This document shows positions 1-37,797 of a stretch of 37,797 nucleotides of DNA, one piece after another. The stretch spans positions 1 through 37,797 of the forward strand of contig PHAM01000011.1 in the NCBI GenBank assembly GCA_002841685.1. Direction: 5' to 3'. This DNA comes from Elusimicrobia bacterium HGW-Elusimicrobia-2. GTDB taxonomy: Bacteria > CG03. The position numbers were made by a program, and so were the translations under genes. Numbering within the stretch: position 1 is the stretch's first letter; every line of letters begins with the position of its first letter. A model generated the notes under the pieces. It was given only the letters and a program-made list of their open reading frames with translations, had not been told where the DNA came from and made no database searches.

Positions 1-144
1 CATATTTTCAGTCTCCCCCCGACGAGCGCCTGTTTGCGCGCCCCCAAAAATCCGCTTGTTTTCGCTGTTTTTTTCGCTGTTTTGGCGAACTCGGGTTAAG
101 ACAAAAAAGCGGGAAGGCAAAGAATTACGAATAACAAAAGAGTA

Positions 145-180
145 GGGGGACGAAACCAATAGGAAACGTCCCTGTTGGTT
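145..180. repeat. Short palindromic (REP-like) element, copy 1
   Basis: GGGACG(AAA)CC-AATA-GG(AAA)CGTCCC nested with AACCAATAGG...CCTGTTGGTT; core CCAATAGnAAnCGTCCCnnTTGG shared with 5542-5564. Confidence 0.55.
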
Positions 181-182
181 GT

Positions 183-1313
183 TTAGTCCAGAGCCGCGGC
201 TGTCTCAAGAGCGGATAGCATCGCGCCCGGCTTGGTTTTGAAACCGGATTTTTTAAGACCCAGCCACAGGCAGTTGAGAGCCATGAGGATGTCCGGGACG
301 GTCACATAACCCATGTGCGCTATCCTGATGATCTTCCCCTTGTATTCCCTCTGGCCGTTGGCGAATCTCACGCCGTATTTTTCGCAGATGTGCTCTATGA
401 GTTTGGAACCGTCTATGCCTTCCGGCACCTTGACGGCCGTTATGCCGTTTGAGGGAGCTGACGAGAAAAGCTCAAGCCCCATTTCAACAACGGTCTTACG
501 GGCGATCTGAGCCATGTTTTTGTGACGCGTTATGACATTGTCAAGGCCTTCTTCCTCAAGCATCTCCAGAGCTCTGTTGAGCTGATAAATGAGATTTACG
601 GCCGGCGTCCAGGGGGTCTGTCCTTTTTCCCCGTAAGTTTTCGCGTGGACGAGGGAGAAGTAAAAACTCGGAAGATCGCCTTTGCCTATTTTGTCGTCAA
701 GCCCCTTCCTCACGGCGATGAAGGCCAGTCCCGGCGGCATCATGAGGCCTTTCTGAGAGCCGCTCACGCAAACATCCACATTCCATTTATCCATATGAAA
801 TTCTTCAGTCAGCAGGCCGCTGACGGCGTCGACGATAAGGAGAGTGTCTTTCGGCACCATGTCTCCGAGGGATTTAATATCATTTACGACGCCGGTAGAG
901 GTTTCTCCGAGCTGACAGAGGACGGCTTTATATTTTTTCTCTTTGATCTTTGCTTCCACATCGGATATCTTGAAAGATTCTCCCCACGGGTATTCCAGCA
1001 CATCCGGCACGAGGCCGTAGGTTTTCACTATATTGACCCATCTTCGCCCGAAAGCTCCCGTGTTGAGCACGAGAACATTATCGTTGCGCGAAAGGAAATT
1101 AACGACCGCCGTTTCCATTCCGCCGGTGCCGGAAGATGTGAGGATGAAAATGTCGCCTTTGGTGTCAAATGCCCTGCCGAGCCCCTTTGTGGCTTCTTCC
1201 AGCATCACTGAAAACTCTTTTGTGCGGTGATGGATCGTTCTTTTCGCTCCTGCCAGCAGTATCTCCGCCGGCACATTGGTGGGCCCTGGTGAAAATAAAA
1301 TTTCTTTTTTCAT
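183..1313 (-). CDS. Class V aminotransferase (alanine-glyoxylate / serine-pyruvate aminotransferase-like)
   Basis: 376-aa ORF; N-term 'FSPGPTNVPAEIL', 'TSSGTGGMETAV', PLP-lysine region 'VSGSQKGLMMPPGLAF' typical of the AGXT/SPT family. Confidence 0.9.
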   Translation of the reverse strand: MKKEILFSPGPTNVPAEILLAGAKRTIHHRTKEFSVMLEEATKGLGRAFDTKGDIFILTSSGTGGMETAVVNFLSRNDNVLVLNTGAFGRRWVNIVKTYGLVPDVLEYPWGESFKISDVEAKIKEKKYKAVLCQLGETSTGVVNDIKSLGDMVPKDTLLIVDAVSGLLTEEFHMDKWNVDVCVSGSQKGLMMPPGLAFIAVRKGLDDKIGKGDLPSFYFSLVHAKTYGEKGQTPWTPAVNLIYQLNRALEMLEEEGLDNVITRHKNMAQIARKTVVEMGLELFSSAPSNGITAVKVPEGIDGSKLIEHICEKYGVRFANGQREYKGKIIRIAHMGYVTVPDILMALNCLWLGLKKSGFKTKPGAMLSALETAAALD

Positions 1314-1331
1314 TGTATTCCTCTTTTTTTA

Positions 1332-3716
1332 TCAGGCTCTTGCGGGAACAAAGGTTTTTATTTTCCCTTCTCCCCGCGCTTTCGCTTCGGCCTTTTTTTT
1401 CTTTGGCCGGTTATTTCGCTCGATAGCGATTTTTATAACCTCATCTATTGTTTTCACGGGGATAATTTCCAGCCCTTTTTTTACATTATCAGAAAACTCC
1501 TCGATCTCCGCGCTGTTTTTATCAGGTATGACAACCATTTTTATTTTTTCACGGAACGCCGCGAGAGCTTTTTCTTTAAGCCCCCCTATCGGCAGCACTC
1601 TTCCGGAAAGCGTTATTTCTCCCGTCATGGCGAGGTCTTTTCTGACCGGTTTTTTGAGAATTGCCGACACAAGGGATATGGCTATTGTGATACCCGCCGA
1701 CGGCCCGTCTTTTGGTATGGCCCCCTCTGGAACATGTATGTGTATGTCGCTGTTTTTCATAAAGTTTTCGGGGATACCCAGTTTTTTCGCGTTTGCCCTC
1801 AGATATGAAACCGCCGCCTGGGCGGATTCTTTCATGATATCGCCGAGCTGGCCTGTCAGTATGAGGTTGCCTTTTCCTTTCATCAGAACGGTTTCAACGC
1901 TCATAACTTCGCCACCTACTTCCGTCCAGGCCAGTCCGCAGACAACGCCGATACTGTTGACCTTTCCCTCATCGTGCCTGTATTTTTCATAACCGAGCAG
2001 TTCCCTCACGATTTTTTTGTCTATGGTTACAGGGCTTTTTAATTTTTTCTGCACAAGTTTTTTGGCTGTTTTCCTCAGCACCGTGGCGATCTGCCTTTCA
2101 AGGTTCCTGACGCCCGCTTCCTGGGTGTAGGAATCCATGATGTATTCAACAGCCAGGTCGCTGAATGCGATCTTATAATTTGTCAGTCCGTTTTCCCTGA
2201 TCTGTTTGGGTATCAGAAAATTTTCGGCTATGCCTATTTTTTCCGGCTGGGTGTAACTGGGAAATTCTATTATCTCCATCCTGTCTTTGAGCGCCGGAAT
2301 GATGGTATAGGTGGTGTTGGCCGTGGTGATGAACATTATGTCGGAGAGGTCAAAGGGGGTGTCAAGATAATGATCGGAAAAGCAGTTGTTCTGTTCGGGG
2401 TCCAGCACTTCCAGGAGCGCCGACGAGGGATCGCCGCGGAAATCCTGCCCTATCTTGTCTATCTCGTCTATAAGAAAGACAGGGTTTTTTGAACCGGCTT
2501 TCCTAATCGACTGGATTATTTTTCCGGGCATTGAGCCTATATAAGTCCTGCGGTGCCCGCGTATCTCGGCTTCGTCTCTGACGCCGCCCAGCGATATCCG
2601 CACAAATTCTCTTCCCATGGCATGCGCAATGGAGCGGGCAAAAGAAGTTTTTCCCGTGCCGGGAGGGCCGGTGAAGCAGAGTATGGGGCCTTTGATTTTT
2701 TTGTTGAGCTTGCAGACGGCCAGGTACTCCAGCACCCGTTCCTTTGATTTTTTAAGCCCCCAGTGCTCGGCCTCAAGGACCTTCTGCACATTGTCAATGT
2801 TCATGTTGTCCGTAGTTTTTTTATTCCATGGCATGGAGATCATCCAATCTATGTAAGTGCGCACAACCGTGGATTCGGGCGAAAAGGGCATCATCTTTGA
2901 CAGCCTTTCAAGTTCTTCCTTCACCTGTTTTTTGGCCTGCGCCGGCATTTTGGCTTCTTTTATTTTTTTCAGATAATCCGAATACTCTTTATTCGGGCTG
3001 TTTTTGTTGAGCTCGTCCTCAATCGTCTTCATTTCTTCGGAAAGAAAATATTCGCGCTGATTCTTCTGTATCTTGCTGTGCACTTTTTCATGTATGTCTT
3101 TTTTAACCAGCATGAATTCCCGTTCGGACACGAGCATTCTTATAAGTTTCATCACCATGTCGCCGGGGTTGCTGTTTTCAAGCAGCTTCTGCTTTTCCGC
3201 CACGCTTCCGGGCATATAGCCTATGATCAGGTAGATTATTTTCGCGGGCTCGTTTATGGAAAGTATGTCATCTATGATCTCTTTCGGTATCTTGCCGGCC
3301 AGCTCGCTGTATTTCTTGAACTCGGCTATCAGCGCCTCAAAAAGAGCGTCCGTTTTCGGCGAGGCCGGCAATTTGAGGGGCAGAGGGGTGATATTGCCGG
3401 TCCACAGGCCCTCGCTGTCGGAAAGGGTTTCAAGCTTCGCGCGCTCTATTCCCTCTATGAGTATTTTATAACCCCCGGAGTTTTCCTTTATCGACTGAAG
3501 GATCTTGCCGACGCAGCCCACGGAATAAATATCCCCGAACTGGGGATCATCTTTCTGCGGGTTTTTCTGAGCCGTGAAAAATAGATATTTGTCGCCCTCA
3601 AGGGCTCTTTCAAGCGCTTTTTTTGATTTTTCCCTTCCCACAAAAATGGGCATTCTGTTAAAAGGCAGAATAACCGTGTCTTTTACCGCTACCACCGGCA
3701 TGTCTGTATAAATCAT
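1332..3716 (-). CDS. lon: ATP-dependent Lon protease
   Basis: 794 aa; Walker A 'GPPGTGKTSFARSIA', 'GGVRDEAEIRGHRRTYIGSMPG', catalytic 'PKDGPSAGITIA'. Confidence 0.98.
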   Translation of the reverse strand: MIYTDMPVVAVKDTVILPFNRMPIFVGREKSKKALERALEGDKYLFFTAQKNPQKDDPQFGDIYSVGCVGKILQSIKENSGGYKILIEGIERAKLETLSDSEGLWTGNITPLPLKLPASPKTDALFEALIAEFKKYSELAGKIPKEIIDDILSINEPAKIIYLIIGYMPGSVAEKQKLLENSNPGDMVMKLIRMLVSEREFMLVKKDIHEKVHSKIQKNQREYFLSEEMKTIEDELNKNSPNKEYSDYLKKIKEAKMPAQAKKQVKEELERLSKMMPFSPESTVVRTYIDWMISMPWNKKTTDNMNIDNVQKVLEAEHWGLKKSKERVLEYLAVCKLNKKIKGPILCFTGPPGTGKTSFARSIAHAMGREFVRISLGGVRDEAEIRGHRRTYIGSMPGKIIQSIRKAGSKNPVFLIDEIDKIGQDFRGDPSSALLEVLDPEQNNCFSDHYLDTPFDLSDIMFITTANTTYTIIPALKDRMEIIEFPSYTQPEKIGIAENFLIPKQIRENGLTNYKIAFSDLAVEYIMDSYTQEAGVRNLERQIATVLRKTAKKLVQKKLKSPVTIDKKIVRELLGYEKYRHDEGKVNSIGVVCGLAWTEVGGEVMSVETVLMKGKGNLILTGQLGDIMKESAQAAVSYLRANAKKLGIPENFMKNSDIHIHVPEGAIPKDGPSAGITIAISLVSAILKKPVRKDLAMTGEITLSGRVLPIGGLKEKALAAFREKIKMVVIPDKNSAEIEEFSDNVKKGLEIIPVKTIDEVIKIAIERNNRPKKKKAEAKARGEGKIKTFVPARA

Positions 3717-3730
3717 CGTATAACCTCCGG

Positions 3731-4327
3731 TTATTTCCTGTCTTTGATCACTTCATCGACAATACCGTAGGCAAGAGCCTCGTCGGCCGTCATAAAATAA
3801 TCTCTTTCCGTGTCTTTTTCTATTTTGTCTACGTTGTGCCCCGTGGATTTGGCGAGTATTTCGTTGAGCCGCTGCTTCATCCTCAGTATTTCCTTCGCCT
3901 GAATGCCTATGTCCGTCGCCTGGCCCTGTACCCCGCCCAGAGGCTGGTGTATCATTATCCTGGCATTCGGCAGAGCCCTGCGTTTGCCTTTCAGTCCGCA
4001 GGAGAGTATTACAGCCGCCATTGACGCTGCCTGCCCGAGGCAGTATGTGGCTATCGGGTTGTGTATGAAGTTCATCGTATCCAGAATGGCCAGGCCGCTG
4101 GTGACGATGCCTCCGGGATTGTTGATGTATATGGAAATCTCTTTGTCCCTGTCCTGCGATTCGAGGAAAATCAGTTGGGCTATGATGAGATTGGCCATGC
4201 TGTCGTCTATGGGTGCACCGAGAAATATGATTCTTTCTTTCAGTAGCCGTGAAAAAATATCATACGCCCTTTCTCCCCTGTCGGTGGCTTCCACTACCAT
4301 TGGAATGAGCATTGAGTGAGCGTTCAT
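3731..4327 (-). CDS. clpP: ATP-dependent Clp protease proteolytic subunit ClpP
   Basis: 198 aa; '[11 protein letters not shown]' (Ser), '[11 protein letters not shown]' (His), '[20 protein letters not shown]'. Confidence 0.98.
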
Positions 4328-5523
4328 TTTACATTACCCTCCCTGATTATAAAATCAAAAATTTTATCAGTCAACAGCGCGTCTTTCATTCCGGTCGTGG
4401 ACGACGAATAATTTTTCCCGAGTTTCTCTTTCAGTTCTTCAACCGTGACCGTTATGTTTTCCTTTTCGGCGATTTTGCCGAGGATCAGGGATATCCTTAA
4501 GTTTTCACCGGCTGTTTTTTCTATCTGGGGCCCAACAGCTTTCATGTCCTGTCCGGGGTACTGTTCGCTCAGATGTCCGCTCAATGATTTTTTTTCTTCC
4601 TCAAGGAGTGACGCGGGGAGTTCAAAATTGTTTTTTTTCAGCAGCGCCGCGGTTATCTGCTCCCTTACGCTCCTGTGTTTTTCGGATTCTTTTTCCATAA
4701 CCATGCGCTTTTTGAGCGATTCCCGCAGATCAGGGAGGTTTTTCGCCCCGAAGAGCGACGCGAAGCTGTCATCGAGCTCAGGCAGTTTTTTTTCAAAAAT
4801 TTCGGTTATGAGGATGAGGTATGTCACTTCCTTGCCGGCGAATTCGGCGGGTTTAAAATCTTTATCGGCGGTGAATTTGATTTCCCCGGTCTCGCCTTTC
4901 TTCAGTTTCAGTATGTCCGGCCAGAGAGGCGGGAATATTTTCTTCTCGTCGAGTTCGGCGGTGAGGTTTTTCCTGCTCATTTTTTTCTGTGTTTCGCCGC
5001 CGCATATCACCCCGAGGTCGTATTTAATAAACAGGCCTTTTTTCGGTTTTGAGAGCTCTGTTTTTTCCAGGGAGAAGGCCTTTTCCCGCAGCTTCTGCAG
5101 GGCTTGTTCCGCTTCCTCGTCACTAACAGAAACGGAGGGCTCCTTTATGCTTATTTTTTTGTAGCCGCCCGCTACGAATTCAGGCATCACTTCTACTTCC
5201 ACGGAGAATTTAACCGGTTTATCGCCATCCCACTTGAATTCAGTGAGCTTTGCCGGCGCGACAGGGATTATTTTGTTCTCATCACATGCCTGATAAACCT
5301 TTTTTGACAGGAGATAGCTCTCCTGGGCGTTCCTGATGTCTTCGCCGAAATCTTTTTCTATGAGGGCGACGGGGGCTTTTCCCGCGCGGAAACCCTCTAT
5401 CCTCACCGATTTGCTGATCCTCTGCACCGCGAGTTTGCGCGAATCAGCGGCGCTCGCCGCGTCTATAATGAAATCCAGTTGTTTTACAGTTTTACTCTTC
5501 TCCGAAATTTTTACGCCTTCCAC
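4324..5523 (-). CDS. tig: Trigger factor, with a divergent central PPIase-like domain
   Basis: 399 aa; ribosome-binding signature '[22 protein letters not shown]'; central FKBP-like region; overlaps the clpP start. Confidence 0.9.
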
Positions 5524-5539
5524 TTAATAACCTCCGTTA

Positions 5540-5566
5540 GGCCAATAGTAACCGTCCCCATTGGCC
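5540..5566. repeat. Short palindromic (REP-like) element, copy 2
   Basis: GGCCAAT...ATTGGCC perfect 7-bp inverted repeat; core matches the element at 145-180 (19 of 23 nt). Confidence 0.55.
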
Positions 5567-5618
5567 GTTTCAAAATCTGACAATACATCATCACTCGCGA
5601 GCGCAGGCCTCTACAAAA

Positions 5619-5700
5619 TGCCGGAGAGAGGACTCGAACCTCCAAGCCCTGAGGCACATGGTCCTAAGCCATGCGTGTCTGCCAGTTTCACCACTCCGGC
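5619..5700 (-). tRNA. tRNA-Leu (anticodon UAG)
   Basis: Reverse complement GCCGGAG...CTCCGGC+A acceptor stem; anticodon stem-loop CATGG-CTTAGGA-CCATG; T arm GGAGGTTCGAGTCCTCT. Confidence 0.95.
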
Positions 5701-5724
5701 CAGCTCATTGATTTAACAAATAAG

Positions 5725-5753
5725 TTGCAAAAAGTAAAATAGTTTCGTAGAAT
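5725..5753 (+). promoter_or_regulatory. Putative sigma70-type promoter of sppA
   Basis: TTGCAA (5725-5730) - 17 nt - TAGAAT (5748-5753); ATG at 5765. Confidence 0.6.
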
Positions 5754-5764
5754 AGCATATAATT

Positions 5765-6691
5765 ATGGCAACTGAAACATCTCCCATCAAACCCGGCGAA
5801 AGGATACTGAGCTACGCTTTTCTTTTCCTGCTCTCGGCATCGGTGATCGCCGCGCTTTTCAGCTCCCGGCACGAATATGACGAAGCTTCGGGTTTCGCCG
5901 GAAAAGACAAAATAGGGCTTGTTAAAATATACGGCATGATATCCGTGGTGCCGCCCGGCGGCGGCACGCTCTTCAGCCTCCGCGGCAGCGACAGATGGGT
6001 GGAGCAGATCTCATCACTGCGAAAAGAAAAGGTGAAGGCTCTTGTCATAAGGATCAATTCCCCCGGAGGCACGATCGGTGCCTGTCAGGAGATCGTGGAA
6101 GAGATAATGAAATGCCGGGCGGCGGGCATACCCGTTATCGCCTCGCTCGGCGATGTCGCCGCCTCAGGCGGTTATTATGTCGCGTCCGTGTGCGATGCCA
6201 TATATCTCAATCCGGGCACGATCACCGGATCCATAGGCGTGATAATGGGCTCTTCCAACTGGGAGGAGCTGCTGGAAAAAATAGGGATCAAGCCGGATGT
6301 CGTCAAAAGCGGCAAATACAAGGACATGGGCGCCTATTACAGAGAAATGACCCCGGAAGAGAGAGAGCTTCTTCAGGAAATGATAGATGACGCTTACGGG
6401 CAGTTCTTAAAAACGGTCTCGGTTGGGAGGAATATCCCGGTGGAAAAACTCAAAGGTCTTGCCCAGGGGCAGGTCTTTACCGGAGCCCAGGCCATAAAAC
6501 ACGGCCTCGCCGACAAGAGCGGAAATCTTAACGCCGCCATTGACGCCGCCAAGGAACGGGCGGGAATAAAAGGGTCTGTTAAAATAATAGAGGGCGGGAC
6601 AACGATGGAGAGGTTCTTCGGCATTGTGCCGGAGGTGCCGCAGGGCTCTCTGTCCACGCTCCCTGAATTTTTCAGGAAACTGATGTTATGA
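5765..6691 (+). CDS. sppA: Signal peptide peptidase SppA (short, single-domain type)
   Basis: 308 aa; 'RINSPGGTIGACQEI', 'AASGGYYVASVCDAIYLNPGTITGSIGVI' S49 motifs; TM N-terminus. Confidence 0.95.
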   Translation: MATETSPIKPGERILSYAFLFLLSASVIAALFSSRHEYDEASGFAGKDKIGLVKIYGMISVVPPGGGTLFSLRGSDRWVEQISSLRKEKVKALVIRINSPGGTIGACQEIVEEIMKCRAAGIPVIASLGDVAASGGYYVASVCDAIYLNPGTITGSIGVIMGSSNWEELLEKIGIKPDVVKSGKYKDMGAYYREMTPEERELLQEMIDDAYGQFLKTVSVGRNIPVEKLKGLAQGQVFTGAQAIKHGLADKSGNLNAAIDAAKERAGIKGSVKIIEGGTTMERFFGIVPEVPQGSLSTLPEFFRKLML

Positions 6692-7215
6692 CAGCGGGGA
6701 ATTTTTATTCCATTATGTTTTCTCCGGGGATTTCATGGGAAGCCGACAACTGCCGGGATTCGTTTTCCGCCTCGGCGCTTTTTTTTATAGCCTGCCGCTT
6801 TTTCCAGTTCACGGCCTTCAGTTTCGCGAGCGCCGATTTTATCCTGTTTTTACCGGTTATTTTTTTTGAATGGCTGGCGAGCGCCGCGATCCTTCATTTT
6901 TTTGCGCATTCTTTCGGCGGCAGGGGCTCGGTGACGGACTTTTTCAGGCTGCTGCCTTTCGCTGAACTGCCTTTTCTTTTTCTGCCGGCCGCTAAAATAC
7001 TGGCGTCTTCGATCTTATCGTCATTTACAGGGGCTTTTACCCTCATGGCCGTTATGATCTATGTCTGGAGTTTCACGCTGAAGATCAAGGTGATGATGTT
7101 TAATTACCGGCTTTCTTCCGCCGGCGCCCTTGCCGCTTTTGCCGCGCCGGCGCTGATAGTGTTTATTCTCAGCGCGGCAGCGCTATTTTTGCGCGCCGCA
7201 GTTCTGCTGATATGA
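6688..7215 (+). CDS. Hydrophobic membrane protein, possibly Yip1-like
   Basis: 175 aa, several predicted TM segments; overlaps the sppA stop and the argC start by 4 nt. Confidence 0.6.
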   Translation: MTAGNFYSIMFSPGISWEADNCRDSFSASALFFIACRFFQFTAFSFASADFILFLPVIFFEWLASAAILHFFAHSFGGRGSVTDFFRLLPFAELPFLFLPAAKILASSILSSFTGAFTLMAVMIYVWSFTLKIKVMMFNYRLSSAGALAAFAAPALIVFILSAAALFLRAAVLLI

Positions 7216-8219
7216 TAAGGGTCTCAATAGCGGGAGTCACAGGTTTTACGGGAGAAGAGCTCCTTAAAATACTTTTGAGGCATCCCGAAGTTTCCGTAAA
7301 ACATCTTATTTCCCGCACACCGGGATTGAAAATATCCGATATACAGAAGACCTGCCGCTGTGGTCTTGAAACCGAGAAACTGACAGCGGCCGTCATCGAT
7401 GACAGTGACACGGTTTTTCTCTGTCTGCCGCACACGGAAGCCGCTCCGACCGCTATGAGATTTTATGAAAAAGGGAAAACCGTCATAGACCTAAGCGCTG
7501 ATTTCAGGCTGAAAAACGCCCTCGTTTACAGAAAAACCTATGACGCCGTTCATCCCTTTCCGGGCCTGCTTTCCAAAGCCGTTTACGGTTTGTGCGAATT
7601 CAACAGAGAAAAAATCAAAGGCGCCCGGTTGATCGCCAATCCGGGCTGCTATCCCACGGCCACTTTACTGGCCGTGATCCCCGCTTTACGGGAAAGGCTC
7701 TGTGAGGAGAAAAACATAATAGTGGACGCCAAAAGCGGTATTTCGGGCGCGGGGAAAAAACTCGCTAAAGAGTATCTCTATTACAACGCCAACGCCTCCT
7801 GCCGGGCCTATAAAGCCGCCTGCCACCGCCATCAGAGCGAAATAGAAGAGGAGATACTTTTGCTCGCGGGGAAGGAAGCGGGGCTCACCTTTGTACCACA
7901 CCTTATTCCGCAGGACAGGGGCATGATAGTCACAATTTATATGAGGATGAAAACGCCTCTGCGCCCGGAAACCGTTGTTTCCGCGTATAAAAAGTTTTAT
8001 AAAGGCGAGAAATTCGTCACCGTTCTGCCCGCAGGCGTTCAGCCCGCGACAAAGGATGTGACCGGCACGAACAATGCCCGTATAGGCATCGCCGTTGACG
8101 CGAAAGCGGGCATCCTTATTGTGACTTCCGTGATAGACAACCTGGTGAAAGGCGCTTCGGGCCAGGCCGTGCAGAACATGAATATAGCTTTCGGTTTTGA
8201 TGAGGAGACGGCTTTATGA
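7212..8219 (+). CDS. argC: N-acetyl-gamma-glutamyl-phosphate reductase
   Basis: 335 aa; 'GVTGFTGEELLKILLRHPEV', catalytic 'ANPGCYPTATLLAV'. Confidence 0.96.
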   Translation: MIRVSIAGVTGFTGEELLKILLRHPEVSVKHLISRTPGLKISDIQKTCRCGLETEKLTAAVIDDSDTVFLCLPHTEAAPTAMRFYEKGKTVIDLSADFRLKNALVYRKTYDAVHPFPGLLSKAVYGLCEFNREKIKGARLIANPGCYPTATLLAVIPALRERLCEEKNIIVDAKSGISGAGKKLAKEYLYYNANASCRAYKAACHRHQSEIEEEILLLAGKEAGLTFVPHLIPQDRGMIVTIYMRMKTPLRPETVVSAYKKFYKGEKFVTVLPAGVQPATKDVTGTNNARIGIAVDAKAGILIVTSVIDNLVKGASGQAVQNMNIAFGFDEETAL

Positions 8220-9358
8220 AAAAAACATATTTTCCGGACGGTTTCCCCGCCGGTTTTCTTATAGGCGGCTGCGCCTGCGGTATGAAGAAAGAAGGGAAGG
8301 ATATGGGAGTGATCTTCTGTCCCGGCGGGTTCAAAGCCGTGGGGATCTTCACGAAAAACCGTTTTGCCGCCGCTCCTGTCATCATAAGCCGGAAACATCT
8401 GCCCGGCGGATACGTGCTGGTGGCTAATTCAAAATGCGCGAATGCCGCAACGGGCAAGAGGGGTTTTCGCGACGCTATGGAGATCTGCTCCTTTGCAGCC
8501 CGGCGCTTCGGGGTGAAAGCGGATGAGGTGCTCGTGGCTTCCACCGGCGTTATAGGCGCTTTTCTGCCCGTGGCTAAAATAAAAAAGGGAATAAGCTCAT
8601 TGCAAAAATCCTTCCTGAAAAATGTTCCCGCGCCGAATGATTTCGCCGACAGCATCATGACGACCGACACCATTAGAAAAATATCTTCCTCCGGGAATTT
8701 CTGGGCCTGTGCCAAGGGCTCCGGTATGATAAACCCGGACATGGCCACATTCCTGTGTTTCATTCTCACCGACGCGCGCATAACGCCCGGCATGAGAAAA
8801 ATATTTCGGGAAGAGGCGGATGTTTTCAACAGGATGTCGGTGGACGGTGAAATGTCAACCAATGATTCCGTTTTTTTGATCTCGTCTATGAAAAAAACAA
8901 TTCCCGAACCCGAATTCAGAAAAGGCCTTTCAGCCGTCTGTTCGGACATAGCCGCGAAGATAATAAGCGACGGTGAGGGCAGAAAGAAAGTCATAAAGGT
9001 GAGTGTCTCCGGAGCCAGGACCGAGGCCGAAGCCCGGCGTCTGGCGGATTTTCTCTCTTCGTCCCCGCTTATCAAAACGGCGTTTAACGGCGAAAGCCCG
9101 AACTGGGGCAGGATACTTTCCCGCACGGGAGCCTCGGATGTGGCCATGAACACGGAAAAGCTCGCTGTTTATATATGCGGTCATCTTGTCTACCGCGGCG
9201 GGCCCGTGCGTTTTGACGATAAGAAATTGCGCTCTCTCCTGCGGGAGCAGGAGGTGTCCTTTCAAGTGGATCTTGCGAAAGGACATGGAGAATGTGTTTT
9301 CGCCACAACGGATTTCAGCGAGGAGTATGTTAGAATCAATGCGGGGTACCTGTCATGA
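8216..9358 (+). CDS. argJ: Bifunctional glutamate N-acetyltransferase / amino-acid acetyltransferase
   Basis: 380 aa; autocleavage motif 'KGSGMINPDMATFLCFILTDA'; 'GESPNWGRIL'. Confidence 0.96.
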   Translation: MKKTYFPDGFPAGFLIGGCACGMKKEGKDMGVIFCPGGFKAVGIFTKNRFAAAPVIISRKHLPGGYVLVANSKCANAATGKRGFRDAMEICSFAARRFGVKADEVLVASTGVIGAFLPVAKIKKGISSLQKSFLKNVPAPNDFADSIMTTDTIRKISSSGNFWACAKGSGMINPDMATFLCFILTDARITPGMRKIFREEADVFNRMSVDGEMSTNDSVFLISSMKKTIPEPEFRKGLSAVCSDIAAKIISDGEGRKKVIKVSVSGARTEAEARRLADFLSSSPLIKTAFNGESPNWGRILSRTGASDVAMNTEKLAVYICGHLVYRGGPVRFDDKKLRSLLREQEVSFQVDLAKGHGECVFATTDFSEEYVRINAGYLS

Positions 9359-9978
9359 AAAAAATATCAAAAAAAACAAAGGACATCGTCGTGCCCGTCC
9401 TCACGCGGGGGGCTAAGTGCGATGTTATAAAAGTAGAGGACGCTCTTTCCGGAGAGCAGTTTGACCGGATAGTGGATATCGTCAAATCCGGAGGGATAGC
9501 GATATTCCCGACGGATACGGTTTACGGTATAGGCGCGTCCATCAAATTCAGAGACAGCATTGAGAAGATATACCGCCTTAAAAAAAGGCCCAGGAAAAAA
9601 GAGATTGGTCTGCTCATATCCTCATGGAGGGAATCGTCTCATCTTGTGGGAAGGGTCAGCCAGAGGGTGCGGATGCTGATGAAAGAATACTGGCCGGGCC
9701 CGGTGACGCTCGTTCTTTCATCCCGGGCCGGCACTAAGGCCTTGCGTGTGCCGAACCACAAATTCGCGCTCAAACTCCTTTCGGCTGTCGGGCCCATGGC
9801 TGTCACCTCGGTCAATATTTCGGGAAAGAAACCAGCGAGCGATTTTGGCGATGTTGACATCAATTTTTTAAAAGGCGCGGATATAGCGGTAAAAGAAGAA
9901 AAGCCTCTCAGCGGTCTCCCGTCATCCATTCTGGATCTTACCGGCGGGGAGATAGAAGTTCTCAGAGACCGGGAATAA
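9355..9978 (+). CDS. L-threonylcarbamoyladenylate synthase (Sua5/YciO/YrdC family)
   Basis: 207 aa; 'GGIAIFPTDTVYGIGASI', 'YWPGPVTLVL', 'AVTSVNISGKKPASDF'. Confidence 0.93.
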   Translation: MKKISKKTKDIVVPVLTRGAKCDVIKVEDALSGEQFDRIVDIVKSGGIAIFPTDTVYGIGASIKFRDSIEKIYRLKKRPRKKEIGLLISSWRESSHLVGRVSQRVRMLMKEYWPGPVTLVLSSRAGTKALRVPNHKFALKLLSAVGPMAVTSVNISGKKPASDFGDVDINFLKGADIAVKEEKPLSGLPSSILDLTGGEIEVLRDRE

Positions 9979-10427
9979 TGCTCTCTCCCGTACTCTTTGT
10001 CTGCACGGGCAACACCTGCCGTTCTGTTATGGCTGAGGGTATTTTCAAAAAAAACGCTCCGGGTTTAAAGGCGTCTTCCGCGGGGACTGCGGCAAATCCG
10101 TCCTATCGCATTTTCGGGGTGCTTGAGGAGATTTTGGATAAAGAGGGCATCCCTTGCAAAAATCATGTGTCAACGCAGGTGACAAAAGAAATACTGGCTG
10201 ATGCCGTTCTTGTGCTGTGCATGGAAGACCGTCATGCGGATTATATAAGAGAAAAATTTCCCTTTGCATCCGGCAAGGTTTTCCTCCTGTCGGAATACGC
10301 CGGAGAAAAAGGGGAAATACCGGATCCCATAGGTTCGGGGAAAGAGTTTTACAGGAAAACTTTTGATACAATATCCGCTCTTGTGATAAAGATAATAAGG
10401 CAACCCGGAGGAAAGCGAAATGTTTGA
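9978..10427 (+). CDS. Low-molecular-weight phosphatase, predicted protein-arginine phosphatase (YwlE-like)
   Basis: 149 aa; P-loop '[16 protein letters not shown]' with Thr as in YwlE; '[17 protein letters not shown]'. Confidence 0.9.
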
Positions 10428-11664
10428 ACATCTGAAAAACAGCGATAAAGAAGTGTATGACATAATAGAGAGAGAGCACCGCCGTCAGGAGGACAATCTT
10501 GAGATGATAGCATCCGAGAATTTCGCGTCTTTCTCCGTGCTGGAGGCGGCATCGTCTTTTTTCACCAACAAATACGCGGAGGGCTATCCCGGCAAAAGAT
10601 ATTACGGCGGCTGCCTTTACTGCGATGAGATAGAGCTGATGGCCATTGAAAGGTGCAAACGCATTTTCGGCGCCGAGCACGCTAATGTACAGCCGCTTTC
10701 CGGCACAGCCGCGAACATGGCTGTTTATTTCGCCGTTCTGGAACAGGGGGACAGCATCCTGAGCATGGACCTCGCTCACGGCGGGCACCTTTCGCACGGT
10801 CATCCGCTCTCATTTTCAGGACGGTTCTACAAGATCATACCCGCCAAAAACAACTTGGAAACAGGGCTTATAGATTATGAGAGAATGGAAAAACTCGCGT
10901 TGGAAAACAAGCCGAAACTGATAATCTGCGGAGCCTCGGCCTATCCGAGGATCATAGATTTTAAAAGGTACAGGGAAATAGCCGATAAGGCGGGGGCATA
11001 TCTGATGGCGGACATAGCTCACATCGCCGGTCTCGTGGCCGCCGGCGAGCATCCGTCTCCGTTCCCTTTTTGCGATTTTGTCACCACGACCACGCACAAA
11101 ACCCTCAGGGGGCCGAGGGGCGGGGTGATAATGTCGAAAAAAGAGCACGCCGCCATTATTGACCGCCAGGTTTTCCCGGGAATACAGGGAGGCCCGCACA
11201 TGCACATAATAGCCGCCAAGGCCGCGGCTTTCGGCGAAGCCTTAAAGCCGGAATTCCGCAGTTATCAGCGGCAGATTGTGAAAAACAGCAAGGCGCTGGC
11301 GGCAGGCCTTCTGAGAAACGGTTTTACGCTGGTCACCGGAGGAACGGATAATCACATGGTGCTCGTTGATTTAAGGAACAGGAATATGACGGGTAAAACC
11401 GCGCAGAATATTCTTGAAGACGCGGGCATAACCGCCAACAAGAACTCAATTCCCGGCGATCCGGAAAAACCCTTTGTAACATCCGGCATCAGGCTCGGAA
11501 CACCCGCCGTTACAACACGCGGCATGAAGGAAGCGGAAATGACCCGCATCGCCGAATTTATAAACCGGGCGGTGGAAGCGGGTGAAAACAAAAAAGCCCT
11601 CAATGCCATCAGGGATGAAGTGAAAACCATGACGGCGGATTTCCCGATATATAAAAGCGAATGA
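10420..11664 (+). CDS. glyA: Serine hydroxymethyltransferase
   Basis: 414 aa; '[11 protein letters not shown]', '[16 protein letters not shown]', PLP lysine '[15 protein letters not shown]'. Confidence 0.98.
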
Positions 11665-12650
11665 TCTATCTGGCGGCTTTTTTCATACCGATGCTGTTTC
11701 TCCTTATTTTTGAGCCGGCTTTTATCAATTTCGCGGAGAAAAAACGAGTTTACGACAAACCCTCGAGCAGAAAGATACACACCCGCCTGGTTCCTTTGTG
11801 GGGAGGGCTGGGGATATGGATCAGCGTCTGGGCGGGCCTGGCGCTGCTTTATTTCATTTCGGATGAAGTGAAACTTCTGCTTGCCGCGAATTTTTCGGCG
11901 GTCAACGGGGTCTTCCTCGGGAGCCTCATAATACTCATAACCGGCATGGCTGATGACCGCCAGGCGGTCAGTCCGACGGTAAAACTTCTCGCTCAGACAA
12001 TAGCGGTTATGATGGTGCTGATGTACGGGGTGGAGATCACCGGTTTCAAGATACCGTTCATGAATTATGTGATGTTCCCGCGGCTGGGTTCTATAATAAT
12101 CACGGCGCTGTGGATGCTCGCTTTCACCAATGTGATAAATCTTATAGACGGCGTGGACGGCCTCGCCTGCGGCATTTCGGCGATCGCGGCTTTTACCTTT
12201 TCAATTGTGATCATCATTGAGGCGTCTTTCGGCCTTCTTCCCGGCGGCAGTTTTTTTGCGCTGCTTTCTCTTCTCCTTTCCGGCGCCTGCCTGGGTTTCC
12301 TGTATTTTAATTTTCCGCCGGCCGGCGTTTTTCTCGGCGATTCGGGAAGCCTTCTCCTCGGTTTTTTTCTGGGCATAATAGCCATTCAGGGGATGCTCAA
12401 GCTCACCGCCGCCATAGCGCTGGTCATACCGATCATGGTTGTGGCTCTGCCTATTTTTGATGTTGTCTCCGCGATAATAAGGCGCTCCCGCGCGAATGTG
12501 CCCATAATGAGGGCGGATTCGGAGCACATCCACCACAAGCTCCTGAAGGGGGGCTGGTCTTCAAGGGAAGTGTCGCTGCTCATGTACAATCTGACGCTGA
12601 TCCTTTCCATCATCGCGATAATGGCCACAATTTTTTCGATCAAAAGGTAA
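11661..12650 (+). CDS. Undecaprenyl-phosphate GlcNAc-1-phosphate transferase (MraY/WecA/TagO family)
   Basis: 329 aa; '[13 protein letters not shown]', '[12 protein letters not shown]', '[13 protein letters not shown]'. Confidence 0.93.
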
Positions 12651-13781
12651 ATGAGAAAAAAAATAATCCTGACTTTCGGTACGAGGCCGGAAGCGATAAA
12701 GATGGCCCCTGTGTACCTGGCGCTAAAAAAAGACAGCGCTTTTTCGGTGAAACTGGCCCTGACAGGGCAGCACAGCGATATGCTGGATGAGGCGCTTGAT
12801 ATCTTCGGCATGAAGCCGGAGTACAATCTTAATATAATGACCGCAGCGCAGAGTCTTGCCGATATCACATCCTCGGCGGTCAAACGCCTGGACGCTGTTT
12901 ATCAAAAAGAAAAGCCGGACATGGTGCTCGTCCATGGCGACACATCAACGACATTCGCCTCGGCGCTGGCGGCTTTTTACAATGGTATTCCATCAGCGCA
13001 TGTGGAAGCCGGCCTGAGGACGGGTGATAAGAATGAGCCCTTTCCCGAGGAGCTGAACAGGGTGTTAACCGACAGCATCTCGGATATACTGTTTCCGCCC
13101 ACGAAAGGAGCTCTGCGCAACATCAAAAGAGAGGGGCTGCGGCCGGCGCTTGTTTCGGTGACGGGAAACACCATAGTTGACGCGGCGGGCATGATATCCC
13201 GGGATGAGAGTGCCGTGACAGATTCAGTCCGTCGTCTGGCGGAAAAGCCGTTTGTGCTTTTTACAATGCACAGGAGAGAGTCGTGGGGAAAACCCATGGA
13301 GGGTGTTTTTGATTTTTTGAAAAAGTATTTTACATCCGCGAGGGGCGTGAATGTCGTTTATCCGGTGCACCCCAATCCGGCCGTTAAAAACACGGCCGAA
13401 AAAATTCTGGGGCTTTCCGATAATATTATTTTAACCGCGCCGCTTAATTACCGCGACCTTATTTATCTTTTGAAAAACTGCCTTTTCGCGGTGACGGATT
13501 CAGGCGGCATACAGGAAGAGGCTCTTGTTTTCGGTAAGAAAGTCGTGCTTTTGAGAGAACGCACGGAGCGGCCGGAGGGTGTCACCGCGGGCTTTGTTAA
13601 AGTCGCGGGGACGGCTCCCTCAAAAATCCGCTCGTGCATCAGCGGACTGCTGAAAGACAGTGCCGCCAAAAAAACTTTCAGGAATCCTTACGGCGACGGC
13701 AGGGCTTCCGAGCGGATAGTCAGGGCGCTGCGGAAGTATTTTGAGCTTCCTGCTACAACGCGAATCAGGGATTTTGAATAA
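12651..13781 (+). CDS. wecB: UDP-N-acetylglucosamine 2-epimerase (non-hydrolysing)
   Basis: 376 aa; 'LTFGTRPEAIKMAPV', 'VHGDTSTTFASALAAFY', 'HVEAGLRTGD', 'DSGGIQEEA'. Confidence 0.96.
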   Translation: MRKKIILTFGTRPEAIKMAPVYLALKKDSAFSVKLALTGQHSDMLDEALDIFGMKPEYNLNIMTAAQSLADITSSAVKRLDAVYQKEKPDMVLVHGDTSTTFASALAAFYNGIPSAHVEAGLRTGDKNEPFPEELNRVLTDSISDILFPPTKGALRNIKREGLRPALVSVTGNTIVDAAGMISRDESAVTDSVRRLAEKPFVLFTMHRRESWGKPMEGVFDFLKKYFTSARGVNVVYPVHPNPAVKNTAEKILGLSDNIILTAPLNYRDLIYLLKNCLFAVTDSGGIQEEALVFGKKVVLLRERTERPEGVTAGFVKVAGTAPSKIRSCISGLLKDSAAKKTFRNPYGDGRASERIVRALRKYFELPATTRIRDFE

Positions 13782-13786
13782 GGGGG

Positions 13787-14221
13787 ATGATTATGAACAA
13801 CAGATGGGTCATAAAGGTAGCGGCGCTGGCGGCGGTCATGCTTTTTCCTTTGTTCCTGCGCGCGCAGGATGTGAGGGAACTGATGAGAGAAAAAAAATGG
13901 ACTGCCGCAAGGGCGCGGTGCGAGGAACTCCTTAAAGAGAATCCTTCGGACGCGGGGCTTCTGATAAGCGCGGGGATATGCGCTGTCAATCAGAGGAATT
14001 ATGCCGCGGCGATAGAACATCTTTCGCGCGCCTCGGAAATAAGTCCGAAAAAATTCCTCCCGGCTTATCTCCTGGGAGTGATATACGAGGAGACGGGTAA
14101 TCTGTATAAAGCCCGCGCGTATTTTGAGAAGGCTCTTAAAAACGCAAAAGATAAAAAAGCCAAGGACCGCGCCGAGAAACATCTGGACAATGTTTCTGAG
14201 GCCATCGGGGAGGGAAGATGA
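13787..14221 (+). CDS. Secreted tetratricopeptide-repeat protein
   Basis: 144 aa; signal-like N-terminus; TPR pattern 'LLISAGICAVNQRNYAAAIEHLSRASEISPKKFLPAYLLGVIYEETGNLYKARAYFEKAL'. Confidence 0.8.
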   Translation: MIMNNRWVIKVAALAAVMLFPLFLRAQDVRELMREKKWTAARARCEELLKENPSDAGLLISAGICAVNQRNYAAAIEHLSRASEISPKKFLPAYLLGVIYEETGNLYKARAYFEKALKNAKDKKAKDRAEKHLDNVSEAIGEGR

Positions 14222-14784
14222 AACTCAATTCATGGGGGATCCCCGCGGCGCTTTCTTTTTCGCTGATCTGCGGCTGTTATCCGCGGGCCAACTGGAAAAA
14301 AGATTATGATTATAAAAGCCTGCGCAATATAGCCGTTGCCCGTCTTGACAGCCCGGAAGATAACGCCTCCTCCGGCGGAGCCGTGAGGGATATGATATCA
14401 AGCTATCTCATCGAGAGCGGCGTCAAGGTCGTGGATTCCAAGGTCTTTGATAAGATGATGCAGAATGCCGCCCCGAAGAGCGACGCACTCTTCGCTCAGA
14501 TCGGCAATCTCGCCGGAGCCGATGCCATTATAGACGGGAGCGTCCTGCGCTGGCAGGAAGAGAAGGAAGAGCGGGTTTATTACACCGGCCCCGACGGAAA
14601 AGTCTCTTATGAGACGGCTTTTTACAACGCCAAAGTTGATATCACCCTTCGGCTGATAGATGTGAAAACGGGAGAAGTCGTGTGGGCAAACAGTGATTCC
14701 TACGAATCTTTTGACATAAGGCACACGATGGAAAGCGCGGTTTACACGACGATGCGGCCGCTGAAAAAACTGCTGCTCGATTAG
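14218..14784 (+). CDS. Putative lipoprotein, CsgG/LpoB-like fold
   Basis: 188 aa; lipobox-like 'LICGC'; 'IAVARLDSPEDN...YLIESGVKVVDSKVF...GADAIIDGSVLRW...DITLRLIDVKTGEVVWANSDS'. Confidence 0.65.
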   Translation: MKLNSWGIPAALSFSLICGCYPRANWKKDYDYKSLRNIAVARLDSPEDNASSGGAVRDMISSYLIESGVKVVDSKVFDKMMQNAAPKSDALFAQIGNLAGADAIIDGSVLRWQEEKEERVYYTGPDGKVSYETAFYNAKVDITLRLIDVKTGEVVWANSDSYESFDIRHTMESAVYTTMRPLKKLLLD

Positions 14785-14822
14785 AGTTGTCCTTGCGGAC
14801 AAATTAGCTAAAACCGCGGCTG

Positions 14823-14851
14823 TTGCATATTAGGGTTTTTTTTTATATTTT
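14823..14851 (+). promoter_or_regulatory. Putative rnpB promoter
   Basis: TTGCAT (14823-14828) - 17 nt - TATTTT (14846-14851), just upstream of RNase P helix P1 (14856). Confidence 0.55.
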
Positions 14852-14855
14852 AGCA

Positions 14856-15162
14856 GGGGAGATGATTCGGACGGCCGCCCGCTCAGGCGGGAGGAAAGTC
14901 CGGACTTCACAGAGCACGGCATCCGCCGAAAGGCGGAGGTCCGCCGAAAGGCGGATACGGAAAGTGGCACAGAAACCAGGTACGGGCCCGCATAATGCGG
15001 GTGCCGTAGTGAAAAGGCTAAACCCTGCCGGAAGCAAGGCCAAGCAGTCCCGTTGTTTTTCTTCGCGGAAAAACGCAAGCTGCTCGTTTGGAATACGGGA
15101 CGGGTAGGCCGCATAGATGAATGGCCGTTAGAACAGAATCCGGCTTATGGAATCATCTCCCC
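14856..15162 (+). ncRNA. rnpB: RNase P RNA (bacterial)
   Basis: Conserved blocks 'gaggaaagtccggacttcacagagca', 'cagaaacc', 'ggaagcaaggccaa', 'gggtaggccgcatagatgaatggccgttagaacagaatccggcttat'; P1 12-bp helix ggggagatgatt / aatcatctcccc. Confidence 0.95.
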
Positions 15163-15181
15163 CGAGAATAAAGGAGGAAAA

Positions 15182-15565
15182 ATGGGAAGGGATATGGTAA
15201 ATCTGATTTTCATCAGCGTCATCCTTTTTTTGTCTTTGTGGGAAACGGCGGGAATATATTTGGCCCGGACAAGGGGCTTGACGCGCAATGTTTCAAGGCT
15301 GCTCACGCATTCTCTCATCCTCACCTTTTCGGTTGTGGCCCTGATACAGATCCTTTTCTGGGAAGACGCCCTGAACTCTCTTTTCAGGCAGACCGTCGCG
15401 GCTCCGGTGGCGGCGGTTCTGTTTTTCATGTTTGTCCTGTCATTCGCCGAGTCTTTCTCAGCCGCGAAAGCGAGATTGACAGGCCTGACAAAGAATATTT
15501 CAAGAACACTCACTCATGGAATCATATGCGTTCTGGTTGGCGCTCTCTTTTTCAGAATCATCTGA
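15182..15565 (+). CDS. Small membrane protein with internal duplication (127 aa; unknown function)
   Basis: RBS 'aaggagga' and ATG at 15182, in frame with track ORF 15053-15565 whose upstream start lies inside rnpB; repeats 'GLTRNVSRLLTHSLI' / 'GLTKNISRTLTHGII'. Confidence 0.75.
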   Translation: MGRDMVNLIFISVILFLSLWETAGIYLARTRGLTRNVSRLLTHSLILTFSVVALIQILFWEDALNSLFRQTVAAPVAAVLFFMFVLSFAESFSAAKARLTGLTKNISRTLTHGIICVLVGALFFRII

Positions 15566-15650
15566 TTTTGTCCCCACAGGCTTCTGTTTTTACATCTTGC
15601 GCGGGTTTTGAAATTATGTTAACATTTCGCAGTTTTTAAGGAGGTTCAGG

Positions 15651-15902
15651 ATGAACATTTATGTTGGTAATTTGGCATGGGGTATGGCGGACGAAGACTT
15701 GAAGAGCGCTTTTGAAGAGTTCGGCGAAGTCACTTCCGCGGTGGTCATTAAAGACAAATTCACGGGACGCTCAAGAGGTTTCGGATTTGTTGAGATGACT
15801 TCAGAAGAAGCGGGCGACAAGGCTATTGCCGCTCTTAACGGAAAAGATCTGAAGGGAAGAGAGGTTAAAGTAAACAAAGCAAAACCCCGCGAAGAGAGAT
15901 AA
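15651..15902 (+). CDS. RNA-binding protein, single RRM domain
   Basis: 83 aa; RNP2 'IYVGNLAWG', RNP1 'RSRGFGFVEM'; RBS 'aaggagg'. Confidence 0.97.
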   Translation: MNIYVGNLAWGMADEDLKSAFEEFGEVTSAVVIKDKFTGRSRGFGFVEMTSEEAGDKAIAALNGKDLKGREVKVNKAKPREER

Positions 15903-15958
15903 ATTTTCGCGCGACACATATTTCGTAACACAAGGTTTACACCGTTTGTTTGAAATGC

Positions 15959-15988
15959 CGCGGAGAGGAATAATATCTTCTCCGCGGT
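15959..15988 (+). terminator. Stem-loop downstream of the RRM gene; candidate terminator or 3' stabiliser
   Basis: CCGCGGAGA...TCTCCGCGG 9-bp stem; no strong U tract follows. Confidence 0.4.
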
Positions 15989-16123
15989 TGTGTCATTTAC
16001 GGGCTTGTTCAAAAGCCCTCATCATTTTCACTTTCCGCAATTCCTGAATTTCACACAAATTCCGCGATCTAAATAATTGTCTCCGGATACCGTCTGAGGC
16101 AATGTCTTATTCTGTTAAAAATC

Positions 16124-16147
16124 CGGTTAATTTTTCGGTTAATTTTT
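16124..16147. repeat. Two tandem copies of CGGTTAATTTTT
   Basis: Exact 12-bp direct repeat upstream of the GDPD promoter. Confidence 0.85.
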
Positions 16148-16173
16148 CGCGGCTTTTTCAAGTGCGGGGAAAG

Positions 16174-16182
16174 TGCTACAAT
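16174..16182 (+). promoter_or_regulatory. Putative extended -10 (TGC-TACAAT) of the GDPD gene
   Basis: TG-n-TACAAT, 8 nt before ATG 16191. Confidence 0.45.
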
Positions 16183-16190
16183 ATCATCTT

Positions 16191-16889
16191 ATGAAATGTT
16201 TGATAATAGGACACCGGGGCGCGAAGGGACTTGCGCCCGAGAACACTCTCAAGGCTTTCAGGATAGGCCTTGAAAGAGCCGATGCTGTTGAGTGCGATGT
16301 GAGGCTCACAGAGGACGGTTTGCTCGTGGTGATACACGACGGGAGCCTCATAAGAAGGGCCCGCGTGCGGGGCATGGTTAAAGATTTCACGATGGCCGAG
16401 CTGGCCGCTTTTGACGCGGGTTTCGGCGAAAAATTTCCGTCCCTGGAAGATGTTATCAGGCTGGCCGCCTGTTCCGACAAGACGCTGATCATAGAGATAA
16501 AAACATTTGCGCGGGAGAATCCGCGTTTGCCGGCGGAAGCGCTTAAAAAGACGCTTTCGGCCTTCTCAAGTCTTCCAAAAATAATGATCTGCTCTTTCAA
16601 TCATGAAACACTGAAACATTTCAGGAAGATCATGCCGGGAATAACGATAATAGCTACAATGAAAAAAGGTATGAGCGACGCCGAGATAGAAAAGGCCATT
16701 GACGATTTGTCGCCGGAGGGCGTGAGCGTTGAGTTCCGGGACTTGACTCCGGCGCTCGCCGCGAAAATAAAAGCCGGGGGTATGTTCCTGCAGGCCTGGG
16801 TTGTGAATGAGGACAAGGATTTCAGAAAAGTGGAGGCGATGGGCGTTGACTGGGTGTACACGGATTTTCCGGGGAAGTTCGGCAGATGA
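16191..16889 (+). CDS. Glycerophosphodiester phosphodiesterase family protein
   Basis: 'IIGHRGAKGLAPENTLKAF', 'ECDVRLTEDGLLVVIHD'; start set to the ATG before KCLIIGHRG rather than 16173. Confidence 0.9.
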   Translation: MKCLIIGHRGAKGLAPENTLKAFRIGLERADAVECDVRLTEDGLLVVIHDGSLIRRARVRGMVKDFTMAELAAFDAGFGEKFPSLEDVIRLAACSDKTLIIEIKTFARENPRLPAEALKKTLSAFSSLPKIMICSFNHETLKHFRKIMPGITIIATMKKGMSDAEIEKAIDDLSPEGVSVEFRDLTPALAAKIKAGGMFLQAWVVNEDKDFRKVEAMGVDWVYTDFPGKFGR

Positions 16890-18280
16890 GAAATAAACTA
16901 ACGGAAGGCTACATTCTAAAAGCCATTTTCATGTTGTCGTGGCCCGTGGTGGCGGCCAACATGCTCCAGACGGTTTACAATCTCACGGACGCTTTCTGGG
17001 TGGGGCGGCTGGGCGAGGCGGCCGTGGCCGCGGTTTCATTTTCCTTTCCCATTCTTTTTCTCCTCATATCCATAGGCGCGGGACTGTCAATAGCCGGTAC
17101 GGTGCTGGTCGCTCAGTATAAGGGCGCCGGGGATGATGAGAGGGCAGGTTACATATCGGCCCAGACACTGCTGATGATAACAGGGGTATGTCTTTTCATA
17201 TCCGCGGCCGGATATATTTTTACGCCCTTTCTGATCTCTCTGACGGGCGCGGAAGCCGAGGTGGTACCGGGCGCTGTTTCTTATCTTCGGGTTTCATTCG
17301 TGGGGCTGATATTCCTGTTCGCTTTTTTTGTTTTCCAGTCGCTCCTTCGCGGCGCGGGCGAGGTGAAGCTCCCCATGTACATCGTTCTTGCGACGGTGAT
17401 ACTTAATTTCGCCGCGGATCCGATATTTATAATGGGCTGGGGGCCCGTTCCGGCCTGGGGTGTGGCGGGGGCTGCGGTGTCGACGATATTAACGCAGGCC
17501 TTGGCGGCTATCGCGGCTTTGGCGATGCTGCTGAGCGGAAAATACGGCATAAAGATGAAGGCCGATTATTTCAGGCCGGACCAGGCTCTTATGAAAAAAA
17601 TATTCCTGCTCGGCCTGCCGTCGTCTCTCGAGCATTCCGTCAGGGCTTTCAGTTTTACGCTCATGGTGTTTCTCGTCGGGGCATTCGGCACCGCCGCCGT
17701 AGCCTCTTACGGTATCGTCACGAGGCTCATAAGTTTTATAATCATGGCCGCCGTGGGTGTGGCCATGGCTACGACAACGCTTGTCGGCCATAACATCGGC
17801 GCGGGAAATAACCGGAGGGCAAAGAAAATAGCCCTGACGGCCTCGCTTTTCACCTTTGCCGTTATGACCATTGCGGGCGTTGTCTTCTGGTTTTATGCCG
17901 CGCCGCTGACGGCCTTTTTTATTTCAGGCAGCCCGGGTGTTGTAAAAGAGGGTTCGGATTTCATAAGAATAGTTTCGCTGACTTTCGGCTTTGCCGGCCT
18001 TCAGATAGTGCTGGGCGGAGCCTTCCGCGGTTCCGGCGACACTTTCGCGGCGATGCTCCTGACGATGCTCACATTCATCGTCCTGCGTTTTTTCAGCGCC
18101 TACGGACTCTCATTTTTCTGGGCGCAGAAAGGCATCTGGTGGTCTTTTCCCATAAGCAACATCGCCGGGGGCCTGGCCGCCGCGGCCTTTTTTGTCTGGG
18201 GCGGCTGGATGAAAAAAAACCTGACGGACGACTTTACCCTCAAGCGCGAAGAGCTTGAAGAAGCGCTTCCCCAAGAATAA
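16886..18280 (+). CDS. MATE family efflux transporter
   Basis: 464 aa, 12-TM pattern; 'PVVAANMLQTVYNLTDAFWVGRLG', 'LGLPSSLEHSVR'. Confidence 0.93.
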   Translation: MRNKLTEGYILKAIFMLSWPVVAANMLQTVYNLTDAFWVGRLGEAAVAAVSFSFPILFLLISIGAGLSIAGTVLVAQYKGAGDDERAGYISAQTLLMITGVCLFISAAGYIFTPFLISLTGAEAEVVPGAVSYLRVSFVGLIFLFAFFVFQSLLRGAGEVKLPMYIVLATVILNFAADPIFIMGWGPVPAWGVAGAAVSTILTQALAAIAALAMLLSGKYGIKMKADYFRPDQALMKKIFLLGLPSSLEHSVRAFSFTLMVFLVGAFGTAAVASYGIVTRLISFIIMAAVGVAMATTTLVGHNIGAGNNRRAKKIALTASLFTFAVMTIAGVVFWFYAAPLTAFFISGSPGVVKEGSDFIRIVSLTFGFAGLQIVLGGAFRGSGDTFAAMLLTMLTFIVLRFFSAYGLSFFWAQKGIWWSFPISNIAGGLAAAAFFVWGGWMKKNLTDDFTLKREELEEALPQE

Positions 18281-18338
18281 AGAATATTAAGGACGTCCCC
18301 TTTTTCCTAAAATCGCTATCGTTTGCCTAAAGCGGTCC

Positions 18339-18360
18339 GCGTCTAACCTTGTTTAGACGC
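18339..18360. promoter_or_regulatory. Inverted repeat GCGTCTAA-ccttgt-TTAGACGC upstream of ilvE
   Basis: Perfect 8-bp arms. Confidence 0.5.
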
Positions 18361-18369
18361 GGGATATTA

Positions 18370-18404
18370 ATTATAATACGCAAATATGTGTTTGCGCTTA
18401 TAAT
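18370..18404. promoter_or_regulatory. Long imperfect dyad overlapping candidate -10 elements of ilvE
   Basis: ATTATAATACGCAAA-tatgtg-TTTGCGCTTATAAT; contains TATAAT at 18372-18377 and 18399-18404. Confidence 0.5.
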
Positions 18405-18417
18405 ATAAGGGGGAGTC

Positions 18418-19290
18418 ATGGGGTTAAAAATTTTGCTCGACGGACAACTGGTGGAAAAAGAAAACGCTAAAATATCCGTCTTCGATCACGGCCTTCTTTA
18501 CGGCGACGGTATTTTTGAGGGAATAAGGGCATATTCTGGCCGGGTGTTCCGTATGAAAGAACACATAGACAGGCTCTACGATTCCGCCAAAGTCATAATG
18601 CTGGAAATCCCGGTGGATAAAAAGAAGATGGCAGCGGATATAAAAACAGTACTCCGCGCTAATTCTCTCCGCGACGGCTATATAAGGGTCGTTGTCACGC
18701 GTGGCGTGGGCGACCTGGGCCTCGATCCGCGAAAATGCCCGAAGGCCTCTTATTTCATAATAGCCGACAACATATCGCTTTATCCCGACGAGCTTTACAA
18801 AAACGGCCTTGAAATAGCCACGGTGTCCACGAGGCGCAATATCCCCGAATCGCTGAACCCCCGTGTCAAATCGCTGAATTATCTGAACAACATAATGGCG
18901 AAAATAGAAGGCACGCAGAGGGGCGTGGCTGAGGCTTTGATGCTGAATTCACAGGGTTATGTCGCGGAATGCACGGGAGACAATATTTTCATAATCAAAG
19001 AAGGTGTCATCACCACGCCGCCGGCCTCGGCCGGGGCTTTGCTGGGCGTCACACAGGAGGCGGTTATAGAGCTCGCGCGGAAAAGAAAGATAGAGGTAAG
19101 GAAAGAATTGTTCACCAGATACTGCGTGTTCACAGCCGACGAGTGCTTCCTCACAGGCACAGCCGCCGAGATAATACCGGTTGTAGCCCTTGACGGAAGA
19201 AAGATAGGCGACGGCAAACCTGGCTTGATCACGACGGGCCTTATCGCGGACTTCAGAAAGCTGGCCAACAGCACGGGCGAGGTAATATAA
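18418..19290 (+). CDS. ilvE: Branched-chain amino acid aminotransferase (class IV)
   Basis: 290 aa; 'FDHGLLYGDGIFEGIRAY', 'VKSLNYLNNIMAKIE', 'ADECFLTGTAAEIIPV'; RBS 'aagggggag'. Confidence 0.93.
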   Translation: MGLKILLDGQLVEKENAKISVFDHGLLYGDGIFEGIRAYSGRVFRMKEHIDRLYDSAKVIMLEIPVDKKKMAADIKTVLRANSLRDGYIRVVVTRGVGDLGLDPRKCPKASYFIIADNISLYPDELYKNGLEIATVSTRRNIPESLNPRVKSLNYLNNIMAKIEGTQRGVAEALMLNSQGYVAECTGDNIFIIKEGVITTPPASAGALLGVTQEAVIELARKRKIEVRKELFTRYCVFTADECFLTGTAAEIIPVVALDGRKIGDGKPGLITTGLIADFRKLANSTGEVI

Positions 19291-19332
19291 CCCGGATTAT
19301 CCGCGAATGAGAACATTTCTTGTCATCATTTT

Positions 19333-19803
19333 ATGATCTGCGATATCTGTAAAGTCAATCCGGCCTCGGTGCATTTCACTTCTTTCCACGGCGGCGCTGT
19401 GACGAAGATGCACATCTGCCACAGCTGTGCCGTCAACATGGGGGTGTTTGACGTGAATATGCAGGAGAAGCCCTTTGACATCCTCGGCAAATTCCTTTCG
19501 GCGCTGGCTCTTCCCGGGACTGTGTCCGACCGGGAATGCCGCGCCTGCGGAAAAACACTCTCGGAATTCCGCGAAGACGGCAAGCTCGGCTGTCCGGAAT
19601 GCTGGGAGACTTTTCGTGAAAACCTGGCACCGCTCCTCAAAAAGATACACGGTCACGCTCTGCACAAGCGAAGCGCCGAAAAAACAAAAGATACCCGTGC
19701 GAGCGCTCTTCAGAAAAAACTTCAGGAAGCAATCGGCAGGGAGGACTATGAAGAGGCCGCGAAGATCAGGGACAGGATCAAGGCGCTGAGGTGCAAAAAA
19801 TGA
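19333..19803 (+). CDS. mcsA: McsA-like zinc-finger/UVR-motif protein (activator of the protein arginine kinase)
   Basis: 156 aa; 'CDIC...CHSC', 'CRACGKT...CPEC', C-terminal UVR motif 'LQEAIGREDYEEAAKIRDRIKAL'; overlaps mcsB. Confidence 0.9.
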   Translation: MICDICKVNPASVHFTSFHGGAVTKMHICHSCAVNMGVFDVNMQEKPFDILGKFLSALALPGTVSDRECRACGKTLSEFREDGKLGCPECWETFRENLAPLLKKIHGHALHKRSAEKTKDTRASALQKKLQEAIGREDYEEAAKIRDRIKALRCKK

Positions 19804-20834
19804 TCTTTTCGGATCTCGCCTCAAAAAGCATACGCTGGCAGAGCTCGGAGCCGGGAAGTCATTTTGTGTCCACGAGAGTCCGGTTCGCCCGGAATCTAAA
19901 GGATCATTATTTTCCCAACAGGGCCGGCGCCTCCGAGCAGCTCAAGGTACGCAAAGAAGTTTTTGAAGGGGTCAGCGGTATTCCCGGTTGGAAAGACGCC
20001 GCCAGGCTTGAGCTGGAAGAGCTGGATATAGTCGACAGAAAATTTCTCATAGAAAGGCATCTGGCCAGTTATGACCTCGTTTTTACGGATCGCGTGGCGG
20101 GGCTGGTAATGGGAGATGATGCCGCGATAATGGTGAATGAAGAAGACCATTTGAGGATACAGGTTCTCAGCCCCGGCCTTTCTCTTGAGAAGACCTTTGA
20201 GGAGGCCTCGGCCATTGAAAAGAAGATCCGCGCCGCCTTTGGTTTCGCCCGTAACGATGATTTCGGTTTTTTAACCGCCTGTCCGACAAACGCTGGTACA
20301 GGTTTGAGGATATCCTTTCTGGCGCATCTGCCGGCGCTCGTTTTGAGCGGTTACATAGGGGAAGTGATAGATTCGCTGGCCAGGGTGGGTGTGGCATCCC
20401 GAGGCGTTTACGGCGAGGCGACCAAGCCGCTCGGAGGATTTTTCCAGATATCCAATCAGGTGACGCTGGGTGTTTCCGAAAAGGATATAATTGAGAAACT
20501 CACGGCGATCTCCAAACAGATAGAAGGCGCGTCGGATAAGGCGATGGATGAGCTGGTCAGCAAAAGAAAAACGGAGCTGGAAGACAGGATATACAGGAGC
20601 TATGGAATTATCCAGTACGCCAGAAGGATTTCTTACGAGGAACTCATAAGCAGGATATCCGACATAAGACTGGGTTTGAGTATGGGGCTGGCTCTGCCGC
20701 TCGGCGGCGACAGATTGAACGATATGCTATTCCTCTCCCAGCCCGCTCACATAGAAGAGAGGAACGGCGCGCCCATAAGCGCTGATGAAAGAGATGAGAA
20801 GAGGGCTGGTTTTTTAAGGGAGATAATGGGGTGA
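19791..20834 (+). CDS. mcsB: Protein arginine kinase McsB
   Basis: 347 aa; phosphagen-kinase motifs 'STRVRFARNL', 'NEEDHLRIQ', 'TACPTNAGTGLR', 'RGVYGEATKPLGGFFQISNQVTLG'. Confidence 0.96.
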   Translation: MQKMIFSDLASKSIRWQSSEPGSHFVSTRVRFARNLKDHYFPNRAGASEQLKVRKEVFEGVSGIPGWKDAARLELEELDIVDRKFLIERHLASYDLVFTDRVAGLVMGDDAAIMVNEEDHLRIQVLSPGLSLEKTFEEASAIEKKIRAAFGFARNDDFGFLTACPTNAGTGLRISFLAHLPALVLSGYIGEVIDSLARVGVASRGVYGEATKPLGGFFQISNQVTLGVSEKDIIEKLTAISKQIEGASDKAMDELVSKRKTELEDRIYRSYGIIQYARRISYEELISRISDIRLGLSMGLALPLGGDRLNDMLFLSQPAHIEERNGAPISADERDEKRAGFLREIMG

Positions 20835-21682
20835 AAACGCTACAGGATATTATAAAAACTTTATCTGATTACTGGGGGGATAAGGGCTGCGTCGTGGCCC
20901 AGCCCTACGATGTTGAGAAGGGCGCCGGCACATTCAATCCCATGACCTTTCTGAAGCTCTTTGATAAGGGGCCGTGGAGAACGGCCTATGTCGAGCCCGC
21001 CCGACGGCCGCAGGACGGAAGATACGGGGACAATCCCTTCAGGTTATACAAACATTTGCAGTTTCAGGTGATACTGAAACCCGCACCCGCCGATTCCCGG
21101 CTTCTCTATCTCAAGAGTCTGTCCAGGATAGGCATAGATATGAAGAAGCACGATATCCGTTTTCTTGAAGATAACTGGGAGTCGCCGTCTCTGGGCGCAT
21201 GGGGCAGGGGCTGGGAAGTCCGCTGTGACGGCCTTGAGATAACGCAGTTCACATATTTCCAGCAGGCCGGAGGCATAGAGCTCGAGGATGTGCCGGTTGA
21301 GCTGACATACGGCCTTGAGAGGATAGCGATGTTCCTCCAGAAGAAAAAAAGCGTTTATGATATTGATTGGTCGGAAACGGTAAAATACGGGACGCTAAGG
21401 AAGGAGGATGAGAGGCAGTTCAGCGTTTATTATTTTGAGAAGGCCTCGGTTGAGGGCTTAAGAAAAGTCTGCGATTTTTATCGCGGGGAGCTGGAGATGC
21501 TGCTTGAAAACAAATTGCCTTTGCCGGCGTATGACTGCCTGCTCAACTTCTCGCACATCTTCAATGTCATCGACGCCCGCGGCGGCATAGATCACACAAC
21601 GAGGGCGGACATGATAAAACAAATGAGAGGATACGCGAACAGGATAGCGCTGATGTATAAAGAAATAAGGGAGCAGTCATGA
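20831..21682 (+). CDS. glyQ: Glycine--tRNA ligase alpha subunit
   Basis: 283 aa; 'QPYDVEKGAGTFNPMTFL', 'YVEPARRPQDGRYGDNPFRLYKHLQFQVILKP'; GTG start. Confidence 0.98.
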   Translation: MKTLQDIIKTLSDYWGDKGCVVAQPYDVEKGAGTFNPMTFLKLFDKGPWRTAYVEPARRPQDGRYGDNPFRLYKHLQFQVILKPAPADSRLLYLKSLSRIGIDMKKHDIRFLEDNWESPSLGAWGRGWEVRCDGLEITQFTYFQQAGGIELEDVPVELTYGLERIAMFLQKKKSVYDIDWSETVKYGTLRKEDERQFSVYYFEKASVEGLRKVCDFYRGELEMLLENKLPLPAYDCLLNFSHIFNVIDARGGIDHTTRADMIKQMRGYANRIALMYKEIREQS

Positions 21683-23757
21683 AAAGCGCCGATTTCCTCG
21701 TGGAACTCTGGGTGGAGGACATGCCTGTCGCCGTCCAGCTTGAGGCCGAATTCAAACTGAAAGAGGCGGTGGAGAATCTGTTCGGGCGGGAGAAAATATC
21801 GGGAAAATTCAAAAAAACATTTTCCTCTCCCCGCAGGATTGCCGTGTTATTTGAAAATGTGTCGCGTGATATAGAGGAGCAGAAGACCGCCATAAAAGGC
21901 CCGCCTGACAAGATCTCTTTTGATAGCGAGGGAAAGCCGTCTAAAGTGCTTGAAGGTTTCCTGAGTAAGTATTCCGCCGATTGCGCTGATATAAGGGTCA
22001 GGGAAACGGACAAGGGGAACTATGTCTTTCTGGAAAAGACCGTTCCCCCGAGAGGAAGCGTCGAGGTCATAAGAGAAAATATAGCGCTCGCTCTTGAAGG
22101 GATTAAATTTTCAAAAACTATGAGATGGGGCGCTCATTCTTTCCCGCGGCCGGTGAGAAATATTCTGGTGATGTTCGGGAAAAAAGCTTTGAAGCTGGAC
22201 TGCTTCGGTATCCCCAGCTCTCAGACGAGCAGGGGTTTTATGGGAGAGAATATCAAAATAGAATCGCCCGCTCTGTATGAGAAAAATCTTAAATCTTCAA
22301 GGATTCTCCCGGACAGGAAAAAGCGGCGTGATTTTTTTGAGGAACAGCTTAAAGATGCTCTGCAAGCGCCTCTCCATTCAAAGCCATCGGCTGAATTAAC
22401 GGAGGAAACCTCGGGTATCTGCGAATATCCCCGGGTTCTCACCGGAAGTTTTGACGAGAAGTTTTTGAAATTGCCGCCTGAATTTCTGAAGGTGACGCTT
22501 GAATTCCACCAGAAATGTTTCGCCGTTTATGACAAAAAAGGCATGGTCAACCAGTTCATATTCGTTGTTGACGGGGTTTCGGAAAACGCGCGGGAGATCG
22601 GGGCGAATTACGAAAGATGCGTGACTGCCCGTTTTGAAGACACAAAATTCTTCTGGGAGAACGACAGAAAGAAAAAACTCGTTGAATATTATGACGATCT
22701 TAAGCATGTCAATTACATGGGGAAATTCTCCACGCTTTACGAGAAAGCGGAAAGAGTGACGCGAGATGCTTCGGAGCTGGCTAAGGTCTATTGCCCGGAA
22801 GAAGAGAAAGATGTCGCGAAGATAGCGAAACTTCTTTACTGCGATATTGTCACAAAAATCGTGGGCGAATTTCCCGAGCTTCACGGTATAGCCGGGCAAT
22901 ATCTGGGAATGGGCGTTACGGACGATCCCGACGAGCTACCGGTCGGGTCACACACGCTGAGAGATGCGGTTACGCTGGAGACGCTGAATAATGTTTCCGC
23001 TGTCTGCGGACTTGCCGAAAGGCTCAACACGCTGAAATCATTTTTTTTCGCGGATATGATCCCCTCAACATCCAAAGACCCCTACGGTTTAAGACGTGTT
23101 GCTGACGGGGCGGTGAGGATACTAGCGGAAACGGAAGGCATTGATTTTAAACTGCCGGAAATCTTCACAGTTGTTTTTGACGACGTGGAAAAAGCAGTTT
23201 CGGAACAAGTGCGGAATTTTTTGAAAGAAAGATTCAAGCTTTATCTTGTCAAAGAAGGCATCCCTGCGGATATAGCGAATATGACCGAGACTAAATTTGA
23301 TATTCCAAAAGAGGCCCGCTCTTTGTCAGTGGCGATAAGCGAAGCCCGGGGGAAACAGGAAGAGGCATTCTCCCATATCGCCGAGGCCGCAAAGCGCATA
23401 AGGAATATATTGAAGCAGGCGGAGAAGCTCAAAATAGAGCCCGCTGCCGTAAACAAGGAATTGCTCGCGGAGGCTGAGGAAAAGAAACTTTTTGATATTG
23501 CCTCGTCTTTGCGCTCGGAAATAGAATCTTATATGAACGAAAAAAAATACAAGCAGGCTTTGATGAGCCTTGTGACAGTTAAAGAACCTCTTGATCTGTT
23601 TTTTGAGAAGATAATGGTGATGGACAGGGACGAATCTTTAAGAGACAACAGGCTCGGACTGCTTCGGGATATTGACAGACTATTGTCAAGTTTTGGTAGA
23701 TTTGATATATTAAATGCTATGGCATCAGATGGTGGTGCCGAAAGAATGTTGGAGTAG
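21679..23757 (+). CDS. glyS: Glycine--tRNA ligase beta subunit
   Basis: 692 aa; 'LVELWVEDMP', 'SFPRPVRNI', 'LPPEFLKVTLEFHQKCF', 'DPYGLRRVADGAVRIL'. Confidence 0.97.
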   Translation: MKSADFLVELWVEDMPVAVQLEAEFKLKEAVENLFGREKISGKFKKTFSSPRRIAVLFENVSRDIEEQKTAIKGPPDKISFDSEGKPSKVLEGFLSKYSADCADIRVRETDKGNYVFLEKTVPPRGSVEVIRENIALALEGIKFSKTMRWGAHSFPRPVRNILVMFGKKALKLDCFGIPSSQTSRGFMGENIKIESPALYEKNLKSSRILPDRKKRRDFFEEQLKDALQAPLHSKPSAELTEETSGICEYPRVLTGSFDEKFLKLPPEFLKVTLEFHQKCFAVYDKKGMVNQFIFVVDGVSENAREIGANYERCVTARFEDTKFFWENDRKKKLVEYYDDLKHVNYMGKFSTLYEKAERVTRDASELAKVYCPEEEKDVAKIAKLLYCDIVTKIVGEFPELHGIAGQYLGMGVTDDPDELPVGSHTLRDAVTLETLNNVSAVCGLAERLNTLKSFFFADMIPSTSKDPYGLRRVADGAVRILAETEGIDFKLPEIFTVVFDDVEKAVSEQVRNFLKERFKLYLVKEGIPADIANMTETKFDIPKEARSLSVAISEARGKQEEAFSHIAEAAKRIRNILKQAEKLKIEPAAVNKELLAEAEEKKLFDIASSLRSEIESYMNEKKYKQALMSLVTVKEPLDLFFEKIMVMDRDESLRDNRLGLLRDIDRLLSSFGRFDILNAMASDGGAERMLE

Positions 23758-23769
23758 TAGAAGGAGGAG

Positions 23770-24999
23770 ATGAAGATGAAGAAATTTTTTAGTTTAGTGG
23801 TGATGGCGATGTTCGCGCTGTCTTCTTTGGCGACCGCTGCGTCCGTGCTTGACGGATTGAAGCTGTCGGGAGAGGTGACGGTGAACAAGGTGTCGGTTAG
23901 CAACGAAACTGACGCAAACTCGGCGCTTGAGGACTACAGGAGTGAGTCCAGCGTAAGGACAATGATCAACATGGACATGCAGCTCGCCGATGACATGGAC
24001 GCGAGAGTGGTCCTTACAAAAGACAACAGACAATTCGGCACAGGTTCAGAAGACCTTAACACGGTGCAGTCAGCCGTTTTCGCCGAAAACGCCTATATCA
24101 AGGTTCAGAAACTTTTTGACCTTGTTGACCTTAAAGTAGGCAGAATGTTCTACGGCGAAAGGAACTCCCTTGCCGTTTACTACGGCCCTGTCTATGATTA
24201 TAGTCTTGGCGTTTCAGCCATTGACGGTTATCTTGCCACAGCGGAGATTGCTGGCATTAATGTTGAATATCTTGACGCGAAAATTGCGGAAGTCGGAACA
24301 ACTACTGATTCCGATACAGATCTTCAGGGTTTGGTTTTGAGTCCTGTGTCAAAAATAGCTGACGTGATTTCGGGAAAATTTTATGCTTATAAATATGTGA
24401 ACAATTTGGTGGGTGGAGCTATCCACGATCAAGACATTCTGCTTCTTTACGGCGTGAAAGCGTCTGCTGATGTAAGCGGCGTTAATGTGAAAGCCGAATA
24501 CGCAATGAACGGCGGTGAAGATGAGTCTAACGCGGATAAGAAATACACAGGCAACGCCATGATTGTGGGCGCTTCGGCAAAAGTCGCAAGCGTGGGCGTG
24601 AGGGCCGAAATGGCGAATGGTTCGGGTGATAAAGCTTCAGTCGACAAGGATGAAGATTTTACAGCCACATCAGATGTGCGTTACGGCGAGATTTGGGGCA
24701 ACACACCGGGGGCAGGCAAAACCGGTGGTGCGGGCATCGCCAACCTTAATGTGGTGAATATAGGCGCTGACTATGGTGTCAATGACAAAGTGAAAGCCTC
24801 TGCTGACTATCTTATTCTGAAAAGAAATGAGAAAGTTGCCGGAACGAAAAAAATCGGCAACGAGATTGATTTGAAGGCCACATATGAGCATTCAGAAAAT
24901 CTCAGCATGGATCTTGTCGTGGCGCGTCTTATGACCGATAAAGCTTTCGGCACGGACGACATAGACAAAGTGAACCTGCAGATGAACGTAAAGTTCTGA
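23770..24999 (+). CDS. Putative outer-membrane beta-barrel (porin-like) protein
   Basis: 409 aa; signal peptide 'MKMKKFFSLVVMAMFALSSLATAAS'; alternating beta-strand pattern; C-terminal 'VNLQMNVKF' ending in Phe. Confidence 0.75.
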   Translation: MKMKKFFSLVVMAMFALSSLATAASVLDGLKLSGEVTVNKVSVSNETDANSALEDYRSESSVRTMINMDMQLADDMDARVVLTKDNRQFGTGSEDLNTVQSAVFAENAYIKVQKLFDLVDLKVGRMFYGERNSLAVYYGPVYDYSLGVSAIDGYLATAEIAGINVEYLDAKIAEVGTTTDSDTDLQGLVLSPVSKIADVISGKFYAYKYVNNLVGGAIHDQDILLLYGVKASADVSGVNVKAEYAMNGGEDESNADKKYTGNAMIVGASAKVASVGVRAEMANGSGDKASVDKDEDFTATSDVRYGEIWGNTPGAGKTGGAGIANLNVVNIGADYGVNDKVKASADYLILKRNEKVAGTKKIGNEIDLKATYEHSENLSMDLVVARLMTDKAFGTDDIDKVNLQMNVKF

Positions 25000-25022
25000 T
25001 AGCGGGAAGTTAAATTTAGAGA

Positions 25023-25058
25023 GGGGCCGGGCTGTCCTGAAAAGGGCGGACCGGCCCC
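25023..25058 (+). promoter_or_regulatory. GC-rich stem-loop between the porin gene and rplY
   Basis: GGGGCCGG...CCGGCCCC perfect 8-bp stem ending 6 nt before the AGGAGG RBS of rplY. Confidence 0.6.
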
Positions 25059-25076
25059 GAGTACAGGAGGACAGAC

Positions 25077-25751
25077 ATGGAACTTCAGGTGGTGGTGAAC
25101 GCTCGCGAGACAGGGAAGAAATCCCTTCTCAAACAGCTCAGAAAAGACAAAAAGACGCCCGCGATCATATACGGCGTGGATTTTAAGCCTGAAGCCGTGT
25201 GGGTGGATGAGAAAGAGATATCAGGGATAATCAAACACTCAAAAACCTCCGTGCTCACTCTCAACGACAACAAAAAAAAGATAACAGCCGTTATAAAAGA
25301 CGTTTCCTATGATGTCCTCAGCGACAGGGTGAATCATGTTGATTTCATGAAAATAGAAGCCAAGAAAGAGCTTGATATCACCGTTCCCCTGGAACTTGAG
25401 GGTGCGTGCAGGGGCGTTAAAGAGGGCGGTATTCTTGATTTTATAACAAGGGAAATTGATATCAGAACGATTCCGGCAAAGATTCCTCATTCCATAAAGG
25501 TGGATGTCTCCCAGTTGAATATGGGCGATGTTCTGAAAGTGTCACAACTGCACATTCCCGAAGGCATCACGGTGCTGACGCCGGGTGATTCAATCTGCAT
25601 CAGCATACAGGTCCCGAGAAAGGAAGAAGAAGCTGCCGCTCCTGAGGCTGAGGCCGAAGCTGCTCCCGAAGTCGAGAAAAAGGGTAAAGAAGCCAAAGAG
25701 GGCAAAGAAACGCCGGCTGAGGAAGTTAAAAAAACCGCCGACAAGAAGTGA
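25077..25751 (+). CDS. rplY: 50S ribosomal protein L25/Ctc with charged C-terminal tail
   Basis: 224 aa; 'GKKSLLKQLRKDKKTPAIIYG', 'VNHVDFMKI'; low-complexity Ala/Glu/Lys tail. Confidence 0.95.
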   Translation: MELQVVVNARETGKKSLLKQLRKDKKTPAIIYGVDFKPEAVWVDEKEISGIIKHSKTSVLTLNDNKKKITAVIKDVSYDVLSDRVNHVDFMKIEAKKELDITVPLELEGACRGVKEGGILDFITREIDIRTIPAKIPHSIKVDVSQLNMGDVLKVSQLHIPEGITVLTPGDSICISIQVPRKEEEAAAPEAEAEAAPEVEKKGKEAKEGKETPAEEVKKTADKK

Positions 25752-25755
25752 GATA

Positions 25756-26298
25756 GTGCTGGCTGTTTTCGGTCTGGGCAACCCCGCTTCATACAACGGC
25801 ACAAGACACAATATAGGGAAAGAGGCGGCGCTTTCTCTGAAAGGTAAAATGCCGCTCGTTTTCAAAGGCGCGTTCGCGGATATATATGCGCGGGGGGGCA
25901 AAGCTCTCATCGAGGGAAAAATATATATGAACGAATCAGGTCTGGCTTTCAAAGAGGCTGTCAAAAAATTAAAAATCCCAGCGGAGGATGTGCTGGTGAT
26001 CTGCGACGACTTTAATATGGATCTGGGAAAGATGCGTTACAGGATAAACGGTTCTTCCGGGGGGCACAAGGGCCTTGATTCGGTGATAGAAGAAGCGGGC
26101 ACTGAAAATTTTCCCAGGCTTCGGCTGGGTATAGGCCCGCCCGTTTTTGATTTTTCGGGTGCGAGAGACTGGGTGCTGGAGACTTTTCTGTCTGAGGAGT
26201 TGGCGAAAGCCGAGGCGCTGCGGAAGGCGGCGGCCGGTTTTGTAAAAAGCAATTGGGGGCGTTTCTGGCCGGAAGAAAACGATAGTTTCAATGTTTAG
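25756..26298 (+). CDS. pth: Peptidyl-tRNA hydrolase
   Basis: 'VFGLGNPASYNGTRHNIGKEA', 'VICDDFNMDLGKMRYRINGSSGGHKGLDSV'; probable GTG start, not the track start at 25585 inside rplY. Confidence 0.93.
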   Translation: MLAVFGLGNPASYNGTRHNIGKEAALSLKGKMPLVFKGAFADIYARGGKALIEGKIYMNESGLAFKEAVKKLKIPAEDVLVICDDFNMDLGKMRYRINGSSGGHKGLDSVIEEAGTENFPRLRLGIGPPVFDFSGARDWVLETFLSEELAKAEALRKAAAGFVKSNWGRFWPEENDSFNV

Positions 26299-26878
26299 AA
26301 GTTTCAAAAAAAAGGTGATAATGGGGATGATAATTCTCGCCCCCATAGCGGTAACTCTTTATGTTTTCGCTTTCATGATCAAAGTTATAGCGGGTTTGAC
26401 GGCGCCGGTGGTGCCCGTTCTTCTTAAAGTGCCTTTCCTTGAGCGCTGGCCGTCAGGGGCCACTTACGCTCTCAGTTTCCTGACGGCGATTATTCTTCTG
26501 TGGCTTTTGGGCACGGCGGCTTCAAATATTTTCGGAAGGACGGTTCTGCTTTTCGCTGAGAAAGTGTTCCTTAAAGCGCCGGTCATCAACCGTATATATG
26601 TCATCATCAAGCAGATCGTCCATGCCATGGCGTCGAAACAATCCGCTTTCCGCAAAGTCGTGAGGATAGATTATCCGAGGAAGGGCGTTAAGACACTGGC
26701 TTTTGTGACGGGGGAAACCGTCATCGGCGGCGTCCGGCATTATTCGCTTTTTGTCCCGACGACGCCCAATCCCACCAGCGGTTTTTTCTGCATGATCCCG
26801 GTGGACGAGGCGGAGGACGCCGGATTCGGAACGGAAGTCGCCGTGAAGATAATAGCTTCGGGGGGCATGATAAGGTGA
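26291..26878 (+). CDS. DUF502 family membrane protein
   Basis: 195 aa; two N-terminal TM helices, 'RIYVIIKQIVHAM', 'FVPTTPNPTSGFFCMIPVDE'. Confidence 0.9.
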   Translation: MFRSFKKKVIMGMIILAPIAVTLYVFAFMIKVIAGLTAPVVPVLLKVPFLERWPSGATYALSFLTAIILLWLLGTAASNIFGRTVLLFAEKVFLKAPVINRIYVIIKQIVHAMASKQSAFRKVVRIDYPRKGVKTLAFVTGETVIGGVRHYSLFVPTTPNPTSGFFCMIPVDEAEDAGFGTEVAVKIIASGGMIR

Positions 26879-26888
26879 GGTTGAATAA

Positions 26889-26916
26889 TTGACAAGTTTT
26901 TTCCAAATGATATAAT
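26889..26916 (+). promoter_or_regulatory. Strong promoter of the pilMNOP operon
   Basis: TTGACA (26889-26894) - 16 nt - TATAAT (26911-26916); ATG at 26924. Confidence 0.8.
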
Positions 26917-26923
26917 AAACGCT

Positions 26924-28066
26924 ATGCCAATTGATATAAAAGCAATAATCGGAAAGCTCACCGCGATTCACAAGGGCGGTGATGTGATAGGCGTTGATTT
27001 CGGCCGCTCGTCGGTCAAGATAGCGAAACTCAAAAAGTCCGGCGACAAATACGCGCTGGAACTTTACGGTACGATACCCGTCTCATCAGCGGCCGCCGGC
27101 GCCGAGATCACGGAGGACGAGATAGATTCCACCGTCAAGTCGGTCAGAGCTTTTCTGAATTCCAAAGCGGTCAAGTCCGGCGTGGGCGCCGTCTCCGTCA
27201 TGGGCAATTTCGTGATTGTCAGGTATGTGAAATTCCCGAAGATGCGCAATGACGAACTCGCGAAAAGCCTGCGTTTTGAAGCTGAGGAGCTCATTCCCTT
27301 TGACATAACCGAAGTTTATCTGTCCACCGAAATAATAAAAGATATTGAGGAAGAGGGCCAGCCCAAAATGGAAGCCATACTTGTGGCCGCAAAAAAAGAC
27401 ATTGTTGATATGCGCATAAATATGATGAAAAGAATAGGCCTTGATCCTCTTGTGATAGATGTGGACGGCTTCTGCGTTAATAATGTGTACGAACACTGTT
27501 ATCCGGATTTCGCCGAGAGCAACACCATGTTCCTCAATCTGGGGGCGTCAATGACCACGCTGTCTATCGCCGAACACGGCACGGTGCGCGTTGTCAGGGA
27601 TATTCCTTTCAGCGGTAATGGCCTCACCAATCTTGTTATGAACACCTTCGCGAGCGATTTTTCGCAGGCCGAGGCCCTGAAAAGGCAGTATGGAATAGTG
27701 CCGTCATCGGAAATGGAAACAATGTCCGACGCGGAAACCGCCGAGCAGGTGACATCGGCGCTGATTCAGGGGGTTGACGAACAGCTGCACGTGGAAATGC
27801 AGAGGTCCATAGATTATTTCAACACCATATCAAGTTCTTCGGAAGAAATAAGCAAGATAGTGCTTTCAGGCGGCGGGGCGATGCTCAAGAACCTGGACAA
27901 GTATCTTAACAGGCAGATGGATATCCCCGTGGAAGTGTTCAACCCGCTTGATTTTATAGAGCATCCGGATGACCCCGAGCTGCTGAAAAACGCTTCCGCA
28001 TATGCTGTCGCGATCGGGCTGGCGCTTAGAAAGGCCGGGGATTCTTCGGCGATACGGGCGGTGTAA
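26924..28066 (+). CDS. pilM: Type IV pilus assembly ATPase-fold protein PilM
   Basis: 380 aa; 'VIGVDFGRSSVKIAKL', 'FEAEELIPFDITEV', 'IVLSGGGAMLKNL'. Confidence 0.95.
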   Translation: MPIDIKAIIGKLTAIHKGGDVIGVDFGRSSVKIAKLKKSGDKYALELYGTIPVSSAAAGAEITEDEIDSTVKSVRAFLNSKAVKSGVGAVSVMGNFVIVRYVKFPKMRNDELAKSLRFEAEELIPFDITEVYLSTEIIKDIEEEGQPKMEAILVAAKKDIVDMRINMMKRIGLDPLVIDVDGFCVNNVYEHCYPDFAESNTMFLNLGASMTTLSIAEHGTVRVVRDIPFSGNGLTNLVMNTFASDFSQAEALKRQYGIVPSSEMETMSDAETAEQVTSALIQGVDEQLHVEMQRSIDYFNTISSSSEEISKIVLSGGGAMLKNLDKYLNRQMDIPVEVFNPLDFIEHPDDPELLKNASAYAVAIGLALRKAGDSSAIRAV

Positions 28067-28644
28067 TGATAAAAATAAACCTGCTGCCGCAGGAGATAGA
28101 AAAAAAAGCCATTGCGCAGCGCAGGATGATACTGGCGGTGGCCGCCGGTGCGCTGGTTGTTGTGGTGTTCATAGGCATTTATCTTCTCAGGGTCGCGAAA
28201 ATAACGGCCCTCAAGGGGGATCTGAAGACTGCCCAGTCGGAACTTAAAAGATATGACGCGGATCTGGCTAAGGTACAGAAGATCGAAGCCGAGAAAAACC
28301 GCCTTGAGAATCAGCTCGGCATCATAACCAGTCTTATTGAGTCGCGGCTGGATTACCCCGTGATGATGGAGGTGGTCACGCTAAGCGAGTTTTTGCCGGC
28401 CAACGCTAAAATAAACACTTTTTCCACCACATCAACGGACAAAGGCATCAAATTCTCTTTTATAGTCGAGGCCGCGGATAATTATTCCGTGGCGGATCTG
28501 CTCACCAATCTTGAAAAGTCTCCGCGTTTTACAGAAGTAACAGTCAGCGGTTTTTCTTCCGCCGGCACCGCTTCTTCCGCCGCGACAGCTCCGCGGAGCA
28601 TGTCTGTCGCCTGTCTTTATATTCCCGAAAGGAGTAAAAAATAA
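28066..28644 (+). CDS. pilN: Type IV pilus assembly protein PilN
   Basis: 192 aa; 'MIKINLLPQEIEKK', single TM and coiled coil; position after pilM. Confidence 0.88.
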   Translation: MIKINLLPQEIEKKAIAQRRMILAVAAGALVVVVFIGIYLLRVAKITALKGDLKTAQSELKRYDADLAKVQKIEAEKNRLENQLGIITSLIESRLDYPVMMEVVTLSEFLPANAKINTFSTTSTDKGIKFSFIVEAADNYSVADLLTNLEKSPRFTEVTVSGFSSAGTASSAATAPRSMSVACLYIPERSKK

Positions 28645-29193
28645 ATGGCTGAAGCTCAATCCATTCCGAAAGAACAGAAAGTCCTGCTGGCCGTACTGGC
28701 CATCGTGGGGCTTTTCATGTTCTATAAGAAAGCCTATATGCCGCAGGGGAAGCAGATAAACGACCTCACCAAGCAAATTGAGGATACGAACAGGAAAATA
28801 GAGGACATAAAGAAGAAAGTCGCCCGGATGGCCCAGCTCGAGGCCGAGTATGGGGTGCTGAAAACAAAAGTCGCGGAGGCGGAGAAACAGCTGCCCAAAT
28901 CCGAAGAACTGCCGGAACTGATTAGAAGCATAACCAAGATAGGCTCAAAGCACGGCATAGAGATAGACAACTGGCGTATCAGTTCTGTGATTCCCAAGCA
29001 GTATTATAAGGAACACACATACAGTTTTGTGGTGAATTCCAGTTATCACAAGGCGGCTCAATTCTTTGTTGATATATGCCAGAGAGAGAGGATCATGACT
29101 GTGAAAGATGTGAAGATCACCCCGTCGTCAAGCGAAACTGGGAATGATATGAGCGTCAGTTTCACTCTGGTGGTCTACACATATAAGGAATGA
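28645..29193 (+). CDS. pilO: Type IV pilus assembly protein PilO
   Basis: 182 aa; single TM, coiled coil, 'LPKSEELPELIRSITKIGSKHGIEI'; position after pilN. Confidence 0.88.
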   Translation: MAEAQSIPKEQKVLLAVLAIVGLFMFYKKAYMPQGKQINDLTKQIEDTNRKIEDIKKKVARMAQLEAEYGVLKTKVAEAEKQLPKSEELPELIRSITKIGSKHGIEIDNWRISSVIPKQYYKEHTYSFVVNSSYHKAAQFFVDICQRERIMTVKDVKITPSSSETGNDMSVSFTLVVYTYKE

Positions 29194-29197
29194 TATT

Positions 29198-29698
29198 ATG
29201 CTGAAGATATCAGAATTTACGTCGTCGCGCCGTGTGGTCATCTGCATGGCCTGCTTTTTGTGTATTTCTTGCGGTAAAAAGAAAAAGGTAACGGCGCCAC
29301 CGCCGCGTCCAGCGGCCAAAGTTCAGGAAGCTCAGATTCCTGAAGTTGAAAAGCCGGAGAAATATGTTTACCAGGGATATAAAAACAGGAATCCTTTTTT
29401 CATGATGGGCGGCGGCTCGGCCCGGGCGGTGTCAGACGCCGATTCAGTCTCCGCCGATGCGACGGGTTTCAGGCTATCGGGCATAATGACCGATTCTTCC
29501 GGAGTCAGGTACGCTCTGATGTCCGACGCATCCGGCGGCAGTTATATACTGAAAAGCGGATGGCTCTACGATGTAGAGGGCAAAAGGGTTCCCGCCGTGA
29601 CAGGCACTGTGTTTGAAAACAGAATTATAATAATATCAGGCACCACGATGAAAGAGCTTAAATTACCGGAAGACGACCTTCCGGCTAAATTGGAATAG
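29198..29698 (+). CDS. pilP: PilP-like type IV pilus lipoprotein
   Basis: 166 aa; lipobox 'LCISCGKKKK'; 'YVYQGYKNRNPFFMMG', 'FRLSGIMTDSSGVRYALMSD'; synteny. Confidence 0.75.
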   Translation: MLKISEFTSSRRVVICMACFLCISCGKKKKVTAPPPRPAAKVQEAQIPEVEKPEKYVYQGYKNRNPFFMMGGGSARAVSDADSVSADATGFRLSGIMTDSSGVRYALMSDASGGSYILKSGWLYDVEGKRVPAVTGTVFENRIIIISGTTMKELKLPEDDLPAKLE

Positions 29699-29701
29699 TT
29701 A

Positions 29702-29716
29702 GTATTCTGTGAATAC
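29702..29716. promoter_or_regulatory. Palindrome GTATTC-TGT-GAATAC upstream of the -35 of the HTH gene
   Basis: Perfect 6-bp arms, 3-nt centre. Confidence 0.5.
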
Positions 29717-29718
29717 CC

Positions 29719-29747
29719 TTGACAAACCCACAAAATAGTATTAACAT
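29719..29747 (+). promoter_or_regulatory. Putative promoter of the MerR-like HTH gene (and pilQ)
   Basis: TTGACA (29719-29724) - 17 nt - TAACAT (29742-29747). Confidence 0.6.
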
Positions 29748-29767
29748 GTATTGAAAGTGTTTTGTGG
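29728..29767. promoter_or_regulatory. Wide dyad CCACAAAA-N24-TTTTGTGG overlapping the promoter
   Basis: Perfect 8-bp arms at 29728-29735 and 29760-29767. Confidence 0.5.
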
Positions 29768-29793
29768 TTGAGTGAAAGTCGGGGGGGGGAAGT

Positions 29794-29979
29794 ATGGTGG
29801 AAAAAAAGTATTTAAATGCCGGGGAAGTGGCGGCTTCGCTGGGAATATCCAAGCAGACCCTGATTAAATATGAGCAGAAAACGATGTTCCCGAAACCGCG
29901 GAGAAACAATCTTAACGGCTGGCGCGAATACACGGTTGAAGAGCTCAATAAGCTGAAAAAAATAATGGGGAGGCCGTAA
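29794..29979 (+). CDS. Small MerR-like helix-turn-helix DNA-binding protein
   Basis: 61 aa; 'LNAGEVAASLGISKQTLIKYEQKTMFPKPRRNNLNGWREYTVEELNKLKKIM' fits the MerR N-terminal HTH; stop abuts the pilQ ATG. Confidence 0.85.
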   Translation: MVEKKYLNAGEVAASLGISKQTLIKYEQKTMFPKPRRNNLNGWREYTVEELNKLKKIMGRP

Positions 29980-31803
29980 ATGATATACAGTATAAACAAC
30001 AGGTTTTTTAGGAACTTTGCGATGCGCTCCGGCGTTGTTTTGTCCGCGCTTATTTTGACTTCGTCTTTTGTTTTTTCTCAGGAATTTGAGAAAATCACAA
30101 ATGTGAGCGTTAAAGCCGAGTCCGCGGATACGCTGTCTGTCGCGGTTGATATGACCGCTCCGGCGAATTATTATCTGTTTAAAATTTCCAATCCTCCGCG
30201 GCTGGTGATAGAATTCACGAGCACAATGGTGGAAGCGGATAAAAAAGAAATTGATGTTAAAGACTGTTTTATCAAGAAAGTGAGAGTAGGGCAGTATAAA
30301 GACGCGCCAATAAAAATCGCGCGTATAGTTTTTGACCTTCCGACGGATGAAGTCTATTATGACGCTCTCTCCGCTGGCGATCAGATACTTGTTTCCATTT
30401 CGTCCAAATCCGGTAAAGCCGTTGTTAAAATACCCGCGACGATACAGCAGAAAAAATCCGCCGCGAAGAGCGCTATTGAACGCAATGTGCCCACGCCGGA
30501 CCACAAGAGCAAGGTGAAGGAGATCAAAGAGACCGGGGAAACCGCCGCTCCCGCAGCTGCCGATGTCCCCGACGAGCCCATGGGAGAAATGACTACCCAT
30601 GGCGGCGTTCTTCAGATAAGCAAAAAAATTATATCCGTGAATTTTTATCAGACAGACATAAGGACGATATTGAGAGCCGTCTCGGAGCAGACGGGTATCA
30701 ATATTATCTATGGCCCTGATGTGCAGTCAAATGTGACGCTCAAACTGAAAGATGTCACATTTGATGACGCGCTGAGAATAATACTCAAAATGTCAGGCCT
30801 TGTCGTTGAAAAGGAGGCGGAGAACATAATAAGGATCATCACGCCTCAGGCGCTCAAAGATGAGCGTTCCCGCTCCGTTCAGTTCACGAGAGTGCTGCCG
30901 CTTAAATACACCAGGGCGGAAGACATACAAACGCAGCTTTCGGCTATTAAGGTGGAGGGTATCGCGGCCACGATAGGAAATGACACTCTCACAAACAGCA
31001 TTGTGCTCACGACGACTCCCGAGGGGATTACCAAATATCAGGAGCTCATAAGCATTTTTGATGTCAAGCCCCGGCAGGTGCTGATAGAGGCGTCCATTAT
31101 GGAAGTGGGGTATTCTGACGGCCTTAATTTAGGTATAGCCTGGCAGGCCAAAGGGTTTAATGCATACAATAAAGACGCCAACAATCTGGTTAAAGGCGCC
31201 GTACAGAACAGTCCCGCCGCGACGCCCGGCACAAGCGGCCTGCCTGCCCTTAACACGACGTCGATAGGGCTTTCTCTGGCTGTGGGAGGCCTTATAAACT
31301 CAAATCAGTTCAGCGCTCTGATAGAAGCTCTTCAGCAGAAGGGAAAAGCCAAGACCCTGGCAACGCCTAAGATCGTGACCATGAATAATGTGCAAGCCTC
31401 CATACTTTCCGGCGATCAGGTGCCGTACTCCAATACGACAGTCTCCTCGGCCGGCTCCACCCAGACCACCGAGTTCACGAATGTCGGAATTCAGCTCGAT
31501 GTGACGCCCACAATACATTCCGACGAGTATGTCACACTCGAGGTGAAGCCGAAGGTGAGCTCCTATCAGATGTCCACCGCCGGCCCCATCATAACAACAA
31601 GGGAAGCCAATACGACGGTTATGGTGAAAAGCAATGAAACGGTTGTTATCGGCGGACTTATAAACGAGAAAGATCTTGAGGCTGTGGAGCAGATGCCTAT
31701 TTTAGGGGATCTCCCCATACTGGGTTATCTTTTTAAAAGGCACCAGTCGTCAAAAGACAGAGTGGAGCTCCTTGTTTTTCTTAAGCCCATCATTCTTGAC
31801 TGA
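29980..31803 (+). CDS. pilQ: Type IV pilus secretin PilQ
   Basis: 607 aa; N-terminal AMIN-like domain; 'ISVNFYQTDIRTILRAVSEQTGINIIYGPDV', 'KPRQVLIEASIMEVGY', 'VVIGGLINEKDLEAVEQMPILGDLPILGYLFK'. Confidence 0.96.
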   Translation: MIYSINNRFFRNFAMRSGVVLSALILTSSFVFSQEFEKITNVSVKAESADTLSVAVDMTAPANYYLFKISNPPRLVIEFTSTMVEADKKEIDVKDCFIKKVRVGQYKDAPIKIARIVFDLPTDEVYYDALSAGDQILVSISSKSGKAVVKIPATIQQKKSAAKSAIERNVPTPDHKSKVKEIKETGETAAPAAADVPDEPMGEMTTHGGVLQISKKIISVNFYQTDIRTILRAVSEQTGINIIYGPDVQSNVTLKLKDVTFDDALRIILKMSGLVVEKEAENIIRIITPQALKDERSRSVQFTRVLPLKYTRAEDIQTQLSAIKVEGIAATIGNDTLTNSIVLTTTPEGITKYQELISIFDVKPRQVLIEASIMEVGYSDGLNLGIAWQAKGFNAYNKDANNLVKGAVQNSPAATPGTSGLPALNTTSIGLSLAVGGLINSNQFSALIEALQQKGKAKTLATPKIVTMNNVQASILSGDQVPYSNTTVSSAGSTQTTEFTNVGIQLDVTPTIHSDEYVTLEVKPKVSSYQMSTAGPIITTREANTTVMVKSNETVVIGGLINEKDLEAVEQMPILGDLPILGYLFKRHQSSKDRVELLVFLKPIILD

Positions 31804-31826
31804 ATGGCGTTCCGGTTAACAATCTG

Positions 31827-32426
31827 ATGGACGCCGCTCAGATTCAGGAGGCCAAGGTCCTGCGCGAAGCGGGCATGTATGTAGAGGCCGCTGAATTCTA
31901 TCTCAGGATACTCAGGCAGAACCCTTTGGATAAGCTGGCGAAGCTCGGCTATATCAAATCTCTCATCAAGCAGGGGCAGAAGGAAAATATCAAGCCGCTG
32001 CTTTTCAGGGCCGAAAAAAAATTGTTTGAACTTATAACGGAAGATCATACTTTTGAGCAGGCGCATGACGATCTGATATTTCTCAGCCATTATCTCAATC
32101 GCATGGACATCCTGTCAAAATATTATCACGAAAAGCTCAGGCAGTATCCCGCCAGGGACATATATTCCAAATGCATCAAAAAAATATCAGCAACGGCGCT
32201 CCTGACAATTCCGGAAATTGAAACATTCAATAAAAAAAAGAAAACCTCGTGGATTTTGCGGCTAATTGTCCATTTTTTCATCATTGCGCTCTGCGGTATG
32301 CTCGTTATCAGTCTCAGCGTGGAAAAATTCAGCAACTTGTTTTTTCCGATCGCCGCGGCGCTGACACTGTTTATAGGAGCGGGGATATACAGTTACATGC
32401 ATAAATCCCGTTCCGGTCAGTGGTAA
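31827..32426 (+). CDS. TPR-like protein with C-terminal TM helices, unknown function
   Basis: 199 aa; 'AKVLREAGMYVEAAEFYLRILRQNPLDKLAKLGYIKSLIKQGQ'; two hydrophobic helices near the C-terminus. Confidence 0.7.
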   Translation: MDAAQIQEAKVLREAGMYVEAAEFYLRILRQNPLDKLAKLGYIKSLIKQGQKENIKPLLFRAEKKLFELITEDHTFEQAHDDLIFLSHYLNRMDILSKYYHEKLRQYPARDIYSKCIKKISATALLTIPEIETFNKKKKTSWILRLIVHFFIIALCGMLVISLSVEKFSNLFFPIAAALTLFIGAGIYSYMHKSRSGQW

Positions 32427-33751
32427 TCCTACTCCTTTTAACGGCGGCTGCGCCGGCTTTAGTTTTCATTTATGATCTGTGGGCTGTTGCCTTGTCGCTG
32501 TTTATTGCCCTGCCGTTTGTCCTGAAAAAACACAGGGTTCACGCATCCTTCGCTTGGCTGTTAATTTTTATTTTTGCCGGCATTTTTGTTTCCGCGCGCT
32601 CCCCAGCCTCTTTCGACAGTTTTATTTTTGTTTTGCAGAGCCTTCTTTACGCGGCATTTTTTGTCGCGGGAACAGAGGCCCCGCAAAAAGTGACAGCCGT
32701 TCCGCTGGCGGCTTTAGCCCTCATGCCTTTTATGTCCGCCTCAGGCGTTAACCCCAATATCATTTCATCTTATACTGGCCTTCTGTTTGTTCTTCTCATG
32801 CTCGTTCCCTTCGCTCGAAAATTAAAATATATTCTCGGGGCGCTCGCGCTTTTTTTTATTATTCTTAACGCTTCATGGACGGTTCTCTTGGTGCTGGCCA
32901 GCGCCGGGATACTCGCGGCGGGAAAGAGGAAATACCTGCCCCTCATACCGCTGTTCGCGCTCATGGCACTGGGGCTGAATTTCCCATCGGCCTCTGACAG
33001 ATTTTTCTGGTGGGGAGAAGCGCTCGAGATCTTCGCGGAAAATCCCATGGGGATAGGGTTTTTCGCGTCAAAATATTATCTGCCCGCGACCGCGGCGCAG
33101 AACACACTCTTTGTCCACAGTTTCCTTTTGCAGATCATCGCTGAAGGCGGGATACTCTGTCTCATCCCTGCGGCTTTAGCCCTGTGGGCTGTTTTGAAAA
33201 ACAGAATGGGGGGCAAATATGATTTCGCGGTTTATGCGGTTTTGCTTTTAGGAGCGCTGGATCTGTCGTATCATATTCCCGCTCACGGTATGCTGGCGGC
33301 TTTTATTATAGGCCTTACGCAAAAGAGAACAGGAATTTCCCAAAAGCAGGAGAAAGTGTGTTCCGCTGTTTTTAAAATTCTGTTTGTTATAGCGGCCGCG
33401 CTTTCTCTTATAATGTTTCACACATCCCGCGTTCTTGCCGGCGGCGCGGCGCCGCTTTTTGCCGGCTCCCCGCATGCGGCCGTGGCGGCCTTTGAAGAAG
33501 CTTTTGAATATCCGGCCTACCCCGCCTTACTGTCAGCGAAAGCAGCCGCTTACAGCATTATTGCGGAGAGGGAGAATTTGCCGGAGATCAGAAAGAGGAG
33601 TTTTGCGCTCCAGGAAAAAGCTCTTCCCGCAAAGAATGCAAGGATACCGGCTTACAGGGATTTTGAGAATGCCGTGAAGGGCGACGATTTGTCTGTTCTG
33701 CGAAATTCCTGCATGAAAATACTTTTCATCAACGCTCTCCGGCCGCGATAA
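32420..33751 (+). CDS. O-antigen ligase / Wzy-family polytopic membrane protein
   Basis: 443 aa; many TM segments; 'NPMGIGFFASKYYLP...NTLFVHSFLLQIIAEGGILCLIPA' resembles the Wzy_C core; GTG start. Confidence 0.75.
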   Translation: MVILLLLTAAAPALVFIYDLWAVALSLFIALPFVLKKHRVHASFAWLLIFIFAGIFVSARSPASFDSFIFVLQSLLYAAFFVAGTEAPQKVTAVPLAALALMPFMSASGVNPNIISSYTGLLFVLLMLVPFARKLKYILGALALFFIILNASWTVLLVLASAGILAAGKRKYLPLIPLFALMALGLNFPSASDRFFWWGEALEIFAENPMGIGFFASKYYLPATAAQNTLFVHSFLLQIIAEGGILCLIPAALALWAVLKNRMGGKYDFAVYAVLLLGALDLSYHIPAHGMLAAFIIGLTQKRTGISQKQEKVCSAVFKILFVIAAALSLIMFHTSRVLAGGAAPLFAGSPHAAVAAFEEAFEYPAYPALLSAKAAAYSIIAERENLPEIRKRSFALQEKALPAKNARIPAYRDFENAVKGDDLSVLRNSCMKILFINALRPR

Positions 33752-34603
33752 TTATTTTTCCAGTTTGTAATAGACGAGCGGGCTCGCCACGAAGATCGAA
33801 GAGTATGTTCCCACTACGATGCCTATCAGCAGAGATAATGCGAAGCTATGGATTATTTCCCCCCCGAAAATAAAAAGAGCCACGACCACAACGGCTGTTG
33901 TCAGCGATGTTATGAGAGTCCGGGAGAGCGTTTGCGTTATTGAGCTGTTGAAAACAACGGCCGTCTTCTGCCGCTGGGCTTTTCTTAAGTTTTCGCGGAG
34001 CCTGTCGTAAATGACAATGGTATCGTTCACGGAATAACCGGCGATGAAAAGAAGAGATGTTACGACTATCAGATCCACGCTTATTCCGAGGGCCGCGAGT
34101 ATGCCGAAAGTGATGATGACATCGTGTATAATGGCTATCACCGCCGCGAGGCCCCAGACGGAACCCCTGAATCTGAGGGCGACGTAAAAAATTATTCCGA
34201 GCAGCGCCCCGCCGAAGGCGTAGATGGCGGCCTGTTTCAGGAATTCTCCGACGACCGGCCCGACCATCTCAAAGCGTTCTATTTCCGAGAGATTTTCAGG
34301 GTATTCAGCCTTCAGTTTTTCGGCGATGGCGGCGTTGGTTATTTCTTCCGATTGGGAGAATTTGAGGATGAAGGTTTTCGCTCCCGGGAATTCCTGTATC
34401 ACGGGGGAGTGCGCGGAAAATGCCTGGCGGAGTGAGGAGATATCCGAGGGCTGTTCAAATTTTATCTGGGCTACGGTTCCGCCTGTGAAATCTATTCCCC
34501 AGTTCACGCCTCTTATGAGACTTGCGACGGCTCCGAGCACGAGCAGCGCCGATAAGGCAAAAGCGCCCTTGCTCATCCCTATGAAATTTATTTCTTTTCT
34601 CAT
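33752..34603 (-). CDS. secF: Protein translocase subunit SecF
   Basis: 283 aa; 'GVNWGIDFTGGTVAQIKF', 'GYSVNDTIVIYDRLREN'. Confidence 0.97.
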   Translation of the reverse strand: MRKEINFIGMSKGAFALSALLVLGAVASLIRGVNWGIDFTGGTVAQIKFEQPSDISSLRQAFSAHSPVIQEFPGAKTFILKFSQSEEITNAAIAEKLKAEYPENLSEIERFEMVGPVVGEFLKQAAIYAFGGALLGIIFYVALRFRGSVWGLAAVIAIIHDVIITFGILAALGISVDLIVVTSLLFIAGYSVNDTIVIYDRLRENLRKAQRQKTAVVFNSSITQTLSRTLITSLTTAVVVVALFIFGGEIIHSFALSLLIGIVVGTYSSIFVASPLVYYKLEK

Positions 34604-35925
34604 ATGGAGACCTTTTCTATTTTCTTGCCGAAGAGCATCGCGTCCCAGATGGTGTGGGTGACGAATATTGCCGTGAACATGCTGGCCATTATTCCCAGGC
34701 TCAGCGTTACCGCGAAGCCCTTGATGGGGCCGGAGCCGAACTGAAACAGGAAGGCCGCCGCTATAAGCGTTGTTATGTTGGCATCGAGGATAGTGCTGAA
34801 AGCTTTTTCATAACCTGAATCTATCGCGACAAGCGGCGTTTTCCCGTCGGCTATTTCTTCTCTTATCCTTGAGAATATCAGCACATTGGCGTCAACGGCC
34901 ATTCCTATCGTGAGCACCAGGCCGGCGATCCCGGGGAGTGTGAGCGTCGCTCCCGCTATCACCATCACGGCTGAAATTATCAGGAAATTCATAAGAAGCG
35001 CTATGTCAGCGAGAAGCCCGGCATTCTTATAATAAAGCGGCATAAAAAGGCACACGGCCAGAAATCCTATAGCCGCCGCCATCGCTCCCTTTTTGATGGA
35101 ATCACTGCCGAGCGAAGGGCCTATTGTCCTGTTCTCTATTATTTTAACCGGAGCCGGAAGAGCGCCGGCCCGAAGCACGATCGCCAGATACCTGGCCTCT
35201 TCCATTGAGAACATTCCTTCTATTATGGCTTTGCCGTCGGGTATGCGGCTTCTTATTGACGGGGCGGACTGCACGACATTGTCGAGCACGATGGCCAGCT
35301 GCCTGTTTATGTTCGCTCCGGTGATGGCGGCGAATTCCGAGGCGCCTTCTTTTGTGAATTCAAGTTCTATGTAGGGGAGGTTATAGTCTCCTCCTATGGC
35401 AACGCGCGCGTTTTTGAGAGCCGCGCCGGTTATCGCCGCGCTGCTTTGCACTATTATGGAGCCGCCGGATTTTCTCTCAAGAAGCTCAAAGCCCCGGGGG
35501 ATATTTTCGGTATCTGACGATTTGTCGTCAACGAGCTTGAATTCAAGAAGAGCTGTTCTGCCGACGATGTCAATCGCTTTCTGCGGGTCTTTGATCCCGG
35601 GCAGCTGCACGACTATCCATTTTTCGCCCTGTCTGACTATGAGGGGTTCGGAAACGCCGAACTGGTCTATTCTGTTGCGTATGATCTCAAGAGCCCGCGG
35701 CACAAGATCCTCTCTGTCATCTTTCGGCACCCCTTCGGTTTCAACTTCAAGCAGGAGCCTCACGCCGCCCTGAAGATCCAGGCCGAGGCGAAGTATTTTC
35801 TGATCCGACGCCTCGTAAAAATCAGTCTTCTTGGAATACGCGCGGAAAGACGGCACAAGATAATAAACCGCCGCGGCTATGACGCAGAGGATGAAGATTA
35901 TTTTGTATTGTAAGTTACGGGGCAT
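34600..35925 (-). CDS. secD: Protein translocase subunit SecD
   Basis: 441 aa; 'LRLGLDLQGGVRLLLEVE', 'GLVLTIGMAVDANVLIFSRIREE'. Confidence 0.97.
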   Translation of the reverse strand: MPRNLQYKIIFILCVIAAAVYYLVPSFRAYSKKTDFYEASDQKILRLGLDLQGGVRLLLEVETEGVPKDDREDLVPRALEIIRNRIDQFGVSEPLIVRQGEKWIVVQLPGIKDPQKAIDIVGRTALLEFKLVDDKSSDTENIPRGFELLERKSGGSIIVQSSAAITGAALKNARVAIGGDYNLPYIELEFTKEGASEFAAITGANINRQLAIVLDNVVQSAPSIRSRIPDGKAIIEGMFSMEEARYLAIVLRAGALPAPVKIIENRTIGPSLGSDSIKKGAMAAAIGFLAVCLFMPLYYKNAGLLADIALLMNFLIISAVMVIAGATLTLPGIAGLVLTIGMAVDANVLIFSRIREEIADGKTPLVAIDSGYEKAFSTILDANITTLIAAAFLFQFGSGPIKGFAVTLSLGIMASMFTAIFVTHTIWDAMLFGKKIEKVSI

Positions 35926-35936
35926 ATTTCAAGTTG

Positions 35937-36239
35937 TCATTTTTTTACCCCAGCGGCCGGATAGTTGGAGCTGACGGAGTTTTTTGTCAGTCGTATATTG
36001 GTGTTGCTTCCGGTGCTGATGACTATTTCTTTTTCTTCTATGCTCTCAATTATCCCGATGATCCCGCCGGATGTGACGATTTTATTCCCTTTCTTGAGGG
36101 CGCCGAGCATCTTCAGATGTTCTTTTGCCTGTTTCTGCTGGGGCCGTATCAGAAGGAAGTAGAAAATAACGAATATGAATATCAGCGGCATAAAATCCTG
36201 TAAGCCGGGCTGTTTCGCGGCGGTACCGGCGTATAACAA
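35937..36239 (-). CDS. yajC: Preprotein translocase subunit YajC
   Basis: 100 aa; 'FYFLLIRPQQKQAKEHLKMLGALKKGNKIVTSGGIIGII'. Confidence 0.95.
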   Translation of the reverse strand: MLYAGTAAKQPGLQDFMPLIFIFVIFYFLLIRPQQKQAKEHLKMLGALKKGNKIVTSGGIIGIIESIEEKEIVISTGSNTNIRLTKNSVSSNYPAAGVKK

Positions 36240-36252
36240 AGTTTCAAAAACA

Positions 36253-37356
36253 TTAGTTTTCCCCCTTCCAATTTTTCATGAATTTTTTCTTTTCTTCCGG
36301 GAAGGTCCCTTTCTTTATGGATTCCCGGATAAGCCGCATCAAGTCTATCATAAAAGATATGTTGTGTAAAGAAGTCAGCGTCTGAGCGAGCATTTCCCTG
36401 ACATTGAAAAGATGGTGTATGTAACTGCGCGAATACCTTGAACATGCGTGGCAGGCACATTCGGAGTCTATGGGTAGGGGGTCGTTCTTGAAGGCGCTGT
36501 TGCGCAGATTCATCTTGCCGGAGAATGTGAAGGCCTGGGCGTTTCTTCCGTTTCTCGTCGGCAGAACACAGTCCATCATGTCCGCGCCCATCTCCACCGT
36601 GTCCCATATCTCAGGGGCCGGGCCCATCCCCATGACATATCGGGGCTTCTCTTCAGGGAGCATTTCAAGGTTCTCGGCGATATGCTGCTGCCGCAGCTCG
36701 AGAGGTTCTCCCACTCCGAGGCCGCCGACGGCAAAGCCGAAAAAAGGATGTTCCGTAAGTCTTTCAGTGCATTCTCTCCTGAGATCCGAAAATGTGCCAC
36801 CCTGGGTTATGGCGAAGAGTTTCTGTCCGGTCGCATAACGCTTTGAGGCGTTCAGGCCTTTTTCCGCCCATGAGCAGGTCGTTTCCACTGCGCGTGCGAT
36901 ATCTGCGCGGTGGGAAGGGTATTTCATGCATCTGTCGAGAGACATGACGATGTCGCTGCCTATCTCAAACTGGAATGAAACGGCTTCTTCGGGGGTCAGG
37001 AAATGTTTGCTCCCGTCAAACTTTGAGCGGAATTCCACGCCGTTTTTCCTTATTTTGAAAAGCGAGGAGAGTGAGAATATCTGAAAGCCGCCGGAATCGG
37101 TGAGGATGGAATTGTTCCAGTTCATGAATTTGTGCAGTCCGCCGGAATTTTTCAGTATTTCGAGTCCTGGTTTCAGATAGAGATAATAAGCGTTTGAAAG
37201 GATGACGGGGCAGTTGAGCATGTCATGCGGCACGCCTTTTATGCTCGCCTGAGTGCCCACGGGCATGAACACCGGCGTTTCGATCGCACCGTGCGGCGTG
37301 ATGAGCGTTCCAGCCCTCGCTTTCCCGCATTTTGCTGTTATTTCAAAATCTTTCAT
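36253..37356 (-). CDS. tgt: Queuine/preQ1 tRNA-ribosyltransferase
   Basis: 'TPVFMPVGTQASIKG', 'ILTDSGGFQIFSL', 'CVLPTRNGRNAQAFTF', zinc motif 'CACHAC'; start set to MKDFEITAKCG because the 19-aa track extension overlaps a promoter. Confidence 0.95.
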   Translation of the reverse strand: MKDFEITAKCGKARAGTLITPHGAIETPVFMPVGTQASIKGVPHDMLNCPVILSNAYYLYLKPGLEILKNSGGLHKFMNWNNSILTDSGGFQIFSLSSLFKIRKNGVEFRSKFDGSKHFLTPEEAVSFQFEIGSDIVMSLDRCMKYPSHRADIARAVETTCSWAEKGLNASKRYATGQKLFAITQGGTFSDLRRECTERLTEHPFFGFAVGGLGVGEPLELRQQHIAENLEMLPEEKPRYVMGMGPAPEIWDTVEMGADMMDCVLPTRNGRNAQAFTFSGKMNLRNSAFKNDPLPIDSECACHACSRYSRSYIHHLFNVREMLAQTLTSLHNISFMIDLMRLIRESIKKGTFPEEKKKFMKNWKGEN

Positions 37357-37363
37357 GGCGCTC

Positions 37364-37372
37364 AGTATAACA
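37364..37372 (-). promoter_or_regulatory. Putative extended -10 (TGT-TATACT) of tgt
   Basis: Reverse strand TG-n-TATACT ending 7 nt before ATG 37356. Confidence 0.55.
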
Positions 37373-37406
37373 TAGAAAAGCGTCTCAAGGAAGAAGCGAC
37401 GGACAA

Positions 37407-37438
37407 TTGACAAAAAAACATTTAATTGCGAATATAAA
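37407..37438 (+). promoter_or_regulatory. Putative promoter of tRNA-Tyr
   Basis: TTGACA (37407-37412) and an AT-rich AATATAAAT -10 region; spacing to TATAAA is 20 nt, so the exact -10 is uncertain. Confidence 0.4.
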
Positions 37439-37447
37439 TGCTTTGAC

Positions 37448-37531
37448 GGACAGGTGGGAGAGCGGTTAAATCCAACAGACTGTAAATCTGTCGTCCATCG
37501 GGCTACGGTGGTTCGAATCCACCCCTGTCCA
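37448..37531 (+). tRNA. tRNA-Tyr (anticodon GUA)
   Basis: GGACAGG/CCTGTCC acceptor, anticodon loop CAGACTGTAAATCTG, long variable arm, T arm GGTGGTTCGAATCCACC. Confidence 0.96.
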
Positions 37532-37549
37532 AGAATGTATGGTCATGGA

Positions 37550-37571
37550 GCGAGCCAACTGCTTGGCTCGC
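37550..37571. repeat. Perfect 9-bp hairpin between tRNA-Tyr and its partial copy
   Basis: GCGAGCCAA-ctgc-TTGGCTCGC. Confidence 0.8.
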
Positions 37572-37573
37572 GT

Positions 37574-37599
37574 GTGGATTCGAATCCACCCCTGTCCAA
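37574..37599 (+). repeat. Partial duplication of the tRNA-Tyr 3' end (T arm and acceptor strand)
   Basis: 21-nt exact direct repeat TTCGAATCCACCCCTGTCCAA at 37512-37532 and 37579-37599; preceded by GTGGA, giving palindrome GTGGATTCGAATCCAC. Confidence 0.85.
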
Positions 37600-37644
37600 A
37601 ATATAGACCCGGAGCTAGCCAAGCCCTCCATGTCTAAAAATTTT

Positions 37645-37715
37645 GCGGGAGTTGCATAGTGGTAGTGCTCCAGCCTTCCAAGCTGGAAGTGTGGGTTCGA
37701 TTCCCATCTCCCGCT
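37645..37715 (+). tRNA. tRNA-Gly (anticodon UCC)
   Basis: GCGGGAG/CTCCCGC acceptor + U; anticodon stem-loop CCAGC-CTTCCAA-GCTGG; T arm GTGGGTTCGATTCCCAT. Confidence 0.95.
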
Positions 37716-37725
37716 TTTATTAAAA

Positions 37726-37797
37726 GGGAATCGAAGCCGACTTGAGCGCGTCCTGTGGACGATAGTGAGCGCAGCGAACGGCAGCGAAAGCGGCCGG
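37726..37797. repeat. Element downstream of tRNA-Gly, truncated by the window edge: inverted T-arm copy plus GC-rich AGCGAA-rich tail
   Basis: GGGAATCGAA (37726-37735) is the exact reverse complement of tRNA-Gly TTCGATTCCC (37696-37705); followed by ...GCAGCGAACGGCAGCGAAAGCGGCCGG. Confidence 0.6.

Follow-up and report, generated by a model that had tools for sequence, protein, structure and literature searches.

The stretch of DNA analysed here (37,797 nucleotides, hereafter the window) is the entire contig C49 of a 1.78-Mb genome (G000). An intact tRNA-Gly(TCC) gene is located on the forward strand at 37645..37715, as detected by ARAGORN and by Rfam RF00005 (68.4 bits). Nucleotides 57-73 of this tRNA (37699-37715) form the left copy of a direct repeat and are followed on the same strand by a spacer, S (TTTATTAAAA, 37716..37725), and by the sequence GGGAATCGAA (37726..37735), which occurs only once in the window. 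The latter is the exact reverse complement of TTCGATTCCC (37696-37705), the T-loop/T-stem sequence of the tRNA-Gly, and lies exactly where the original prediction had placed an inverted T-arm; it provides the 5′ strand of a closing stem, P1. When the 82 bases of the Gly tail were shuffled 200,000 times, an exact 10-mer match arose in 41 cases, and a chance origin of the inverted 10-mer, taken alone, is unlikely; the family-wide permutation test described below is far stronger evidence than this single-case shuffle test. The first 62 nt of a folded core, designated type A, occupy the forward strand from 37736 to the window end (37736..37797), as defined by a 96-base identical overlap with another contig and by homology to the element behind tRNA-Leu(GAG) on contig C60. 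This tail had been described as an AGCGAA-rich repeat. The GC-rich segment is indeed present, but it is more than a simple repeat: it constitutes the 5′ part of the conserved type-A core and is 82-89% alike to the Leu-GAG element. Elsewhere, the window contains a bacterial class A RNase P RNA gene (14859-15163).

C49 terminates within the Gly repeat. Bases 1-96 of contig C58 of the same genome are identical to window positions 37702-37797, and the sequence continues past the window end with the remainder of the Gly-unit core (C58:97-130), a displaced tRNA-Gly 3′ end (C58:131-147), and the spacer and inverted arm (C58:148-167, with the spacer at C58:148-157). A direct copy of the tRNA-Gly 3′ end had been anticipated just past the window, and it is found there: C58:131-167 repeats GATTCCCATCTCCCGCTTTTATTAAAAGGGAATCGAA with 37/37 bases identical, starting at tRNA nt 57 and including the spacer and inverted arm. 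This second copy is 133 bases downstream of the first and 35 bases beyond the window end. The C49-C58 join depends on the 96-base overlap alone plus gene-order support from relatives, the latter because the relatives G001 and G003 keep the Tyr-Gly-Thr-Trp gene order seen across the join.

The window contains a second such arrangement, on the forward strand, behind tRNA-Tyr(GTA) (37448..37531, with nt 57-73 at 37515-37531; ARAGORN, Rfam). The tail of this gene (37532-37598) follows the design of the Gly unit without the core. It comprises a spacer (37532..37548), within which GGTCATGG at 37541 is an imperfect inverted copy of the acceptor, a hairpin, hp2 (AGCGAGCCAACTGCTTGGCTCGCGT, 37549..37573), common to type-B units elsewhere (89% over 36 nt versus a type-B element), and a perfect palindrome (GTGGATTCGAATCCAC, 37574..37589) in which the inverted T-arm is joined directly to the direct copy, the core being absent. 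The displaced copy of tRNA-Tyr nt 57-73 (GAATCCACCCCTGTCCA, 37582..37598) is identical to 37515-37531. The Tyr unit in the window is either a footprint or a core-less unit; Tyr units that possess a core occur in G001 and also in G002, where the unit is cut by a contig end. The proposal that one class of element lies behind the unrelated Tyr and Gly tRNAs is supported, with the insertion point refined to the T-loop, between nt 56 and 57 (56|57).

Across many genomes, the right boundary falls at 56|57 in all 47 complete units, with one ambiguous base, C56; the exception is the core-less Tyr unit, whose edge is hidden by the palindrome. The tRNA is kept complete and the old 3′ end is displaced in 47/47 complete units. 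The units are noncoding and 130-240 nt in length; they begin with nt 57-73 and a spacer, in many cases continue with a partial inverted acceptor and a hairpin, and end with the inverted T-arm and the conserved core. The repeated segment corresponds to nt 57-73 plus mostly 0-3 nt, and 39 of 47 repeats end within 12 nt of the tRNA 3′ end; longer repeats mostly represent tandem or partial second units, or copies that include the spacer. Two tandem units are present at Val-TAC in G003. The simplest reading is that a 130-240-nt unit was inserted exactly at 56|57 and that the original 3′ end was pushed to the right. A variable-length target-site duplication extending through the spacer is weakened because the repeat ends cluster near the tRNA 3′ end, most of them no more than 3 nt past it, and because a loop resembling GAGYGNAGYGAR is, by eye, common to spacers of G061, G063 and G065. 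Two body types are distinguished: type A (Gly, Leu-GAG) has a short spacer, and type B has an extra hairpin, AGCRAGCCAACTGCTTGGCYTGC, ahead of the inverted arm. One extra structured module of ~85 nt is located within both type-A and type-B cores of G006 (L069, L183, L187, L195), which suggests module exchange between units in that genome.

Alignment of 19 type-B cores from Elusimicrobia and Patescibacteria reveals a three-way junction that comprises P1 (inverted arm paired with displaced T-arm), P2 and P3, the closing stem P1 being composed of host T-arm sequence. Double compensatory changes occur at 19 of 39 pairs, with 96.6% of cells paired, and the covariation score of 0.370, compared with 0.147 in shuffles, was not attained in any of 500 shuffles. 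The criterion for a structured RNA, covariation above shuffled controls, is therefore met. The abundant G-U pairs are at least as compatible with RNA as with single-stranded DNA. Rfam searches of six loci (E ≤ 1) returned no family that matches the units, and neither a group I or group II intron nor a known ribozyme, so that the criterion for these classes is not met and a known RNA family was rejected.

The tails of detected tRNAs in G000 were read genome-wide. Unit-like tails are also found behind Leu-GAG, Leu-CAG (a remnant), Val-CAC, Val-GAC, Val-TAC, Ser-CGA, Met-CAT, Ser-GCT (degraded) and tmRNA, and body-sequence searches of the genome yielded strong copies at those tRNA/tmRNA tails only. 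T-arm inverted repeats predicted at other tRNA loci are thus present at several loci in G000, and at tRNA loci in two phyla. Lack of a nearby 3′-end copy, or of T-arm repeats elsewhere, would have refuted the original prediction; both were examined and neither held. Empty and filled states of the same site can be compared among relatives. Ser-TGA is empty in G000 and filled in G003, with an identical right flank (TATCACTCATAATTC); fMet is empty in G000 and filled in G001; Gly-CCC is empty in G000 and G003 and filled in G002. The Gly-TCC unit of G003 is without a core.

Several other arrangements were observed near tRNA genes. A second, unrelated repeated tail, comprising ATTTCGGTGAGCACGGCTCACC and the sequence around it, is present in G000 at L010, L032, L041, L012 and L025 (tails of Ala-CGC, Ala-GGC, Leu-TAA, Pro-TGG and Pro-CGG), and a tail of this type ends the contig in places. 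On the 3′ side of the Met unit of G000 (L026, contig C78), GTGAAAGTCCAATCTGAGGAAAGG at the contig end looks similar to a motif of group II introns or of RNase P and remains unidentified. Locus L208 of G066 (~190-480 on the unit strand) exhibits, after tRNA-Val, a partial tRNA copy that begins in the anticodon loop; it is preceded by a 13-bp hairpin (GTTAAAAAGACAT...ATGTCTTTTTAAC) and followed by a unit, the left portion of which forms a perfect 24-bp palindrome around a CTGC loop. The arrangement may reflect a related event at a different point of the tRNA. At L257 (contig C53 of G065), an intact tRNA-Ser(GCT) is closely preceded by a decayed tRNA-Ser copy that carries a unit, an arrangement reminiscent of the duplication of an entire tRNA gene.

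An exact pattern scan of ~85,000 species genomes matched 14 contigs, the named groups being Elusimicrobia, Parcubacteria and Wolfebacteria; each match examined either follows a tRNA or abuts a contig end that would have removed the tRNA. A covariance model identified units in 6 of the 16 genomes from the phylum of the window, which is Elusimicrobia as judged from named relatives, in 36 of 380 Patescibacteria genomes and in none of 32 other genomes tried. Parcubacteria group bacterium SW_6_46_9 (G065, a member of Patescibacteria) contains 27 matches in 0.6 Mb, a heavy load for a genome of this size. The neighbourhood of 69 matches was inspected: in 54 cases a tRNA/tmRNA 3′ end precedes the match by no more than 200 nt on its own strand. 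Several of the 15 exceptions are truncated at contig ends, lie behind a tmRNA overlooked by the program, or represent second units of a tandem. The model may favour tRNA-like ends because the T-arm stem was included when it was built, its E-values are rough, and many sites come from fragmented metagenome assemblies. Viral contigs contained no exact pattern match, and a viral-contig scan with a window protein was negative; blastn of the units against phages and plasmids was likewise without a match. Cargo of a virus, phage or plasmid was rejected on the strength of the exact-pattern and blastn results. No description of these tRNA-loop units was found in the open-access literature, and the family is widespread and apparently undescribed.

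Taken together, the Gly tail is probably one copy of a non-autonomous, protein-free family of mobile DNA that is specialised on tRNA and tmRNA genes and whose arms are copied from each new host, insertion being carried out by an enzyme acting in trans. The broader proposition, that a mobile nucleic acid in at least two bacterial phyla retargets between tRNA genes without a protein of its own, rewriting its terminal arms from each target at T-loop position 56|57, we hold to be evenly balanced between true and false.

The evidence for arm copying begins with the match between arm and host. The inverted arm agrees with its own tRNA at 8.98 of 10 bases on average, compared with 7.71 in permutations; the maximum of 10,000 permutations was 8.09, and none reached the observed value. 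Thus, the arms do track the host tRNA across tails, a point on which the original prediction had sought an answer. At nt 59, the arm matches its own tRNA in 94% of cases versus 40% for any tRNA. Both this permutation test and the null for tails reject an ordinary chance repeat. Tracking by the inverted acceptor copy is only weak (5.10 of 7 versus 4.55, and within the permuted maximum once G-U pairs are allowed), and a claim of strong acceptor tracking was dropped for weak support. Arm copying is not always perfect or complete, because some arms mismatch their host: the inverted arm of the G000 tmRNA unit keeps ATTCGAA and differs in the loop base, a one-base mismatch that looks like incomplete renewal.

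Part of the tracking could be due to post-insertion selection for pairing. If selection rather than copying were responsible for all of it, mismatched arms would be mended by point mutations because P1 is needed as an RNA or single-stranded DNA fold, an account with which the compensatory pairs in P1 and the wobble-tolerant matches agree. However, at 21 of the 25 positions that distinguish the tRNA from the displaced copy (a few from truncated matches), the inverted arm sides with the working tRNA and not with its P1 partner. The retargeted G006 cores described next are too alike to have allowed time for many independent compensations, and one may infer that a mismatched nt 57-73 segment would break a single-copy tRNA at once. 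Selection without copying is considered unlikely.

In G006, three type-A cores located behind Ala, Gly and Leu tRNAs share 95-97% identity, and each carries the arms of its own tRNA; therefore, copies spread between tRNAs and the arms follow. Similarly, five cores in G065, located behind Leu, tmRNA, Gln, Pro and Thr, group in a single clade with good support. When mapped onto the core tree, the genome label requires 19 changes, versus 23.4 when shuffled, and the tRNA label requires 29. The step from such sequences to movement with arm renewal is an inference, as no transposition has been observed. The core behind fMet in G001 shares 94% identity with the Tyr core of L199; assignment of L199 to Patescibacteria is inferred and not stated in its record. 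This cross-phylum likeness (0.94) indicates horizontal movement and, together with the 0.93 likeness between the Met cores of G000 and G002, could be accommodated by lineages that each keep to one tRNA, pass horizontally between the same tRNA gene of different species and match its arms by descent. The conservation of tRNA 3′ ends between species would favour such an arrangement. Nevertheless, the near-identical G006 cores at three tRNAs, the single G065 clade at five different RNAs, and the larger number of tRNA-label than genome-label changes all oppose it, and tRNA-specific lineages appear quite improbable.

For a mobile family with host-derived arms, a working scheme can be outlined. An enzyme supplied in trans would recognise the T-loop, which is nearly alike in all tRNAs, cut at 56|57 and insert the element in a folded single-stranded or cruciform form. 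Rather than being brought from the old site, the arms would be derived from the new host tRNA by copying during or shortly after insertion, most likely by way of a 17-nt staggered gap or a fold-back (template switch) around the insertion, and later hairpin-directed correction may keep the inverted arm matched to the working tRNA. Template switching that makes and maintains hairpins is documented at the DNA level (PMC8794818, PMC7202029); it could renew the inverted arm but on its own leaves insertion at 56|57 unaccounted for. A restored target with a displaced fragment is an established mark of tRNA-gene insertion (Islander, PMC4383910). The earlier suggestion of one class of element by which the tRNA 3′ end is acquired, or regenerated, on insertion is supported in this respect, except that the regeneration mechanism itself is not shown. 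No enzyme has been linked to the family, and the arm-copying mechanism is inferred. Transposases of the Y1 / IS200 type are common in carriers and non-carriers alike and absent from the carrier G006; hence a Y1/RAYT transposase, an obvious partner, displays no clear association. No gene-bearing (autonomous) unit was encountered among the loci read.

The copying could instead proceed through RNA, an element transcript that is tRNA-like at both ends being reverse transcribed and gaining tRNA sequence by template switching. The left part of the unit resembles a split primer-binding site, and the nt 57-73 segment resembles the retroviral strong-stop copy, which ends near m1A58. Retroplasmids, moreover, acquire tRNA genes (PMC9925561). 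Reverse transcriptase (PF00078) was sought and not found in G000-G006, G065, G061, G064 and G066-G068, and the copied end is without the added CCA in tRNAs that do not encode CCA. A reverse-transcribing route is judged distinctly unlikely because G000-G006 and G065 are without PF00078 and the added CCA is not copied. Very improbable, finally, is a host-useful RNA, an immobile tRNA-processing or termination module retained for its function: the strong fold, the constant orientation downstream of tRNAs and the terminator-like hairpins in some spacers fit it, and the patchy presence at orthologous tRNAs within one genus, the tandem copies, the decay and the cross-phylum near-identity do not.

How the arms would be rewritten is directly testable because the conserved fold yields a covariance model that is usable at once to survey genomes and to seek the enzyme. 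The units may also disturb tRNA annotation and assembly; the window contig itself ends inside one.

Several known systems offer partial parallels. Quasipalindrome correction and template switching (PMC7202029, PMC8794818) form a known DNA-level route by which one arm of an inverted repeat is made to match the other and RNA hairpins are maintained, but such processes would account for the arm matching and not for the insertion at 56|57 or for movement. Retroplasmids and retroviral primer-binding sites share with the units the adoption by a mobile nucleic acid of the sequence of the tRNA it uses. In contrast to these systems, the units are inserted within the tRNA gene, the CCA is not copied, and several carriers lack a reverse transcriptase; availability of this enzyme, the criterion for a retroelement, retrozyme or retroplasmid, is not met in G000-G006 and G065. 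MITEs and REP/RAYT elements are likewise short, noncoding, hairpin-rich, multi-copy and presumably moved in trans. Unlike the element-specific terminal inverted repeats that define MITEs, the inverted repeat of the units is host-derived and varies per site, the arm tracking the host tRNA; insertion is confined to one tRNA position, the repeat is 17 nt and defined by the tRNA, and no matching transposase has been identified. Islands that target tRNA genes carry an integrase and keep to one target, and in integrative elements the copy of the targeted tRNA end is normally fixed. Units that change their copy with each tRNA would embody a principle of retargeting that was not found in the papers searchable. 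A further counterpart is provided by the Islander tRNA/tmRNA islands with tyrosine integrases (PMC4383910), with which the units share the split gene, the restored 3′ end and the displaced fragment; regeneration of the target with displacement of the 3′ fragment is met in 47/47 complete units and by the empty and filled sites. Unlike those islands, the units add an inverted T-arm and a folded core, and at 130-240 nt they have no integrase and are too short for an integrase gene. Their attachment site is not fixed to one tRNA either, as close relatives lie behind many tRNAs and tmRNA, a single family thus carrying a copy that matches each.
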